This document shows, piece by piece, positions 1 to 64,000 of a stretch of DNA of 64,000 bases. Positions within the stretch are counted from its first letter, which is position 1. Each line of letters opens with the position of its first letter. The DNA is from Tsukamurella pulmonis (GTDB lineage Bacteria; Actinomycetota; Actinomycetes; Mycobacteriales; Mycobacteriaceae), in assembly GCF_900103175.1 (NCBI RefSeq), contig NZ_FNLF01000002.1, positions 620,001 through 684,000 of the forward strand, written 5' to 3'. The notes below the pieces were generated by a model. It was given only the letters and a program-made list of their open reading frames with translations. It searched no databases and was not told the DNA's origin. The position numbers and the translations under genes are program-made.

Positions 1-1313
1 GTGCCGTCGGTGTCGCCGTTGACTCGTCGGGCGGCGGCCCAGAACGCATCATGGCTGGCGGTGAACACCCCGGCAGCGCGGGCCTGCGCCAACGCCGTTG
101 ATCCCGGCAGGGCACCGGGTTTGAACTTGAGCACCTCGAGGTAGTGGTCGAGGTCGATCTTCGCGGTGCCGCGGCCGGCGACCCGTGGATGCCGCGCGAC
201 CAGGGTCCGGCCGTCGTAGACCAGCAGCTGGGAGGCTTGTAGTGAGACGCGGACTCGGCGGCCGATCAGGTGCGCCGGCACCGAATACTTCACCATCCGA
301 ACGGTGATCATCGCCGACCGATCGACCCGTGGTGTGAGGATCAGGCCCGGGTCGAAATCCTCCACCGGCAGCGGCGCGAGCGCTGCTCGGTCGTGCTCGT
401 AGTCCTGGCCGATGGTGCGCAGTCGTCCGTCGATCCGGCGGCCCTCGTCGCGGTCCTCCCAGGCTTTGATCTGCTCGTTGAGCTCATCGAGGGACTCGAC
501 CTGCGGCATTGGGGTCAGCCGGTTGCGGCGGAACCATCCGACCTCGCCTTCAACGCCGCCCTTCTCGTGCGCCCCGGCGATGCCGGGCTGGCAGTAGAAC
601 GGATCGAATCCGTAGTGCGAGTGAAACAACGTCCACCGCGGGTTCTCCTGTCGCCGCCGGTCTCCGCCCTGCAGGACCGCGACCACCGCCGAGGTGAGAT
701 TGTCGTAGCGGATATGCCGGGTCGGGACCCCGCCGAGCTCGCGGAACGCCTCGACGTGCCCTTCGAGGAACGCTTCCTGCCCGCCGGTCGGATAGACCCG
801 GTGAATGGCCTTGCCCGAGTGCGAGAGCCGGTAGACGAACATGTGGCACTTGGTCTTCACCCCGCCCAGGATCACCCAGACCTCGCCGAAGTCGACCTCC
901 GCCTCCGCGCCCGGGGCGTGGTCCTGGGCGATGAACACCTCCGTCCGGCGGCCGGCCTCCACCTCGATCTGCGCCCGCCGGACCCGCACGTAGTCCCGCA
1001 CCGTCGAATACGACAACTCGACCGCATCGTGCTCGATCGCCAGGCGTTCCCGGATCCGCGTCGCGGTGTGCCGCTGCTTACGCGGAGCATCCAGATCCGA
1101 CCGCAACATCTCATCAATCGCCGCCTTGAACCGGTCCAACCGCGGCGACGACCGCTCCGGCGTCTTCCGCGGCGGCGGCTCCGCCGATGACAACGCCTGC
1201 CGCACCGTCCTCCGGTGCACGCCATGCTTGCGAGCCAACGCCCGGATACTCATGCCCTCGACCCGGGCGTCCCGCCGGATCTGCGCGAACAGCTCCACCT
1301 TCGATCCCATCAT
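1..1313 (-). CDS. istA: IS21-family transposase IstA (C-terminus beyond window)
   Basis: DDE transposase of the IS21 family, which catalyses strand transfer with the ATPase IstB. About 437 codons are visible; the protein continues past position 1. The N-terminus (MMGSKVELFAQIRRD...) holds a helix-turn-helix of the form SIRALARKHGVHRRTVR. Catalytic acidic residues fit the pattern: D in AEVDFGEVWV, D in RYDNLTSAV, and E in AHEKGGVEGEVGWFRR. Two adjacent ATG codons (1313 and 1310) could start it. It has no visible frameshift, so it may be functional if istB lies to the left. The opposite-strand reading frame over the same bases is a composition artefact. Confidence 0.9.
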   Translation of the reverse strand, partial: MMGSKVELFAQIRRDARVEGMSIRALARKHGVHRRTVRQALSSAEPPPRKTPERSSPRLDRFKAAIDEMLRSDLDAPRKQRHTATRIRERLAIEHDAVELSYSTVRDYVRVRRAQIEVEAGRRTEVFIAQDHAPGAEAEVDFGEVWVILGGVKTKCHMFVYRLSHSGKAIHRVYPTGGQEAFLEGHVEAFRELGGVPTRHIRYDNLTSAVVAVLQGGDRRRQENPRWTLFHSHYGFDPFYCQPGIAGAHEKGGVEGEVGWFRRNRLTPMPQVESLDELNEQIKAWEDRDEGRRIDGRLRTIGQDYEHDRAALAPLPVEDFDPGLILTPRVDRSAMITVRMVKYSVPAHLIGRRVRVSLQASQLLVYDGRTLVARHPRVAGRGTAKIDLDHYLEVLKFKPGALPGSTALAQARAAGVFTASHDAFWAAARRVNGDTDG

Positions 1314-1365
1314 TGGCCACCACCTGCTTCGGCTCGGAAACGATGTTCACGAGCAACCATCAGGT

Positions 1366-1429
1366 GGGGCCAGATCAAACCGTCGCAACACCACCGGCGA
1401 GTCGCAAACGGGGCCAGGTCTAGCCGTCG
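1366..1429. repeat. IS21 terminal repeats (two related 20-mers)
   Basis: GGGGCCAGATCAAACCGTCG at 1366-1385 recurs as GGGGCCAGGTCTAGCCGTCG at 1410-1429 (17 of 20 bases identical, 44-bp period). Both lie upstream of istA, where IS21-family elements keep multiple transposase-binding repeats. The outer copy is at or next to the element's end. Confidence 0.65.
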
Positions 1430-1815
1430 AGCCGGGGCCTCTTCAAGCTGTCATAGCCACCCATCAGCATCACGACACCGACAGCCGCGCTACTCAACCC
1501 GGCGGACCGCCACGACGGGGCGCCCGCCACACGCGCTCCTGCCAGCAGCAGCGCCAACACTCCGAGAGCGATCCACAGCAACACCAGCGGGTCGAGGCGA
1601 TCCGGGAAAGGTTTCCACACGAACTCCACGAGGTAGTCCACCACCGCCGTCACAACGAGGGCGGCGCCGACGCAGGCGAGGACGATCCGTGCAGACCCCG
1701 TGCGACGGGACGCGCCGATCAGGCCAGCGAGAGCAGCACCGCCCGCGACGAGCAACAGAAGGGGTACGGGACCTGCCGTGAGCTGCAGATTCCGCAGAGG
1801 ATTCACCGTCTGCAC
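1420..1815 (-). pseudogene. Truncated membrane-anchored esterase-family gene cut by the IS element
   Basis: 131 codons from a GTG start at 1815 encode a strongly hydrophobic protein with about four membrane segments and the motif VEFVWKPFPDRLDPLVLLWIAL. That arrangement resembles the N-terminal membrane region of actinobacterial alpha/beta-hydrolase-fold (mycolyltransferase-like) esterases. In those, this region is followed by a large extracytoplasmic hydrolase domain. Here the frame stops at a TAG lying inside the IS21 end repeat, so the catalytic domain is missing. I infer disruption by IS insertion. The family assignment rests on the membrane-domain pattern only and is tentative. A complete small membrane protein is the alternative. 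Confidence 0.5.
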
Positions 1816-2038
1816 TCCCGTTCGCGCACGCGCCCCAGGAGAGGCGTCTTCAGTGAGGCAGATCTGAGGGCAACATCGTCCGGACTAATGACGGTTTGGC
1901 GATCGCACCGAGCCGCAACAAACCTGACTCTCATCGTTCGTGGACGATGATAGCGGGATTCTGTGGTGTAATCGAATCGTCACGAAGAATTCCCGGGTCA
2001 CACTCCGTGGCCGGGCGAGCATGGTGGGAGCTGGTGGT

Positions 2039-2632
2039 ATGCCGTCGATGTCGACGATCGAATCCTGGTTCTGCCGCAGCACCCCGTGGGAAGCGGCGAC
2101 CGGCCGGTGGGTGCTGCCATGGGCGCTGCAGGGCGTCAGCCCCCGCGGGCGGGTCCTCGAGATCGGCGGCGGGGGCGGTGCGATGGCCGCACAGATCCTC
2201 ACCGCCAGCCCCGGCGACGTGGAGGTGACGGTCACCGACTTCGACCCGGTGATGGTCGCCGCCGCCGCTGACCGGCTCCAGGGCTTCGGCGATCGTGCCC
2301 ACGCCCAGGTCGCCGACGCCACCGCCCTGCCGTTCGACGACGGCACCTTCGACACCGTCGTCTCGTTCATCATGTTGCACCACGTCGTCGACTGGGAACG
2401 CGCACTCGCCGAGGCCGCCCGGGTGCTCGCGCCCGGCGGAACGCTGGTCGGCTACGACCTGCTCGGCAGCGCCCCGGCGCGGCTGCTGCACCACCTCGAA
2501 GGCGCACCGCACCGGTTCATCACCCGCGGCGAACTCCACCCGCACCTGGCGTCCCTGCCGCTGGCCGACGTCACCGTCCGCGAGAACCCGATCATCACGC
2601 GGTTCCGTGCCCGCCGCGGCGGTGGCCGATGA
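2039..2632 (+). CDS. SAM-dependent class I methyltransferase
   Basis: A 197-residue Rossmann methyltransferase. Motif I is RVLEIGGGGGAMAA, the acidic end of strand 2 is VTVTDFDPVM, motif II is VADATALPFDDGTFDTVVS, and the post-motif is ARVLAPGGTLVGYD. This is the Methyltransf_11 pattern; the substrate is unknown. I chose ATG 2039 because GGGAG lies about 9 bases upstream; the frame is open back to 1940. The stop overlaps the start of the cyclase gene in an ATGA junction, and cyclase and transporter are coupled in turn, so the three are probably one operon. A role in metal or metalloid detoxification is suggested only by the neighbouring CadD-type gene. Confidence 0.85.
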   Translation: MPSMSTIESWFCRSTPWEAATGRWVLPWALQGVSPRGRVLEIGGGGGAMAAQILTASPGDVEVTVTDFDPVMVAAAADRLQGFGDRAHAQVADATALPFDDGTFDTVVSFIMLHHVVDWERALAEAARVLAPGGTLVGYDLLGSAPARLLHHLEGAPHRFITRGELHPHLASLPLADVTVRENPIITRFRARRGGGR

Positions 2633-3333
2633 TCACGCCGCCGCCGCACGGGCATCATCACGGTGACCGGGCCGACGAGCTCGCCGGGCTCGATCGGTGT
2701 GAGGTGGCGGTGGCGTTCGTCGACCTCGCCGGATACAGCGTCCTGACCGAGATGTGCGGCGACCAGGAAGCCGCGGAACTGGCCATCCGGTTGGCCGCTC
2801 AGGCCCGCCGGGCGCTGCAGCCGGGCACCCGGCTGGTCAAGACCATCGGTGATGCGGTGATGCTCACCGCCGACACCCCCGAGGCGATGCTCGCCACGAT
2901 CACCGCCCTCGCCGACGCGGCCGCCGGCCAAGACGGATTCCTCGCCCTGCGCGCCGGGATCCACTACGGCAGTGCGGTCGGCCGCGACGGTGACCTGTTC
3001 GGGCACGCCGTCAACGTCGCCGCCCGCATCACCGCCCTCGCCGGCGCCGGCCACGCCGTGATCACCGACCCGATCCTGCCCGCCACCACCGGCGCCGGAC
3101 TGACCGCCACCGCGATCGGGGAACGCAACCTGCGCAACATCAGCACCCCGATACAGCTCCACACCCTCGACCTCGCGGCACCACCGCACCCGGCCGACCC
3201 GGTGTGCGGGGTCCGCGTCGACCCGGCGACCGCGCCAGCGCACCGAATAACCGCCGGCGGCCAGAGGTGGTGGTTCTGCTCGACCGACTGCGCCGACCGG
3301 TTCGACCCGACCCTCGCAGGAGGTCCGCGGTGA
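2629..3333 (+). CDS. Class III nucleotidyl cyclase fused to a C-terminal YHS domain
   Basis: 234 residues, soluble. The cyclase domain covers about residues 25-180. Metal-binding aspartates are D32 (AFVDLAG) and D75 (KTIGDAV). The purine-specifying pair is K71 and D122 (GDLFG), and transition-state residues N129 and R133 lie in VNVAARIT. All expected catalytic residues are present, so adenylate cyclase activity is likely. After a short linker, residues 188-226 form a YHS-type module (DPVCG ... WWFCSTDCADRF) with C193, C217 and C221. YHS modules occur in metal-handling proteins. The gene starts inside the methyltransferase stop (ATGA) and its own TGA overlaps the transporter ATG. A metal-gated cAMP source is an inference. 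Confidence 0.85.
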   Translation: MITPPPHGHHHGDRADELAGLDRCEVAVAFVDLAGYSVLTEMCGDQEAAELAIRLAAQARRALQPGTRLVKTIGDAVMLTADTPEAMLATITALADAAAGQDGFLALRAGIHYGSAVGRDGDLFGHAVNVAARITALAGAGHAVITDPILPATTGAGLTATAIGERNLRNISTPIQLHTLDLAAPPHPADPVCGVRVDPATAPAHRITAGGQRWWFCSTDCADRFDPTLAGGPR

Positions 3334-3938
3334 TGCTGTCATCCGTTCTACAAGCCATCGGCCTGTTCGTGGCCACCAATATCGACGACATCATCGTGAT
3401 CTCGCTGTTCTTCGCCCGCGGCGCCGGCCAGCGCGGCACCACCGTCAAGATCACCGCGGGCCAATACCTGGGATTCGCGGGCATCCTGGCCGTGGCCGTG
3501 CTCATCGCCCTCGGCGCCGGCGCGTTCTTGCCGGTGTCCGCGATTCCGTACTTCGGTCTGGTCCCGCTGCTGCTCGGACTGCGGGCGGCGTGGTCGGCCT
3601 GGCGGAGCCGCGACGACGATGACGACGGCGACGGAACCGGGGCGGGCAGCGGCAGCCGGATCGGTGTCCTCGGCGTCGCGGGCGTGACCTTCGCCAACGG
3701 CGGCGACAACATCGGCGTCTACGTGCCGGTGTTCGTCAGCATCAGCGGCCAAGCGATGATCGCCTACTGCGTGGTGTTCCTCATCCTCGTCGGTGCCCTG
3801 GTCTTCGTCGCCCGGTTCGTCGCCACCCGCCGCCAGGTCGCCGAGATCCTCGAGCGGTGGGAAAGCGTGCTGTTCCCGCTGGTCCTGATCGGCCTCGGCG
3901 TCGTCATCCTGGTCTCCGGCGGCGCGTTCGGCCTATGA
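3333..3938 (+). CDS. Cadmium-resistance-type (CadD family) membrane transporter
   Basis: A 201-residue polytopic membrane protein with the CadD-family signature: an N-terminal helix with ATNIDDIIVISLFF and a repeat-related second half with VTFANGGDNIGVYVP. An acidic loop (RSRDDDDDGDG) lies between the halves. CadD proteins export or sequester cadmium and related cations. ATG 3333 overlaps the preceding TGA, and a perfect AGGAGG lies at 3318-3323; GTG 3330 is the alternative start. This is the last gene of the coupled three-gene unit. The substrate is inferred from the family. Confidence 0.85.
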   Translation: MLSSVLQAIGLFVATNIDDIIVISLFFARGAGQRGTTVKITAGQYLGFAGILAVAVLIALGAGAFLPVSAIPYFGLVPLLLGLRAAWSAWRSRDDDDDGDGTGAGSGSRIGVLGVAGVTFANGGDNIGVYVPVFVSISGQAMIAYCVVFLILVGALVFVARFVATRRQVAEILERWESVLFPLVLIGLGVVILVSGGAFGL

Positions 3939-4093
3939 CAGCTCGCGAGCAGAAAAGATCCATCCTGGTCGGGGTCGTTTCGCAGAATCCACTACCACCC
4001 GGCAGCGGCGAGCGGCATCGCAATGGTCGCGAACCGGGCCGCGATTGCGGGGACGATCCCGTTTCGAGTCAGTTGAACCTAGGAGAGCCGATC

Positions 4094-5386
4094 ATGGAAC
4101 ACCGATCTGGGCTCTCCCCCGCCGTCGAAGACGTCGACGACGGGGTTGGGAACACCGCCCGCCCGGTGTCGGGGCCGCGGTTCGGGAGGGCGCACGCTGT
4201 TGTGGCGCTGTTGTCGATCGTCACGCTCGCCGTCACCGGGGCCGGATGGTGGATGCTCGGCACGGCGATCGGCGGATTCTCGTTGTCCTCGGCGATCGAG
4301 CGGGCCGGCGGCCAGCGTTCCAGCGATGGTGGCGAGAACATCCTGCTGATGGGCCTCGATAGTCGTAAAGATCGCAACGGGCAGCAGCTTCCCGCCGCGG
4401 TCCTGTCGCAGTTGCACGCGGGCGACGGCAGCCAGGGCGGTTACAACACGAACACGCTGATCGTGGTGCACCTGTCGGCGGACAAGTCGAAGGCAGCCGC
4501 TGTGTCGATTCCGCGTGACGATTACGTGCCAGTCACCGGCATCGCTGACAACGACCACGTCAAGATCAAGGAAGCTTACGGGCTGGCGAAGGCGCAGGCA
4601 GAGGCGTCGGCGCGAGCCGACGGAGTCACCGATCTCGCACAGCTCGAGAACATGGGTCGCGAGGCCGGGCGGACGGCCACCATCAAGACGGTGGAGGCCT
4701 TCCTCCAGATCCCCATCGACAGGTTCGCCGAGGTCTCGCTGGTAGGCTTTTACGACGTGGCCAAGGCGCTGGGCGGCGTCACGGTATGCCTGAACAGTGC
4801 GGTCCGAGACTCCTACTCTGGCGCTCGGTTCCCCGCGGGTGTACAGCACCTCAATGCTACGCAGGCGTTGGCGTTCGTGCGGCAGCGCCACGGGCTCGAC
4901 AACGGCGACCTGGACCGGACCCACCGGCAGCAAGCTTTCCTGGCGTCAGTCATGCACGAGCTGCAACAGGACGGAACGCTGTCGAAGGCGGGCACCGTGC
5001 AGCGGTTGCTCGCCGCGACGAAGCAGGACGTGGTGCTCTCGTCAGGGTGGGATCTGGTGGCGTTCGCGCAGCAGATGAGCGATTTCCGCCTCGGCGGACT
5101 GCGCTTCACCACCCTCCCTGTGAGGGCCTACTCGACGATCGACGGGCAGGCAGTGAACCTGGTGGACACTGCCGCCGTGCGGGCCGCGGTGCGGCAGGCC
5201 TTCGAGTTCCAGACACCAGCACCGGCGACAGTGGGCAGCCGCAACACCGGTTCGCGGGCCGTGCCGCTGGGGAAACCGGGTGTGACCGGCTCAGCGGGAC
5301 GGGCGTCAGTGCAGGTAGCCGCCGACGCGCCCGCCCCGGATACCGGAACCGGTGTCGGGGCCGGTGGTGTGCCCTGCGTCAATTGA
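4094..5386 (+). CDS. LytR-CpsA-Psr (LCP) family protein
   Basis: 430 residues. One N-terminal membrane helix (about residues 36-58, VVALLSIVTLAVTGAGWWM) is followed by an extracytoplasmic LCP domain. Its features are ENILLMGLDSR, NTLIVVHLS, AVSIPRDDYV with the conserved arginine, DHVKIKEAYG, and ALAFVRQRH. LCP enzymes move polyisoprenoid-linked polymers onto peptidoglycan (arabinogalactan in mycolata). The tail after about residue 375 is Pro/Ala/Gly-rich and ends VPCVN. The start at ATG 4094 has AGGAGA upstream (4081). It lies 155 bp after the CadD gene inside the mobile island, so it is probably an extra copy rather than the housekeeping LCP gene. Confidence 0.9.
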   Translation: MEHRSGLSPAVEDVDDGVGNTARPVSGPRFGRAHAVVALLSIVTLAVTGAGWWMLGTAIGGFSLSSAIERAGGQRSSDGGENILLMGLDSRKDRNGQQLPAAVLSQLHAGDGSQGGYNTNTLIVVHLSADKSKAAAVSIPRDDYVPVTGIADNDHVKIKEAYGLAKAQAEASARADGVTDLAQLENMGREAGRTATIKTVEAFLQIPIDRFAEVSLVGFYDVAKALGGVTVCLNSAVRDSYSGARFPAGVQHLNATQALAFVRQRHGLDNGDLDRTHRQQAFLASVMHELQQDGTLSKAGTVQRLLAATKQDVVLSSGWDLVAFAQQMSDFRLGGLRFTTLPVRAYSTIDGQAVNLVDTAAVRAAVRQAFEFQTPAPATVGSRNTGSRAVPLGKPGVTGSAGRASVQVAADAPAPDTGTGVGAGGVPCVN

Positions 5387-5500
5387 CGCGATGGTCACGG
5401 CGGGTTGACCAGCTGTGGATGTGCGCGCCGTCGCGGGACCTGGACGGCCAGACCGCGATCGCCTACCTCGTCGGCAGCAATAGTCCCCTGGGGGTTCGGT

Positions 5501-5929
5501 TCAGTCCGGGGACAGGTCGTCGATGACGCCGTGCAGCCGGGCGATCGTCGCTTCGAGGGCCTTGACTTGACCGGTCAGTTCCGCGATCGTGGCGTCCTTC
5601 TGCCGGATCCGCAGATGCAGCGCCGCGGCGACTCCGCGCGATGGATCCACCCCAGCATCGGATGCGGCAGTGCCCTGCCCGGAGGCGGCGTGATCAGAAG
5701 GCACGGCGGTTGCGGTGCGGCGCTGGCGGTGGATCTGTCCGAGCAGATCCTTGTGCCGGTAGACGGTGGTGCGGGCCAGCCCGGCCCGCCGGGCCACGGC
5801 CTGGACGTTGATGGCTTCCCCGTTGCGTCGCATCGCCTTGAGCGCCTTGTCGATTCTGCGTCGCGACGCCTCGGACCGGATCTCCGCGCTCTCGGCGAGC
5901 GCAGCGAGGGAGGCGTCGTTGGCCGTCAC
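5501..5929 (-). CDS. tnpC: TnpC-like small transposition protein (DUF6262 type)
   Basis: A 142-residue protein, third gene of the tnpABC set. In Tn554 the small TnpC influences transposition frequency and orientation. Residues 20-60 are basic and carry a helix-turn-helix-like stretch (VNVQAVARRAGLARTTVYRHK). The C-terminus is a short coiled coil (KDATIAELTGQVKALEATIARL). The GTG start at 5929 overlaps the tnpB stop (GTGA), implying translational coupling. It ends at 5501, 114 bp from the convergent LCP gene. Confidence 0.75.
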   Translation of the reverse strand: MTANDASLAALAESAEIRSEASRRRIDKALKAMRRNGEAINVQAVARRAGLARTTVYRHKDLLGQIHRQRRTATAVPSDHAASGQGTAASDAGVDPSRGVAAALHLRIRQKDATIAELTGQVKALEATIARLHGVIDDLSPD

Positions 5930-8391
5930 GACGCACCACCGCCCGCGCCGGCGCTGTGTGCGGCATCGCCATCCCCACCGGTGCCCGCAGCAGTGCCTGA
6001 CGCGGCGCCTGCCGTGGTGCCTGCAGTGGTGCCTGCTGCGGTGCGCAGGGCTGATTCGTGGCTGCCGCGGGTCTGGATCTGCAGGATCGGCAGCCGATTC
6101 GCGGCGCCGGCACCGGTCACCGCCCCAGCGGCGCTCTGGCCCGGTTCGCCGCCCGGCTCTTCGGCGGTGAGGCGGGTGATGATCTGCTCGAGGGAGTGCA
6201 GCTCCCGCAGCCGTTGGTGCACCCAGATGTTGTCGTCGGTCAGCGTGCGGCCGGTGCGGGCGTGGAACTGCTCTCGGCGGGCCTGCAGCAGCGCGGTGGT
6301 GGCCGCATGCTGCGCGCGGAGCTCGTCGAGGTGGGTGGCGTCGGTGGCGAAATGCCCACACGAGAGGCAGGCGTTGCCCTTGTCGCAGGTCTTCACCGGC
6401 GGCAGCAGGCACACACCGTTGGGCAGGACCCGGTCGGTGCGCTTGGCCAGCTGGGTCATGTCGTAGATGTCGCTGGGGCTCAGGGCGATATCGACGCCGC
6501 CCGCGCCGATCTTCTTGTGCTTGAGGAACTCCGCCTCCGAGGTCGCGGCCAGGGTGGCGGCGTACCGGAGGGTCATCTCGGGGCTCTTGTGCCCGAGGTA
6601 GCGCTGCACCACGTGCAAGGGCACGCCGTCGTTGAGCAGCTCGGTGGCGCGGGTGTGCCGCAGCCGATGGGTCTGGGTGAACCGCAACGGCCGCCCGGTG
6701 GAGTCGGTGAGCCCATGGATCCGGTCGAGGCCACTGAGGGCTTGCCGGTAGCTGTTGTAGGGGCGGTGCCGGCGGCCCTGGTGGTGATCGCGCAGCGGCA
6801 CGAACAGGTACCGCGGCGACCAGTCCGGGTGCGCCGCGGCGAGCCAGGCCTGCTGCTCGGCGATGACGTTGACCACGGCCTGCTCGATCAGGATCGTCGG
6901 GATCACCCCGTCGACCTTGGTCTGCTGGTACCGCAACTTCGCCACGAACACCCCGCTATCCTCGCCGTCGCCTGCGTCGTCGCTGGCCACAGCCTCCGTG
7001 CCAACCCCGTCCCCAACCCGGCCCTCAACCCCGCCGGTAACCCGGTCGTTAACCCTGCTGGTAACCCTGTTGTCGGCCCTGTTCGCGGGGTGCTCTGCCG
7101 GGGCTGTGGGTGGGCGTTCGAAGCCGGGGATGGGCTCGATCGGGTCGACGTCGAGCATGAGGATCTCCGAGGCCCGCCGGCCGGTGAGCGCCTGCAGCAG
7201 CCAGATCCGTGCCGCCTGCGGGTCCCCGAGGCCGGCGACGAGGGAGACGGTGCCGTCGGGGTGGGTGAGCGTGACGTGGCGGCCGCGGTCGGCGGCGAGG
7301 ACGTCGAGGTAGCACAGCATCCGCTGCAGATCGCCGGTGCTGTACCAGGTCAGTTCGCGATTCCTCGGTGCGGCGCGGCGGCGGAACGCCGGACCCCACA
7401 GGCGGGTGTGCGCCGGGCCGACCTCGCCCCAGCGGGCGATGCCGGTCGCGGCGGCCGCCTCGGGGGCGTGGTCGACCATGAACGTGTAGAACACCTGCGT
7501 CTGGGAGACGGTCGCTTCGATCGCCGAGCCGGTCAGCCGCCGGTCCGGGCGGGCGGAGGCGGCCGGGCTGCGCAACCACGCGGCGAACTCGGTGAAGATC
7601 ATCCGCAGCCGGGCGGGATCATCGGCGAGGACAGGGTCGTCGGTGTGTCCGGTGTCGGTGAGGAACCGCCCCAAGTGCCGGGTCGCCATCCTCGAGCGTT
7701 CCACCGCGGAGGACCAGCGCAGCAGCTCCGCCGTGATGGACACGCGCAGCCAGAACCGCACTCCTTCGCGCAGCCACGCTGGTTCGATGCCGCCGAGGCG
7801 GGCGCACATGTCGTGGCTGGGTTCGTGGTCGCGTTGCGGGATCCGTGGATCGACCCGCAGGTCCCAGATGTCGTGTTCCCACCAGGAGCGGTCGGTGCAC
7901 CGCACCGACAGGTACAGGTGCAGCTGTTCGATCAGGTGGGTGATGCTGCGGCGGGTATTCACCGGCGGGAGCCGCTTGTTGCGGGCTTGGTACGCGAGCA
8001 GGGCGTGCCGCACCAGCGCCGCCGAGGTGAGGTCGGTGATCGACACCGGTGGGTGCCCATGCTCACGGGTGTAGCTGTGGGTGGCGAGGGAGATCGCCTC
8101 GCAGCACCACCGCAGGTACGCCGGTTCGATCTTCGCGATCTGGTCGGTGGCGCACAGCCACACGTACCAGGCCACCTCCCGGGCGAAGCGCGGCGGACAC
8201 CCGGGCGGGGTGAAGTCGAGACGGCGGCCGAGGTAGCGCGAGTTCTGCCGGAACACCTGCCGGTGCTCGGGGGCGTCGATCTGGTAGATCGGCTCGCGCC
8301 ATGCCGCTGGCACTAGGGCCGCCTGGGCCTGCCAGGTGAACGCGGTCGCCGCCGCCGCCGACAGTCGTGGCGTGTGCTCAGGGGTGGTCAT
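5926..8391 (-). CDS. tnpB: TnpB-type tyrosine site-specific recombinase (Tn554 family)
   Basis: 821 residues, longer than the roughly 630 of Tn554 TnpB. Catalytic residues in the C-terminal half are R406 (TGRRASEI), H575 and R578 (THRLRHTRAT), H601 (YLGHKS) and the nucleophile Y610 (TLRYAAT). A Cys/His cluster follows (CDKGNACLSCGH, about residues 669-680), probably zinc-binding. The extra length includes an NRV-rich insert near residues 437-462, encoded by six 12-bp repeats, and an Ala/Gly/Thr-rich tail. ATG 8391 overlaps the end of tnpA by 14 bp. It acts with TnpA in element excision and integration. Confidence 0.85.
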   Translation of the reverse strand: MTTPEHTPRLSAAAATAFTWQAQAALVPAAWREPIYQIDAPEHRQVFRQNSRYLGRRLDFTPPGCPPRFAREVAWYVWLCATDQIAKIEPAYLRWCCEAISLATHSYTREHGHPPVSITDLTSAALVRHALLAYQARNKRLPPVNTRRSITHLIEQLHLYLSVRCTDRSWWEHDIWDLRVDPRIPQRDHEPSHDMCARLGGIEPAWLREGVRFWLRVSITAELLRWSSAVERSRMATRHLGRFLTDTGHTDDPVLADDPARLRMIFTEFAAWLRSPAASARPDRRLTGSAIEATVSQTQVFYTFMVDHAPEAAAATGIARWGEVGPAHTRLWGPAFRRRAAPRNRELTWYSTGDLQRMLCYLDVLAADRGRHVTLTHPDGTVSLVAGLGDPQAARIWLLQALTGRRASEILMLDVDPIEPIPGFERPPTAPAEHPANRADNRVTSRVNDRVTGGVEGRVGDGVGTEAVASDDAGDGEDSGVFVAKLRYQQTKVDGVIPTILIEQAVVNVIAEQQAWLAAAHPDWSPRYLFVPLRDHHQGRRHRPYNSYRQALSGLDRIHGLTDSTGRPLRFTQTHRLRHTRATELLNDGVPLHVVQRYLGHKSPEMTLRYAATLAATSEAEFLKHKKIGAGGVDIALSPSDIYDMTQLAKRTDRVLPNGVCLLPPVKTCDKGNACLSCGHFATDATHLDELRAQHAATTALLQARREQFHARTGRTLTDDNIWVHQRLRELHSLEQIITRLTAEEPGGEPGQSAAGAVTGAGAANRLPILQIQTRGSHESALRTAAGTTAGTTAGAASGTAAGTGGDGDAAHSAGAGGGAS
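7001..7072. repeat. 12-bp tandem repeat, six degenerate copies, inside tnpB
   Basis: Six consecutive 12-mers (for example CCAACCCCGTCC, CCAACCCGGCCC, GTAACCCGGTCG, GTAACCCTGTTG on the plus strand) share the core AACCC at a strict 12-base period. They keep the tnpB frame and encode repeated N-R-V-type quartets between the catalytic Arg406 and the H-x-x-R box. Confidence 0.75.
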
Positions 8392-9634
8392 CGTGCAGGC
8401 CTTTCCATCCGGCGACGTAGTTGCGCCACTGCGCGATCGACCGCATCTCGGCGTCCTCGGTGACCCACCCGTACGTCGACAGGGTGGTCTGCACATCCGC
8501 GTGACCGAGCCTGCGCATCACCACATGCGGCGCGACACCGGAGAGCAGCAACGCCGTCGCGTGGGTATGGCGCAGCCAGTGCGGCGTCCACCCCGGCTGC
8601 AGCACCCGCTGCCCAGGCTCTGTATCGGTGTGGGTGGCTGTGTCCGGGGCGTGGTGGTTGCAGCGGCGGGTGATCGACCGGACCGCCGCGTACACCGTTT
8701 CCGGCCGTATCGGCGCGAACCGTGTGCCGTGGGTGAGATTGACGAACACGAAATGCGTACTGAAACCAGGCACTTCCAGGTCGGCGCCGTCATCGATCAA
8801 CGCCCACACGTACTCCGAGTACAGGGCGGCGAGATCATCGCCGACGTAGATCCGCCGCGGCCCGGTCTTGCATCGCACCTCGTGCGGGTGGTCCTGGCGA
8901 CCGGCGACCTCCACATACGGGGTACCACCGCCACCGATGTGGAAGTCGTGATGCCGCAACGACAACGCCTCACCGAGCCGCATCCCGGTCTCGGCGAGGA
9001 TCGCGAACAGCAGCCGGTTCCGCAACCCGGGACCGGCTCCGGACCAGCGGGTGCCGTCATGGGTGGCGCACGCGTTGAGGATCGCCGCGACTTCCCGGGG
9101 CAGCAGCACCGGGGTGGCGGACCGGTTGGGTTGCCGTACCCGGTAGATCGGGTGATCCGAGGGTTGGCTGGGGCCGACACCGTCGAGGAACCCGACGTAC
9201 CGGGACCGGCGTCGCCACTGCCTGTGCGAGGTGAACAGCTTCTCGTACGGGCCCAGCAGATGATGCGCATCCGCGTGGAACCGGTAGAAGCTGAGCACCG
9301 CGGTCGCCCGCAGCTGCACCGTCGCCGTCGACGACCCGCCGAGCACCTCGGGGCCGATCCGCCGGGTTCCGGGCAGATCCCCGGTCCGCAGGAACGTCAG
9401 GAACTGCCCGAACAAGGTGGTGGGGAACTCATCCCACCGGTGCCCGCTGTGCTCGAGCACCGTCCACCACTGCGCTAACCCTGCTGCGTACGCGCGAATT
9501 GTGTTCGGCGACGCCGCGCTCGCGGTCAGGAACCGCAGGTACTCGCGGGCCGGTGCGATCGGCCGGTCCAGCTCGTCGACCACGATGAAGGTGCCCGGCC
9601 GGTCCGGGTACCGCACCCGCTGCACCTTCGCCAC
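8378..9634 (-). CDS. tnpA: TnpA-type tyrosine site-specific recombinase (Tn554 family)
   Basis: A 418-residue phage-integrase-family enzyme. An N-terminal SAM-like core-binding domain (residues about 25-130, TASAASPNTIRAYAAGL) precedes the catalytic domain. Catalytic residues are R219 (ETGMRLGEAL), H352 and R355 (HWLRHTHAT), H378 (RLGHAD) and nucleophile Y388 (TLSTYGWV), so the enzyme looks intact. The predicted start is GTG 9634, 31 bp after the HTH-ImmA stop; its 3' end overlaps tnpB. It is the primary recombinase of the element. Confidence 0.88.
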   Translation of the reverse strand: MAKVQRVRYPDRPGTFIVVDELDRPIAPAREYLRFLTASAASPNTIRAYAAGLAQWWTVLEHSGHRWDEFPTTLFGQFLTFLRTGDLPGTRRIGPEVLGGSSTATVQLRATAVLSFYRFHADAHHLLGPYEKLFTSHRQWRRRSRYVGFLDGVGPSQPSDHPIYRVRQPNRSATPVLLPREVAAILNACATHDGTRWSGAGPGLRNRLLFAILAETGMRLGEALSLRHHDFHIGGGGTPYVEVAGRQDHPHEVRCKTGPRRIYVGDDLAALYSEYVWALIDDGADLEVPGFSTHFVFVNLTHGTRFAPIRPETVYAAVRSITRRCNHHAPDTATHTDTEPGQRVLQPGWTPHWLRHTHATALLLSGVAPHVVMRRLGHADVQTTLSTYGWVTEDAEMRSIAQWRNYVAGWKGLHDDHP

Positions 9635-9665
9635 CGACTCGCGCCCCTTCGCTGTTCGTTCCGGG

Positions 9666-10928
9666 TCAGGCTCGCCGGGAGCGTTGCTGGAACCGACGGA
9701 AGTCGATCACATCCGCTGAACCGTCACCGGCGCCCCGATCCCCTGCCCGCGCACCCGCAGCCGTATCGGCCGCCGGGGCGGACGACGACGCCGTGGACGA
9801 CGTGGTGGGGGCGGGGCGTTGCCCGACCAGGAAGTCCGCGAGGATATCGCCGGGGAAGATCAGATCGTAGGTCGCCAGCAACTGCGGTGACTGCACCGAA
9901 AAGCCCAGCTCGATCCACTTGCTCAGCAACCGTGGCCGTTCCACGACACGGTCGTTCCACCCCGGCTCGGTCCGACCCCAGGTCCGCCCGGTATCTGGGT
10001 TGACCCGCTGGTAGAGCTGCTTTTGCAGACTGCGGAACCGGTCGTCGTCGAGGACACCGCCGGTGTGCAGATGCCGCAGCAACGCACCGATCGAGATTCC
10101 CCACTTCTGTTTGACCGGCACCAGCGACATCAGCGACGGAGTCGCCGTCACCTCCTTGCGCACCTGCGCCAGCGGAGCAAGCAACTCCGAGGCGAACCTC
10201 GACGCCTGCTCCTCCTTGTCCTCAGTAACATCGCCGCTCCAATGCAAACTCAAGTGCCCCAGCTCATGGGCGAGAGTCCACCGCGTCCGCTCCCACGACG
10301 TCGACTGACGCACCACGATCAACGGCCGCGCCTTGAACTCACCGACCCTCGTCGAATACCCCAGATGCTTCTCCGACGCCGCCGCACCGGCGTCGCCGTC
10401 GCGCAGCGTCGCGGCCGCGAACATCCGCCGCATCACGATCGGCACACCCGCGTGCTCGATGTTGTGGGTCAGGTAGTCGATCGGCTCATCCCGACCCACA
10501 CCGAGCGCATCACGTACCCGCCCAGCTGCCTCCGCGACCGGCACCGACGGATCGACCATCGGGACCTTCACCGCTGGCAGCTGCCACCGCGAATGCAGCT
10601 CATCGAGGAACTCACCGATCATCGACGCGAAATCAGCCAGGTACTCCTGCTCGGTCTTCGTCGTCGACTGCGGAGCCCGAAACAGCAAGTCCGACGCATG
10701 GATCCGCATCGGCGGCTCCGTGATGAAAAACCGCGGAGGGAACCGCAGAATCGTCGTCAACGCCTCCAACTCATCAGTGCCGATCTCGCTCGTGATCGAC
10801 TTCTCCAAACGCGTGAGCCGCGCAGCTGACGGCCAATTCAACTCAGCCGCCAACGCTTTCGCGGTCATCTTCCGCATGATCCGGGCTTGACGCACCCGGC
10901 GTCCGTATACGTTCACCGTCGCCCTCAT
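9666..10928 (-). CDS. XRE-type HTH fused to ImmA/IrrE metallopeptidase
   Basis: 420 residues. An N-terminal helix-turn-helix (about residues 8-60, RRVRQARIMRKMTAKALAAE) precedes an M78/ImmA-IrrE peptidase domain with the zinc motif HELGH at 221-225. A downstream ASRFASELLAP helix follows, a usual companion in this family. The tail after about 375 is Ala/Ser/Gly-rich and disordered. In ICEBs1 and phages, ImmA cleaves a separate HTH repressor; here repressor-like and protease-like parts are one chain. It lies 31 bp upstream of tnpA on the same strand, so control of transposition is a plausible role. An antitoxin-like role with the upstream unknown gene is the alternative. Confidence 0.85.
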   Translation of the reverse strand: MRATVNVYGRRVRQARIMRKMTAKALAAELNWPSAARLTRLEKSITSEIGTDELEALTTILRFPPRFFITEPPMRIHASDLLFRAPQSTTKTEQEYLADFASMIGEFLDELHSRWQLPAVKVPMVDPSVPVAEAAGRVRDALGVGRDEPIDYLTHNIEHAGVPIVMRRMFAAATLRDGDAGAAASEKHLGYSTRVGEFKARPLIVVRQSTSWERTRWTLAHELGHLSLHWSGDVTEDKEEQASRFASELLAPLAQVRKEVTATPSLMSLVPVKQKWGISIGALLRHLHTGGVLDDDRFRSLQKQLYQRVNPDTGRTWGRTEPGWNDRVVERPRLLSKWIELGFSVQSPQLLATYDLIFPGDILADFLVGQRPAPTTSSTASSSAPAADTAAGARAGDRGAGDGSADVIDFRRFQQRSRRA

Positions 10929-10986
10929 TGCCCATCCGATTCAACGCTGCAGGTCCCCGCATCCCAGTTTCCCCCTGCCGTGACGG

Positions 10987-11745
10987 CTACGCAGGCGTGA
11001 ACTCCGGCCCGTCGTCGTCCTCGTCGCCCGTACCCTGAACCGGCTTGTCGTAGCTGCCGAAGTCGTCTGCCGGGGGCGCACCGACGGGCTTGGCCGCCGG
11101 AAGCCCGTAGAACGGGGACTCCTCCGCCGACGGGAACGGCACCACCGCCAAGATCTCCGCACTGGCCGGGTTGTCCACCCCGCGCACCACCGCCAGGTGA
11201 AGCGACTCCAACGTGGTGTTGTCCGTCGTCGACCACAACGCGAAGATGCCGTCGTGCTCGCGTTGCTCCTCGTCGTCCACGCTGGCGCTGCGCTTCGCGG
11301 GCTTGGGAATCCGGCCCGGGCCGGCGAACAGATTCATCTGCTCCGCCTGCAACCCGCCGCTCGCGATCGCCTGCTCGGCCTCCGGCGGCAGCACCACCTC
11401 CCGGTCGATCGCCGCCTGCAAGTGCTTGGACAGGAACTTCCGCAGCCGAAACTCCGTACCACCCAGATCGGAGAACACTGCGCCGCCGCCCTGGCCGCGA
11501 CCGCACCGCAGATTCATCCCAGGCTGGTCGTTGCGGTCGTTCCTCCAGATGTCGCGCATCGTATGCCGAACCGCCGAGCAGAACGCATCGCCGGACACCT
11601 CCACCGGATCCGCGTGCCGAGGCGACCACATTTTCCCGACCTCGGTGATTGCCGTCGGCAGATCGAGACGAACCGTCGCCAACGCCGCGCGATGCTGCTC
11701 GACGAACACCTCGAGCGTCTTCTGAAGCTCCCCATGGAGTGCCAT
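10987..11745 (-). CDS. Unknown protein, first gene of the transposon operon
   Basis: About 252 residues from ATG 11745; an upstream GTG at 11796 is also possible, and neither has a strong ribosome-binding site. I do not recognise a family. The first 110 residues look helical and soluble (ELQKTLEVFVEQHRAALATVRLDL), with NLRCGRGQGGGAVFSDLGG in the middle. The C-terminal 60 residues are acidic and low complexity (GTGDEDDDGPEFTPA). It has no membrane segment or signal peptide. It sits 58 bp upstream of the HTH-ImmA gene on the same strand, so the two may form a functional pair. Confidence 0.6.
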   Translation of the reverse strand: MALHGELQKTLEVFVEQHRAALATVRLDLPTAITEVGKMWSPRHADPVEVSGDAFCSAVRHTMRDIWRNDRNDQPGMNLRCGRGQGGGAVFSDLGGTEFRLRKFLSKHLQAAIDREVVLPPEAEQAIASGGLQAEQMNLFAGPGRIPKPAKRSASVDDEEQREHDGIFALWSTTDNTTLESLHLAVVRGVDNPASAEILAVVPFPSAEESPFYGLPAAKPVGAPPADDFGSYDKPVQGTGDEDDDGPEFTPA

Positions 11746-11796
11746 AGCGAAATAATTGCACGGAAACCCTCCACTCGCAACAGGCCCGCCGACCAC

Positions 11797-11910
11797 CGTG
11801 TCTCACGGTAGATCCGACCACTGACATGCATCTAATCCTACATGTAGCGAATGAATAAACCAGTTCTGGCATGCGGATAGATGCGTGTTAGACGCACCAA
11901 TTACTGATAA
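11797..11910. other. AT-rich element end with hairpins, upstream of the transposon operon
   Basis: This stretch is clearly richer in A/T than the rest of the window and contains no gene. GCATCTAATCC (11828-11838) pairs with GGATAGATGC (11875-11884) with one bulged base, and TGCGT/ACGCA form a small hairpin at 11882-11896. It probably holds the promoter of the minus-strand operon and the element's terminal sequence next to the tadA junction. Confidence 0.5.
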
Positions 11911-12096
11911 AACTCCCAAGTGGTCTTCTCGGTGCACCGCTGGCCGACGGGGCGGCGCGGGCTGCGCAGCATCGGCGTGGTGGAGCGGGGCGAGGACGGG
12001 TACGTGCGGGTGCGCGCCGCGTGGGAGCGTGACAGCGGGTTCACCGCGCACGCGCCGCTCTTGCACGAACTGCTCGCGGAACGGGGGATCGGATGA
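11911..12096 (+). pseudogene. tadA: 3' fragment of tadA (CpaF-type pilus/secretion ATPase)
   Basis: The frame that stops at TGA 12094-12096 is open back only to 11911, where in-frame stops belonging to the mobile element appear. The 61 codons (VVFSVHRWPTGRRGLRSIGV ... LLHELLAERGIG) look like the tail of TadA-type ATPases of the actinobacterial Rv3659c group. The position directly before tadB, with an ATGA overlap, supports this. The nucleotide-binding core is absent, so this copy cannot be functional. Family assignment is from context plus tail similarity. Confidence 0.7.
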
Positions 12097-12905
12097 GCGT
12101 CTCGATCGTGCTGCTCGCCGCGGCGGCCCTCGTCTGGCCCGGCGGCCCTGCGGCCGCCCGCCTGCGCGCCGTGCATTCGAGCACCGCCACGCCCGTGGTG
12201 CTGCGCTGGGGCTGGCTCGCGGTGGCGATTCCGCTCGGCGCGCTGCTGATCGGGCCGGGGCAGGCGCTCGCCGCGGCGCTCGCCGCCGGCACTGTGCGCG
12301 AGCTGCGGGCGCGCGGCCGGGCGCAGAAACAGCGGGCGACTCGGCTCTCCGCGATCCTCGCCGGCGTGGACGCGATGGTCGCCGAGCTCTCCGTCGGAGC
12401 GCATCCGGCCGCCGCCTGCATCACCGCCGGTCGTGACGCCGAGGACGCCCACGTGCGCACCGTCTTCGCCGAGATGGCGGGTCGCGCGGAGCTCGGCGGC
12501 GACGTCGCGGCCGGCCTTCGCGCCCACGCGGACGAGAGCGCCGCGTGGGCCCGGATCGCGGCTGCCTGGGACACCGGGACTCGGCACGGCATCGGGATGG
12601 GCGAGTTGCTGGCCTCCGTCCGCGAGGACCTCCGCGCGCGCGAGCGGTACGAGCGGCGCGCGCATTCGTCGCTGGCGGGTGCCCGTGCGACCGCCCAGGT
12701 CCTCGCTGCGCTGCCCGTGCTGGGGGTGGCGATGGGGCAGCTCATCGGCGCCGATCCGCTCGGCACCCTGATCGGCACCGGCGCGGGTGGCGCGCTGCTG
12801 GTCGTCGGAACGTGCCTGACCTGCGCCGGGCTGTTGTGGTCCCACGCGATCGCGGCCGGCGCCGCGGGCCCGGGCGCCGCCCCGAAGGACGGAGCCCGGG
12901 CGTGA
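12093..12905 (+). CDS. tadB: TadB-like type II/IV secretion F-domain membrane protein
   Basis: A 270-residue inner-membrane platform protein of the Tad/Flp pilus assembly system (T2SSF domain). Two N-terminal hydrophobic segments and a C-terminal pair (VLAALPVLGVAMGQLIG, GALLVVGTCLTCAGLLWSHA) flank a cytoplasmic helical F-domain (ELSVGAHPAAACITAG ... GIGMGELLASVREDL). ATG 12093 overlaps the tadA stop. It corresponds to Rv3658c. Its expression may be affected by the loss of the upstream tadA and promoter. Confidence 0.85.
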   Translation: MSVSIVLLAAAALVWPGGPAAARLRAVHSSTATPVVLRWGWLAVAIPLGALLIGPGQALAAALAAGTVRELRARGRAQKQRATRLSAILAGVDAMVAELSVGAHPAAACITAGRDAEDAHVRTVFAEMAGRAELGGDVAAGLRAHADESAAWARIAAAWDTGTRHGIGMGELLASVREDLRARERYERRAHSSLAGARATAQVLAALPVLGVAMGQLIGADPLGTLIGTGAGGALLVVGTCLTCAGLLWSHAIAAGAAGPGAAPKDGARA

Positions 12906-13499
12906 GCGGCCACGCGCCCCTGGCAGCGGCGCTGGCGCTGCTCGCGCTCGCATTCGTGGTGCTGCCGGTCACGGCCCGGTCCGCGGTGGCGGCCACCGTC
13001 GGTACCGGTCCGACCGGGCGGCGTGGGCCGCGGTTGCCGCGCCGCGGGGCCGGATCCGTTCGAGGCGGCCGCGGCCTACGACCTGTTCGCCGTGTGCCTG
13101 CGTGCGGGCATGCCCACCGCGGACGCCGCGCGGGCGGTCGCCGCCGGTGCGCCGCCCGCGGTGGCCGAGGTACTCACGCGGGCATCGGAACTGCTCGCTC
13201 TGGGAGCCGACGCGGCCACCGCCTGGCGGACCGAATCGGCGGACCCGCAGGTCGCCGGGCTCACGCGCATGCTCCGACGGTCCGCCCGTGCCGGCTCATC
13301 GCCCGCTGCGGGCCTGGCGGACCTCGCACGCACCGAGCGGGCGCAGGCCGAGGACCGTGCCGTGGCGGCCGGTGAGCGGGCGGGTGTCGCGGTGGCGGGG
13401 CCGCTGGGGTTGTGCTTCCTACCGGCGTTCGTGTGCTTGGGCATCGTGCCGGTGGTGATGGGACTCGCGGGCAAGGTGCTCGGGGAGGGGCTGCTCTAG
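12902..13499 (+). pseudogene. tadC: TadC-like T2SSF protein with an apparent frameshift
   Basis: The N-terminal membrane helix (GHAPLAAALALLALAFVVLP) is encoded from GTG 12902 in one frame. The conserved F-domain (FEAAAAYDLFAVCLRAGMPT ... LCFLPAFVCLGIVPVVMGLA) lies in the next frame, entered at about 13,040-13,055. Removing one G from the four-G run near 13,046-13,049 would join them as ...RLPRRGPDPFEAA. A GTG at 13023 could start a shorter 158-residue protein lacking the first helix. Whether this is a true mutation or a homopolymer sequencing error cannot be told here. The gene corresponds to Rv3657c. Confidence 0.65.
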
Positions 13500-13523
13500 C
13501 GGCCCGACTGAAGGGGGAGACGA

Positions 13524-13718
13524 ATGTGGATCCGACTGCGGTGCAGGATGACCGAGCTGATGATGGAGGACGAGGGCATGTCCACCGTGGAGTACGCGAT
13601 CGGCACGATCGCGGCCGCCGCCTTCGGCGCGGTGCTCTACGGGGTCGTCACCGGCGACAACATCATCAGCGGGCTGACCGACATCATCGGCAAGGCGTTG
13701 GGCACCTCCACCGGCTAG
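13524..13718 (+). CDS. DUF4244 Flp-type pilin-like protein
   Basis: A 64-residue protein with a short charged N-terminus, the pilin-like motif GMSTVEYAIGTIAAAAFGAVLYGVV and a short tail. The glycine followed by a hydrophobic segment with glutamate at +5 (STVEY) matches type IVb prepilin processing sites. It is the probable structural subunit of the Tad pilus-like locus and matches Rv3656c in position and size. The GGGGGAGA ribosome-binding site lies about 6-10 bases upstream. Confidence 0.85.
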   Translation: MWIRLRCRMTELMMEDEGMSTVEYAIGTIAAAAFGAVLYGVVTGDNIISGLTDIIGKALGTSTG

Positions 13719-13741
13719 CGGGCGATGCGGGCGCGGTCACG

Positions 13742-14050
13742 GTGGAGGCGGCGTTCGCCGTCGCGAGCCTGATCACGGTGCTGGTGCTGAGCGTGGGTGC
13801 CGTGGTGGGGGTGACGGCGCACGTGCGGTGCGTGGACGCTGCGCGCGAGGCGGCGCGGCTCGCCGCTCGCGGTGACGACGCCCGTGCGGCGCGCGCCGTC
13901 GCGGAGGTGGGCCCGCCGGGCGCGAGCTCGTCGGTGAGCCGGGACTCCGACACGGTGACGGTGCAGGTCCGGGCTCCGGTGGCGCTGCTGCCCGGGCTCA
14001 CCGTCTCCGCGACGGCGGTCGCGGCCGCCGAGCCTGGCGCCGCGCCGTGA
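13742..14050 (+). CDS. TadE-like minor pilin
   Basis: TadE-family protein with the N-terminal segment AGAVTVEAAFAVASLITVLV, one membrane helix, then a small extracytoplasmic domain. The start is uncertain. The frame has no ATG/GTG/TTG just before AGAVTVE, and the first in-frame start is GTG 13742, which would drop the first residues of the motif. A non-standard start or a nearby indel is possible. Its stop overlaps the next gene (14047). It corresponds to Rv3655c. Confidence 0.7.
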   Translation: MEAAFAVASLITVLVLSVGAVVGVTAHVRCVDAAREAARLAARGDDARAARAVAEVGPPGASSSVSRDSDTVTVQVRAPVALLPGLTVSATAVAAAEPGAAP

Positions 14051-14445
14051 CCGCGCCCCCGCGAGCCGGCCGCACGTTCCGGCGAGCCGGCCGCACGTTC
14101 CGGCGAGGCGGGCGGGAGGACGGGGTGGCGACGGTGCTCGCCGCCGTGATGGTCGCCGCGATCGTCGTGGTGGCGGTCATGGTGATCGACGTCGGCGCCG
14201 CCGTCTCCGCCCGCCACCGGGCGCAGGCGGCGGCCGACCTCGCCGCCCTCGCCGGGGCGGCGAGCGCCATCGACGCGGACGAGGCGTGCGCGGCCGCGGA
14301 CCGTCTGGCCCGCGCCAACACCGCGATGCTGCGGGCGTGTGGCGTGGACGGTTTCGAGGTGACGGTCCGCGTGAGCGTCCCGGTCTCCCTGTCGGTCTTC
14401 GGTTCCGGCGAGGCAGTCGCCCTCGCGCGTGCGGGTCCGCTGTGA
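14047..14445 (+). CDS. Rv3654c-type TadE-like protein of the helicase/secretion neighbourhood
   Basis: 132 residues: a basic N-terminus, then DGVATVLAAVMVAAIVVVAVMV (membrane helix) and a small domain with RHRAQAAADLAALAGA, the signature of the helicase-adjacent TadE-like family. GTG 14047 overlaps the TadE stop. The N-terminal basic region contains a perfect 21-bp tandem duplication encoding the heptad RAGRTFR twice. Confidence 0.8.
   Translation: MTAPPRAGRTFRRAGRTFRRGGREDGVATVLAAVMVAAIVVVAVMVIDVGAAVSARHRAQAAADLAALAGAASAIDADEACAAADRLARANTAMLRACGVDGFEVTVRVSVPVSLSVFGSGEAVALARAGPL
14061..14102. repeat. Perfect 21-bp tandem duplication in the Rv3654c-like gene
   Basis: Two identical adjacent copies of the 21-mer that begins GCGAGCCGGCCGC and ends ACGTTCCG, at 14061-14081 and 14082-14102, preserve the frame and double the heptad RAGRTFR just before the membrane helix. 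A third, degenerate copy (RGGRED) follows. Confidence 0.85.
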
Positions 14446-14463
14446 CAGCGGGTGAGGAGGAGC

Positions 14464-14808
14464 TCAGCGGCGAGGAGTTCGCTCGGCCCGTCGAGCATGC
14501 GTGGCGCCGGCATGCACCGGATGCGGGGTGGCGCGGCGAGGCGGGTACCGCCTGCGCAGGGAGCTCGCGAGCTGGATGGTCGCCTGCCGGGCGCGGTGAT
14601 CGTCGAGGCCGGCCGCCACTGCGCGCCGGTACCGGGCGACGGCCTCGTCGGGCCTGCCCGACGAGTCGTACGCACCGCCGATCTCGAACTCGCGGATCGC
14701 CGCCGGCACTTCGGGCGCGCTGACGACCCGCTCGATCCGGGCCACCAGGGTCTCCGGATCCTCCGCAGCGGTGCGCCACACCGCGTCGAGTTCGTCCTCC
14801 CAGCCCAT
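14464..14808 (-). CDS. Short tetratricopeptide-repeat-like protein, C-terminus altered
   Basis: 114 residues from ATG 14808 with a strong GGAGGGG site. The first 85 residues contain a TPR-like helical pair (EFEIGGAYDSSGRPDEAVARYRRAVAAGL, then RARQATIQLASSLR). After QLASSLR the sequence becomes a basic, low-complexity tail (RRRYPPRRATPHPVHAGATH) unlike a further TPR. That suggests a frameshift or 3' truncation. It converges on the TadE-like gene 19 bp away. Confidence 0.65.
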   Translation of the reverse strand: MGWEDELDAVWRTAAEDPETLVARIERVVSAPEVPAAIREFEIGGAYDSSGRPDEAVARYRRAVAAGLDDHRARQATIQLASSLRRRYPPRRATPHPVHAGATHARRAERTPRR

Positions 14809-14892
14809 GCCCCTCCTCGGTCGTTGAGCTCAGCGTAACGACGCCCCGCGGGAACCGCTGCGCTGCGCGATGTACCGGCGCACACTGGGGCG

Positions 14893-15222
14893 ATGGCGTA
14901 CGACGAGGGGCTGGCGGACCGGATCCGCGACGCGTTCGACGGCGAGACGGGCGTCGTGGAGAAGCGGATGTTCGGCGGGCTGGCCTTCCTGGTCGACGGG
15001 CACATGACGATCGCCGCCAACAGCAAGGGCGAGGCGATGGTGCACCTCGACCCGGACGTCGCGGAGGAACTCGTGGGACCCCACGTCACGCACACGGTCA
15101 TGCGCGGGCGTGCGCTGCGCGGTTGGCTGGACCTCGACCCGGAGGCCACGGCCTCGGACACCGAGCTCGCGCAGTGGGTGCGGCGCACCGTCGAGTACGC
15201 CCGCTCGCTGCCACCGAAGTGA
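14893..15222 (+). CDS. TfoX N-terminal-domain protein
   Basis: A 109-residue stand-alone TfoX_N protein, recognised from DRIRDAFDGETGVVEKRMFGGLAFLVDGHM and the final RRTVEYARSLPPK. Such proteins in actinobacteria are widespread and of unknown role; they lack the C-terminal half of the Haemophilus competence regulator TfoX. It ends 1 bp from the convergent helicase stop. Confidence 0.85.
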   Translation: MAYDEGLADRIRDAFDGETGVVEKRMFGGLAFLVDGHMTIAANSKGEAMVHLDPDVAEELVGPHVTHTVMRGRALRGWLDLDPEATASDTELAQWVRRTVEYARSLPPK

Positions 15223-15223
15223 C

Positions 15224-17539
15224 TCAGCCCGCCGCCACCGCGGCGAGCACCACGTCCAGCACGATCACGGCGCCCGCCTTGTCGAGTGGATCGTTCCCGT
15301 TGCCGCACTTGGGGGATTGCACGCACGACGGGCAGCCCGACGGGCACTCGCACGCCGCGACCGCGTCCCGCGTCGCCACCAGCCACGTGGCGATCGACTC
15401 GTAGCCGCGCTCGGCGAATCCCGCGCCGCCGGGATAGCCGTCGTAGACGAAGATCGACGGCAGCCCGGTGTCCTCATGCAGCGCCGTCGACAGGCCGCCG
15501 ATGTCCCAGCGGTCGCACGAGGCGACCAGGGGCAGCAGGCCGATCGCCGCGTGCTCGGCGGCGTGCAGCGCCCCGGGCCAGCGCTCCGGCACGAGGCCCG
15601 CGTCCTCGAGCACCTCCGGGGTCAGGGTGATCAGCGCCGCCCGGGTCGCGAGCGTGGTCTCGGGCAGGTCCAGCTCCACGGCGTCCATCACCTCACCGCT
15701 GCGCAGCGTGCGCAGGTATCCGACGACGCGGCTGGTGACCTCCACGGAGACGAACCGCGCCGTCACCTCGCCCAGCACCTCGGTCGAATGCACCGCCGTC
15801 ACATGGACGTCCAGGTCCTCGCGCGCCGAGGTGGTCCACTCGGGCTCCTCCGCGTGCACCAGCGCCAGGCCGTCGTCGAGGTCCAGCTCGTCCACCACGT
15901 ACGACTCGCCCTGGTGCACGTGCACCGCGCCCTCGTGCACCGTCGACAGGGCGCGAGTGAAGTCGACGGTCCCGAGCAGCCGCCCCGTCGCCTCCTCCAC
16001 GATGAGGATCTCGCTGCCCGCCCCGCCCCGGATGTTCACCCCCGCATGGGGATCGATCCCGGCGGCGAGGAAGTAGCCCGCGGGCCGCTCGCGGAGCAGG
16101 CCGTCGGCGACGAGCCGACCCACCACGTCCACGGCGCCCAGCTCGACGACCTCCGAGCGGGCCAGCGGTATCTCGCCGGCCGCGCAGAGCAACTGCGGCC
16201 CCAGCACGTACGGGTTGCCCGGATCCGTGATGGTGGCCTCCACCGGCCGCCCGAGCAGCGACTCGGGGTGGTGCACCAGGTAGGTGTCCAGCGGATCGTC
16301 GCGCGCGATCAGCAGGATCAGCGAGCCCTGTCCGCGCCGCCCGCTGCGCCCGGCCTGCTGCCAGAACGAGGCGACGGTGCCCGGGAAGCCCGCCATCAGC
16401 ACGGCGTCCAGGCCCGCGATGTCCACGCCCAGCTCCAGGGCGTTGGTCGTCGCGACGCCGAGCAGCGCACCGTCGTTGAGCCCCTGCTCGAGGCGGCGAC
16501 GGTCGTCGGCGAGGTACCCCGCCCGGTACGCGGCGATCCGCTCGGCGATCTCCGGTGTGGCTTCGGCGAGCATCCTGCGCGCGGAGAGCGCGACGGTCTC
16601 GGCGGACCGTCGGGACCGGACGAAGGCGAGGGTGCGCGCCCCCTCCACGACCAGGTCCGCCAGCATCCGCGCCGCCTCGGTGGTGGCGGCACGCCGCACC
16701 GGCGCCCCGTTCTCGCCCTCCAGATCGGGCAGTAGCGGCGGCTCCCACAGTGCGACGGTCCGCGGCCCGTGCGGGGACGAATCCTCGGTGACGGCAACGC
16801 AGTCCGCGCCGATCAGCCGCGACGCGGCGCCCGCCGGATCCGAGGTGGTGGCGGACGCGCAGATCACCGTGGGCGTGCTGCCGTACTTCGCCGCGACGCG
16901 CAGCAATCGGCGCAGCACCAGCGCGGTGTGCGAGCCGAAGACGCCGCGGTAGTGGTGGCACTCGTCGACCACCACGTACCGCAGACCGCGCAGGAATCGT
17001 GCCCATTTCGCGTGCCGCGGAAGCAGTCCCACGTGCAGCATGTCCGGGTTGGTGAACACCCAGCGACTGTCGGAGCGGGCCCAGCGGCGCATCTCCTGCG
17101 AGGTGTCCCCGTCGTACATCGCGGGGGAGGCGTCGGCGGGGCCGTAGTCGGTGGTGAGGCGGACCGCCGCCCGGTGCTGATCGGTGCCCAGGGCCTTCGT
17201 CGGGGAGAGGTAGAGCACGGTGGCGCGCGGGTCGTCCGCGAGCGCCGCGAGCACCGGGAGTTGGTAGGCGAGGGACTTGCCGGACGCCGTCCCGGTGGAG
17301 ATCACGACGTGCCGCCCCGCGTGCGCGTGCTCCGCGGCCTCGATCTGGTGGCGCCAGGGTTCCCGCACGCCCTCGTCGATCAGCCCGTCCCGGACGCGGG
17401 GCGGAACCCACTCCGGCCAGGGGGCGAATTCCGCTCGGCGTGACGGGATGTCCGCCACATGGGTCAGGCTCTCGGTCCCGGGGCCGGCCCCGGCCTGGAT
17501 GCGAGCCAGCAGCTCCCTGCCGAAGGTGTTGTGCTCCAC
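15224..17539 (-). CDS. DEAD/DEAH-box helicase (Rv3649 / Hrq1-like, DUF1998)
   Basis: A 771-residue superfamily 2 helicase. Motif I is ISTGTASGKSLAYQLPV, motif II is VVVDECHHYRG (DECH), and a second RecA-like domain has QQAGRSGRRGQGS. The C-terminal DUF1998-type region has a cysteine cluster (ACECPSGCPSCVQSPKCG) expected to bind zinc. Related Hrq1/MrfA helicases act in DNA repair. The start is GTG 17539. The gene neighbours tad genes and cspA as in M. tuberculosis. Confidence 0.9.
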   Translation of the reverse strand: MEHNTFGRELLARIQAGAGPGTESLTHVADIPSRRAEFAPWPEWVPPRVRDGLIDEGVREPWRHQIEAAEHAHAGRHVVISTGTASGKSLAYQLPVLAALADDPRATVLYLSPTKALGTDQHRAAVRLTTDYGPADASPAMYDGDTSQEMRRWARSDSRWVFTNPDMLHVGLLPRHAKWARFLRGLRYVVVDECHHYRGVFGSHTALVLRRLLRVAAKYGSTPTVICASATTSDPAGAASRLIGADCVAVTEDSSPHGPRTVALWEPPLLPDLEGENGAPVRRAATTEAARMLADLVVEGARTLAFVRSRRSAETVALSARRMLAEATPEIAERIAAYRAGYLADDRRRLEQGLNDGALLGVATTNALELGVDIAGLDAVLMAGFPGTVASFWQQAGRSGRRGQGSLILLIARDDPLDTYLVHHPESLLGRPVEATITDPGNPYVLGPQLLCAAGEIPLARSEVVELGAVDVVGRLVADGLLRERPAGYFLAAGIDPHAGVNIRGGAGSEILIVEEATGRLLGTVDFTRALSTVHEGAVHVHQGESYVVDELDLDDGLALVHAEEPEWTTSAREDLDVHVTAVHSTEVLGEVTARFVSVEVTSRVVGYLRTLRSGEVMDAVELDLPETTLATRAALITLTPEVLEDAGLVPERWPGALHAAEHAAIGLLPLVASCDRWDIGGLSTALHEDTGLPSIFVYDGYPGGAGFAERGYESIATWLVATRDAVAACECPSGCPSCVQSPKCGNGNDPLDKAGAVIVLDVVLAAVAAG

Positions 17540-17906
17540 CGTATTCGCCCCCGCGTCGCGATGAGATCCGCGCGGCCGGAACGGGCCGCGGATCGCCGAT
17601 CGTCCAGTCTACCGGCGCGAGGAAACGGTTGTCGCGTGGTGGGACGCCGGGTGAACGGAAGGCGAAATCGCTCCGCCCGCTGTTGCTCGCTGAGAAATCG
17701 TGATTGACTGTATGCGGTCGCAGCTCCCGTCGGCGGTCCGAGAGGATCATCGGGGGATCGATGTTGCGGGCGTGGTACTGAAGGTTTTTGTGTGCGGTCT
17801 CCGCAAACGGCTCCAGAAAGTATGGCGGCCGGAACCGGCCAGGAGTCGCACCCCACTCGGGGAACGGTTCCTACACCGGTAGTAAGACAAGTTAGGAAAC
17901 ATCTCA
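17540..17906. other. Divergent promoter region and long cspA leader
   Basis: These 367 bp between the helicase start and cspA hold no convincing gene. The right part is probably a long cspA 5' leader, as in other cold-shock genes. It contains the perfect 14-bp palindrome GGCCGGAACCGGCC (17827-17840) and an AGGAAA site before the ATG. No clear -35/-10 pair could be fixed. Confidence 0.5.
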
Positions 17907-18110
17907 ATGGCACAGGGCACTGTGAAGTGGTTCAACGCGGAGAAGGGCTTCGGCTTCATCGCTCCCGCCGACGGCTCGGATGACGTGTTCGTCCACTACT
18001 CGGAGATCCAGGGCAACGGCTTCCGTACGCTCGAGGAGAACCAGCAGGTCGAGTTCGAGGTCGGCCAGGGCACCAAGGGCCCGCAGGCCACCGGCGTCCG
18101 CGCTCTCTAA
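17907..18110 (+). CDS. cspA: Cold-shock protein (CspA family)
   Basis: A 67-residue single cold-shock domain: RNP1-type KGFGFI, RNP2-type VFVHYS and the start [17 protein letters not shown]. It binds single-stranded nucleic acid and acts as an RNA chaperone. Length and order (helicase, cspA, conserved hypothetical, topA) match Rv3648c. A strong hairpin follows the stop. Confidence 0.95.
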
Positions 18111-18143
18111 GAAACCTCCGCACCACGCGTATAGGCTTTCTCG

Positions 18144-18178
18144 CAGCACCCTTCCACCGTCTCGGTGGAAGGGTGCTG
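18144..18178 (+). terminator. Strong hairpin terminator after cspA
   Basis: The arm AGCACCCTTCCACCG at 18145-18159 pairs perfectly with 18163-18177 around a 3-base loop, and the flanking C18144-G18178 extends it. There is no long T run, as is common for terminators in high-GC actinobacteria. It lies 34 bp after the cspA stop. Confidence 0.8.
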
Positions 18179-18245
18179 TGCATTTCACAGCCCGTTCGAC
18201 GTGTCGGCCGCACCGTGGGGTGAGGCCGCGTTCTAGGCTCATCAC

Positions 18246-18824
18246 GTGTCCCAACTGTCACTCTTCTCCGCCGAGCAGACCGAGCCGTCGCCCCGCGACC
18301 TGGCCGGCCTGCTCGCGACGACGGGGCAGATCGTGCAGTTGGGCGGTGCCGCCCGCGTCTCCGCGGTCGTTCCCGACCAGTGGCGTGCCGACGCCCTCGC
18401 CGTCATGATCGAGGAGGCCGGCCTGCGCGCGCAGCTCGACCTCTCCGAGGAGGGCAACCCGCTGGTGCGCACCCTCGCGGCGCCGGAACTGCAGCCGATG
18501 GCGCTCGCCTGGACGCGCGGCGCGGTGAAGACGGCACCGTCGACCTGGGTGCCCGGCCCCCGCGCCCTGCGCGCCTGGGCGCTCGCGGGCGGCGAGGTCG
18601 ACGGCGTGCACTACCTGCTCTCCCTGGACCCCCACGCGCCCGAGAGCGCCCCCGTCCTGGCGACCGCCCTCATGCGTGCCGGCGTGGCGCCCACCCTGGT
18701 GGGCACCCGCGGGGCGAAGCCCGCGTTGCGCGTCTCCGGGCACCGCCGACTCCTGCGGCTGCGGGAGAGCATCGGTGACCCGCCGGCGGGCGCCGACGCC
18801 GCCGCGCAGTGGCCGCAACCCTGA
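18246..18824 (+). CDS. Conserved actinobacterial protein (Rv3647c-like)
   Basis: 192 residues from GTG 18246 (MSQLSLFSAEQTEPSPRDLA). Its size and place between cspA and topA match M. tuberculosis Rv3647c. No catalytic motif or membrane segment is visible. Sequence blocks such as RDLAGLLATTGQIVQLGGAA and RRLLRLRESIG recur in this family. The function is unknown. Confidence 0.8.
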   Translation: MSQLSLFSAEQTEPSPRDLAGLLATTGQIVQLGGAARVSAVVPDQWRADALAVMIEEAGLRAQLDLSEEGNPLVRTLAAPELQPMALAWTRGAVKTAPSTWVPGPRALRAWALAGGEVDGVHYLLSLDPHAPESAPVLATALMRAGVAPTLVGTRGAKPALRVSGHRRLLRLRESIGDPPAGADAAAQWPQP

Positions 18825-18993
18825 CACCGGATCGGACTCGCAGCACGGATTCCATGAGGCGTGCAGTGGCCCCTGTATATAAGGTGGGGCGAAAGGTGCG
18901 GCAGAATGCGCACTGGAGTGACCACCGCCGTCGCACGTGACGCGAGGGGTCGAGGTGGTGACGCAGTGCCACCGGAGCAGATCAGGAGGGTCG

Positions 18994-21951
18994 ATGGCGG
19001 CACGTGGAAAGGCAGCGGCGGGAGACGGCCTGCAGCGTCTGGTGATCGTGGAGTCCCCGGCCAAGGGCAAGAAGATCGGCGACTTCCTGGGGCCGAACTA
19101 CACCGTCCGCGCGTCGATGGGCCACATCCGCGACCTCCCGAGCCGCGACAACCCGCTGCCCGAGGCCGACCAGGGCAAGCCCTGGGCCCGGCTCGGCGTC
19201 GACGTCGACCACGACTTCGAGGCCCACTACGTCACCTCCGCCAGCAAGCGCTCCACGGTCTCCGAGCTCAAGTCCCTGCTCAAGCAGGCCGACGAGCTCT
19301 ACCTCGCGACGGACGGTGACCGCGAGGGCGAGGCCATCGCGTGGCACCTGCAGGAGGTGCTCAAGCCGAAGGTCCCCGTCAAGCGGATGGTCTTCCACGA
19401 GATCACCCAGCAGGCCATCCAGGCCGCCGCGGAGGAGCCGCGCGAGCTCGACATGAACCTCGTCGACGCGCAGGAGACCCGCCGCATCCTCGACCGCCTC
19501 TACGGCTACGAGGTCAGCCCCGTGCTGTGGCGCAAGGTCAACCAGGGCCTCTCGGCCGGCCGTGTGCAGTCCGTCGCGACGCGCATCATCGTCGACCGCG
19601 AGCGCGAGCGCATCGCCTTCCGCACCGCCGGCTACTGGGACATCGCCGCGCAGCTCGACGCGGGCGCCGAGGCCACCCCGCGCACCTTCGGCGCGCGCCT
19701 GGTCACCGTCGACGGCGACCGCGTCGCCACCGGCCGCGACTTCGACGCGCAGGGGCAGCTCAAGAAGCCCGCCGGCATCACCGTACTCGACGGTGCCCGG
19801 GCGAACGCCCTGGTCGAGGGCCTGCAGGGCGCGAACCTGACGGTGACCTCCGTCGAGGAGAAGCCCTACACGCGCAAGCCCTACGCGCCGTTCATGACCT
19901 CCACCCTCCAGCAGGAGGCCAGCCGGAAGCTGCGGTTCAACACCGACCGCACCATGCAGATCGCGCAGCGCCTCTACGAGGGCGGCTACATCACCTACAT
20001 GCGTACCGACTCGACCACGCTGTCCGAGACCGCGATCGCCGCGGCCCGGGACCAGGCGCGGCAGCTGTACGGCGCCGAGTACGTGCACCCGACGCCGCGG
20101 CAGTACACCCGCAAGGTCAAGAACGCGCAGGAGGCGCACGAGGCGATCCGCCCCGCGGGCGAGACCTTCCAGACGCCGGGCGCGTTGGCGTCGGTGCTGA
20201 ACTCGGACGAGTTCCGCCTGTACGAGCTGATCTGGCAGCGCACCGTCGCCTCGCAGATGGCCGACGTCAAGGGCACGACGCTGAGCCTGCGCATCGGCGG
20301 CGCGGCCTCGACCGGCGAGAGCGTCGAGTTCGCCGCCTCGGGCCGCACCATCACCTTCCCCGGCTTCCTCTCGGCCTACGTCGAGACCGTCGACGACCAG
20401 GCCGGCGGCGAGGCCGACGACGCCGAGTCGCGGCTGCCGCAGCTGGTCACCGGCCAGGCGATCACGGCCGCCGAGCTGGCCGCCGCCGACCACGTCACCA
20501 GCCCACCGGCGCGCTACACCGAGGCCTCGCTGGTCAAGACCCTCGAAGAGCTGGGCATCGGCCGGCCGTCGACCTACGCCTCGATCATCAAGACCATCCA
20601 GGACCGCGGCTACGTCGTGAAGAAGGGCAACGCCCTCGTCCCGCAGTGGGTGGCGTTCGCGGTGATCGGCCTGCTCGAGGGCCACTTCGGCGGCCTCGTG
20701 GACTACAACTTCACCGCGTCGATGGAGGACGATCTCGACGAGATCGCCGGCGGCCGCGAGGGCCGGGTCGACTGGCTCACCCGGTTCTACTTCGGCGACG
20801 GCGGCCCCGAGGGCGACGGCGCGGCCGTCTCCGGCGCCGACGGCCCGGGCCCCGACAGCCCCGGCCTGAAGAACCTCGTCGCCGCGAACCTCGACGCCAT
20901 CGACGCCCGCGCCGTCAACTCGATCCCGCTCTACACCGACCCGGACGGCAACGTCGTCTACGTGCGCGTGGGTCGCTACGGCCCGTACCTGGAGCGCACC
21001 GTCGCGCCCAAGGAGGGCGAGACCGAGCCGCAGGTCCAGCGCGCCAACATCCTGGCGTCGATGACCCCCGACGAGCTGACCGAGGAGGTCGCGGAGAAGC
21101 TGTTCGCGACCCCGCAGGACGGCCGCCCGCTGGGCATAGACCCGGCCACGGGGCACGAGATCGTCGCCAAGGAGGGCCGCTTCGGTCCGTACGTCACCGA
21201 GATCCTCCCGGAGCCCGAGAAGGATCCCGAGGCGGAGGACCTGGACGAGGCGGCGGCGAAGCCGAAGACGCGCAAGAAGAAGGCCGAGGGGCCCAAACCG
21301 CGCACCGGCTCGCTGCTCAAGACGATGGACATCGAGACCGTCACGCTCGAGGACGCGCTGCGGCTGCTATCGCTGCCGCGCGTCGTGGGTGTCGATCCCG
21401 AGTCCAAGGAGGAGATCACCGCGCAGAACGGCCGCTACGGGCCGTACCTGAAGAAGGGCACCGACTCCCGCTCGCTGGCCACCGAGGAGCAGATGTTCAC
21501 GGTGACCCTCGAGGAGGCGCTCAAGCTGTACGCCGAGCCCAAGCGTCGGGGCCGTGGCGCGGCCGCCGCGCCGCCGCTGCGCGAGCTGGGCAACGATCCC
21601 GTCTCCGGCACCGCGATGGTCATCAAGGACGGCCGGTTCGGCCCGTACGTCACCGACGGCGAGACCAACGCCTCGCTCCGCAAGGGCGACGAGGTCGCGA
21701 CCATCACCGACGAGCGCGCCTCCGAGCTGCTCGCGGACCGTCGCGCGCGGGGACCGGTGAAGAAGAAGGCCACCAAGAAGGCGGCGGCCAAGAAGGCGCC
21801 CGCGAAGAAGGCACCGGCGAAGAAGGCCGCCGCCAAGAAGACGGCGGCCAAGAAGACCACCGCGAAGAAGACGGTCGCGAAGAAGACCACGGCCGCGAAG
21901 AAGGCCACCGCGACGAAGTCCACCGCGACGGCGTCGAACGACGCGTCCTGA
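18994..21951 (+). CDS. topA: DNA topoisomerase I (type IA)
   Basis: A 985-residue enzyme that relaxes negative supercoils. The N-terminal Toprim domain has LVIVESPAKGKKIGDFLG and the acidic motif ATDGDREGEAIAWHL. The active-site tyrosine is Y335 in TYMRTDST. As in mycobacteria, the C-terminus lacks zinc fingers and instead has several repeats of the form GRFGPYVTDG / NGRYGPYLKKG. It ends in a Lys/Ala-rich tail (KKAAAKKAPAKK...) that helps bind DNA. ATG 18994 has an AGGAGGG site 4 bases upstream. Confidence 0.97.
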   Translation: MAARGKAAAGDGLQRLVIVESPAKGKKIGDFLGPNYTVRASMGHIRDLPSRDNPLPEADQGKPWARLGVDVDHDFEAHYVTSASKRSTVSELKSLLKQADELYLATDGDREGEAIAWHLQEVLKPKVPVKRMVFHEITQQAIQAAAEEPRELDMNLVDAQETRRILDRLYGYEVSPVLWRKVNQGLSAGRVQSVATRIIVDRERERIAFRTAGYWDIAAQLDAGAEATPRTFGARLVTVDGDRVATGRDFDAQGQLKKPAGITVLDGARANALVEGLQGANLTVTSVEEKPYTRKPYAPFMTSTLQQEASRKLRFNTDRTMQIAQRLYEGGYITYMRTDSTTLSETAIAAARDQARQLYGAEYVHPTPRQYTRKVKNAQEAHEAIRPAGETFQTPGALASVLNSDEFRLYELIWQRTVASQMADVKGTTLSLRIGGAASTGESVEFAASGRTITFPGFLSAYVETVDDQAGGEADDAESRLPQLVTGQAITAAELAAADHVTSPPARYTEASLVKTLEELGIGRPSTYASIIKTIQDRGYVVKKGNALVPQWVAFAVIGLLEGHFGGLVDYNFTASMEDDLDEIAGGREGRVDWLTRFYFGDGGPEGDGAAVSGADGPGPDSPGLKNLVAANLDAIDARAVNSIPLYTDPDGNVVYVRVGRYGPYLERTVAPKEGETEPQVQRANILASMTPDELTEEVAEKLFATPQDGRPLGIDPATGHEIVAKEGRFGPYVTEILPEPEKDPEAEDLDEAAAKPKTRKKKAEGPKPRTGSLLKTMDIETVTLEDALRLLSLPRVVGVDPESKEEITAQNGRYGPYLKKGTDSRSLATEEQMFTVTLEEALKLYAEPKRRGRGAAAAPPLRELGNDPVSGTAMVIKDGRFGPYVTDGETNASLRKGDEVATITDERASELLADRRARGPVKKKATKKAAAKKAPAKKAPAKKAAAKKTAAKKTTAKKTVAKKTTAAKKATATKSTATASNDAS

Positions 21952-22038
21952 CGCATCACTCGCCCGCTGGAGCGACACGGCGGGTGATGCGGTCCGATCC
22001 GCCGGCGTCGCGCGGCGCCGGCCGCCCCCCGGTGGCCG

Positions 22039-23568
22039 TCAGTCCTCGACGGGGCGCGCCAGCTGCGTGAGCTGCCCGCGCCCGCGCAGCTCGATCGCCT
22101 CGCCGAGCGTCCACATCGCCTGCTCGGCGGGCGTCGCGGACTCGACGGCGCGCCCGGCCGCGAGCAGCGACGAGGGCTCCGACTTGGCGATCTCGGTGAT
22201 CCGCGCCGCCTCGTTCACCGGGTCACCGATCACCGTGTACTCGAAGCGGGCCTTCGCGCCGATGTGCCCCGCGACCACCTGACCGGCGGAGACGCCGATG
22301 CCGAAGCCGGTGCCGCCGAGGACCTCGCTGAGCTGGATGCGCATCTCGCGGGCCGCCGCCAGCGCGGCGCCGGCGGCGTCGGGGTGCGGGAGCGGCGCCC
22401 CGAAGATGGCCAGCGCCGCGTCGCCCTGGAACTTGTTGACGAAGCCGCCGTGCAGGTCGACGAGGTCGACGACGACCTTGAAGAAGTCGTTGAGCAGGTC
22501 CACGACCGCGGCGGGCTCCTCCGTGACGGCCAGTTTCGTCGAGCCGACGAGGTCGACGAACAGCACGCCGACCTCGTTGATCTCGCCGCCGAGGTGGGTG
22601 CCGTGCTCGAGCGCCTGCCGCGCGACGTCCTGCCCGACGTACCGGCCGAACATGTCGCGCATCCGCTGTCGCTCGGCCAGGTCGTGCACCATGTCGTTGA
22701 AGCCGGCCTGCAGGAGGCCCAGCTCGCTGGAGTCGTAGATCTTCACCGAGGCGGTGAAGTCCCCGTCGCGGACCTTGCGCTGCGCGCGGAACAGGTCGCG
22801 GATGGGATCGCCGATGGACTTCGCGGCGCGCACGGTGCCGAGCAGGCCGGCGGCCAGCGCGACGACGCAGAGCAGCAGCACGGGGTTGATCAGCGTGGGC
22901 GCGTTCGGGTCGATCACGCCCAGCTCCTGCGAGGCGATCACCATGATGATGCCGACGATCGGCGTGGCGGTGCCGAGCACCCAACTGAGCAGGATGCGCG
23001 TGGTCACCGACAGTCCGGCGGAGCCCTGCGGCTCCTGGGCCAGTGCGGCCACGGTGATCGGGCGCAGTACGCGCTCGGTCTGCATGTAGCTCAGCGCGCA
23101 CGTCGTGATGGCGCCGAGCAGCACCGTCAGCGCGACCACCACCCGGATGCCGCTCGACGAGTTGAAGTTGATGACCACGAAGATGATGCCGCCGATGAGC
23201 CAGAAGAAGGCCTGCATGAGCGCCATCCGCAGGGGCAGGTTCAGGGCCATGCGGGAGATCGCCGGATCGTGCGGGGCGCTGCGCCGGTGCCAGCGCAGCA
23301 CGGGCAGCACCAGTCGCAGCCCGATCAGCATGCCGAGCACGCTCGCGCCGATCAGGTAGGTGATGAAGACCAGTAGGTTGATGCCGCTGATCTCCTGCAG
23401 CTGCACCGACTGCTGCACGGGTAGCGCGAACCGCAGGAAACCGAAGACGAAGACCGCGCCCAGGATGTTCGAGCGCAGGATGTCCAGCGCGAAGATCGGC
23501 CAGGGGGTCTTGGCGAGCCACCGCGCCAGTCGCAGTGCGCGACTGAGTCTGCTCTTCGGTGCTGCCAC
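22039..23568 (-). CDS. Membrane adenylate cyclase with HAMP domain (Rv3645-like)
   Basis: 509 residues from GTG 23568. Six membrane helices fill the first ~250 residues, then come a HAMP domain (RAAKSIGDPIRDLFRAQRKV ... ELGLLQAGFNDMV) and a class III cyclase domain. Catalytic residues are present: the first aspartate in VLFVDLVG, lysine and second aspartate in NKFQGDAALA, and EYTVIGDPVNEAARI with the substrate aspartate, asparagine and arginine. It makes cAMP in response to a membrane or envelope cue. The position convergent with topA and next to holB matches Rv3645. Confidence 0.92.
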   Translation of the reverse strand: MAAPKSRLSRALRLARWLAKTPWPIFALDILRSNILGAVFVFGFLRFALPVQQSVQLQEISGINLLVFITYLIGASVLGMLIGLRLVLPVLRWHRRSAPHDPAISRMALNLPLRMALMQAFFWLIGGIIFVVINFNSSSGIRVVVALTVLLGAITTCALSYMQTERVLRPITVAALAQEPQGSAGLSVTTRILLSWVLGTATPIVGIIMVIASQELGVIDPNAPTLINPVLLLCVVALAAGLLGTVRAAKSIGDPIRDLFRAQRKVRDGDFTASVKIYDSSELGLLQAGFNDMVHDLAERQRMRDMFGRYVGQDVARQALEHGTHLGGEINEVGVLFVDLVGSTKLAVTEEPAAVVDLLNDFFKVVVDLVDLHGGFVNKFQGDAALAIFGAPLPHPDAAGAALAAAREMRIQLSEVLGGTGFGIGVSAGQVVAGHIGAKARFEYTVIGDPVNEAARITEIAKSEPSSLLAAGRAVESATPAEQAMWTLGEAIELRGRGQLTQLARPVED

Positions 23569-23631
23569 CGCTCCAACTTAGCCTGCGCTGTGTGATCGGG
23601 GGAGGGCCAGTCGGATGGCTAAGCTGTGGGG

Positions 23632-24852
23632 GTGAGCTCAGTGTTCGATCGCCTGGTGGGGCAGGAAGCGGTGGTGATCGGCCTGCGGGCCGCCGCGGCC
23701 GCCGCGCGCGAGGTCGTGGCGGACGGGGGCACCGTCGCCGATCTGGCGGGATCGTCCATGACGCACGCCTGGTTGTTCACCGGTCCGCCCGGATCCGGGC
23801 GGTCCGTCGCGGCGCGCGCGCTCGCCGCGGCGCTGCAGTGCGACGATCCGGTCGAGCCCGGTTGCGGGCACTGCCGGGCCTGCACCACGGTGCTGGCCGG
23901 CACCCACGCCGACGTGCGGTCGATCGCCCCCGACGGCTTGTCCATCGCGGTCAAGCAGATGCGCGAGGTGGTGGCGGACGCGTCGCGCCGGCCGTCCGTC
24001 GGCAACTGGCAGATCGTGCTCATCGAGGACGCCGACCGGCTCACCGAGCAGGCCGGTAACGCGCTGCTGAAGATGGTGGAGGAGCCGCCGGCGCAGACCA
24101 TCGTGCTGCTGTGCGCGCCCACCGTCGATCCGGAGGACATCTCCGTCACTCTGAAGTCCCGGTGCCGGCACGTCCCGCTCGTCACCCCGTCGGCGCCCGC
24201 CATCGCCGCGGTGCTGGAGAAGGACGGGATCGACGCCGAGCGTGCCGCCTGGGCGGCCGGGGTGTCCGGCGGGCACGTCGGGCGGGCCAAGCGCCTCGCG
24301 ACGGATCCGGAGGCGCAGAAGCAGCGCAAGCAGGCGCTGGGCCTGGCGCGGGCGGCCACGTCGGAGGGCGTCTACGGCGTCGTCGAACAGCTGCTGCGCG
24401 ACGCGGAGAGCACGGCCAAGGAGCTCAACGCCGATGTCAACGAGCGCGAGACCGAGGATCTGAAGACGGCGCTCGGCGCGGGCGGCGTCGGCCGCGGCAC
24501 CGGCGGCGTGATGCGCGGCTCCGCGGGCCAGCTCAAGGACCTGGAGAAGCGGCAGAAGGCCCGCGGCACCCGCGCGGTGCGCGATGCCCTCGACCGCGCA
24601 CTCATCGACCTCGCCGCGCTGTTCCGCGATGCGCTGGTGCAGGGCACGGGCGCGCGGGTCACGCTCATGCACCCCGACGAGGCCGAGCAGACCCGGCGGC
24701 TCGCCGGCTACGCCCGTCCCGAGGGGCTGCTGCGCTGCGTGGAATCGGTCCTGGAGTGTCGCGAGGCGATCGACCTCAACGTCAAGCCCGTCGTCGCGCT
24801 CGACGCGATGGCCGCGGGCGTCTCGTCGGCCCTGCGCGACCACCGCTTCTGA
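23632..24852 (+). CDS. holB: DNA polymerase III subunit delta'
   Basis: A 406-residue AAA+ clamp-loader subunit. Walker A-like TGPPGSGRSVAARAL, a four-cysteine zinc module (CDDPVEPGCGHCRAC), QIVLIEDADRLTEQAGNALLKMVEEPP (Walker B and sensor region) and SRCRHVPL are present. The GTG start at 23632 is chosen; an in-frame GTG lies at 23626. It is divergent from the cyclase gene, matching Rv3644c. Confidence 0.93.
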   Translation: MSSVFDRLVGQEAVVIGLRAAAAAAREVVADGGTVADLAGSSMTHAWLFTGPPGSGRSVAARALAAALQCDDPVEPGCGHCRACTTVLAGTHADVRSIAPDGLSIAVKQMREVVADASRRPSVGNWQIVLIEDADRLTEQAGNALLKMVEEPPAQTIVLLCAPTVDPEDISVTLKSRCRHVPLVTPSAPAIAAVLEKDGIDAERAAWAAGVSGGHVGRAKRLATDPEAQKQRKQALGLARAATSEGVYGVVEQLLRDAESTAKELNADVNERETEDLKTALGAGGVGRGTGGVMRGSAGQLKDLEKRQKARGTRAVRDALDRALIDLAALFRDALVQGTGARVTLMHPDEAEQTRRLAGYARPEGLLRCVESVLECREAIDLNVKPVVALDAMAAGVSSALRDHRF

Positions 24853-24879
24853 CCGCACGCTCGGACACCGTCCGATCGG

Positions 24880-26559
<1,680 letters not shown>

Positions 26560-26641
26560 CCACTCCCTCACACCGCGACCGCCCGTCGGCCGCACCGAGT
26601 CAACGGTAGCGGTAGACGGGCGGAGGCGGCGATAGCGCAGG

Positions 26642-28135
26642 TCAGACGGTGACCTTGGCCTGCTTGCTCGAGCTCAGGCGCAGGCCGGACTCCTCGCCGA
26701 AGGAGAGCTCGCTGTTGAGGCGCTTGGCGTCCTCGAAGTAGCTCATGGACATGCGCCAGTCGTCGGCCTCACCCTGGCGGGGGAGCTCGCCGAGGGCGCG
26801 CTGGACGTAGCCGGCCTCGAAGTCGAGGGCGGGGCGCGTGGCCATGTCGGGATCGGCGACGGCGACGGCGGTGTCCAGGCCCTTCGCGTCCATCGTCCCG
26901 ATCAGCTTGGTGATGTACTTCCACAGCATGCCGACCTTCAGCGTCCACGACGAGTTCGTGTAGCCGATGGCCAGGGCGGCGTTCGGGACGCCGGAGAGCA
27001 TCGCGCCGCGGTGGATGACGGCGTTCGGCACGTCCACGTCGCGGCCGTCGACCGACAGCGTCACGCCGCCGAGCAGCTTGAGCTTGAGACCGGTCGCGGT
27101 GACGATGATGTCCGCGTCGAGGTGCTCGCCGCTCGCCAGCTCGATGCCGGTCTCGTCGAAGGTGACGATCTTGTCGGTCGCGACGGCCGCCTTGCCCGAG
27201 CGGATGGCCTTGAACAGGTCACCGTCGGGCACGGCGCACAGGCGCTGGTCCCACGGGTTGTACGGCGGGTTGAAGTGCACGTCCACCGGGTAGCCCTTGG
27301 GCAGGCGCTTGGCGTTCTCGTTGCGGATGATCTTGCGCGCCAGGTCCGGGAAGCGCTGCGCGAAGACGTACACGCCGCGCTGCTGCCAGATGAACCGCTT
27401 GCGCGAGAGATCGTGGCCGATCTTGTGGCCGAAGGCGCGGTGGAACAGGTTGGTCAGGGGGTCCTGCTTGGGCACCGGCATGATGTACGTCGGCGTGCGC
27501 TGCAGCATGGTGACCTGCGCGGCGGGCTTCTCGCTGGTCAGCAGCGACGGGACGAGGGTCACCGCGGTCGCGCCCGAACCGATGACGACGACCTTCTTGC
27601 CGCTGTAGTCCAGGTCCTCGGGCCAGAACTGCGGATGGATGATCTGCCCGGCGAACTTCTCGCGACCCGCGAACTCGGGCGTGAAGCCCTGCTCGTAGTC
27701 GTAGTAGCCGCTGCCGAAGAGCACCCAGTTCGCGGTGAGCACGATGCGCTCGCCGGCGTGGTCCACCTGCACGGTCCAGCGGCCGTCCTCGCTCGACCAG
27801 TCCGCGGAGACCACGCGGTGGTCGTAGCGGACCTTGTCGACGAGGTCGTTCTCGACCATCGTCTCCTGCAGGTAGTCGAGGATCTTGTGCGCGTCGGCGA
27901 TGGAGTCCTTGGCCTCCCACGGCTTGAACTCGTAGCCGAACGTGTGCAGGTCCGAGTCCGAGCGGATGCCGGGGTACTTGAACAGGTCCCACGTGCCGCC
28001 GAACGTCGCGCGCCCCTCGAGGATCGCGAAGGACTTCCCGGGCAGTTCGGTGGTGATGTAGTGGCCGGCGCCGATGCCGGAGATGCCGGCACCGATGACG
28101 ATGATGTCGAGGTGCTCGGGTGTGGTGCTCGTCAT
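26642..28135 (-). CDS. FAD-dependent Baeyer-Villiger monooxygenase (EthA-like)
   Basis: 497 residues. The FAD site is DIIVIGAGISGIGAGHY; the Baeyer-Villiger fingerprint F-x-G-x3-H-x3-W-P is present as FAGQIIHPQFWPED; the NADPH site is KVVVIGSGATAVTLVP. Length and C-terminus resemble EthA-type enzymes that oxidise ketones, including the prodrug ethionamide in M. tuberculosis. The natural substrate is unknown. No EthR-type TetR gene is adjacent; a PucR regulator lies 141 bp upstream on the same strand. Confidence 0.9.
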   Translation of the reverse strand: MTSTTPEHLDIIVIGAGISGIGAGHYITTELPGKSFAILEGRATFGGTWDLFKYPGIRSDSDLHTFGYEFKPWEAKDSIADAHKILDYLQETMVENDLVDKVRYDHRVVSADWSSEDGRWTVQVDHAGERIVLTANWVLFGSGYYDYEQGFTPEFAGREKFAGQIIHPQFWPEDLDYSGKKVVVIGSGATAVTLVPSLLTSEKPAAQVTMLQRTPTYIMPVPKQDPLTNLFHRAFGHKIGHDLSRKRFIWQQRGVYVFAQRFPDLARKIIRNENAKRLPKGYPVDVHFNPPYNPWDQRLCAVPDGDLFKAIRSGKAAVATDKIVTFDETGIELASGEHLDADIIVTATGLKLKLLGGVTLSVDGRDVDVPNAVIHRGAMLSGVPNAALAIGYTNSSWTLKVGMLWKYITKLIGTMDAKGLDTAVAVADPDMATRPALDFEAGYVQRALGELPRQGEADDWRMSMSYFEDAKRLNSELSFGEESGLRLSSSKQAKVTV

Positions 28136-28276
28136 GCTTGTCTCTCCTGGTCCGAGGGCTCAGTGATAGAACCGATGATTCACTCTCTCGCTCGGACGGG
28201 GTGTGCGGCCAGCGCAGAGTGCACCCGGATGCTCCTCGCTCTGGTGCAGATCGTCACGCGGGGCCGTCGTGCCGCA

Positions 28277-29521
28277 TCACGCCGGCCCGTCGGGGCCGAG
28301 CCACCGCAGCACGTCGAGCGCGACGGCGACCCCGGTGGGATTGTCGGCGAGGGGGCGGGGCAGCAGCTCGTCGGCCCTGGTCAGGCGGCGGATCACCGTG
28401 TTGCGGTGGGTGTAGAGCCGCTCGGCGGTGCGGGAGGTGTTGAACTGCTCCTCGACGTACGCCGCGACGGTCTCCCGGGTCTCCTGATCGGCGGTGAGCA
28501 GATCGCCGAGGGTGTCGCGGACGAACTCGTCGGCCTTGCCGGTATCGCTCGTGACCAGCGAGATCAGCACGACGTCGTCGTAGCGCGCGACCCGCCGCCG
28601 GGTGCGCAGGCGGGTCATCACGCGTTGCGCGGTGCCGGCGTCGAGGTGGCTGCGCCGGAACCCGTCGAGGTCCTCGCCCGGCCGGCCGATCGCGACCCGG
28701 ACCTCGGGGTGGTCGGCCAGTTCGCGGGCCAGCTCGCCCGAGTCGGGGACGACGGTGCCGGGCAGCCACAGCCACAGCGCCGACGCACTCGCCACGACGG
28801 TCAGCGCGCGCGTCGTGCCGGTGTGCCGGGCCAGTGCGTGGGCCGCGGCGTCCAGGTCGCCGACCGGCCCCGTCGTCCAGACGACCGCGGCGGTGTGCGG
28901 CCCGGTCAGTCGGTAGCCCAGCTGCTGTTCCGCCCGGGCCCGGGCGATCGGGGCGCCCTCGAGGATCAGCGAGACCGCGGCCAGACGGTCCGCGTTGGTC
29001 CCGGTGGTCAGCTGCTCGCGCTCGCCGGCCATCCGGATCGTGATGGCGTCGATGGTGTCGTCGACGTACGTCGACATCGACGCCCACGTCACGGCGAGCA
29101 GCTCGCGCAGCTCGGCGGGATCGTCGGTGAGCTCGAAGCAGACGTCCATCCACAGCGTCCAGGCGGTGTTGAGGCCCTTGCGATAGGTGTCGATGCCGTG
29201 CAGGTCGAGGCCCCGCCGGACCAGGTCGCGGGCGACGGCGAGGGCGTCCGCGGAGTCGATGTTCGGCGGCACCCGGGCGCCCGGGTGGGCCAGGTTGTGC
29301 GCGGCCCAGTGCAGCATGACGGCGGTGTCGGAGTTGCGGACCAGCTCGGCCAGCGTCGGATCCGCGGCGATGGGGGAGAGGATGATGCCGGTGAGCGTGG
29401 CGTCCTGCAGGGCGGTCACCCACTCCTCGGGGGCGTTGCTCGCGAACTCCGCGGCGCGCCGGATCAGCTCCTTGACCCGATCCGAGGGTTCGGGCCAGCT
29501 CTGCTCCGTCGGCGCACCCAT
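28277..29521 (-). CDS. PucR/CdaR-family transcriptional regulator
   Basis: 414 residues. The C-terminal PucR helix-turn-helix is AAYVEEQFNTSRTAERLYTHRNTVIRRL. The middle contains a GGDEF-like domain region (VRVAIGRPGEDLDGFRRSHLDAG). These regulators usually control neighbouring catabolic or transport genes; the monooxygenase 141 bp downstream is the obvious candidate. ATG 29521 is the start. The divergent transporter gene starts 37 bp away. Confidence 0.88.
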   Translation of the reverse strand: MGAPTEQSWPEPSDRVKELIRRAAEFASNAPEEWVTALQDATLTGIILSPIAADPTLAELVRNSDTAVMLHWAAHNLAHPGARVPPNIDSADALAVARDLVRRGLDLHGIDTYRKGLNTAWTLWMDVCFELTDDPAELRELLAVTWASMSTYVDDTIDAITIRMAGEREQLTTGTNADRLAAVSLILEGAPIARARAEQQLGYRLTGPHTAAVVWTTGPVGDLDAAAHALARHTGTTRALTVVASASALWLWLPGTVVPDSGELARELADHPEVRVAIGRPGEDLDGFRRSHLDAGTAQRVMTRLRTRRRVARYDDVVLISLVTSDTGKADEFVRDTLGDLLTADQETRETVAAYVEEQFNTSRTAERLYTHRNTVIRRLTRADELLPRPLADNPTGVAVALDVLRWLGPDGPA

Positions 29522-29558
29522 GGGTGGAACCCTACTGACCCCGCCCCCGAACTAGGGT

Positions 29559-30530
29559 GTGCGCGTGGCGGGAATGCGGTCGACGGCCGAGTGGGCGGAG
29601 GACCACCAGGTACCGCTCTACCTCGTGGGGCTGGTTCTCGGTGCCGCCCTCGGCCTCGCCGTACCGACGGTGGCGGGCCCCGCGGAGGCCGTCATCAACC
29701 CGGTGCTCGCGCTGCTGCTCTACGCCACGTTCCTGGGGATCCCGTTCGCGCGGATCGGGGAGGCGCTGCGCGACGTGCGGTTCCTGAGCACTGTCCTGGC
29801 GGTCAACTTCGTGGCGGTGCCGGTGGTGGTCTTCGCGGTGTCGCGGATCGTCGCGCACGACCGGGTGCTGCTCGTCGGCGTGCTGTTCGTGCTGCTCACG
29901 CCCTGCATCGACTACGTGATCGTGTTCAGTGGACTCGCCGGGGGCGCGAAGGACCGGCTGCTCGCGGCGGCGCCGCTGCTGATGCTGGTGCAGATGGCGC
30001 TGCTGCCGCTGTACCTGTGGTTGTTCGTCGGCGGCGAGGTGGTGCGCACCATCGACTACGGGCCGTTCCTCGCGGCCTTCGCGTGGGTCATCGCGGTGCC
30101 GCTGCTGCTCGCGGGCGTGACGCAGTGGGCGGCGGCCCGGAGGCGGTGGGGTGCCGTGCTCGCCGACGGGATGGTCGGCGCGATGGTGCCGATCATGGTG
30201 CTGACGCTGGCCGTCGTGGTGGCGTCGCAGGTGGCGGGGGTGCGCGACCAGCTCGCGTCGCTCCTGCTCACGATCCCGGTGTACGTGTTGTTCGCGGCGG
30301 TGATGACGCCCGTCGGCGCGGCTGCGGGCCGGCTCGCCCGGTTGGACGTGCCGGGCCGGCGCAGCGTGGTCTTCAGCGGCGTCACACGGAACTCGCTGGT
30401 GATCCTGCCGCTGGTCCTCGCGCTGCCCGGCGCGTACGGGCTGGCGCCGCTCGTCGTGGTGACGCAGACCCTCGTCGAGTTGGTGGTCATGGTGCTCTTC
30501 GTCCGCCTGATCCCGCGGTTGATCCGCTAG
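29559..30530 (+). CDS. Arsenite / bile acid-sodium symporter superfamily transporter
   Basis: A 323-residue protein with about ten membrane helices. LLTPCIDYVIVFSGLAGG matches the conserved Acr3-type motif, and SGVTRNSLVILPLVLALPG is the second signature. It lies in the arsenic-resistance branch of the BART superfamily. Substrate is not certain, as no arsR or arsC lies nearby. Start could be GTG 29559, GTG 29565 or ATG 29574. Confidence 0.85.
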   Translation: MRVAGMRSTAEWAEDHQVPLYLVGLVLGAALGLAVPTVAGPAEAVINPVLALLLYATFLGIPFARIGEALRDVRFLSTVLAVNFVAVPVVVFAVSRIVAHDRVLLVGVLFVLLTPCIDYVIVFSGLAGGAKDRLLAAAPLLMLVQMALLPLYLWLFVGGEVVRTIDYGPFLAAFAWVIAVPLLLAGVTQWAAARRRWGAVLADGMVGAMVPIMVLTLAVVVASQVAGVRDQLASLLLTIPVYVLFAAVMTPVGAAAGRLARLDVPGRRSVVFSGVTRNSLVILPLVLALPGAYGLAPLVVVTQTLVELVVMVLFVRLIPRLIR

Positions 30531-30560
30531 CACGAGTTCACTGATCGCTATCCTGATGTG

Positions 30561-31139
30561 ATGGATGCGGATCCCGGTCAGTCAGCGGCCCGGCGGGTGA
30601 CGCCGCTCGGCGTGGTCGGAGCCGTTCTCGCCGTGCTCGTCGCGATCGAGGTGCTGGCCTGGCTGTGGGGCCACACCGTCGGCGCCGAATTCGGGTGGTT
30701 CGCGGCCACCTTGCTCACCGGGTTCGTGCTCATCGTGATGTGGCTCGTCTATCTCGTGACCTGGGCGATCCGGCGCAGGCGGTTCGCCTGGCACCTCCTG
30801 ATCATCCCGGTCATCGGCGTGCTCGGTCTCGCCGCGGCGTTCACCGGCCTGCCGCAGAAGGCGAGGTGGTCGTACGACGAACCTCGCCTCACCTCGGCAG
30901 CCCGAGCCGTGCTGGCCGATCCGCGACCGGAATTCTCCGAACACGGCAACCGGCGGATCGGCTCGCAGGAGGTGTACGGGACGGACAAGGCCGGCGGGGT
31001 GGTCACGTTCTCGATCCTCGGTGGCGGCTTCAGCGTCATGACGCTCGAGTACCGACCGGACGGGAGCTCCCCGACGTTCGGTGGCGAGGTGCGGGGCGAG
31101 AAGCTGTCCGACGACTGGTGGCTGGTCCTCATCGACTAG
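30561..31139 (+). CDS. Unknown membrane protein
   Basis: 192 residues with three membrane segments in the first 90 residues (VVGAVLAVLVAIEVLAWLW, FGWFAATLLTGFVLIVMWLVYLV, WHLLIIPVIGVLGLAAAFTG). A soluble beta-rich C-terminal domain follows (RIGSQEVYGTDKAGGVVTFS). I do not recognise a family. It starts 31 bp after the transporter stop and could be cotranscribed. Confidence 0.7.
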   Translation: MDADPGQSAARRVTPLGVVGAVLAVLVAIEVLAWLWGHTVGAEFGWFAATLLTGFVLIVMWLVYLVTWAIRRRRFAWHLLIIPVIGVLGLAAAFTGLPQKARWSYDEPRLTSAARAVLADPRPEFSEHGNRRIGSQEVYGTDKAGGVVTFSILGGGFSVMTLEYRPDGSSPTFGGEVRGEKLSDDWWLVLID

Positions 31140-31152
31140 GCATCGCGCCACG

Positions 31153-31569
31153 ATGTGGGGTGCCTACGATGCCGTCGTGGTCCTCGAATCCGATCGATAC
31201 TTCGCCGCGCTCGACGAACTGATCAGCACGTCGACCCTCGTGATCGATCGGCGAGCTGGAAGCGCGCATCCACGTATCCCGCACGCCGTCTACCCGCTCG
31301 ACTACGGATACCTGGTCGGCACGACGGGCGGTGACGGCGACGGGATCGACGTCTTCGTCGGCACGGAAAGGAATTCCGGCTTGGTCGGAGTGCTCCTCAC
31401 GGCTGACGTGGCCAAGCGCGACGCAGAGGTGAAGTTGCTCGTCGACTGCGCTGCGACCGAGATCGATGAAGTGCAGCGGTTCCTGACCGAGGTCTTGGGA
31501 ATCGGTGGTGTTCCCGTACTACGGGCGAAACGGAAACAGGCCGGGTACGAGACCCGGCCTGACCTGTGA
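31153..31569 (+). CDS. Inorganic-pyrophosphatase-fold protein
   Basis: 138 residues of the soluble type I pyrophosphatase family: LVIDRRAGSAHPRIPHAVYP, LDYGYLVGTTGGDGDGIDVFVG and KRDAEVKLLVDC. The order of acidic residues (DG..GIDVFVG and D-A-E-V-K) fits metal binding. It is shorter than the ~160-170 residues of housekeeping Ppa and lacks the usual C-terminal helix, so it is more likely a paralogue. Start ATG 31153; GTG 31177 is possible. Confidence 0.75.
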   Translation: MWGAYDAVVVLESDRYFAALDELISTSTLVIDRRAGSAHPRIPHAVYPLDYGYLVGTTGGDGDGIDVFVGTERNSGLVGVLLTADVAKRDAEVKLLVDCAATEIDEVQRFLTEVLGIGGVPVLRAKRKQAGYETRPDL

Positions 31570-31572
31570 TTC

Positions 31573-31648
31573 TGGAGCTGCCTGCGAGAATCGAACTCGC
31601 GACCTTTTCATTACGAGTGAAGCGCTCTACCGACTGAGCTAAGGCAGC
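31573..31648 (-). tRNA. thrT: tRNA-Thr (anticodon CGU), CCA encoded
   Basis: 76 nt on the minus strand. The acceptor arms GCTGCCT/AGGCAGC pair fully, the D-loop has AGCTCAGTCGGTAGAGC, the anticodon loop CTCGTAA gives CGU, and the T-arm is CGCGAGTTCGAATCTCGC-like with TTCGAAT. Discriminator T is followed by encoded CCA. The base pair 27-43 is C-A, so the anticodon stem has four good pairs. Confidence 0.93.
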
Positions 31649-31798
31649 GTGGCCCCACGCGAACGCGTGACCGAGGACCAAGTGTACTGACCGCCCCGTC
31701 GACCACCAAATGCACCGCTCAACTGGGCTGCCCTTCTGGCACCCGCTCCCGTGGGAGCCGGGGCGAACCGCGCGAGCGTCCGCCCCGGCACCGTCGGA

Positions 31799-32791
31799 CT
31801 ACTTCCCCGAGATCCACGCCGGGATCGCGGGACCGGGCACGTCGAAGGCCTTCGCGATGTCGGCGAGGATGTGGTACGCGCCCTGCACGCTCACGGCGCT
31901 CATCCACTCGGCGTCCTTGACCTCCACGGTCTTCGGCTCGAGCGGCGCCCACAGCGGGTTCTGCCGGAACGTGTTGAGCGAGTCGGTTCCCTTGTCGCCG
32001 TTGGTGGTCACGAAGATCTTCGTCCCGTCGGCAGCGGGGATGCGCTCGGCGCTGATCTCGGTCATGAACTCGTCGACGTCCTGCGACGCGGGGCGTGCGA
32101 GACCGGCGTCCTGCAGCACGATGCCGGAGAAGGACTTCTTGCCGTACAGGCGCGTGGGGCCGTCGAGGAAGCGCACCACGGAGATGGTGGTGTCCGGGCC
32201 GGCCTTCGCCTTGACCGCGGAGCCGACGGCGCGCGCCTGCGCCTCGTACTCCGCGAGGCGCTGATCCGCGAGGGTCTCCTTGCCGAGGGCCTTCGCCAGC
32301 AGCCGGATGTTGTCCTTCCACGTCGGGCCGGTGGTCTCGCTGAAGACGGTCGGCGCGATGCCGGCGAGCTGCGGGTACTCCTTGCTGTGGCGCACCTTCG
32401 CGCTCACGATGAGGTCGGGCTTGACCGCGACGATCTTCTCCAGCGACGGCGAGGCCAGCTTGCCCACGCTGACGGCCTGCGCGCCGTAGTTCGTCGCGGA
32501 CGCGCCGAGGTAGTCGGGGAGCTTGCTGCCCAGGGTGTTGTACTCGGTGAACGCGACGACCTGGGTGTCCAGCATCAGTGTCGCGTCGGTGAAGGAGGCG
32601 TCGAGGGCCGCCACTCGCTGCGGCCGGGTCGGGATGGTCGTCGAGCCCATCGCGTGCTCGACGGTCCGCGGGAACGCGCCGTCGGCGGCGCTGCTGCCGG
32701 TCGCCGTGTCCGACGGTGCGCCGCTGCCGCACGCCGTGAGCGCGCCGATCGTGAGGGCGGCGAGCGTGACGCGCGCCAGGGAGAGCTTCAT
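31799..32791 (-). CDS. Iron-siderophore ABC transporter substrate-binding lipoprotein
   Basis: A 330-residue FecB/FepB-type periplasmic-binding protein. It has a lipoprotein signal peptide (MKLSLARVTLAALTIGALTAC; cysteine at 21), RPQRVAALDASFTDATLML and KPDLIVSAKV at the lobe boundary. It captures ferric-siderophore at the outer face of the membrane for an ABC importer encoded elsewhere. A candidate IdeR/DtxR box precedes it, as expected for an iron-repressed gene. Confidence 0.88.
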   Translation of the reverse strand: MKLSLARVTLAALTIGALTACGSGAPSDTATGSSAADGAFPRTVEHAMGSTTIPTRPQRVAALDASFTDATLMLDTQVVAFTEYNTLGSKLPDYLGASATNYGAQAVSVGKLASPSLEKIVAVKPDLIVSAKVRHSKEYPQLAGIAPTVFSETTGPTWKDNIRLLAKALGKETLADQRLAEYEAQARAVGSAVKAKAGPDTTISVVRFLDGPTRLYGKKSFSGIVLQDAGLARPASQDVDEFMTEISAERIPAADGTKIFVTTNGDKGTDSLNTFRQNPLWAPLEPKTVEVKDAEWMSAVSVQGAYHILADIAKAFDVPGPAIPAWISGK

Positions 32792-32829
32792 GTGTCCGGT
32801 TGTCCTTCCGTCGCGAAGATCGCGAGAGG

Positions 32830-32848
32830 GAAGGCTACGCTGCCCTTA
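32830..32848 (-). promoter_or_regulatory. Candidate IdeR/DtxR iron box
   Basis: On the minus strand TAAGGGCAGCGTAGCCTTC matches about 12 of 19 positions of the IdeR consensus TTAGGTTAGGCTAACCTAA, including both TAGG/CCT-type edges and the central AG..TA. It lies about 40 bp upstream of the siderophore-binding lipoprotein ATG. Confidence 0.5.
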
Positions 32849-32866
32849 CATCGCGGACAACTGTCG

Positions 32867-33115
32867 TTAGTGCTGGTCAGGGTTCGCGGGCGGTCGTCCG
32901 GGGCCGCGCATGGGCCGCACGCGCGACGGCATCCGGCCGGCGTCGTCGAGCGCCCGGCGCAGGAGGAACTCGATCTGCGCGTTGACGCTGCGCAGATCGT
33001 CGGCGGCCCACTTGGCCAGCGCGCGGTACACCTCGGGGTCGATGCGGAGCGGGACCGCCTTGCGGCCCCGCTCCGGTCGGTCGCCCCCGGTGTCCGGGGA
33101 GTCCGTCGAGCCCAC
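32867..33115 (-). CDS. Arc/RHH-type DNA-binding protein
   Basis: 82 residues from GTG 33115 (TAGTG overlap with the SPFH stop). The core [38 protein letters not shown] is a ribbon-helix-helix: a beta strand followed by two helices, with [12 protein letters not shown] typical of Arc-like proteins. Basic tail [10 protein letters not shown]. It probably dimerises and binds DNA; the palindrome upstream of the SPFH gene is a possible target. Confidence 0.8.
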
Positions 33116-34035
33116 TAGCTGTACAGGCTCCCCGTGTTCACCACGGGTGTGGTGCGGCTGTCGGAACACAGCACCACCAGCAGGTTCGAGACCATCGCCG
33201 CGCGGCGCTCGTCGTCGAGCTCGACGGTGCCGTTCTCCTCGAGCCGGACCAGGGCGTTCTCGACGATGCCGACGGCGCCCTCGACGATCTTCTCGCGGGC
33301 CGCGAGCAGGGCCGAGGCCTGCTGCCGCTGCAGCATGGCGCCGGCGATCTCCGGCGCGTAGGCGAGCGATGAGATGCGCGCCTCGAGGATCTCAAGCCCG
33401 GCGAGTTCGACGCGCGCGGCGACCTGTTCGGCCAGTTCGGCGGCCACCTGGTCGGTGGATCCGCGCAGTGAGGTGGCGCCGGCCACGGCGTCGTCGGCGT
33501 CGTACGGGTGGCTCGTGGTCACGTGCCGCAGCGCCGATTCGGCCTGCGAGACGATGAACTCCTCGTAGTCCTCCACGGCGAAGGTGGCGCGCGCGGTGTC
33601 GGCGACCTGCCAGACGATGATCGACGCGATGTTCACCGGGTTGCCGGTGGAGTCGTTGACCTTGAGCTCCGCGGTCTCGAAGTTGTGCACGCGCACCGAG
33701 ACCCGCTGTCGGGTGGTCAGCGGTAGCACCAGGCCGAGGCCCTGCGTGCGCACGGTGCCCACGTACCGGCCGAAGAGCTGCACCACCAGCGTGTGGCCGG
33801 GCGCGACCACGACGACCATGCTGAGCAGGAGCAGCGCGACGATGCCGAGCAGCACGCTGACCACGACCAGGGCGGGCGTCTCCGCCGCGATCGACAGCAC
33901 GACGAGGCCGACCGCGCCCGCGACGAGTGCGAGGAAGCCGACGAAGGCCCCCACCGCGGCGCCGGCGCCTCCGTGCCACGCCGACCGCTCCGTGATCGCG
34001 ACCTGGGTGTCCTCGGGTTGAACGATTGCTGTCAT
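33115..34035 (-). CDS. SPFH/Band 7 domain membrane protein
   Basis: 306 residues. Two N-terminal membrane helices ([22 protein letters not shown] and [23 protein letters not shown]) precede the SPFH domain ([29 protein letters not shown]) and a helical stretch ([45 protein letters not shown]). SPFH proteins scaffold membrane microdomains. ATG 34035 is favoured over GTG 34038 because AAGGAGG lies 4 bases further upstream. It is translationally coupled to the RHH gene. Confidence 0.88.
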
Positions 34036-34050
34036 CACCCCTCCTTATTC

Positions 34051-34076
34051 TGATATCACTTATCTAAGTGATATCA
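34051..34076. promoter_or_regulatory. Perfect 26-bp palindromic operator upstream of SPFH-RHH operon
   Basis: TGATATCACTTA (34051-34062) and TAAGTGATATCA (34065-34076) are exact inverted repeats around TC, and each arm itself contains the palindrome TGATATCA. It lies just upstream of the SPFH ribosome-binding site in an A/T-rich pocket, so it probably overlaps the promoter. The binding protein is unknown; the operon's own RHH protein or a GntR-type regulator are candidates. Confidence 0.75.
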
Positions 34077-34162
34077 GTTTTTCGTTCGCGACGTCAAGAA
34101 CGCGTCAGGGCTGCGTCAAGCCCGCTTCCGGGCGGGTCCCGCCCGCAATAGCGTTCCGAGTC

Positions 34163-34264
34163 ATGACCTTCCTGCTGATCGTGACCGGCGTCCTGCTCCT
34201 GTTGCGCCTGCTCCACGAGCTGTACTACCGGCACGCCGACGGTCGGGCGATCGAATCGCACTGA
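34163..34264 (+). CDS. Possible small membrane protein (33 aa)
   Basis: ATG 34163 opens a 33-codon frame, MTFLLIVTGVLLLLRLLHEL followed by a charged tail (YYRHADGRAIESH). One membrane helix plus a polar end is typical of small membrane proteins. The ribosome-binding site is weak, so the call is tentative. Confidence 0.35.
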   Translation: MTFLLIVTGVLLLLRLLHELYYRHADGRAIESH

Positions 34265-34279
34265 ACCGAAGCCTTGACC

Positions 34280-34293
34280 TCAACCGGGGTTGA
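34280..34293 (+). promoter_or_regulatory. Small dyad next to a TTGACC element
   Basis: TCAACC-GG-GGTTGA is a perfect inverted repeat directly after TTGACC (34274-34279), and about 20 bp before the downstream ATG. The arrangement recalls MerR-family operators lying between promoter elements, but no clear -10 could be placed. Confidence 0.3.
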
Positions 34294-34310
34294 TAGGCGA
34301 GCCTGGAGGC

Positions 34311-34793
34311 ATGGCTGACGACCTCACGCGGGCGGATTCCCGCGGCCTTCCGGACATCCTCGGCGACGGTGCCGCCGCCGACGCCACGGCGATCGTGGAC
34401 TTCGTCGCCGAGGTGCTCGAGGCGCAGCGCGCCGGCAGCGTCCCGCGCGTGCGCTCGCTGTTCCGCGACGACGCGGTGTGGACCACGGCGCACGGGCGCC
34501 GCCTGCACGGCCGGGCCGCGATCGACGCCTTTCTCGCGCGCACGGTGCACGGCGCGATGGCGCGCGGGGCCGCGGAGTACGCCGTCGAGCGGATCCTGTT
34601 CGTCCGCCCGGACGTGGCCGCGGTCAGTGTCCGGGTCCGGCCCCTCGGCCCCGACGGTGCGCCGCTGCCGTCGGTCCCCGACTCGGCGCCGCTGTACGTC
34701 CTGTCGAAGGATGACGGTGCCTGGCGCATCGCCGCCGCGCAGTCGACGGCGGTCTTCGACGATCCGGCCGCGCAGCACAGGCGCGCCGGGTAG
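34311..34793 (+). CDS. NTF2-like (SnoaL/DUF4440, SgcJ type) protein
   Basis: 160 residues from ATG 34311 with GGAGG upstream. The NTF2-like fold is indicated by TAIVDFVAEVLEAQRAGSVP, SLFRDDAVWTTAHGRRLHGRAAIDAFLAR and GAWRIAAAQST, the pattern of SgcJ/EcaC-family proteins. Substrate and role unknown. No link to the steroid genes downstream can be shown. Confidence 0.75.
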   Translation: MADDLTRADSRGLPDILGDGAAADATAIVDFVAEVLEAQRAGSVPRVRSLFRDDAVWTTAHGRRLHGRAAIDAFLARTVHGAMARGAAEYAVERILFVRPDVAAVSVRVRPLGPDGAPLPSVPDSAPLYVLSKDDGAWRIAAAQSTAVFDDPAAQHRRAG

Positions 34794-34852
34794 CGTTCGG
34801 CGCGTCGCTGACGCCCGGTTCGGTGATCTGCGCGAACCGCCTCCCGCCAAAC

Positions 34853-34866
34853 TGGAACCTGTTACA
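34853..34866. promoter_or_regulatory. KstR operator, exact match
   Basis: TGGAACCTGTTACA matches the KstR pattern TnnAACnnGTTnnA at all eight fixed positions. It lies 79 bp upstream of the Mce-associated membrane protein gene, so that gene is a probable member of the cholesterol regulon. Confidence 0.75.
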
Positions 34867-34944
34867 GTTCTGCCCACGATACCGTGAGCGTCGAGCTGTC
34901 CTGCCTGGGCTTTTCCGACGGCGCTGCGGGAGAGGGGTAGCACA

Positions 34945-35655
34945 ATGGCGGTAACGAAGCCCGAGGTCGACGACGCGGCACTCGACGAGTCCGGCGCCAC
35001 CACGACCGAGATCGACACGACCTCCCGGCCCGCGCCGGCGCAGCCCGCCGCGAAGCCGAAGCCCACCGCGAAGCCGGTGAAGGCGGCGAAGGTCGCGGAG
35101 GAGAAGCCGCCGAGCGGCATCGTCGTCACGCCGCTCATGCTCGGCCTGTCGGCGGTCGTCGTCCTGCTGGCCGTCGCCGCGACGGCGTTCGGCTTCCTCT
35201 GGCAGTCCGCGTCCTCGGACCGCGACGAGGCGCGCGATCAGCTCGCGGCCGTCACGCAGACGCAGGAGACGAACGCACGCGCCGAGGACATCGCGAAGAA
35301 GTACGCGATCGGCGCCGCCACCATCGACTACCAGAACCTGGGCACCTGGCGCACCGCACTCACCGCGGGCACCACCGACGAGCTGGCGAACGAACTCCGC
35401 GAGGCGTCCACGCAGTTCGAGCAGATCGTGGTGCCGCTGCAGTGGCAGTCCACCGCCACCCCGCTCGCCACCGTCGTGACCGGCGACAAGGACGGCCTGA
35501 TCACGCTCAACGTCTTCCTGAACATGATCACCAAGACCACGCAGCGCCCCGAGGGCATCCCCTCCACGGCCACCTACACGCTCACCATCGACTCCAAGCA
35601 GGATTGGAAGATCAGCGACGTGAGCGGCATGGACGCCGCGCTCAAAGGCAAGTGA
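34945..35655 (+). CDS. Mce-associated membrane protein
   Basis: 236 residues. A Pro/Ala/Lys-rich cytoplasmic N-terminus (AQPAAKPKPTAKPVKAAK) is followed by one membrane helix (about residues 64-86, PLMLGLSAVVVLLAVAATAF). The extracytoplasmic domain (WRTALTAGTTDELANELREA ... WKISDVSGMDAALKGK) is typical of Mce-associated (MAM/VirB8-like) proteins. These stabilise Mce lipid importers; Mce4 imports cholesterol. A KstR box upstream fits a Mce4 accessory, though no mce genes are in the window. It has a strong terminator. Confidence 0.8.
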   Translation: MAVTKPEVDDAALDESGATTTEIDTTSRPAPAQPAAKPKPTAKPVKAAKVAEEKPPSGIVVTPLMLGLSAVVVLLAVAATAFGFLWQSASSDRDEARDQLAAVTQTQETNARAEDIAKKYAIGAATIDYQNLGTWRTALTAGTTDELANELREASTQFEQIVVPLQWQSTATPLATVVTGDKDGLITLNVFLNMITKTTQRPEGIPSTATYTLTIDSKQDWKISDVSGMDAALKGK

Positions 35656-35668
35656 CCCTTCCACGGGA

Positions 35669-35696
35669 AACGGCGCGGGCTGCGGCCCGCGCCGTT
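35669..35696. terminator. Bidirectional hairpin terminator
   Basis: AACGGCGCGGGC (35669-35680) pairs perfectly with GCCCGCGCCGTT (35685-35696) around TGCG, followed by CTCGTTCGTT. It lies between the convergent Mce-associated and thioesterase genes and can serve both. Confidence 0.85.
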
Positions 35697-35717
35697 CTCG
35701 TTCGTTGAGGGGGAGTG

Positions 35718-36344
35718 TCAGGGCTGGCCGGGCAGCAACTGCACCATCAGGCCCTCGCCGTCGGCGAGGAGTGTGCCGTCCTCCTCCGTCAGGCGCGCGG
35801 TGATGAAGGTCTTGCGGCCGTCGACGCGGTCCACCTTGCCCTCGATGATCAGCGGCACGTCGAGCGGCGTCACCTTGCGGTAGTTGACGTGCAGGTACGC
35901 GGTACGGCTGATCGGCCGCTTGGCGGCGTAGACCACGTTGCCGAAGTTGTCGTCGAAGATCAGCGGCAGCACACCGCCGTGGGCCACTCCGCCGCCGCCG
36001 AGGTGGTAGCGGCGCAGCACGCCCCGCGCGACGACGGACTCCTCGTCGAACTTCTCCACGACGAACGGGGGCATGAGCAGGCTGCCGCGGCCCGGCAGCG
36101 CCATGCTGCGGTTCGCCGGCCCCTTGCCCTCCGGCGCCGCGTAGGGCGCGAGCAACTCCGTCAGCTCCGCCACCCGGTCGCGCGCCTGCGCGTACACCTC
36201 GTCGGTCGCGTCGACGCTCACCGCGAGATCCTGCAGGCGGCGCAGGTTCTCGACGAGCTCGCCGAACGAGGGCGGGGGTGTGGCGGGGCGGAAACGCGGG
36301 ATCTCGCTGCGCAGGTCCACCTTGTCCGATTCCGGCTCGCTCAT
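35718..36344 (-). CDS. Hotdog-fold thioesterase (PaaI type) of the side-chain operon
   Basis: 208 residues. The C-terminal hotdog domain has GGGGVAHGGVLPLIFDDNFGNVVY and ISRTAYLHVNYRKVTPLDVPLIIEGKV, the PaaI/4HBT-type pattern. About 85 helical residues precede it. The start is 3 bp after the ltp2 stop, so it is the last gene of the ChsE-ChsH2-ChsH1-Ltp2 operon. It probably hydrolyses an acyl-CoA made during steroid side-chain removal or recycles CoA; the substrate is not known. Confidence 0.8.
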   Translation of the reverse strand: MSEPESDKVDLRSEIPRFRPATPPPSFGELVENLRRLQDLAVSVDATDEVYAQARDRVAELTELLAPYAAPEGKGPANRSMALPGRGSLLMPPFVVEKFDEESVVARGVLRRYHLGGGGVAHGGVLPLIFDDNFGNVVYAAKRPISRTAYLHVNYRKVTPLDVPLIIEGKVDRVDGRKTFITARLTEEDGTLLADGEGLMVQLLPGQP

Positions 36345-36347
36345 TCC

Positions 36348-37520
36348 TCAGACCTTACTCAGCACCAAACCGCTGGTCGGCACCCCGGTCCCGGCGGTGA
36401 CGACGGCGCGTTCCGCCCCGGCGATCTGGTTCGCCGCGCTCCCGCGCAGCTGTCGCACCGCCTCAGCGATGCCGTTCATGCCGTGGATGTACGCCTCCCC
36501 GAGCTGGCCGCCGTGCGGGTTGAGCGGCAGGGCCCCGTCGAGCTCGCACGTCCCGGCTGCGAGGTACGACGGTGCCTCGCCCCGCCCGCAGAAGCCGAGT
36601 TCCTCGAGCTGCATGAGCACGTAGGGGGTGAAGTGGTCGTACAGCACGGCCAGGTCCATGTCCGACGGTGCCATGCCCGCCTGGGCCCACAGCTGGCTGC
36701 CGACCACGCCCATCTCGGGCAGGCCCGTGAGTCCGTCGCGGTAGTAGCTGGTCATCACGTACTGGTCGGGGCCCGCGCCCTGTGCGGCGGCGGCGATCAC
36801 GGCCGGGGTCTGCTTCAGGTCGCGGGCGCGCTCGGCGCTGGTGATCACCAGCGCCACACCGCCGTCCGACTCCTGGCAGCAGTCGAGCAGGTGCAGCGGC
36901 TCGGCGACGAACCGGGAGGACTGATGTTCTTCCAGCGTGATCGGCTTGCCGTAGAACCAGGCGCGGGGATTGGTGGCGGCCCGTGCCCGGTCGAGCACCG
37001 CGACGCGGCCGAAATCCTCACTGGTGGCGCCGAAGTCGTGCATGTAGCGGCGGGCCGCCATCGCGACGGTGGCCGCCGGGGTGGCGATCCCGGCGGGGTA
37101 GTGGAAGGCGTTGTCGATGCCGTTGGTGTTCACCTGCTGGGCCGCGGCGCTCGAGACCTGACCGAAGCGGTGCCCGGAGCGCTCGTTGAAGGCGCGGTAG
37201 GCCACCACGACGTCGGCCACGCCGGTGGCGACGGCCATCGCCGCCTGCTGCACGGTGGCGGCCGCGGCGCCGCCGCCGAAGTTGATGCGGCTGAAGAACT
37301 TCAGCTCCGGGATCCGCAGCTCGCGGGCGACGGCGATCTCGGAGTTGGTGTCCATCGTGAAGGTCACCAGGCCGTCCACGTCCTGCGGGGTCAGGCCCGC
37401 GTCGTCGAGGGCGGCGCGCACGCATTCCACGGCGAGCCGCAGCTCGCTGCGGCCGGAGTCCTTGGAGAACTCGGTGGCGCCGATGCCGGCGATCGCGGCC
37501 CTGCCGCTCAGTGCGCTCAT
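36348..37520 (-). CDS. ltp2: Ltp2-type thiolase-fold aldolase for steroid side-chain cleavage
   Basis: A 390-residue thiolase-superfamily lipid-transfer protein (AAIAGIGATEFSKDSGRSEL, FNERSGHRFG, YDHFTPYVLMQLEELGFCG, LNPHGGQLGEAYIHGMN). Ltp2 works with the DUF35 part of ChsH2 to cleave 17-hydroxy-3-oxo-4-pregnene-20-carboxyl-CoA by a retro-aldol reaction, giving androstenedione and propionyl-CoA. ATG 37520 overlaps the chsH1 stop. It matches Rv3540c in length and order. Confidence 0.92.
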   Translation of the reverse strand: MSALSGRAAIAGIGATEFSKDSGRSELRLAVECVRAALDDAGLTPQDVDGLVTFTMDTNSEIAVARELRIPELKFFSRINFGGGAAAATVQQAAMAVATGVADVVVAYRAFNERSGHRFGQVSSAAAQQVNTNGIDNAFHYPAGIATPAATVAMAARRYMHDFGATSEDFGRVAVLDRARAATNPRAWFYGKPITLEEHQSSRFVAEPLHLLDCCQESDGGVALVITSAERARDLKQTPAVIAAAAQGAGPDQYVMTSYYRDGLTGLPEMGVVGSQLWAQAGMAPSDMDLAVLYDHFTPYVLMQLEELGFCGRGEAPSYLAAGTCELDGALPLNPHGGQLGEAYIHGMNGIAEAVRQLRGSAANQIAGAERAVVTAGTGVPTSGLVLSKV

Positions 37521-37933
37521 GCCGGCAGCTCCACGGTCGCCGTGCCGGAGATGTGATCCCCCAGTGCGCCCTTCGCGGTCACCGCGATGGTGACGACTGC
37601 ACCGTCGATCTCCGTGACCGTGCCCGAGAAGTGCAGGGTGTCTCCGGCGTAGCAGGGCGCGCCGAGACGGATGGCGATGTTCCGCACGAAGGCCTCCGGG
37701 CCCGCCCAGTCGGTCACGTACTTCTGGACCAGCCCGTTGTCGGTGAGGATGTTGACGAAGATGTCCTTGCTACCCCGGGCGTGCGCCGCGTCGCGGTCGT
37801 GGTGCACGTCCTGGAAGTCGCGGGTGGCGATGGCCGTGGTCGCGACGAAGGTGGTGCTGGCGTGGATCGTCATGGGCGGCAGCGCCGTCCCGACGGTGAT
37901 CCCGCCCGCTGTCAGTGTTGCGGGGTAGTTCAT
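37517..37933 (-). CDS. chsH1: ChsH1-type MaoC enoyl-CoA hydratase subunit
   Basis: 138 residues, single MaoC hotdog domain: FQDVHHDRDAAHARGSKDIFVN includes the Asp/His pair of hydratase 2 enzymes, and LHFSGTVTEIDGAVVTIAVT the final strands. With ChsH2 it hydrates the 3-carbon side-chain enoyl-CoA. The start ATG overlaps a TGA that belongs to a duplicated chsH2 tail rather than chsH2 itself. It overlaps ltp2 by 4 bp and corresponds to Rv3541c. Confidence 0.9.
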   Translation of the reverse strand: MNYPATLTAGGITVGTALPPMTIHASTTFVATTAIATRDFQDVHHDRDAAHARGSKDIFVNILTDNGLVQKYVTDWAGPEAFVRNIAIRLGAPCYAGDTLHFSGTVTEIDGAVVTIAVTAKGALGDHISGTATVELPA

Positions 37934-38040
37934 CGTGCCTCCCGGGCGGGCAGGGTCAGGTCGTCGTCATCGCGCAGCGAAGTGGGGGACGTCACCGGGC
38001 CTCCCACGCGGGCAGTGTCAGATCGTCGTCGACCCGCAGG
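37930..38040. repeat. Partial tandem duplication of the chsH2 3' end
   Basis: Bases 37930-37977 and 37992-38039 agree at about 39 of 48 positions at a 62-bp offset. Both encode the same C-terminal sequence (LRxDDDLTLPAxEAR then TGA) in the minus-strand frame. The outer copy keeps the ATGA junction with chsH1; the inner copy is the one now used to end chsH2. Confidence 0.8.
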
Positions 38041-38978
38041 AAAACGGCGCGCACCGGCATGCCGATCTCGACGGCGGTCGGGTCCACGTCGATCAGCTCG
38101 CCGAGCACGCGGACGCCCTCGTCGAGCTCGACGAGCGCCACCACGAAGGGCAGGCGCTTGCCGGGGACCTTCGGGTGGTGGTGCACGACGAAGCTGAAGA
38201 CGGTCCCGGTACCGGGGGAGACCACGTAGTCGGGCGCGAGGGTGAGGTCGCCGCCCGGGTCCATCGGCCCAGGCGGGTGTCGCAGGGTCTCGCCCCAGCG
38301 CTGGATGCGCAGCTCGCCGATCTTCGCGCCTTCCCAGTAGAAGGACGTATCGCGCGAGATCACCGGGCGCAGTACGCCGCCGGCGTAGGCGGAGGCGTCC
38401 ACGATCCGGCCGCTCGGCCCGGCGTCGGGAACGGTGGTCTCCGGTGCATCGGACGCGGGCGGGCGGAACTTGAGGATGCGGAAGACCATCTCGGCGACCA
38501 CCTCGTCGCCCACGCGCCAGAGTGTGCGGGTGGTGAAGAACCAGCCCTCGCCGAGCCCGGTCTTCTTCGGTCCCACCACGTCCTCGAGGCGCGACGAGGC
38601 GGTGATCTCCTCGCCGGGCCGCACGTGCCGGTGGTAGGTCTGGTCCGAATTGGTCGCGACGACCGAGGTGAAGCCGAGCTCGTCCAGGGCCTCGGTCATG
38701 AGGCCGAGCGGGTCGTCGCCGGCGCGCTCGCCGTGCAGGCCCCGCATGGACCACACCTGCGCCATCGCGGGCGGAGCGACGGGTCCGCCGAAGCGCGACC
38801 TCGCGGCGAACTCCGGGTCCGCGTAGAGCGGGTTGGTGTCGCCGATCGCCTCGGTCCAATTGTTGATCATCGGCTGGTTCACCGGATCCCGGCCGGCGCG
38901 CGGCGTGGAATCGCCGAGCGCACGGATCCGCTCGGCTGCGGCGTGCACGGCCGCGGTGGTGTCCGTCGCGGCGGTCAT
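37992..38978 (-). CDS. chsH2: ChsH2-type MaoC/DUF35 fusion (hydratase plus aldolase partner)
   Basis: 328 residues. The N-terminal MaoC-like domain (about 20-170) has PMINNWTEAIGDTNPLYADPEFAA and APPAMAQVWSM. The C-terminal DUF35 OB-fold (about 200-328) has SFYWEGAKIGELRIQRWGETLRHPP, VSPGTGTVFSFVVHHHP and MPVRAVFLRV. The MaoC part pairs with ChsH1; the DUF35 part binds Ltp2. It starts inside the dehydrogenase stop (ATGA) and ends 58 bp before chsH1, a gap filled by the duplicated tail. Usual zinc-ribbon cysteines of DUF35 proteins are not evident. It corresponds to Rv3542c. Confidence 0.9.
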   Translation of the reverse strand: MTAATDTTAAVHAAAERIRALGDSTPRAGRDPVNQPMINNWTEAIGDTNPLYADPEFAARSRFGGPVAPPAMAQVWSMRGLHGERAGDDPLGLMTEALDELGFTSVVATNSDQTYHRHVRPGEEITASSRLEDVVGPKKTGLGEGWFFTTRTLWRVGDEVVAEMVFRILKFRPPASDAPETTVPDAGPSGRIVDASAYAGGVLRPVISRDTSFYWEGAKIGELRIQRWGETLRHPPGPMDPGGDLTLAPDYVVSPGTGTVFSFVVHHHPKVPGKRLPFVVALVELDEGVRVLGELIDVDPTAVEIGMPVRAVFLRVDDDLTLPAWEAR

Positions 38979-41269
38979 CGGGGCACCCGCGGCAGTTGCA
39001 GGCCCATGAGGGCGATCAGTTCGCGCTGGATCTCGTTGACCCCGCCGCCGAAGGTCAGTACCAGGTGCCGCTTGGCCTGGATGTCGAGCCACTGCAACAG
39101 CTCCGCGGTCGCCGGGTCGGACGGGTCGCCGTGTGTCCCGACCGTCTCCTCCAGCAGTGCCGTGAGTCCCTGGATGCGGTCCGAGCCGAAGACCTTGGTG
39201 GCGGAGGCGTCAGCCACGTCGACGGGGCCACCCGCCTCGGCGGCAGCCACCTGCCAGTTCAGGAGCTCGTTGATGAGCTCCGCTGCGCGGACCCGGGCGA
39301 GCGCCCCGGCCACGTCGGGGTCGCCCAGCAGGTCCTTCTCGTGCGCCCACGCGTCGACCCGGTCGTGCAGCACGCCGATGCGGCCCGACGGACCGAGCAT
39401 GACCCGCTCGTGGTTGAGCTGGGTCGTGATCAGCTTCCACCCCTCGTTCTCGGCGCCGACCAGCATGTCCACCGGCACGCGGACGTCGTTGTAGTAGGTG
39501 GCGTTCACGTGGTGCGCGCCGTCCGCGGTGATGATCGGCGTCCAGCTGTACCCGGGATCCTTGGTGTCGAGGATGAGGATCGAGATGCCCTTGTGCTTGG
39601 GGGCGTCCGGATCGGTGCGCACGGCGATCCACACGTAGTCGGCGTCGTGGCCGCCGGTGGTGAAGATCTTCTGGCCGTTCACCACGTAGTGATCGCCGTC
39701 GCGGACCGCGGTGGTGCGGATCGAGGCGAGGTCGGTGCCCGCCTCGGGCTCGGTGTAGCCGATCGCGAAATGGATCTCGCCGGAGAGGATCTTGGGCAGG
39801 AACCGCGCCTTCTGTTCCTCGGTGCCGAAGGCCTGCAGCGTGGGTCCGACGGTCTGCAGTGTGACCGAGGGCAGCTGCACATCGGCGCGGGAGGCCTCGT
39901 TCGCGAACAGGTACTGCTCGATCGGACCGAACCCCTTGCCGCCGTACTCGATCGGCCATCCGACGCCCAGCCGGTCGTCGATCCCCATGCGGCGGACAAC
40001 GTCCCGGAACGCCTCGCCGTGCCGCTGCACGAGCATCTCGGCGCGTTCCTCGGGCGTCATCAGGGTCGAGAAGTAGTCGCGCAACTCGGCCTGCAGGGCA
40101 CGTTGGGAGGTGGTGAGCGCCAGGAAGCGTCCCGACTCGTCGGCGTTCGTCGCATCATCGCGGTGCGCGGCCGACAGGGCGCGCACGGTCTGTGGGACGC
40201 CGCCGACGAACCGGGTCAGATCCTTGATCGTCGAGTAGAACCGGTGCAGCGGGTAGGTGACGTCGACCCCGATACCGCCGTGCAGGTGATGGCAGGTCCG
40301 CACGGCCGCCGGCGCCTCCGCCGCCAGCCAGTGCGCGGCGAGCGCGGTCGCCTCGTCCGCGGGCGAGCCGGTACCCACGCGCCACGCTGCGGACGCGGCG
40401 GCGAGGTGCAGGGTGCGGGAGGCGATGTAGACGTCGGCGATCTGCTGGGCGACGGCCTGGAAGGCGCCCAGCGGGCGCCCGAACTGCTCGCGCTTGCGCA
40501 GATGATCGACGGTGAGCGCGAGCGCCCCGGCGAGCGCACCGTCGGCGACGGCGGCCGCGCCCGACAGACCGCACTCGCGCACCGCCTGCGCGACGGTCCC
40601 GTCGGTCGAACCGCCCAGAACGGACTCGGCGGGAAGCTCCACGCCCGCCAGGTCGACGGTGCCCTCGGCCGCTCCCGTCGAGGTGGGGCTCGGGGTGACC
40701 GTGACGCCGGGCGCGGGCGCGGGCACCAGGAAGACCGCAGCGCCGTCGTCGGTGGTCGCGCTCACCAGGAGGTGGGCGGCGTGCTGTGCGTAGCCGACGG
40801 CCACCTTCCGGCCGGTGAGCGCCCAGCCACTCGCGGTGCGGACGGCGCGGGTGGACGGCGCGGTGGGCACGGCGGCGCCGACCTCGCTCAGCGCGCCGAC
40901 GATGAGCTCCTCGCCGGTCAGGGCCGCGGGCAGGAGCCGGCGCCGCTGATCGTCGGTGCCGTGGACGGCGACCGGGAGGATGCCGAGCGCGAGGCCGGGC
41001 AGGACCGGGGCCGCAATCGCGAGCCGGCCGGCCTCGGTGAGCACCGCGGCCACCTCCTCCGCCCCGAGCCCGGCGCCGCCGAGATCCTCGGGTGCGGCGA
41101 GGCCGAGGAGATCGGCACGGGCGAGGTCGGCCCACGTGGCGCGCCAGGCCCCGTCGGACCGGTCGACGCCCCCGGCGGCGTCCGTGCTCTCGCGCGCGGC
41201 GGCGTGCCCGAGCACGTCGGCCGCGAGGCCGGCGACGGCCACCTGGTTCTCGTCCGGACGGAAGTCCAC
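38975..41269 (-). CDS. Fused ChsE1-ChsE2 acyl-CoA dehydrogenase for the steroid side chain
   Basis: 764 residues, twice the size of a normal acyl-CoA dehydrogenase, made of two complete halves. Residues ~1-370 match the ChsE1/FadE28 type (RKREQFGRPLGAFQAVAQQIADVYI, HHLHGGIGVDVTYPLHRFYSTI). Residues ~385-764 match the ChsE2/FadE29 type (GWPIEYGGKGFGPIEQYLF, IGYTEPEAGTDLASIRTTA, NGQKIFTTGGHDADYVW, FGGGVNEIQRELIALMGLQ). A short polar linker joins them. In M. tuberculosis these are separate genes whose products form an alpha2beta2 enzyme. GTG 41269 is chosen for its CAGGAG spacing. A KstR box lies 35 bp upstream. Confidence 0.9.
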   Translation of the reverse strand: MDFRPDENQVAVAGLAADVLGHAAARESTDAAGGVDRSDGAWRATWADLARADLLGLAAPEDLGGAGLGAEEVAAVLTEAGRLAIAAPVLPGLALGILPVAVHGTDDQRRRLLPAALTGEELIVGALSEVGAAVPTAPSTRAVRTASGWALTGRKVAVGYAQHAAHLLVSATTDDGAAVFLVPAPAPGVTVTPSPTSTGAAEGTVDLAGVELPAESVLGGSTDGTVAQAVRECGLSGAAAVADGALAGALALTVDHLRKREQFGRPLGAFQAVAQQIADVYIASRTLHLAAASAAWRVGTGSPADEATALAAHWLAAEAPAAVRTCHHLHGGIGVDVTYPLHRFYSTIKDLTRFVGGVPQTVRALSAAHRDDATNADESGRFLALTTSQRALQAELRDYFSTLMTPEERAEMLVQRHGEAFRDVVRRMGIDDRLGVGWPIEYGGKGFGPIEQYLFANEASRADVQLPSVTLQTVGPTLQAFGTEEQKARFLPKILSGEIHFAIGYTEPEAGTDLASIRTTAVRDGDHYVVNGQKIFTTGGHDADYVWIAVRTDPDAPKHKGISILILDTKDPGYSWTPIITADGAHHVNATYYNDVRVPVDMLVGAENEGWKLITTQLNHERVMLGPSGRIGVLHDRVDAWAHEKDLLGDPDVAGALARVRAAELINELLNWQVAAAEAGGPVDVADASATKVFGSDRIQGLTALLEETVGTHGDPSDPATAELLQWLDIQAKRHLVLTFGGGVNEIQRELIALMGLQLPRVPR

Positions 41270-41303
41270 GCGCACTCCTGATCTCGATACCGCGTACAAA
41301 CGG

Positions 41304-41317
41304 TGAAACGTGTTCTA
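41304..41317. promoter_or_regulatory. KstR operator, exact match, between divergent steroid operons
   Basis: TGAAACGTGTTCTA fits TnnAACnnGTTnnA fully. It is 35 bp from the ChsE fusion start on one side and 52 bp from the LLM oxidoreductase start on the other, so it can repress both directions. Confidence 0.85.
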
Positions 41318-41368
41318 TTTTTAGCAAGTGGGGCGAACGCCCGCAAGCAGTTCGACGAAAGGGTGACC

Positions 41369-42238
41369 ATGCGATTCACGTACGCCGAGGCGATGACCGA
41401 CCCGTCGTACTACGTGCCGCTCGCTCAGGCGGCCGAGGAGGCCGGTTACGACAGCATGTGCGTCGCGGACAGCATCGCCTACCCGGAGGTCTCGGACTCG
41501 ACCTACCCGTACACACCCGACGGGAGCCGGGAATTCCTGGATGGCAAGGAGTTCGTCGAGACCTTCGTGCTCGCTTCCGCGCTCGCCGCGTCCACGAAGA
41601 CCCTCCGCTTCACGCCCTTCGTCCTGAAGCTGCCGATCCGGCCCCCGGTGCTGGTGGCGAAGCAGGCCGCGTCGCTGGCGTCTCTCAGCGGCAACCGTTT
41701 CTCGCTCGGCGTCGGGATCAGCCCGTGGCCCGAGGACTTCGAGATCATGGGCGTGCCCTTCGAGCGTCGCGGCAAGCGCATGGACGAGTGCATCGAGATC
41801 ATCAAGGGCCTGAGCACCGGCGAGTACTTCGAGTACCACGGCGAGTTCTTCGACATCCCCTCCATCAAGATCGCCCCGGTGCCCACCGAGCCCCTGCCGA
41901 TCCTGGTCGGCGGGCACGCGGACGCGGCCCTGCGCCGCGCCGTGCGGCTGTGCGACGGCTGGATGCACGCCGGCGGCGACGGCGAGGAGCTCGACCGGAT
42001 GCTCGCCCGGATCGACGAGCTGCGTGCCGAGCACGACAAGAAGGAGTTCCAGATCCACGTGATCTCGTTGGACGCCTACACCGCGGACGGGATCAAGCGG
42101 CTCGAGGACAAGGGGGTCACCGACGTCATCGTCGGATTCCGGCTGCCGTATCAGCTGGGACCGGACACCGAGCCGCTGCAGACCAAGATCGATCACCTGC
42201 GGCGCTACGCCGACTCCGTGATCAGCAAGTTCGCCTGA
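41369..42238 (+). CDS. LLM-class (F420-type) oxidoreductase, Rv3520c-like
   Basis: 289 residues of the luciferase-like TIM-barrel family (AQAAEEAGYDSMCVADSIAYPE, LRFTPFVLKLPIRPPVLVAKQAA, FSLGVGISPWPEDFEIMG, RMDECIEIIKGLSTGEYFEYHG). Family members use F420 or FMN. The homologue Rv3520c belongs to the cholesterol regulon with unknown reaction. ATG 41369 is chosen for its GAAAGGG upstream. A KstR box lies in the shared intergenic region. Confidence 0.85.
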   Translation: MRFTYAEAMTDPSYYVPLAQAAEEAGYDSMCVADSIAYPEVSDSTYPYTPDGSREFLDGKEFVETFVLASALAASTKTLRFTPFVLKLPIRPPVLVAKQAASLASLSGNRFSLGVGISPWPEDFEIMGVPFERRGKRMDECIEIIKGLSTGEYFEYHGEFFDIPSIKIAPVPTEPLPILVGGHADAALRRAVRLCDGWMHAGGDGEELDRMLARIDELRAEHDKKEFQIHVISLDAYTADGIKRLEDKGVTDVIVGFRLPYQLGPDTEPLQTKIDHLRRYADSVISKFA

Positions 42239-42255
42239 ACCGCAAGGAGACCGCG

Positions 42256-42672
42256 ATGAAAGACGATCATCCCGCCGTGCTCGCCGGCCGTGCCTCGCAG
42301 GCCGCCGCCAGCGGCCGCCGCAAGCAGGAGTGGCTCGACCTGTTCGCCGATGACGGCGTGGTCGAGGATCCCGTCGGCCCCTCCGGCTTCGATCCCGAGG
42401 GCAAGGGGCACCACGGCCGCGAGGAGATCTCTGCCTTCTACGATAAGACGATCGGCGTCGCCGAGTCGCTGGAGTTCCTCTTCGGCGACGGCTTCGCCTG
42501 CGGGAACGAGGTGGCCTTCACCGGCCTGATCCGCACGGTGATCGGCGGGCACGTCATCGACGCCGAGGGCGTGTTCACCTACAAGGTGGACGTTGCCGGC
42601 AAGATCGTGGCGCTGCGCGCCTTCTGGGAGGTCGATCGCGCCATGGCGACCGCCCGCCCCGTCGACTCCTGA
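42256..42672 (+). CDS. NTF2-like ketosteroid-isomerase-type protein
   Basis: 138 residues, 17 bp after the LLM gene with AAGGAG upstream. The SnoaL/ketosteroid isomerase fold is shown by WLDLFADDGVVEDPVGPSGF, GREEISAFYDKTIG and GEVTYKVD-like VFTYKVDVAGKIVALRAFWEVD. In steroid clusters such proteins are annotated as delta-5-3-ketosteroid isomerases. The usual general-base aspartate may be D in VEDPVGP. Activity is inferred from context. Confidence 0.8.
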   Translation: MKDDHPAVLAGRASQAAASGRRKQEWLDLFADDGVVEDPVGPSGFDPEGKGHHGREEISAFYDKTIGVAESLEFLFGDGFACGNEVAFTGLIRTVIGGHVIDAEGVFTYKVDVAGKIVALRAFWEVDRAMATARPVDS

Positions 42673-42675
42673 CTT

Positions 42676-42744
42676 CCGAAACCGGGCGGATTCTCGGCCA
42701 GGATTCGTATCCGGCGTCCTGATCGAGAATTCGCCCGGTTTCGG
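42676..42744. terminator. Large bidirectional terminator hairpin between convergent genes
   Basis: The 21-bp arms 42676-42696 and 42724-42744 are inverted repeats with one mismatch (CCGAAACCGGGCG-type outer part, ATTCTCG inner part), separated by 27 bases. It starts 3 bp after one stop and ends 3 bp before the convergent one, filling the whole gap. Confidence 0.85.
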
Positions 42745-42747
42745 TGG

Positions 42748-43605
42748 CTATCGCGCGGTGAACACCGCGTCCGCGAGCACGGGAGCGGACCGCTCCACCG
42801 ACTCCGCGGTCACCAGATGACGCTCATCGTCGTGCCAGATCCGCACGCGCAGGGTCTCACCCGGCAGCATGATGCCGGCGAACTTCGCCGACCAGGAGCC
42901 GACGCGGGAGGCGTCGCCGTCGAGCACCGCGTCGGTCACGGCCTTGGCGACGACGCCGTAGGTGCACAGGCCGTGCAGGATCGGTGCGTCGAATCCGGCG
43001 GCCTTCGCGAACGCGGGGTCCGAGTGCAGCGGGTTCCGGTCGCCGCACAGTCGGTAGAGCAGCGCCTGCTGGGGCAGCGTCGGCACGTCCACGGTGACAT
43101 CGGCGTCCCGGTCCGGCAGCTCGATCCGCTCCGACGGCCCCCGCTCGCCGCCGAATCCGCCCTCGCCACGGGCGAAGATCGACGAGCGGGCGGTCCACAG
43201 CGGGTCTCCGGCGCCGTCGACCACCTCGGTCTCCTGCCAGATGACGGCGGCCTTGCCCTTGTCGTGGACGTCGCTGATCCGGGTGCGCGCGACCGCGGTC
43301 CCGGAGGCGGGCAGCGGGCGGTGCGCGGTGACCGACTGGCTGCCGTGCACCACCTTGGCCAGGTCGATCTCGACGCCGGGGAAGGAGACCTTCGGCGGCT
43401 CGGTGGCGTGGAAGTTCTGCGCCACGGTGGCGAACGTCGGCAGCACCACGGTGTCCTGCTCGGTGGCGTAGCGCAGTTCGCGGCCCGAGAGCGGGTCGGC
43501 ACCGGCGCCGAGCGCCAGCTGGTAGAGCAGCACGTCAGAGGCGCTCCAGGAGAACTCGGCGGTGCCGAGCTCGGCACCGATCGCGACCGACGGGTCGATG
43601 GGCAT
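42748..43605 (-). CDS. chsH3: Double-hotdog MaoC enoyl-CoA hydratase (ChsH3/Rv3538-like)
   Basis: 285 residues: an N-terminal degenerate hotdog (SASDVLLYQLALGAGADPL) and a C-terminal catalytic MaoC domain with YRLCGDRNPLHSDPAFAKAAGFDAPILHGLCTYG, which contains the D-x4-H hydratase 2 motif. It hydrates side-chain enoyl-CoA intermediates. It is the last gene of the KstD-KshA-KshB operon, 47 bp after kshB. Name taken from the Rv3538 match in size, fold and proximity to kstD. Confidence 0.82.
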   Translation of the reverse strand: MPIDPSVAIGAELGTAEFSWSASDVLLYQLALGAGADPLSGRELRYATEQDTVVLPTFATVAQNFHATEPPKVSFPGVEIDLAKVVHGSQSVTAHRPLPASGTAVARTRISDVHDKGKAAVIWQETEVVDGAGDPLWTARSSIFARGEGGFGGERGPSERIELPDRDADVTVDVPTLPQQALLYRLCGDRNPLHSDPAFAKAAGFDAPILHGLCTYGVVAKAVTDAVLDGDASRVGSWSAKFAGIMLPGETLRVRIWHDDERHLVTAESVERSAPVLADAVFTAR

Positions 43606-43652
43606 GGGACTCCCTCAGCAGTGGGCCGTCGTGGGACGGAATGGTCGACGGG

Positions 43653-44741
43653 CTATTCGTAGGTGATGTGCACGGCGGGTGTGCGGCGCAGCGACTGGCA
43701 CGCCAGGATGAGCCCGTCATCGAGGTCCTCCTGATCGAGCACCTCGTTGTGCGCGAGCTCGACCTCGCCCTCGACGAGGCGGCACGCGCACGCGCTGCAC
43801 GCGCCCTCGCGGCACGAGTAGGGAGCGTCGATACCCGCCTCGAGCATCACGTCCAACAACTTCTTCTCCGCGGGCCACGCGAGTTCGGTGGTCTTCCCGT
43901 CCAGTTCGACGGTCACGGTGCCCCCGTCGTCGGCGGGTGCGGGGGCGTCGGCGGTGTCGGCGGGCAGATCCTCCGCCTCGGCGATCGCGGCCTTCTCCTC
44001 AGCCTCCTCCTGCGCGGCCTCCACCTCGAAGGGGTTGCGCGGCAGGGAGCGGAACTTCTCGATGTGCACCTCGCGGCGGCCCTTGCCGAGTGAGGTCATC
44101 GCCTCTGAAACGGCGTCCATGAACGGTCCCGGACCGCAGACGAACACCTCGCGCGAGGCGAACGGTGCCGCCAGCGCGGCGAGGTTCGCAGCACTGGGCA
44201 GGCCCTGTACCGACTCGAGCCAGTGCACCACGACGAACCGCTCCGGGTACTTCCGCGTGAGCTCGGCGAGAGCCGAGGCGAAGATCACCGACTGCGCATC
44301 GCGATTGGCGTAGATCAGCGCGACGGACCCGGTGCCGGTCTCCAGCACCGAGCGCAGGATCGACAGGATGGGCGTGACGCCGCTGCCACCCGCGAAGAGC
44401 AGCATGTCCACATCGACGGACTTCGGCGTGAAGATGCCCGCGGGCACCAGCACGTCGACCTCCATGCCCGGGGTGGCGTTGTCGCACAACCAGTTCGACG
44501 CGTAGCCGTCGGCGGTTCGCTTGACCGCCACCCGCAGCGGGCCGCCGTCGTGCGGTGCGCTGCACAGCGAGTAGCACCGCGCGACGGACCCGGTCTGTTC
44601 ACTCGGCACCCGGAGGGTGAGGAACTGGCCGGGCTTGTAGGTGAACGACGACGCGAGCTCGGCGGGCACCTCGAACTCGATGGAGTGCGCGTCGTGCGTC
44701 TCCGCGACCACCTTGGCGACGAGCAGTCGGTGGATGCTCAC
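43653..44741 (-). CDS. kshB: 3-ketosteroid 9-alpha-monooxygenase reductase KshB
   Basis: A 362-residue class IA oxygenase reductase. The FAD domain has VARCYSLCSAP (RxYS motif), the NAD domain has LLFAGGSGVTPILSILRSVL and VFVCGPGPFMDA, and the C-terminal plant-type ferredoxin has PYSCREGACSACACRLVEG plus a later LACQS cysteine. An acidic/Ala linker joins it to the ferredoxin. It passes electrons from NADH to KshA. GTG 44741 overlaps the upstream stop (GTGA). Confidence 0.93.
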   Translation of the reverse strand: MSIHRLLVAKVVAETHDAHSIEFEVPAELASSFTYKPGQFLTLRVPSEQTGSVARCYSLCSAPHDGGPLRVAVKRTADGYASNWLCDNATPGMEVDVLVPAGIFTPKSVDVDMLLFAGGSGVTPILSILRSVLETGTGSVALIYANRDAQSVIFASALAELTRKYPERFVVVHWLESVQGLPSAANLAALAAPFASREVFVCGPGPFMDAVSEAMTSLGKGRREVHIEKFRSLPRNPFEVEAAQEEAEEKAAIAEAEDLPADTADAPAPADDGGTVTVELDGKTTELAWPAEKKLLDVMLEAGIDAPYSCREGACSACACRLVEGEVELAHNEVLDQEDLDDGLILACQSLRRTPAVHITYE

Positions 44742-45076
44742 TGGTTCTGATTCTCCTGGTCGGTGTCCGGCGCGGCGGCGTCCGTGGGGACGGGCACCTC
44801 GCCGAGTTTGGCGGCGCGCGTGATCGATTCCATCAATCGCGGGCAGGTGGCGCGCAGTGCGGATCCGGCCCCGTCGGCGGCGAAGACCGCGCACTCGCGT
44901 GCGGAACCGCACCACTGGATCGAGGTCTGCTCACGACTGTTCTTGCGGACCTGCACCGCGACGCCACAGGTGCCGCAGTTGAGCGGGGTGAAGCCGTCGG
45001 TGAGGAAGCCCTCCCGGTCGGCCACCGTCGCCGGTTGGGTGACCGGCTCGCCGAACATCGTCACCGTGGGGGACAT
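44738..45076 (-). CDS. Cysteine-containing protein between kshA and kshB (Rv3527-like position)
   Basis: 112 residues. The central part has five cysteines in LNCGTCGVAVQVRKN, IQWCGSARECAVF and LRATCPRLMESITRAAKLGE, suggesting a zinc ribbon or redox site; the tail is Glu/Asp/Gln rich. It starts 4 bp after the kshA stop and overlaps kshB. M. tuberculosis has an uncharacterised gene (Rv3527) next to kshA, though not between the two Ksh genes. I do not know its function. Confidence 0.7.
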   Translation of the reverse strand: MSPTVTMFGEPVTQPATVADREGFLTDGFTPLNCGTCGVAVQVRKNSREQTSIQWCGSARECAVFAADGAGSALRATCPRLMESITRAAKLGEVPVPTDAAAPDTDQENQNQ

Positions 45077-45080
45077 GGGA

Positions 45081-46253
45081 TCAGGCCCCTGCCCCGGACG
45101 CGTCGGCGGAGGTCTTCTCGGACTCCTGGCGCGCGATGTTCTGCGCGACCTCGGCCTCCCACGCCTCGACGGCGTGGGTGGTGTCGATCTCGAACTCGAA
45201 GCGCTGCGTCATGTCCTCGGAGACATCCGCCGCGTCCACGTAGAACTGCTCGTACCACCGGCGCAGCTGGTAGACGGGGCCGTCCTCCTCGCACAGCAGC
45301 GGATTGTCGATGCGGGTCTTGTTCTTCCAGATCTCGACGTCCTGCAGGAAGCCCAGTCCCACGTTCTTGGCGAACTTGCCGGCGAGGTAGTCGGACTTCT
45401 CGTCGTCGAAGCCGGGCAGCTTCTTGACCTTGACGCCGTACATGAGCTTGAACGAGTGCTGATCGATCGGGTAGTGGCAGTTGATCAGGATGTTCTCGAT
45501 CTGGAAGCCCTTGTAGTCGTTGTGCAGGTAGTTGATCATGTACGACGGCCCGAAGTAGTGCGCCTCGGACTTGAGCAGGACGTCGTCGCCGCCGGAGAGC
45601 CCGATGTCGGTGACGTCGTTGCGGCCCTTGGTGTCCAGGTACTGCGAGGCGATGTGCCCATCGAAGACGTTCTTGAAGTACGTGGGCAGGCCGTAGTGGA
45701 TGTAGAAGAAGTGCGGCATGTCGACCACGTTGTCGACGATCTCGCGGCAGTTGCTGCCCTCGATGATGATCTCGTTCCACACCCAGTTCGACCACTCGGG
45801 TCCGTCGACGTCACCGTCGATCTTCGGGATGTCCAGCTCCGCAGGCGGCTTGGAGTTCTCCACGTCGTGCCAGACGAAGAGCTGGTCGTTCTCGATCATG
45901 GTGGGCCAGGTGCGGGTGCGGGCCCGCAGCGGCACGCGCTTGGCGTACGGGATGGCCTTGCACTTGCCGTCGCCGCCCCAGCGCCAGTCGTGGAAGGGAC
46001 AGGCGATCTCGTTGCCCTTGACGGTGCCCTGGGTCAGGTCGCCGCCCATGTGCCGGCAGTACCCGTCGAGCACGTTGACCTTGCCGTCCTCGCCGGCGAA
46101 GACCACGAGCTTGGTGCCGAAAGCCTCGACGGCGTGCGGCTTCCCGTCCGCGAAGCCCTTCAACAGGCCCAGGCAGTGCCAGCCGCGGGCGTAGCGGGTG
46201 GGGGCGGTGCCGCTGTCGATGAGGCGGGCTGTCGCCTCGGTCTCGGTGCTCAT
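45081..46253 (-). CDS. kshA: 3-ketosteroid 9-alpha-monooxygenase oxygenase KshA
   Basis: A 390-residue Rieske oxygenase. The [2Fe-2S] ligands are C66, H68, C85 and H88 (GYCRHMGG ... ACPFHDWRW). The mononuclear iron site is in NVVDMPHFFYIHYG (N-x2-D-x2-H-x4-H). It hydroxylates C9 of 3-ketosteroids; with KstD this opens ring B. ATG 46253 overlaps the kstD stop. Confidence 0.95.
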   Translation of the reverse strand: MSTETEATARLIDSGTAPTRYARGWHCLGLLKGFADGKPHAVEAFGTKLVVFAGEDGKVNVLDGYCRHMGGDLTQGTVKGNEIACPFHDWRWGGDGKCKAIPYAKRVPLRARTRTWPTMIENDQLFVWHDVENSKPPAELDIPKIDGDVDGPEWSNWVWNEIIIEGSNCREIVDNVVDMPHFFYIHYGLPTYFKNVFDGHIASQYLDTKGRNDVTDIGLSGGDDVLLKSEAHYFGPSYMINYLHNDYKGFQIENILINCHYPIDQHSFKLMYGVKVKKLPGFDDEKSDYLAGKFAKNVGLGFLQDVEIWKNKTRIDNPLLCEEDGPVYQLRRWYEQFYVDAADVSEDMTQRFEFEIDTTHAVEAWEAEVAQNIARQESEKTSADASGAGA

Positions 46254-47971
46254 GCGATCTCCTCTTCCGCGCGGGCGGGGGCTGCCGCCGCAGGGGCTGT
46301 GTCCTGACGGGCCATGTCCTCGACGGCGAGGTAGGCGAAGACCATGGCGGGTCCGATGGTGGCGCCCGGGCCGGCGTAGGTGTGACCCATGACGGGCGAG
46401 CTGGTGTTGCCGGCGGCGTAGAGGCCTTCGATGGCACTGCCGTCGGCGCGCTGGACCCGACCCGCGACGTCGGTGCGCAGGCCTCCCTTCGTACCCAGAT
46501 CGCCGGGAACCATACGGGCAGCGTAGAACGGCCCGGTGCTCAATTCGGCGAGACTGGCGTTCGGCTTGTTCCGGGGATCGCCGTAGTAGCGGTCGTAGGC
46601 GCTCTCGCCGCGGTGGAAGTCCTCGTCCCGCCCGGCACGGGCGAAGCCGTTGAACTTCTCGACGGTGGCGGTCAGGGTCTCCGCGGGCACGTCCATCTTC
46701 GCGGCCAGCTCGGCCAGGGTGTTCGCGCGGACCATGCAGCCGGATTCGTACCAGCGCTTGGGCAGCGGCTGGCGCGGCGGCTGGCCGGCGAACATGTACC
46801 GGTTGCGGTAGCGCTGGTCGAAGACCAGCCAGCACGGCACGTTCTCGCCCGGGCCCTCGCCCTGGCCGTGCTCGCCGCCGTACATGGCGTGCACGGCCTC
46901 GACGTACGGCGCGGACTCGTTGACGAAGCGCTCACCCGCGGTGTTGACCATGACGCTGCCGGGCAGCGAGCGCTCCGACAGGGCGAACCAGGCCATCTTC
47001 GGCAGCTGGATGGACGGGCCCCACCAGGCGTCGTCCATGAACTCGAGGGCGCCGCCCACCGCCTCGCCCGCGCGGATCGCGTCGCCGGTGTTGGCCGGTA
47101 CGCCGTTGGTCCATTCGGTGCCGATCGGCTGACGCTGGTACTGCGCGCGCATCTCGGCGCTGGACTCGAAGCCGCCGGCCGCGAGGATCACGCCCCGACG
47201 GGCGGTGAGCGACAGGCGCTCACCGTCGCGCTCGACGGCGACGCCCGTGACCCGGCCGTCCTCCTGGGTGAGTTCGACGAGGGAGGTGTTGAGCCACAGC
47301 GGAACACCGGCCCGTTGCAGTCCGACGCGCAGTGCCGCGATGAGCGCCTGGCCGCGTCCGAGCAGGTGCTTGCCGCGAACTCGGGCGCCGTAGTAACGGC
47401 CGGCCACCCGGAGCGCGCGCAGGGGCCCCTTGGGGTGACGCATGATCAGGTTGAGCCACTTGAAGTCGGCCTGCGTGACCACGAGGTTCATCGGGGCCTT
47501 GGTGTAGTCCGGCTCGAGGTTGCGCAGCTCCTCGCCCAACTGCTTGCCGTCGAAGGGCTTCGGCTCGCAGGAGCGGCCGTGTGCCCGTCCGCCCGGGGCC
47601 TCCGGGTAGTAGTCGGAGTAGCCGGGAACCCAGGTGAGCTGCAGTGGGCTCATCCGGTGCACCATCGAGATGACCTCGGGGCCGCGGTCGATGTAGGTGT
47701 CGATCCGTTCGGCCGGCACCACGTCGCCGATGATGGAGTGCAGGTACTTGCGCGCCTCGTCCGGGGTGTCCTTGATCCCGGCCTTGACGAGCGCCTCGTT
47801 GCCGGGCACCCAGACGCCGCCGCCGGATCGGGCCGTGGATCCGCCGTAGTGCGCCGCCTTCTCCACGACCAGGACGCTGAGCCCGGTGTCCGCCGCCTTG
47901 AGCGCGGCGGTCATGCCCGCTGCGCCGCTCCCCACCACGATCACGTCGTATTCGGTGGTCTCCGCCGTCAT
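46250..47971 (-). CDS. kstD: 3-ketosteroid delta-1-dehydrogenase KstD
   Basis: A 573-residue flavoenzyme introducing the C1-C2 double bond. The FAD site is VIVVGSGAAGMTAALKAADTG. The C-terminal MGHTYAGPGATIGPAM has the Tyr-x3-Gly spacing of the KstD active site, and FADGKQ-type mid-region tyrosines are present (GYSDYYPEAPGGRAHGR). ATG 47971 has GAGGAGA 5 bases upstream. First gene of the KshA/KshB operon, behind an exact KstR box. Confidence 0.93.
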   Translation of the reverse strand: MTAETTEYDVIVVGSGAAGMTAALKAADTGLSVLVVEKAAHYGGSTARSGGGVWVPGNEALVKAGIKDTPDEARKYLHSIIGDVVPAERIDTYIDRGPEVISMVHRMSPLQLTWVPGYSDYYPEAPGGRAHGRSCEPKPFDGKQLGEELRNLEPDYTKAPMNLVVTQADFKWLNLIMRHPKGPLRALRVAGRYYGARVRGKHLLGRGQALIAALRVGLQRAGVPLWLNTSLVELTQEDGRVTGVAVERDGERLSLTARRGVILAAGGFESSAEMRAQYQRQPIGTEWTNGVPANTGDAIRAGEAVGGALEFMDDAWWGPSIQLPKMAWFALSERSLPGSVMVNTAGERFVNESAPYVEAVHAMYGGEHGQGEGPGENVPCWLVFDQRYRNRYMFAGQPPRQPLPKRWYESGCMVRANTLAELAAKMDVPAETLTATVEKFNGFARAGRDEDFHRGESAYDRYYGDPRNKPNASLAELSTGPFYAARMVPGDLGTKGGLRTDVAGRVQRADGSAIEGLYAAGNTSSPVMGHTYAGPGATIGPAMVFAYLAVEDMARQDTAPAAAAPARAEEEIA

Positions 47972-47987
47972 CGACTCTCCTCGCTGA

Positions 47988-48001
47988 TGAAACAAGTTCT
48001 C
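47988..48001. promoter_or_regulatory. Secondary KstR-like site, one mismatch
   Basis: TGAAACAAGTTCTC fits TnnAACnnGTTnnA except for the last base. It lies 17 bp upstream of the kstD ATG and 68 bp from the exact box. Confidence 0.45.
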
Positions 48002-48055
48002 TAGCTTCACCTGCGCCGATGGGCAGCAGGTACGCGCTACAACTGCAGCATAGAC

Positions 48056-48069
48056 TAGAACAGGTTCCA
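48056..48069. promoter_or_regulatory. KstR operator upstream of kstD, exact match
   Basis: TAGAACAGGTTCCA matches the KstR pattern fully, 85 bp upstream of kstD. The gene on the other side runs in the same direction, so the site serves only the kstD operon. Confidence 0.85.
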
Positions 48070-48141
48070 CTTGCCAGGGTTCGGCGGTGATCGGACCACG
48101 GCACCGCGGAGGAGCCGTCGCCGGAGGTGGGCCTCAAGCGG

Positions 48142-48576
48142 TCAGCAGGGGAGGGTGATCCGCTCGTAGCTCCCGGTGCTGGGGCGGTAGACCCACTGCG
48201 GGTGGGGCGTGCAGCGCGGCCGCGAGGGGCTCGTCACCCGGGGTGCGGTGCGCGTCAGGGTGGCGGTCGTCGGCGCGACCGGTGCGACGGTCGTCGTCGG
48301 TGCCGGCGGTGCGACCGGGCTCGGGGTCGAGGGCGGTGTCGTCACGAGGGAGGTCGACGGCGCTACGGCGACCGGCGCGGAGCTGGTCGGGGCGTCCGAC
48401 GGGGCCGAGCTCGACGGTGCCACCACCGGCTGCGGCTCCTCCGCCGGCGCGCCCCACATGCTCACCGTCACCCCGATCGCGGCGGCGCAGAGTGCGGTGG
48501 CGGCGGCGATGGCGAGGACCCGGCCGGCGAATCCGCCGAGGCGGCGGGAGCCCGAGGTGTCGACCCGATGGCTCAT
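48142..48576 (-). CDS. Membrane-anchored Pro/Ser/Thr-rich protein of unknown function
   Basis: 144 residues from ATG 48576 (GTG 48585 possible). One N-terminal membrane helix or uncleaved signal (GRVLAIAAATALCAAAIGVTV) is followed by an 80-residue low-complexity region of Pro, Ser, Thr, Ala and Val. The conserved-looking end is RCTPHPQWVYRPSTGSYERITLPC with two cysteines. It is probably a secreted or surface protein, with no evident tie to steroid metabolism. Confidence 0.6.
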   Translation of the reverse strand: MSHRVDTSGSRRLGGFAGRVLAIAAATALCAAAIGVTVSMWGAPAEEPQPVVAPSSSAPSDAPTSSAPVAVAPSTSLVTTPPSTPSPVAPPAPTTTVAPVAPTTATLTRTAPRVTSPSRPRCTPHPQWVYRPSTGSYERITLPC

Positions 48577-48813
48577 GCGGACCACCCGCTCTCGGAGAGC
48601 GCGGGCGCGGCGGACGCAATCGCAGTCATGTCCTCATCTTGACAGTCCGCCGATCGCCTCGGAAAGAGTGGGTCGAAAGCGAATGACGCTGGTGCGCAGT
48701 TGATTCAAAGTCGTGTGCTTCGTCCTCGACAGTGAATCGGCGGGAGATTGTGCGACCTCGTCGAGCCCCAGGTCGAGGCGCTACGGATGCCTCGCCGATC
48801 GCAAATCGAGCGA

Positions 48814-50277
48814 CTACCCGGTTGCGGCGGAGACTCCCGCGCGCCGTCCGAAGAAGCTGCCGTCGCCGAGGCTCGTACCGCTCGAGTACCCACCCGCGCA
48901 GACGCCGGAGGTGCAACGGCCCGCCGCGTACAGGCCGGGGATCGGCGTACCGTCGACGTGCAGCACCCGCGCGTCGACGTCCGTGCGCAGCCCGCCGAGG
49001 GTGAAGCCGGCGGTGCATCCCCGTAGATCCCAGGCCGCCACGGGGCCCTCGAGCGGCCGCACCCACTGCGCCTTCTTGTGCAGCAGGGGATCGGTGCCCG
49101 CGGTGGCGTGCCGGTTGTACGTCTCGACGGTGCTCGTCAGCGCCCCGGCGGGCAGGCCCATGTCGGCCTCCAGTTCGGCGACGGTCTCCGCCGCCCAGGT
49201 GGGCGGCTGCCGGAAGAACGGGGTGGAGGTCGTGGTCGCGAGCGCCTCCTCGTGCGCATCCATGTCCATGACCAGGTAGGCGGCGTTGTCCTGCTGGATC
49301 AGCACCGCCTGGCCGATCCGCCCGCCGTAGGTGTCCTCGGCGATGAAGCGCTGGCCGCGACCGTTGACCAGGATCCCGCGGGCCATCATCTGCGGATCGC
49401 CGAAGAACGCGACCTCCGTCGCGTCCATGTGCGCGAGCGCGGCGCCCGCCGCCTGCGCCATGAGGATCCCCGCCCCGTCGTGCTCCTCGATCGCGGCGGC
49501 CGGGCGGCCGATCAGCCGCGGCGCGTAGGTCTCGATCATCTCCGCGTTGTAGGCGAAGCTGCCGGTCGCGAGCACCACGCCCCGTCGGGCTCGGACGCGC
49601 ACGTCCGCACCGAACCGGCGGCAGAGAAGTCCTTCGACCCGGCCGTCGACCCCGGTCACCAGTGCGTGCGCGCGGATGTCGTACTCGGCGCGTACGCCGA
49701 GCGATTCTGCCGTCTCGACCAGTGGTTTCATCAGCATGTAGCCGGCCCCGCGCACCCCGGTCCGCTTGTCCGTCATCTGCGGGACGTGCCCGCGCGGAGC
49801 CGGCGTCGCGACCGCGTTGAAGGGTGCGGCGTTCTCGCCGCCGGAGTAGCCGAGCCCCTCGTCGTGCGGGACCTCCCAGCCGGGCTCGCCCCAGAACTCC
49901 TCCTTGAAGACCACGCCGCAGCCGGTCAGCCAGTGGAAGTGTTCGACGCTGCCGTGCGCGTAGGCGCCGATCTTGGCCGCGTCGACGCCCGGTCCGAGCG
50001 CCGCCGTCATGAAGGCCGCCATGTTCTCCGCGCTGTCCTCGAAGCCGAGCGCCCGCTGCAACGGCGTGCCGCCGCCGAGGTAGATCCAGCCGCCCGAGAG
50101 CGCCGCCGCCCCGCCCCACCCGCCGGCGCGGTCGAGCACCAGCACGTCGGCACCCGCGCGGGCCGCCTCGATCGCCGCGCTGACGCCGGCGATGCCGTAT
50201 CCGGCGATCACCACGTCGGCCTCCAGATCCCACGTCGAGACGTCGGACGCGGGGATGGGACGGCGGTCGTGGGGCAT
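48814..50277 (-). CDS. KstD/fumarate reductase-superfamily FAD dehydrogenase
   Basis: 487 residues. FAD-binding DVVIAGYGIAGVSAAIEAARAG; the C-terminal CTSGVCAGGYSSGTSLGDGSFFGRRAG is the flavoprotein end loop. It is shorter than KstD and resembles the Rv0785-type FAD dehydrogenases. A KstR-like site lies 20 bp upstream of ATG 50277, and hsaA is divergent, so a steroid substrate is likely but unproven. Confidence 0.82.
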   Translation of the reverse strand: MPHDRRPIPASDVSTWDLEADVVIAGYGIAGVSAAIEAARAGADVLVLDRAGGWGGAAALSGGWIYLGGGTPLQRALGFEDSAENMAAFMTAALGPGVDAAKIGAYAHGSVEHFHWLTGCGVVFKEEFWGEPGWEVPHDEGLGYSGGENAAPFNAVATPAPRGHVPQMTDKRTGVRGAGYMLMKPLVETAESLGVRAEYDIRAHALVTGVDGRVEGLLCRRFGADVRVRARRGVVLATGSFAYNAEMIETYAPRLIGRPAAAIEEHDGAGILMAQAAGAALAHMDATEVAFFGDPQMMARGILVNGRGQRFIAEDTYGGRIGQAVLIQQDNAAYLVMDMDAHEEALATTTSTPFFRQPPTWAAETVAELEADMGLPAGALTSTVETYNRHATAGTDPLLHKKAQWVRPLEGPVAAWDLRGCTAGFTLGGLRTDVDARVLHVDGTPIPGLYAAGRCTSGVCAGGYSSGTSLGDGSFFGRRAGVSAATG

Positions 50278-50296
50278 GGCTCTCCTAGGTCGGTCT

Positions 50297-50310
50297 CGTA
50301 ACCGGTTACA
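50297..50310. promoter_or_regulatory. KstR-like site, one mismatch, with perfect core palindrome
   Basis: CGTAACCGGTTACA fits TnnAACnnGTTnnA apart from the first base; GTAACCGGTTAC (50298-50309) is a perfect 12-bp palindrome. It lies 20 bp upstream of the FAD dehydrogenase start. Confidence 0.6.
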
Positions 50311-50363
50311 CCAGCAAGATAGGTGGATCCGAACCTTTGATGTAGCGTTTCGCGTCAGAAAAT

Positions 50364-50377
50364 GAGAACGTGTTCTA
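50364..50377. promoter_or_regulatory. KstR operator upstream of hsaA, one mismatch
   Basis: GAGAACGTGTTCTA fits the KstR pattern apart from its first base and contains the palindrome AGAACGTGTTCT with only central asymmetry. It lies 61 bp upstream of hsaA. Confidence 0.75.
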
Positions 50378-50437
50378 GTATCGATTCCAACGGCGGACTT
50401 CGGTGTTCGCCAGAGGGTCTTCAGGAGGCGAGGAAAG

Positions 50438-53407
<2,970 letters not shown>

Positions 53408-53408
<1 letters not shown>

Positions 53409-53968
53409 TGACCGCACCCGTCATCGAACCGCTGGACTACCGCACGGCCATGGGCCATTTCTGCACCGGCGTCACGGTCATCACAGCCGCCGACGAGGAG
53501 GGCCCGGTCGGCTTCGCGTGCCAGTCCTTCTCGGCGCTGTCGCTCGATCCGCCGCTGGTCCTGTTCTGTCCCATGAAGACCTCGGGGGCCTGGCGCACGA
53601 TCGAGCGCACCGGGCGGTTCGCGGTGAACGTGCTCGGGGAGGGCCAGCAGGACGTCAGCTCGATCTTCGGCTCCCGGCACCCGGACAAGTTCGGGGCCGT
53701 CGACTGGAAACCCTCACGCGCCGGTTCGCCGCTGCTCGACGGTGCGCTGAGCTGGATCGACTGCGCCGTCGAGACCGTGCACGACGGCGGCGACCACCAC
53801 ATCGTGATCGGGCGGGTGCTCGAGCTCAGCGCGCCGAACGCCGGTCGGCCCCTGCTCTTCTACAAGGGGCGCTACACGCAGACGGTGACCGATCCCGGCG
53901 AGGCGATCCCGCGCGCGCTCTCCCTCGACTCGTTCCTCACCTGGCCCGTCGGCGACGACTGGATCTGA
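53408..53968 (+). CDS. hsaB: Flavin reductase HsaB
   Basis: 186 residues of the HpaC/flavin-reductase fold (RTAMGHFCTGVTVITAADEE, CQSFSALSLDPPLVLFCP, SGAWRTIERTGRFAVNVL, FYKGRY). It supplies reduced FMN to HsaA. The start ATG shares a base with the hsaC stop (TGATG). A terminator follows 16 bp after the stop. Confidence 0.95.
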
Positions 53969-53984
53969 CCGAACCGCCGTGGTG

Positions 53985-54017
53985 CAGTGCCCTTCCTGGT
54001 AATCAGGGAGGGCACTG
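53985..54017 (+). terminator. Terminator after the hsa operon
   Basis: CAGTGCCCTTCCTG (53985-53998) pairs with CAGGGAGGGCACTG (54004-54017), with one G-T pair, around a 5-base loop. Confidence 0.8.
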
Positions 54018-54038
54018 GCGTTCGCACGAGGAGATGAC

Positions 54039-54602
54039 ATGACCGACCGGATCACCGCGCTGGACCTGCCCGCGGGCGAGCTGAGCGAGGGGACGCGGAA
54101 GTACTTCGAGATCTGCCGCGAGAAGCTCGGCATGGTGCCGAACGTCTTGCAATCGCTGACCTTCGACGAGGGCAAGCTGCGCGCCTTCAGCGATACCTAC
54201 AACGACCTCATGCTCGGCGACTCGGGTCTGAGCAAGCTCGAGCGCGAGATGATCGCCGTCGTCGTCTCCTCGGTGAACAAGTGCTTCTACTGCCTCACCG
54301 CGCACGGCGCCGCGGTGCGCGAGCTGTCCGGCGACCCGGTGCTCGGCGAGATGCTGGTGATGAACTTCCGTGCCGCGGACCTGCCGGCGAAGCAGCGGGC
54401 CATGCTCGAATTCGCGGAGAAGGTCACCGAGGCACCGGCCAAGCTCGACGAGCCGGATCGGCAGCGCCTGCGCGACGCGGGGTTCACCGATCGCGACGTC
54501 TACGACATCGCCAACACCGCGGCCTTCTTCAACATGACCAACCGGCTCGCGTCGGCGATCGACATGCGCCCGAACCCGGAGTACCACTCCGCCGCACGCT
54601 GA
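54039..54602 (+). CDS. AhpD-type alkylhydroperoxidase / carboxymuconolactone decarboxylase-fold protein
   Basis: 187 residues. The redox motif is NKCFYCLTAHGAAVRE (C-x2-C with the downstream histidine), the centre of AhpD-like peroxidases; LSKLEREMIAVVVSSVN precedes it. It may protect against peroxides made by the flavin oxygenases upstream. It starts after the hsa terminator with GAGGAGA upstream and converges with the next gene. Confidence 0.85.
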   Translation: MTDRITALDLPAGELSEGTRKYFEICREKLGMVPNVLQSLTFDEGKLRAFSDTYNDLMLGDSGLSKLEREMIAVVVSSVNKCFYCLTAHGAAVRELSGDPVLGEMLVMNFRAADLPAKQRAMLEFAEKVTEAPAKLDEPDRQRLRDAGFTDRDVYDIANTAAFFNMTNRLASAIDMRPNPEYHSAAR

Positions 54603-54603
54603 T

Positions 54604-55518
54604 TCATTCGCCGGGCAGAGCGGCGGTGAAGTAGCCGATGGCGCCGGAGAGGAGTTGCGCGTTCTCGGGCACCGCGTCCTGCACGCCGTAGGTCCGGCCC
54701 AGCTCGACGGGATCGCCCGCGCGCACCACGGTCCACCCCTGCGCCGTGAGGTACTCCGCCGGGTCCGACCGGTCCTCGTCGGCCACGAACAGCGAGGTCA
54801 CGTCGAAGTCGCCGAGGGGATTGCCGGACTGCGAGTACTTCTCGGTGATGGACCGGAAGCCGTCGAGGTCGAGCGGTCCGATCTGCCCCTCGACGGCCAC
54901 CCGGCTGCCCGGCGCCGACAGGTCCACGATCCGCTCGAACAGCAGGGACTGCGCCGCAGCGGGCAGGTACGGGAGCAGGCCCTCGACGAGCCAGACCGTC
55001 GGTGCGGCACCGTCGAACCCGGCGGAGCGCAGCGCGGACGGCCAGTCCTCGCGCAGGTCGACGGGGACGTGCTGCAGCCCGGCGGCCGGGCGCGCGCCGT
55101 GCGCGGCGAGAGCCTCCTCCTTGAACGCCAGCACCTCCGGCTGATCGAGCTCGTAGACGACCGTGCCCTCCGGCAGGTCGAGCCGGTAGGCCCGCGAATC
55201 GAGCCCGGCCGCGAGGATGACCACCTGCCGCAGCCCGGCGGCGACGGCGGAATCGACGGCCTCGTCGAAGTACCGGGTGCGCACACCGAGGTGCCGCGTC
55301 GCCGCCATCGGGTTGCCGGGCCCGTCGCCCGCGTCCGCGAGCGCCACCGCGCGGGGATCGCCCGCCGCCGCGAGGAAGACTCTCGCGTACGGGTCCCGGG
55401 CGAGGGCGTCGGAGCGCTCGGTCTCCACCGCTCTGGCCGCGGCGACCAGCAGCGCGGTGAAGCCCACGCTGGTGGTGATGGTCCAGGTGTCGCCGTCCGT
55501 GCGTGCACTGCCCGCCAT
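54604..55518 (-). CDS. SAM-dependent methyltransferase (TIGR00027 / Rv-type LCM family)
   Basis: 304 residues with the mycobacterial TIGR00027 pattern: RARAVETERSDALARDPYARVFL-like N-terminus, VRTRYFDEAVDSAVAAGLRQVVILAAGLDSRAYRL (SAM site), YELDQPEVLAFKEEAL and VWLVEGLLPYLP. This is a leucine carboxyl methyltransferase-like family whose substrates are unknown. ATG 55518 is chosen over an upstream start at 55578. It interrupts the steroid genes without an evident KstR site. Confidence 0.85.
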   Translation of the reverse strand: MAGSARTDGDTWTITTSVGFTALLVAAARAVETERSDALARDPYARVFLAAAGDPRAVALADAGDGPGNPMAATRHLGVRTRYFDEAVDSAVAAGLRQVVILAAGLDSRAYRLDLPEGTVVYELDQPEVLAFKEEALAAHGARPAAGLQHVPVDLREDWPSALRSAGFDGAAPTVWLVEGLLPYLPAAAQSLLFERIVDLSAPGSRVAVEGQIGPLDLDGFRSITEKYSQSGNPLGDFDVTSLFVADEDRSDPAEYLTAQGWTVVRAGDPVELGRTYGVQDAVPENAQLLSGAIGYFTAALPGE

Positions 55519-55587
55519 ATGCGTTCCTTTCGCAAGTAGTTCGTCTACGAAAGTACCGTGCGGTGGTGACGCGGGCAAGAACGTGTT

Positions 55588-56622
55588 TCAGGAGTGGGCG
55601 AGTTCCCGTCGCGCGAGGTGGTGGGCCGGGTCGCCGAACAGCTGGGAGGACGAATGCGCACGCTTGAAGTACAGGTGCGCGTCGTGCTCCCAGGTGATGC
55701 CGATGCCACCGTGCAGCTGGATCATCTCGGCGGCCACCGTCGAGAACGCCTCCGAGCAGTAGGTCTTGGCGGTCGCGACGGCGAGCGCCGCCTCCGCGTC
55801 GTCCCGGTCCAGCGCGTCACCCGCGGCGAGGGCGGCCGAGCGGGCCGATTCGACGAGCACGTACATGTCCGCCATTCGGTGCTTGAGCGCCTGGAACGAG
55901 CCGATCGGCCGGCCGAACTGCACGCGGGAGCCGGCGTACTCGACGGTGATCTCCAGGGCCCTGGCCGCAGCCCCGGCCTGCTCGGCAGCGAGGACCGCGC
56001 AGGCCGCATCGAGGGCGCGCGCGAGTCCCGCAGCGTCCCCGATCCGGCGGGTCGGGGCGCCGTCGACGACGATCTCGGCGAACCGGCGGGTGGGATCCAT
56101 CGACGGGGTGTGCCGGCGGGAGATCGCGGCGGGATCGACGAGGTGCAGCTCGTCCTCGGCGATGACCAGGAGGTCGTCCGCGAGATCACCGTCGAGCACG
56201 AGGCGTGCCGTCCCGGAGAGCGTTCCGCCGGACGTGGTGATCGGTCGGTCGTCGAAGTCCTCGCCCGCGAAGGCGACGGCGGCGATCCGCTCGCCGCTCG
56301 CGAGGCCGGCCAGCAGCTCGGTCTCTCCCGTGCCGGCGAGCAGGGTCGTCGCGAGCACGGACGAGCCGAGGTAGGGCGACGGGATCAGGTGCCGGCCGAG
56401 CTGTTCGGCCACGACCTGCAGCGCGCGGACGCCGGCCCCAAGCCCGTCCTGCGCCTCCGGCACCGCCAGCGCGGCGATGCCGACCTGATCGCACAACACG
56501 GACCACAGGTCGCGGTCGTAGCCGGCAGGGGAGTCGATCGCGGCGCGCAGGGCCGAGGCGCTCCAGCGGCGGTCGATGACGCTGCGGACCGCGCCCGCCA
56601 GGTCGTCCAGTTCCGAGCTCAT
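55588..56622 (-). CDS. fadE33: Acyl-CoA dehydrogenase, FadE33-like
   Basis: 344 residues, acyl-CoA dehydrogenase fold (LGAGVRALQVVAEQLGRHLIPSP, GSRVQFGRPIGSFQALKHRMADMYV, QLHGGIGITWEHDAHLYFKRA). It is last in the fadD3-echA-fadE31-fadE32-fadE33 operon; ATG overlaps the fadE32 stop. In M. tuberculosis fadE31, fadE32 and fadE33 adjoin fadD3 and act in late HIP degradation. Probably heteromeric with FadE32. Name by synteny. Confidence 0.82.
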   Translation of the reverse strand: MSSELDDLAGAVRSVIDRRWSASALRAAIDSPAGYDRDLWSVLCDQVGIAALAVPEAQDGLGAGVRALQVVAEQLGRHLIPSPYLGSSVLATTLLAGTGETELLAGLASGERIAAVAFAGEDFDDRPITTSGGTLSGTARLVLDGDLADDLLVIAEDELHLVDPAAISRRHTPSMDPTRRFAEIVVDGAPTRRIGDAAGLARALDAACAVLAAEQAGAAARALEITVEYAGSRVQFGRPIGSFQALKHRMADMYVLVESARSAALAAGDALDRDDAEAALAVATAKTYCSEAFSTVAAEMIQLHGGIGITWEHDAHLYFKRAHSSSQLFGDPAHHLARRELAHS

Positions 56623-57608
56623 CGCGCCGCCTTCCGGACCGCGTCCAGCACGCTCGCGCGGTGTTCGGCCTGGGTTCCCCATGCCGACTGCAGCGCGCGG
56701 ACCTTGGTGATCCACAGCCCCAGGTCGTACTCGGCGGTGTAGCCGATGGCGCCGTGCACCTGCAGCGCGGTGCGGGCGGCGAGGTACGCCGCGTCGGCGG
56801 CGGCGACGCGCGCGGCGGCCACGTCGCGAACGGGGTCGAGGTCCACGCCGCGGGAGTCGTTGCCCGACAGGGCGACCGCCGCCCCGCTGAGCAGGGGCGC
56901 GGCCAGCTCCAGCCGCGTCGCCACGTCGGCGAGGAGGTGCTTGATCGCCTGGTACTCGCCGATCACCTTCCCGTACTGCGCGCGGGCCTTCGCGTACTCG
57001 ACGGTGTCGTCCAGCAGGCGGCGCCCCGCGCCGAGGAGCTGTGCGGCGACGGCGAACGCGCCCAGGAGCTCGCCGCGGTCGCGGTCGACCGGCGCCCCTC
57101 CGGTCGACGGCGGGGCGTCGAACAGTCGCCGGGTCGGGTCCACCGAACCGTGTGCGAGGGTCGACGGCGCCGCCGCCTCCGCGATCGCGCCGTCGAGGCC
57201 AACGACGAAACGCAGGTCCGCGACATCGGCGTCGAGCAGGAACGGGGTGCGGGGCGGGAGGGCGACGGTGCCGATGGCCCCGCCCGCGAGGGCTTCGAGC
57301 TGAGCGGGGTCGTCGAGCAGCGCCGGCAGCACCGCGATCGACTCGACGACCGGGCCGGGCACGCCGTGGTAGCCCAGGGCCTGGAAGGCGACGGCGAGGT
57401 CGGTGGCGTCGGCGCCGACGCCACCGTGCTCCTCGGGAACGGCCAGGCCGGTCACGCCGAGGTCGGCGAGCGCCGCCCAGACCTTCCGGCCGGGTCCGTG
57501 CTCGCCCTCGGCCCACGCGCGGGCGGCGGCGACGACGCCGGCCCGCGAGAGCAGGTCGTCGAGCGACTGTGCGAAGGCCTGGTTCTCCTGCGACGGTGCG
57601 AATCTCAT
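56619..57608 (-). CDS. fadE32: Acyl-CoA dehydrogenase, FadE32-like
   Basis: 329 residues (FQALGYHGVPGPVVESIAVLP, YAKARAQYGKVIGEYQAIKHLLADV, LQVHGAIGYTAEYDLGLWITKVRAL). The short N-terminal domain and loss of a full FAD loop suggest one subunit of a two-chain enzyme. Overlaps fadE31 and fadE33 by ATGA junctions. Name by synteny. Confidence 0.82.
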   Translation of the reverse strand: MRFAPSQENQAFAQSLDDLLSRAGVVAAARAWAEGEHGPGRKVWAALADLGVTGLAVPEEHGGVGADATDLAVAFQALGYHGVPGPVVESIAVLPALLDDPAQLEALAGGAIGTVALPPRTPFLLDADVADLRFVVGLDGAIAEAAAPSTLAHGSVDPTRRLFDAPPSTGGAPVDRDRGELLGAFAVAAQLLGAGRRLLDDTVEYAKARAQYGKVIGEYQAIKHLLADVATRLELAAPLLSGAAVALSGNDSRGVDLDPVRDVAAARVAAADAAYLAARTALQVHGAIGYTAEYDLGLWITKVRALQSAWGTQAEHRASVLDAVRKAAR

Positions 57609-58765
57609 CGGGCTCCCCGGGGTAGGCCGAGGAGTCGCTCGGCGATGGTGTTGCGCTGGATCTGGTCGGTGCCGCCGTAGATCGGTCCGGCCAGCGAGAA
57701 CAGGTAGCCGGCGGGCCAGCGGCCCGCGTCGGGAGCGGCGTCGCCGGTGAGCTCGGCCAGGGGTCCGAGCAGATCGAGCGCGGTCTCGTGCAGTTCCACG
57801 TCGAGGTGGCTCCAGAACAGCTTGTTCACGCTCGACTCCGGCCCGAGCTCGCCGCCGTCCTGCAGGCGGGTGACGGTGCCGAAGGTGTAGAGCTGGTAGG
57901 CGCGGGCGCCGATCCAGGCGTCCGCGACGCGGTGCGCCGCGGCGGTGCCGGTCGCGCCGTCCTCGCGTTCCCACAGGTCGACGAGGGCGTCCGCGGCGGA
58001 GAGGAACCGGCCGGGGCTGCGCAGGGAGAGCCCGCGTTCGTTGTTGGCGGTCGTCATGGCGACCCGCCAGCCCTGTCCCGGCTCGCCGATCACGTCGGCG
58101 TCGGGGACGAAGACCTCGTCGAGGAAGATCTCCGCGAAGCCGGGCTCGCCGTCGAGCTGGGGGATCGGGCGCACGGTGACACCGGGCGCGCGCAGGTCGA
58201 ACATGAGATACGTCAGGCCCTTGTGCCGCTCGGACCCCGGCTCACTGCGGAACAGGCCGAAGGCGCCGTCGGCGAACGCGGCGCGCGAGCTCCACGTCTT
58301 CTGCCCCGAGAGCTTCCATCCGCCGTCGACGCGGGTCGCGGTCGAGCGCAGGGAGGCGATGTCGCTGCCCGCCTCCGGCTCCGACCAGGCCTGCGCCCAG
58401 ACCCGTTCGGACCGGGCCATCGCGGGCAGGATCCGCGCGCGCTGCTCGTCGGTGCCGTGGCTGAAGAGCGTGGGCGCCAGCATGAACAGGCCGTTCTGGT
58501 TCACGCGCAGCGGTGCCCCGGCGGCGTAGTACTCCTCCTCGAAGACCACCCACTGCAGCAGGCTCGCGTCCCGCCCGCCGAACTCCGCGGGCCAGGAGAC
58601 GGCGGCGTAGCCGGCGTCGGCGAGCGTCGCCTCCCACACGCGGTGCGCGGCGAAGCCCTCGGCGGTGTCGAACGAGGGGAGAGGCTCGGCCGGCGTGTTC
58701 GCGGCGAGCCAGGCGCGCACCTCGTCGCGGAAGGCGACGGTCGCATCGTCGAACTCGAGATCCAC
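57605..58765 (-). CDS. fadE31: Acyl-CoA dehydrogenase, FadE31-like
   Basis: 386 residues, complete acyl-CoA dehydrogenase: SWPAEFGGRDASLLQWVVFEEEY, AQAWSEPEAGSDIASLRSTA, GQKTWSSRAAFADGAFGLFR and the C-terminal IYGGTDQIQRNTIAERLLGLP. GTG 58765 lies 4 bp after the hydratase stop. In M. tuberculosis the homologue directly follows fadD3; here a hydratase gene intervenes. Name by synteny. Confidence 0.85.
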   Translation of the reverse strand: MDLEFDDATVAFRDEVRAWLAANTPAEPLPSFDTAEGFAAHRVWEATLADAGYAAVSWPAEFGGRDASLLQWVVFEEEYYAAGAPLRVNQNGLFMLAPTLFSHGTDEQRARILPAMARSERVWAQAWSEPEAGSDIASLRSTATRVDGGWKLSGQKTWSSRAAFADGAFGLFRSEPGSERHKGLTYLMFDLRAPGVTVRPIPQLDGEPGFAEIFLDEVFVPDADVIGEPGQGWRVAMTTANNERGLSLRSPGRFLSAADALVDLWEREDGATGTAAAHRVADAWIGARAYQLYTFGTVTRLQDGGELGPESSVNKLFWSHLDVELHETALDLLGPLAELTGDAAPDAGRWPAGYLFSLAGPIYGGTDQIQRNTIAERLLGLPRGAR

Positions 58766-58769
58766 CGGC

Positions 58770-59681
58770 CTACTCCGCCTTCCGTGCGGCGCCGTCGTCG
58801 GTCGCGCTGCGCGCTCCGGACGCCATCGACTTGGCGCTCTGCCCACCCAGCGAATCGCCGCCCGAGACCTCGGCGTTGTGCGCGTGCGCGAAGTGGTGCA
58901 GGCCGAAGACCGAGTCCATACCCGCGCGCATACCCATGAGATCCTCGCACTGGTTGACGGCCTTCTTCGTCAGCGCCAGACCGAAACTCGGCATGTCGGC
59001 GATCCGCTCGGCGAGGGCGAGCGTCTCCTCCTCGAGCTCTCCGCGGGGCACCACGCGATTGACCATGCCCCACTCCTTGGCCTGCTGCGCCGAGAACCGG
59101 TCGCCCGTGAACAGGAACTCCTTGGCCGCGCGCGGGCCCATGACCCACGGGTGCGCGAAGTACTCGACGCCCGGGATCCCCATGCGCACCACGGGGTCCG
59201 AGAAGAAGGCATCGTCGGAGGCGACGATGAGGTCGCAGCTCCACGCCAGCATCAGCGCACCGGCGATGCACGCCCCCTGCACCGAGGCGATCACGGGCTT
59301 GGGAATCTCCCGCCACCGCCGGCACATCCCGAGGTAGACCTCGGACTCGCGGGCGAAGCGCTGGTCGCCGCCGTCGCGGCCCACGTGGTCCCACCACAGG
59401 ACGGCCTTGTTCTCGAAGTGCTGATCCACGTCGCGACCCGGCGTGCCGATGTCGTGCCCGGCGGAGAAGTGCTTCCCGTTGCCCGCGAGCACGATCACCT
59501 TGACGGCCGGATCCTCCACCGCGCGCACGAAAGCGGCGTCGAGGGCGTAGGTCATCGCCGAGTTCTGGGCGTTGCGGTACTCGGGCCGGTTCATGGTGAC
59601 CACGGCGACGGGGCCGCGCACCTCGTAGGTCACCACCTCCTGCTCGGTGGTCGCATCGGCGCTGGGCGTGCTGTCGGTCAT
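58770..59681 (-). CDS. Enoyl-CoA hydratase/isomerase family protein
   Basis: A 303-residue crotonase: VAVVTMNRPEYRNAQNSAM, LAGNGKHFSAGHDIG (oxyanion hole), ASVQGACIAGALMLAWSCDLIVAS and DPVVRMGIPGVEYFAHPW. A 40-residue C-terminal extension (DSLGGQSAKSMASGARSATD) exceeds the usual ~260. It is coupled to fadD3 by ATGA. It is not the length of the ring hydrolase EchA20, so its step in HIP or side-chain degradation is open. Confidence 0.82.
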   Translation of the reverse strand: MTDSTPSADATTEQEVVTYEVRGPVAVVTMNRPEYRNAQNSAMTYALDAAFVRAVEDPAVKVIVLAGNGKHFSAGHDIGTPGRDVDQHFENKAVLWWDHVGRDGGDQRFARESEVYLGMCRRWREIPKPVIASVQGACIAGALMLAWSCDLIVASDDAFFSDPVVRMGIPGVEYFAHPWVMGPRAAKEFLFTGDRFSAQQAKEWGMVNRVVPRGELEEETLALAERIADMPSFGLALTKKAVNQCEDLMGMRAGMDSVFGLHHFAHAHNAEVSGGDSLGGQSAKSMASGARSATDDGAARKAE

Positions 59682-61204
59682 CGTTTCTCTCCTGCTGCAG
59701 GGTCGGGCTCGCCGCGCAGGACGCGCTTGAGCACCTTTCCGGTCGCGTTGCGCGGTAGCTCGCTCACGAACTCCACGCTGCGGGGGACTTTGAAGTTGGC
59801 CAGGAACTCCCGGCAGTGGCCGATGACCGCTTCCTCGGTCAGGGCGGTGCCGGGGGTGAGGACGACGAAGGCCTTGCCCACCTCGCCGAGGCGCGGCTCG
59901 GGCACGCCGACGACGGCGCTCTCGGCGACGCCGGGGATCCGGGCGATCACCTGCTCGATCTCCGCCGGGTAGACGTTGAAACCGCCGTTGGTGAACATGT
60001 CCTTGATGCGGTCGGTGATGCGCAGGTTCCCGGCCTCGTCCATCGAGCCGGCGTCGCCGGTGTGGAACCAGCCGTCGGCGTCGAAGGCCTTGGCGGTCGC
60101 CTCGGGATCCTCGAAGTACTCGGCGATCACGTTGGGACCGCGCACCAGGATCTCGCCGTCGTCCGCGATCCGCACCTCCATGTCGCGCACGGCTCGGCCG
60201 GAGGTCGTGGCGATCACCTCCGGGTCGTCGTCGGCCCGGCACATCGTGACGACAGGCGCCTCGGAGAGGCCGTAGGCGGTGAGCACGCGGTCGTACAGTT
60301 CCGTGCGCATTCGCTCGATCAGCACGACGGGGATCGTGGCGGCGCCCGTGGTGGCGGCGCGCAGGCTCGACAGGTCGTACTGCGCGCGGTCCGGGTGATC
60401 GAGCATCATCTGGTGCACGGTGGGGACGCCGGGCAGGACCGAGATCCGTTCCCGCTGGATGAGTTCGAAGGCCTCGCGCACGTCGAAGGTCTGCGCCGGA
60501 TAGATCGCCGCGCCGCTCTGCAGAGCGGCGAGGATCCCGGCTTTGAAGCCGAAGATGTGGAAGAACGGGCTCAGGATCAGGTACCGATCGGCGTCGGTGA
60601 CGCCGACCAGCTCGGCCCAGTTCGCGGCGTTCGCGAGGGTCTGGGCGTGCGTGCTCATCGCGCCCTTGCTGCGACCCGAGGTGCCCGAGGTGAAGAAGAT
60701 GTCCGACGGGTCGCCGGGCGCCACCGCGACGGCGGCGTCGTCGAGCGCGGCGTCGGTGACCTGCGCGCCCCGGGCGGGGATCCCGTCCCACTCGGGGAGC
60801 CGGAGGACGGAGACGATGTCGTCCGGCAGGCCGCCGGCCGTCTCGACGACGAGCTCGAGCCGGTCGACGCCGAGGAACGGGCCGGCGACGATGAAGGCCC
60901 GGGCGCGGGTGCGCGCGAGCAGGTCGACGATCTCGGGGCCGGTGTACCGCGTATTGACGGGGACCAGGACGGCGCCGATGTAGGCGGCGCCGAGGGCGGC
61001 CTCGATCCACTCGTGCCCGTTCGGCGCGCAGACCGCGACCCGGTCGCCCCGTCGTATCCCTTCGGCGAGCAGTGCCCGGGCGACGTCGCGGGCGCGGCTG
61101 TGCAGATCGGCGTAGCTGATCCGCAGATCGCCGTCGACCACGGCGGTGTGCGCCGCGAACCGTTCCGCGACGTCGCGCAGAGCCGCTGCAATGGTGCGTG
61201 ACAT
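59678..61204 (-). CDS. fadD3: HIP-CoA ligase FadD3
   Basis: A 508-residue ANL-superfamily acyl-CoA ligase. P-loop-like FFTSGTSGRSKGAMSTH, ATP-binding LTAYGLSEAP, WFHTGDAGSMDEAGNLRITDR and C-terminal LPRNATGKVLKR with the catalytic lysine. It activates HIP (the C/D-ring propanoate) with CoA. Size matches Rv3561 (FadD3). A KstR2 box lies 19 bp upstream of ATG 61204, divergent from fadE30. Confidence 0.92.
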   Translation of the reverse strand: MSRTIAAALRDVAERFAAHTAVVDGDLRISYADLHSRARDVARALLAEGIRRGDRVAVCAPNGHEWIEAALGAAYIGAVLVPVNTRYTGPEIVDLLARTRARAFIVAGPFLGVDRLELVVETAGGLPDDIVSVLRLPEWDGIPARGAQVTDAALDDAAVAVAPGDPSDIFFTSGTSGRSKGAMSTHAQTLANAANWAELVGVTDADRYLILSPFFHIFGFKAGILAALQSGAAIYPAQTFDVREAFELIQRERISVLPGVPTVHQMMLDHPDRAQYDLSSLRAATTGAATIPVVLIERMRTELYDRVLTAYGLSEAPVVTMCRADDDPEVIATTSGRAVRDMEVRIADDGEILVRGPNVIAEYFEDPEATAKAFDADGWFHTGDAGSMDEAGNLRITDRIKDMFTNGGFNVYPAEIEQVIARIPGVAESAVVGVPEPRLGEVGKAFVVLTPGTALTEEAVIGHCREFLANFKVPRSVEFVSELPRNATGKVLKRVLRGEPDPAAGEKR

Positions 61205-61222
61205 GCGCAAACCCTTCTGCCT

Positions 61223-61236
61223 AGCAAGTGCTTGGT
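61223..61236. promoter_or_regulatory. KstR2 operator 1
   Basis: AGCAAGTGCTTGGT fits the KstR2 pattern AnCAAGnnCTTGnT. It lies 19 bp upstream of fadD3 and shares its last base with the KstR-type site. Confidence 0.85.
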
Positions 61237-61249
61237 AGAACACGTTACA
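61236..61249. promoter_or_regulatory. KstR-type site abutting KstR2 operator 1
   Basis: TAGAACACGTTACA fits the KstR pattern TnnAACnnGTTnnA at all fixed positions. It is directly next to a KstR2 box, in a promoter normally ascribed to KstR2 only. Confidence 0.65.
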
Positions 61250-61277
61250 GTGCGAGTCGAGTCTGTGTAACCTGATT

Positions 61278-61299
61278 CCACCAAGCACTTGCTTGGTGG
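61278..61299. promoter_or_regulatory. KstR2 operator 2 within a perfect 22-bp palindrome
   Basis: CCACCAAGCA (61278-61287) and TGCTTGGTGG (61290-61299) are exact inverted repeats around CT. The internal ACCAAGCACTTGCT (61280-61293) fits the KstR2 pattern. It is 18 bp upstream of the fadE30 GTG. Confidence 0.85.
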
Positions 61300-61317
61300 A
61301 ATGGCGAAGGGAGTGCC

Positions 61318-62505
61318 GTGGCCACGGCGAGCGGTGAGACGGACGCGGAATTCCGGGCACGGATCCGCGACTGGCTCGCGACCAACCTGTCCGGCGAGTT
61401 CGCCGCGCTCCGCGGCGCGGGCGGCCCCGGCCGGGAGCACGAGTTCTTCGACGAGCGCGTCGCCTGGGAGCGACATCTGGCCGCGGCGGGCCTGAACTGC
61501 ATCGGCTGGCCGGCCGAGAACGGCGGCGGCGGGGCGAGCATCGCGCAGCAGGTGATCTTCCACGAGGAGTACGCGCGTGCGGGAGCACCGGCGAAGGTCT
61601 CGCATCTGGGCCAGGAACTGCTGGGGCCCACGCTCATCGCCTTCGGCACCGAGGAGCAGAAGGCGCGGTTCCTCCCCGCGATCCGCGACGTCCGTGAACT
61701 GTGGTGCCAGGGCTACTCCGAGCCAGGTGCCGGCTCCGACCTCGCCAATGTCAGTACCACCGCGCGCCTCGAGGGCGACGAATGGGTCGTCTCCGGGCAG
61801 AAGGTCTGGACCTCCCTCGCGCACGTCGCCGACTGGTGCTTCGTCGTCGCCCGTACCGAGCCCGGATCGGCCCGCCACAGGGGCCTGTCCTACCTGCTCG
61901 TCCCCATGGACCAGCCGGGCGTCGAGGTGCGGCCGATCGTGCAGCTCACCGGCACATCGGAGTTCAACGAGGTCTTCTTCGACGGTGCGCGGACCGCCGC
62001 CGCTAACGTCGTCGGCGAGCCCGGCGAGGGGTGGCGCGTCGCGATGGGGACGCTCGCCTTCGAGCGCGGCGTCGCCACCCTCGGCCAGCAGATCGGCTTC
62101 CGTCGCGAAGTGCAGGCCCTCACCGATCTCGCCCTCGACACCGGCGCCGCCGAGCGTCCCGAGGTCGCCGACGCCCTGCGTCGCGCGTGGACCGAGCTCG
62201 ACGTGATGCGCGCGCACGCCCTGCGCACCCTCGGCTCGGCCGAGACCGGCACCGCCGAGGTCGCGAAGCTGCTGTGGGCCAACTGGCACCGTCGGCTCGG
62301 CGAGATCGCGATGACGGTCCGCGGCGCCGCCGGACTGCTCGCCGACGGCACCGGATCGGGCGCCTCCGGCAGCGTCGACCTCGACGACTGGCAGCGCCTG
62401 TACCTGTTCACCCGAGCCGACACGATCTACGGCGGCTCCAACGAGATCCAGCGCAACATCCTCGCCGAGCGCGTGCTCGGCCTGCCGAGAGAGGCCCGCC
62501 CATGA
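61318..62505 (+). CDS. fadE30: Acyl-CoA dehydrogenase FadE30
   Basis: 395 residues, complete: IGWPAENGGGGASIAQQVIFHEEY, QGYSEPGAGSDLANVSTTA, SGQKVWTSLAHVADWCFVVART and C-terminal IYGGSNEIQRNILAERVLGLP. FadE30 dehydrogenates 5-OH-HIP-CoA in C/D-ring catabolism. GTG 61318 has GAAGGGAG upstream. The order fadE30-ipdF-kstR2-fadA6 parallels Rv3560c-Rv3556c without the PPE gene. Confidence 0.9.
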   Translation: MATASGETDAEFRARIRDWLATNLSGEFAALRGAGGPGREHEFFDERVAWERHLAAAGLNCIGWPAENGGGGASIAQQVIFHEEYARAGAPAKVSHLGQELLGPTLIAFGTEEQKARFLPAIRDVRELWCQGYSEPGAGSDLANVSTTARLEGDEWVVSGQKVWTSLAHVADWCFVVARTEPGSARHRGLSYLLVPMDQPGVEVRPIVQLTGTSEFNEVFFDGARTAAANVVGEPGEGWRVAMGTLAFERGVATLGQQIGFRREVQALTDLALDTGAAERPEVADALRRAWTELDVMRAHALRTLGSAETGTAEVAKLLWANWHRRLGEIAMTVRGAAGLLADGTGSGASGSVDLDDWQRLYLFTRADTIYGGSNEIQRNILAERVLGLPREARP

Positions 62506-63290
62506 GCGCCATTCCCGCACCCCCGTACCCGCAGGGCCGCAACCTGGTCGAGGACAAGGTCGTCGTCGTCACCGCGGCCGCCGGTACCGGCATCGGTTCC
62601 GCGACCGCGCGGCGCTGCCTCGAGGAGGGCGCCCGCGTCGTGATCTCCGACTGGCACGAGCGCCGGTTGGGCGAGAAGCGCGACGAGCTCGCCGCGGAGT
62701 TCGGTGACCGGGTGCACGCGATCACCTGCGACGTCACCGTCGAGGAGCAGGTGCAGGCCCTGCTCGACGGTGCCGCGGAGCGGTACGGGCGGATCGACGT
62801 GCTGGTCAACAACGCCGGCCTCGGCGGCAGCGTCGCCGTGCAGGACATGACCGACGAGCAGTGGTCCCGCGTGCTGGACGTGACGCTGACCGGCACCTTC
62901 CGCGCCACGCGCGCTGCGATCAACCGGTTCATCGCGCAGGGCGGGGGCGGCGTCATCGTCAACAACGCCTCGGTGATCGGCTGGCGGGCGCAGGCCGAGC
63001 AGGCCCACTACGCCGCCGCGAAGGCGGGCGTCATGGCGCTGACCCGGTGCTCGGCCGTCGACGCCGCGCCGCACGGGATCCGGATCAACGCCGTCTCCCC
63101 GAGCATCGCCATGCACGCCTTCCTCGCGAAGGTCACCTCCGACGAACTGCTCGACGAGCTCTCGCGCCGCGAGGTCTTCGGCCGCGCCGCCGAGCCCTGG
63201 GAGGTCGCCAACGTGATCGCCTTCCTGGCTTCCGATTACAGTTCGTACATGACCGGTGAGGTGGTCTCCGTGAGCAGTCAGCATGCCTAA
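62502..63290 (+). CDS. ipdF: Short-chain dehydrogenase IpdF (5-OH-HIC-CoA reductase type)
   Basis: A 262-residue SDR: VVVVTAAAGTGIGSATARRC (glycine motif), NNAGLGGSVAV, catalytic NNASVIGW ... HYAAAKAG (Ser and Tyr-x3-Lys) and INAVSPSIAMHAFLAK. It acts on the ring hydroxyl of HIP-CoA intermediates. ATG overlaps the fadE30 stop; the end overlaps kstR2 by 8 bp. Name by synteny to Rv3559c. Confidence 0.88.
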   Translation: MSAIPAPPYPQGRNLVEDKVVVVTAAAGTGIGSATARRCLEEGARVVISDWHERRLGEKRDELAAEFGDRVHAITCDVTVEEQVQALLDGAAERYGRIDVLVNNAGLGGSVAVQDMTDEQWSRVLDVTLTGTFRATRAAINRFIAQGGGGVIVNNASVIGWRAQAEQAHYAAAKAGVMALTRCSAVDAAPHGIRINAVSPSIAMHAFLAKVTSDELLDELSRREVFGRAAEPWEVANVIAFLASDYSSYMTGEVVSVSSQHA

Positions 63291-63888
63291 GCCGGACCCG
63301 TCCGCGCGTCGCGCGGAGGTCCTGGCCCTGAGCGCGAAGCTGTTCGCCGAGAACGGCTATCGCGCGACGACGGTGCGCGACATCGCCGACGCCGCGGGCA
63401 TCCTGTCCGGCAGCCTCTATCACCACTTCGACTCCAAGGAGTCGATGCTCGACGAGATCCTGCGCGAGTTCCTCGAGCGGCTCTTCGGCGAGTACCGCGC
63501 CGTGCTCGCCGGTGCCGATGCGCCGCGGGAGCAGCTGCGCGGCTGCGTCATCGCCTCCTTCGCCGCGATCGACGCGAGCCCCGACGCCGTCGCGATCTAC
63601 CAGGCGGAGGCGCGCGGGCTCGCCCAGCAGGAGCGCTTCGGCTACATCGCCGACTTTCTCCAGGAGTTCCGCTCCATGTGGCGCGGCATCATCACCCGTG
63701 GCATCGAAACCGGTGACTTCCGTGCCGATCTCGATGTCGACGTCACCTATCGCTTCCTCCGTGACACCGTCTGGGTCGCGGTCCGCTGGTACCGCCCGGG
63801 CGGGCAGCTTTCCGTGGACACGGTGGCAGACCAGTACCTCACGATCCTCGAGCACGGGATCGCCAGTCTCGACAAGGAGCAGTCATGA
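63283..63888 (+). CDS. kstR2: TetR-family repressor KstR2
   Basis: 201 residues. The TetR helix-turn-helix is LFAENGYRATTVRDIADAAGILSGSLYHHFDSK; the C-terminal ligand domain (GYIADFLQEFRSMWRG, RFLRDTVWVAVRWYRPGG) matches the KstR2 type that responds to HIP-CoA. It lies in the operon it represses, behind two KstR2 palindromes, so it is autoregulated. Size and order match Rv3557c. Confidence 0.92.
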   Translation: MPKPDPSARRAEVLALSAKLFAENGYRATTVRDIADAAGILSGSLYHHFDSKESMLDEILREFLERLFGEYRAVLAGADAPREQLRGCVIASFAAIDASPDAVAIYQAEARGLAQQERFGYIADFLQEFRSMWRGIITRGIETGDFRADLDVDVTYRFLRDTVWVAVRWYRPGGQLSVDTVADQYLTILEHGIASLDKEQS

Positions 63889-64000
63889 CCGATCTCGCCC
63901 CCGGCGCGTACATCCTCGACGCGGTACGGACCCCCACCGGCAAGCGCGGCGGCTCCCTGGCGGAGGTGCACTCCGCCGATCTCGGTGCGCACGTCCTGCG
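63885..64000 (+). CDS. fadA6: Thiolase FadA6, 5' part (runs off window)
   Basis: The first 38 codons (LAPGAYILDAVRTPTGKRGG, then SLAEVHSADLGAHVLR) are the N-terminus of an acetyl-CoA acetyltransferase. ATG overlaps the kstR2 stop (ATGA). By synteny with Rv3556c it is FadA6. The active-site cysteine lies beyond the window. Confidence 0.88.
   Translation, partial: MTDLAPGAYILDAVRTPTGKRGGSLAEVHSADLGAHVL

Follow-up and report, generated by a model that had tools for sequence, protein, structure and literature searches.

Does this locus of Tsukamurella pulmonis encode, as one chain, the two subunits of the steroid acyl-CoA dehydrogenase (ACAD) ChsE1-ChsE2? Within the window, that is, the whole stretch of 64,000 nucleotides analysed, positions 38975..41269 of the minus strand form one open frame end to end, with GTG at 41269 taken as the start, while an alternative upstream TTG start would give a product of 774 residues. 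Three ACAD domain families of Pfam each matched two separate stretches of the 764-residue product, and its matches to solved structures divide at the junction, residues 1-365 matching Tcur3481 (6wy8_A, E 5e-53) and residues 390-762 matching Tcur3483 (6wy8_B, E 3.3e-106). The open frame, the Pfam domains and the structure matches thus bear out the fused frame of 764 residues with two complete ACAD units that had been proposed in an earlier note on this DNA, and its proposal that the halves keep the order of the split genes holds as well, a ChsE1-type half being followed by a linker and a ChsE2-type half. The gene and its parts are as follows.

38975..41269, minus strand: fused chsE1-chsE2 gene encoding 764 aa, with AGGAG 5 nt before its GTG start
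40175..41269, minus strand: ChsE1/FadE28-type half, residues 1-365, without the catalytic Glu and with the FAD-side motif R260-x-Q262-F263
40118..40174, minus strand: linker, residues 366-384 (19 residues), varying in sequence and length among lineages
40127..40129, minus strand: codon CGC for Arg381, at the position of the ChsE2 ATG or GTG start in 44 of 44 split pairs
38978..40117, minus strand: ChsE2/FadE29-type half, residues 385-764, predicted from structure matches and alignment to be catalytic
39407..39409, minus strand: Glu621 in LNHER, predicted from the alignment to be the catalytic base

The two halves carry complementary motifs. Among 84 aligned pairs, the catalytic Glu was present in every ChsE2-type half and in no ChsE1-type half (84/84 and 0/84), and the R, Q and F of the R-x-Q-F motif were each found in 84/84 ChsE1-type halves, compared with 14/84, 0/84 and 0/84, respectively, of the ChsE2-type halves. 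The window gene follows this pattern, with the Glu in its ChsE2 half only and the whole R-x-Q-F motif in its ChsE1 half only. The role of Glu621 as the base is one that we assume from homologous enzymes. The ChsE1 half would accordingly contribute the FAD-contacting motif and no base, and the ChsE2 half the catalytic Glu. Since these complementary halves are joined in one chain, one composite active site and one FAD per chain would be expected, and two fused chains might be the equivalent of an alpha2beta2 tetramer, a prediction of FAD stoichiometry and quaternary structure made from sequence. The linker may join halves that belong to different active sites.

Whether the gene really yields one chain depends on the junction. 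Merging errors do happen in assemblies, and one Tsukamurella genome (G009) has frame breaks in three genes of the cluster, one of them in the ChsE1 half, which is why its match covers residues 222-764 only. However, the fused gene was present in all 16 Tsukamurella genomes searched, with 13 matches spanning residues 1-764 and two spanning 38-764 or 39-764, and the frame was unbroken in 15 of the 16 at identities down to 64-67%, with a linker that is divergent yet intact; moreover, each of the 15 Tsukamurella genes that were counted has Arg in place of the ChsE2 start codon. The idea that a sequencing or assembly error merged two separate genes is therefore refuted by conservation over separate assemblies, and we give it practically no weight; neither a stop nor a frame change was found at the fused-gene junction, which excludes the hidden stop that the earlier note had asked about. 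It is also improbable that the one frame gives rise to two subunits, through an internal start or cleavage of the linker, with a two-chain tetramer as the working enzyme. The variability of the linker and the junction ATG kept in three fused genes of genus g9 would suit such an arrangement, but the ancestral ChsE2 start, present in 44/44 split pairs, is retained in only 3/38 fused genes and lost in 35/38. In the window gene, in-frame start codons do lie near residue 385 (GTG at -23, TTG at +11 and ATG at +19 codons), but a crude scan found no Shine-Dalgarno-like sequence before any of the three. With the internal start codon lost, the two subunits could no longer be made apart, and the fixed 1:1 ratio of the halves claimed earlier follows from a single chain that has no likely internal start.

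The surroundings of the gene point to its role in side-chain degradation. It stands at the head of an igr-type operon, ChsH2-ChsH1-Ltp2, behind a KstR-like box, and the ATG of the ChsH2-like gene overlaps its stop codon by 4 nt (ATGA).

41304..41317, strand not assigned: KstR-like palindrome TNNAACNNGTTNNA, 34 bp upstream of the fused-gene start
37992..38978, minus strand: ChsH2-like MaoC + DUF35/OB hydratase subunit, PF01796 (ChsH2 OB domain) and PF13452
37517..37933, minus strand: ChsH1-like MaoC hydratase subunit, PF01575, slightly below the cut-off
36348..37520, minus strand: Ltp2-like aldolase, PRK07855 lipid-transfer protein, above the cut-off

The name Ltp2 is probable from position and family. 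Using what we take to be the KstR consensus, we found four such palindromes in the window against 0.09 expected. The order E1-E2-ChsH2-ChsH1-Ltp2 recurred in 21 of the 25 fused loci with flanks, and three of the 25, the g10 copies, had no adjoining ChsH2, ChsH1 or Ltp2. Judged from this context, the fused enzyme would introduce a double bond into the last side chain, of the C3, pregnane-20-carboxyl-CoA type, which ChsH1-ChsH2 would then hydrate and Ltp2 cleave.

These side chains could be those of bile acids and not of cholesterol, as suggested by the closest structures, which belong to a Thermomonospora curvata enzyme described as bile-acid-specific in the accessible part of PMC8399759. In addition, no P450 with the CYP125/142-type heme motif (as we presume it to read) occurs within the window, unlike the g29 loci (probably Mycobacterium), where such motifs adjoin ChsE1 in 7/7 loci with flanks. 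However, a P450 frame with this motif lies about 34 kb off in the same genome (L101), the fused gene is the only ChsE1-ChsE2-type pair found there, since the next-best pair is ChsE4/ChsE5-like, and the part of PMC4810484 available to us credits Tsukamurella paurometabola with a cholesterol pathway that lacks mce4. We consider an exclusive bile-acid role unlikely, and one enzyme could fill both roles. A further reading, that the gene encodes a CasC/ChsE3 (FadE34)-type fused dehydrogenase for C5 side chains, has in its favour the same order of halves, a similar length and the precedent of CasC as a known fused two-ACAD enzyme (PMC8399759, in part). Against it, both halves grouped with the igr-type ChsE1 and ChsE2 rows, apart from ChsE3-like and ChsE4/ChsE5-like ones, in a tree of a quick kind that carries a long-branch warning, in which fused genes, called ChsE3-like for their layout and position, stand in for authenticated CasC and FadE34 and the ChsE4/5-like pairs L103 and L134 were read as outgroups. 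This result answers the family check proposed in the earlier note. Moreover, the same genome holds a separate 806-codon frame whose C-terminal half groups with the ChsE3-like ones, and ChsH2-ChsH1-Ltp2 come next after the window gene, all of which leaves this reading very little room. We hold it very probable that the gene encodes a single-chain ChsE1-ChsE2 steroid acyl-CoA dehydrogenase, predicted to have a composite site and a dimeric form and to belong to a type that arose repeatedly from split genes.

The survey of fused against split forms added a point absent from the earlier note, namely that the fusion recurs in further lineages: among the matches listed, at least four further genera of the same GTDB family carry it, as does a second family within the class. 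At most the best two to three candidates per genome were scored, so that second copies and weak fused genes may be missed, and a fusion was called only where both halves share one frame. A long open frame by itself was rejected as a sign of fusion, as, in high-GC DNA such as this, some split ChsE2 genes (in G077 and G112) occupy open frames 720-764 codons long, with ChsE1 in a different frame. We count about five or six separate fused lineages; our guesses are that g4 is Dietzia-like and f25 Nocardioidaceae. A single clade of all fused rows was rejected (p-AU 1.57e-12), and the starred branches force six state changes in each half-tree, a count that takes gain and loss together. Of the two clade tests, the other, which joined the Tsukamurella and g10 copies, was not rejected (p-AU 0.197), and five rather than six lineages are therefore possible. 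The three fused genes with a junction ATG did not form one clade on the ChsE1 tree. The direction of change was probably from split to fused, and fusion may have occurred through loss of the chsE1 stop and the chsE2 start codon in adjoining operon genes, similar events in several actinobacterial lineages separately recreating a CasC/ChsE3-like layout. On balance we lean towards convergence, with some five to six gains in actinobacterial steroid degraders, most with the internal start lost, and with selection having repeatedly favoured a covalent link between the catalytic half and the inert FAD-side half. If this is true, the same path may have led to the single-chain enzymes of the CasC and ChsE3 type long before.

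In the accessible portion of the open-access literature covered by a limited search, we found no published statement of a ChsE1-ChsE2 fusion. Fused two-ACAD steroid dehydrogenases are known, however (CasC; ChsE3-like), and because the fusion is recurrent and CasC already has the same layout, it is less exceptional than first implied. Two-subunit steroid ACADs depend on the heterotetramer for their activity (PMC8399759, in part). Natural single-chain versions with varied linkers could serve to test the within-chain pairing of halves and provide single-gene parts for steroid biotechnology. With split genes at one end, fused genes at the other and, in between, in-frame neighbours parted by one stop codon, the gradation shows how a heteromeric enzyme can become single-chain. 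Annotation that names one half only can make chsE1 seem absent. This is perhaps the case in Nocardioides simplex, for which the available part of PMC7807495 lists chsE2/casL (KR76_12325) just before chsH2, chsH1 and ltp2, names no chsE1 and does not contain the words fused or fusion; the missing chsE1 would be expected if KR76_12325 were the same kind of fusion.

Compared with the igr ChsE1-ChsE2 (FadE28-FadE29) of M. tuberculosis, taken from the published operon description and not from the FadE28 and FadE29 sequences by name, the window gene has the same order of halves followed by ChsH2, ChsH1 and Ltp2 (PMC8708139, in part), but it encodes one chain and not two, with the ChsE2 start lost, a linker of 19 residues and no adjoining CYP125-like gene. 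It does not encode two separate subunits, a trait of ChsE1-ChsE2, and we class it as a fused variant. The nearest solved structures to each half, Tcur3481-Tcur3483 of T. curvata (PDB 6wy8, 6wy9), are likewise two separate chains, forming an alpha2beta2 steroid ACAD with a C3 preference according to the accessible part of PMC8399759. ChsE4-ChsE5 (FadE26-FadE27, PDB 4x28) shows the same complementarity of halves as the window protein, but is split and, in this genome, in reverse gene order with the catalytic subunit first (L103). FadE34/ChsE3 is a double-size single chain, from whose ChsE3-like relatives the window halves group apart. In CasC of Rhodococcus jostii RHA1, as described in the part of PMC8399759 available to us, two ACAD units are fused, the Glu is found only in the C-terminal unit, the N-terminal unit is needed for FAD, and the substrates are bile acids whose C5 side chain is still complete, not those with a shorter one. 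The window protein resembles CasC in its two fused ACAD units with the Glu only in the C-terminal one.

The protein that the earlier note had described as ChsE1 and ChsE2 joined over 764 residues is indeed encoded by one open frame, each half of which falls on a subunit of the split steroid acyl-CoA dehydrogenase (ACAD) of T. curvata.

Fused gene and KstR-like palindromes (TNNAACNNGTTNNA) in the window
38975-41269, minus strand: fused chsE1-chsE2, single open frame of 764 codons, GTG at 41269, AGGAG 5 nt upstream
34853-34866: KstR-like palindrome
41304-41317: KstR-like palindrome
48056-48069: KstR-like palindrome
61236-61249: KstR-like palindrome

Three Pfam ACAD domain families each occur twice along the protein, and phmmer searches against solved structures matched residues 1-365 to Tcur3481 (6wy8_A) and residues 390-762 to Tcur3483 (6wy8_B), the next-ranked structure being 4x28, which we take to be ChsE4/ChsE5. 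All 21 NCBIfam models listed scored below their cut-offs. In a wider tree, made by a quick method that carries a long-branch warning from a smaller set plus ChsE3-like and ChsE4/5-like halves, with authenticated CasC and FadE34 absent, both window halves lay inside an igr-type group of 26 rows (SH-aLRT 100 for ChsE1, 99 for ChsE2), so that a place for both in a different dehydrogenase family, a possibility raised in the earlier note, was not borne out. The same tree, with the same two references absent, set the window halves away from the ChsE3-like halves, which makes a ChsE3-type identity unlikely.

The fused gene and its neighbour share an ATGA, in which the stop codon of the former overlaps the ATG of the latter; this neighbour encodes a protein with MaoC and DUF35/OB parts (PF01796, named for ChsH2). 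Two further genes follow, one for a MaoC protein that we regard as ChsH1 and one for a protein scoring above the PRK07855 cut-off that we regard as Ltp2. The locus thus matches the igr operon of M. tuberculosis in gene content and order, as far as the available part of PMC8708139 describes it, but lacks cyp125; elsewhere in the same genome, ~34 kb from the fused gene, lies a P450 frame (L101) that carries a heme motif of the CYP125/142 type. The four palindromes, where 0.09 would be expected in the window under the KstR consensus used, likely mark a steroid regulon across it. Further window genes encode a FAD_binding_2 protein (KstD-like in our naming), an HsaA-like ACAD-fold protein, a BphC-type dioxygenase, a flavin reductase and a ferredoxin reductase, and under these names, which are our own assignments, they fit steroid-ring degradation. 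The genome also holds a ChsE4-ChsE5-like pair with its halves in reverse order (L103; 4x28_A, E 5e-176; 4x28_D, E 5e-84) and an 806-codon frame with two ACAD units (L003), the C-terminal one falling among the ChsE3-like halves. Further long ACAD-bearing frames were seen at C2:3491727-3493517 (905 codons) and C2:2136616-2138585 (802 codons).

The ChsE1-ChsE2 fusion is real, conserved and recurrent. It was found in all 16 Tsukamurella genomes searched and is unbroken in 15, so that a sequencing error hiding a stop/start junction, the other doubt of the earlier note, can be set aside; the exception (G009, L111) has a break inside the ChsE1 half as well as broken LLM oxidoreductase and Ltp2 genes, and these breaks are probably assembly errors. 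In a family survey (234 of 301 genomes matching at E 1e-110), at least 53 of the matches listed span both halves, at least 13 with exactly one stop and at least 40 with none, the latter comprising 15 from Tsukamurella, 14 from genus g4, five from g6 and three each from g9 and g10. Genus g4 had 15 matched genomes, the fifteenth (G189) standing outside the matches listed, and in the three g10 genomes the fused gene is a second, extra copy. A class survey (69 of 393 genomes at E 1e-120) added family f25, with 13 matching genomes; in 12 of them the match covers both halves with no intervening stop, and in the other it is partial. An order survey at a cut-off of 1e-205 (19 of 397 genomes matching) revealed no additional genus with the fusion; in five genomes of family f3 it found chsE1 and chsE2 in one frame, split by a single TGA. 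Two contigs titled Bifidobacterium breve MAG (L022, L027) have matches of ~30% to the fused ACAD, which is unexpected in that genus, and are perhaps misbinned.

The junction and the half-trees bear on how often the fusion arose. Four codons before residue 385, an ATG (28 pairs) or a GTG (16) stands in every one of the 44 split pairs, while 35 of the 38 fused genes have neither, the replacement being Arg in 15 Tsukamurella, Thr/Asn in three g10, Pro in five g6, Ala/Thr in three g4 and Lys in nine f25 genes; linker sequence and length also vary between lineages. In the window gene, a crude scan showed that none of the start codons near the junction is preceded by anything resembling a Shine-Dalgarno sequence. 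The three g9 genes (L069, L070, L071) retain the ChsE2 ATG despite their single frame, and may be young fusions or still yield both products. Adjacent ChsE1/ChsE2-type halves were taken from 86 loci (L052 and L107 being one gene), leaving 77 rows in the ChsE2 tree after removal of nine near-copies or repeats and 76 in the ChsE1 tree, where the Acidimicrobiaceae row was also removed. The fused or split state changes six times on the ChsE2 tree and seven times on the ChsE1 tree, on which the g9 fused genes are not monophyletic, and the starred branches force six changes on both. For the ChsE2 half, a single clade of all 30 fused rows was rejected (p-AU 1.57e-12); one of Tsukamurella and the g10 copies, the sole pair tested singly, was not (p-AU 0.197), and merging these two would give five lineages, by counts that are blind to gain versus loss. 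Since the outgroups are split and the start-codon replacements varied, the sequences favour a change from split to fused. The split state of genus g24 might possibly have arisen by fission of a fused gene, but its GTG at the ancestral start position and the location of its ChsE2 in another frame argue against this.

When 84 pairs were aligned jointly (L020 and L052 excluded, two reverse-order ChsE4/5-like pairs included), the two halves proved complementary. All 84 ChsE2-type halves carry the LNHER Glu (E621), which none of the 84 ChsE1-type halves has, while R260, Q262 and F263 of the FAD-side motif each occur in all 84 ChsE1-type halves; at these columns ChsE2-type halves have R in 14 of 84 and never Q or F. 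These four residues and G264 are invariant in the 31 fused proteins aligned, out of 38 fused frames. Because two-subunit steroid ACADs, according to the available part of PMC8399759, carry the Glu on one subunit only, bind FAD at the dimer interface and have two active sites per alpha2beta2 form, one fused chain should carry one active site.

Among 25 fused loci with flanks and unbroken frames, ChsH2, ChsH1 and Ltp2 come after the fused gene in 21, and one ends at a contig edge within ChsH2. The three g10 copies (L059, L060, L061) adjoin a ChsE4/5-like pair, ChsH2, ChsH1 and Ltp2 being absent from the fetched stretch, and their genomes also have a split igr pair. In many loci outside genus g29 a ChsE3-like frame of ~700-850 codons lies immediately upstream. 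In six of nine f25 loci (L117, L118, L122, L123, L124, L136) the ChsH2 matches are divided into two frames, one for the MaoC and one for the DUF35 part. Family f25 is thus reversed relative to M. tuberculosis for both proteins, with ChsE1-ChsE2 joined and ChsH2 in separate frames. The N. simplex table, in the part of PMC7807495 available, has casM and casN as separate entries and names chsE2, not chsE1. The open-access literature searched, available in part, yielded no statement of a fused ChsE1-ChsE2 form, and earlier notice elsewhere is quite possible. Fused steroid ACADs as such are already known from CasC, in which, according to the available part of PMC8399759, only the C-terminal unit has the Glu and the N-terminal unit is required for FAD; ChsE1-ChsE2 is a further fused form.
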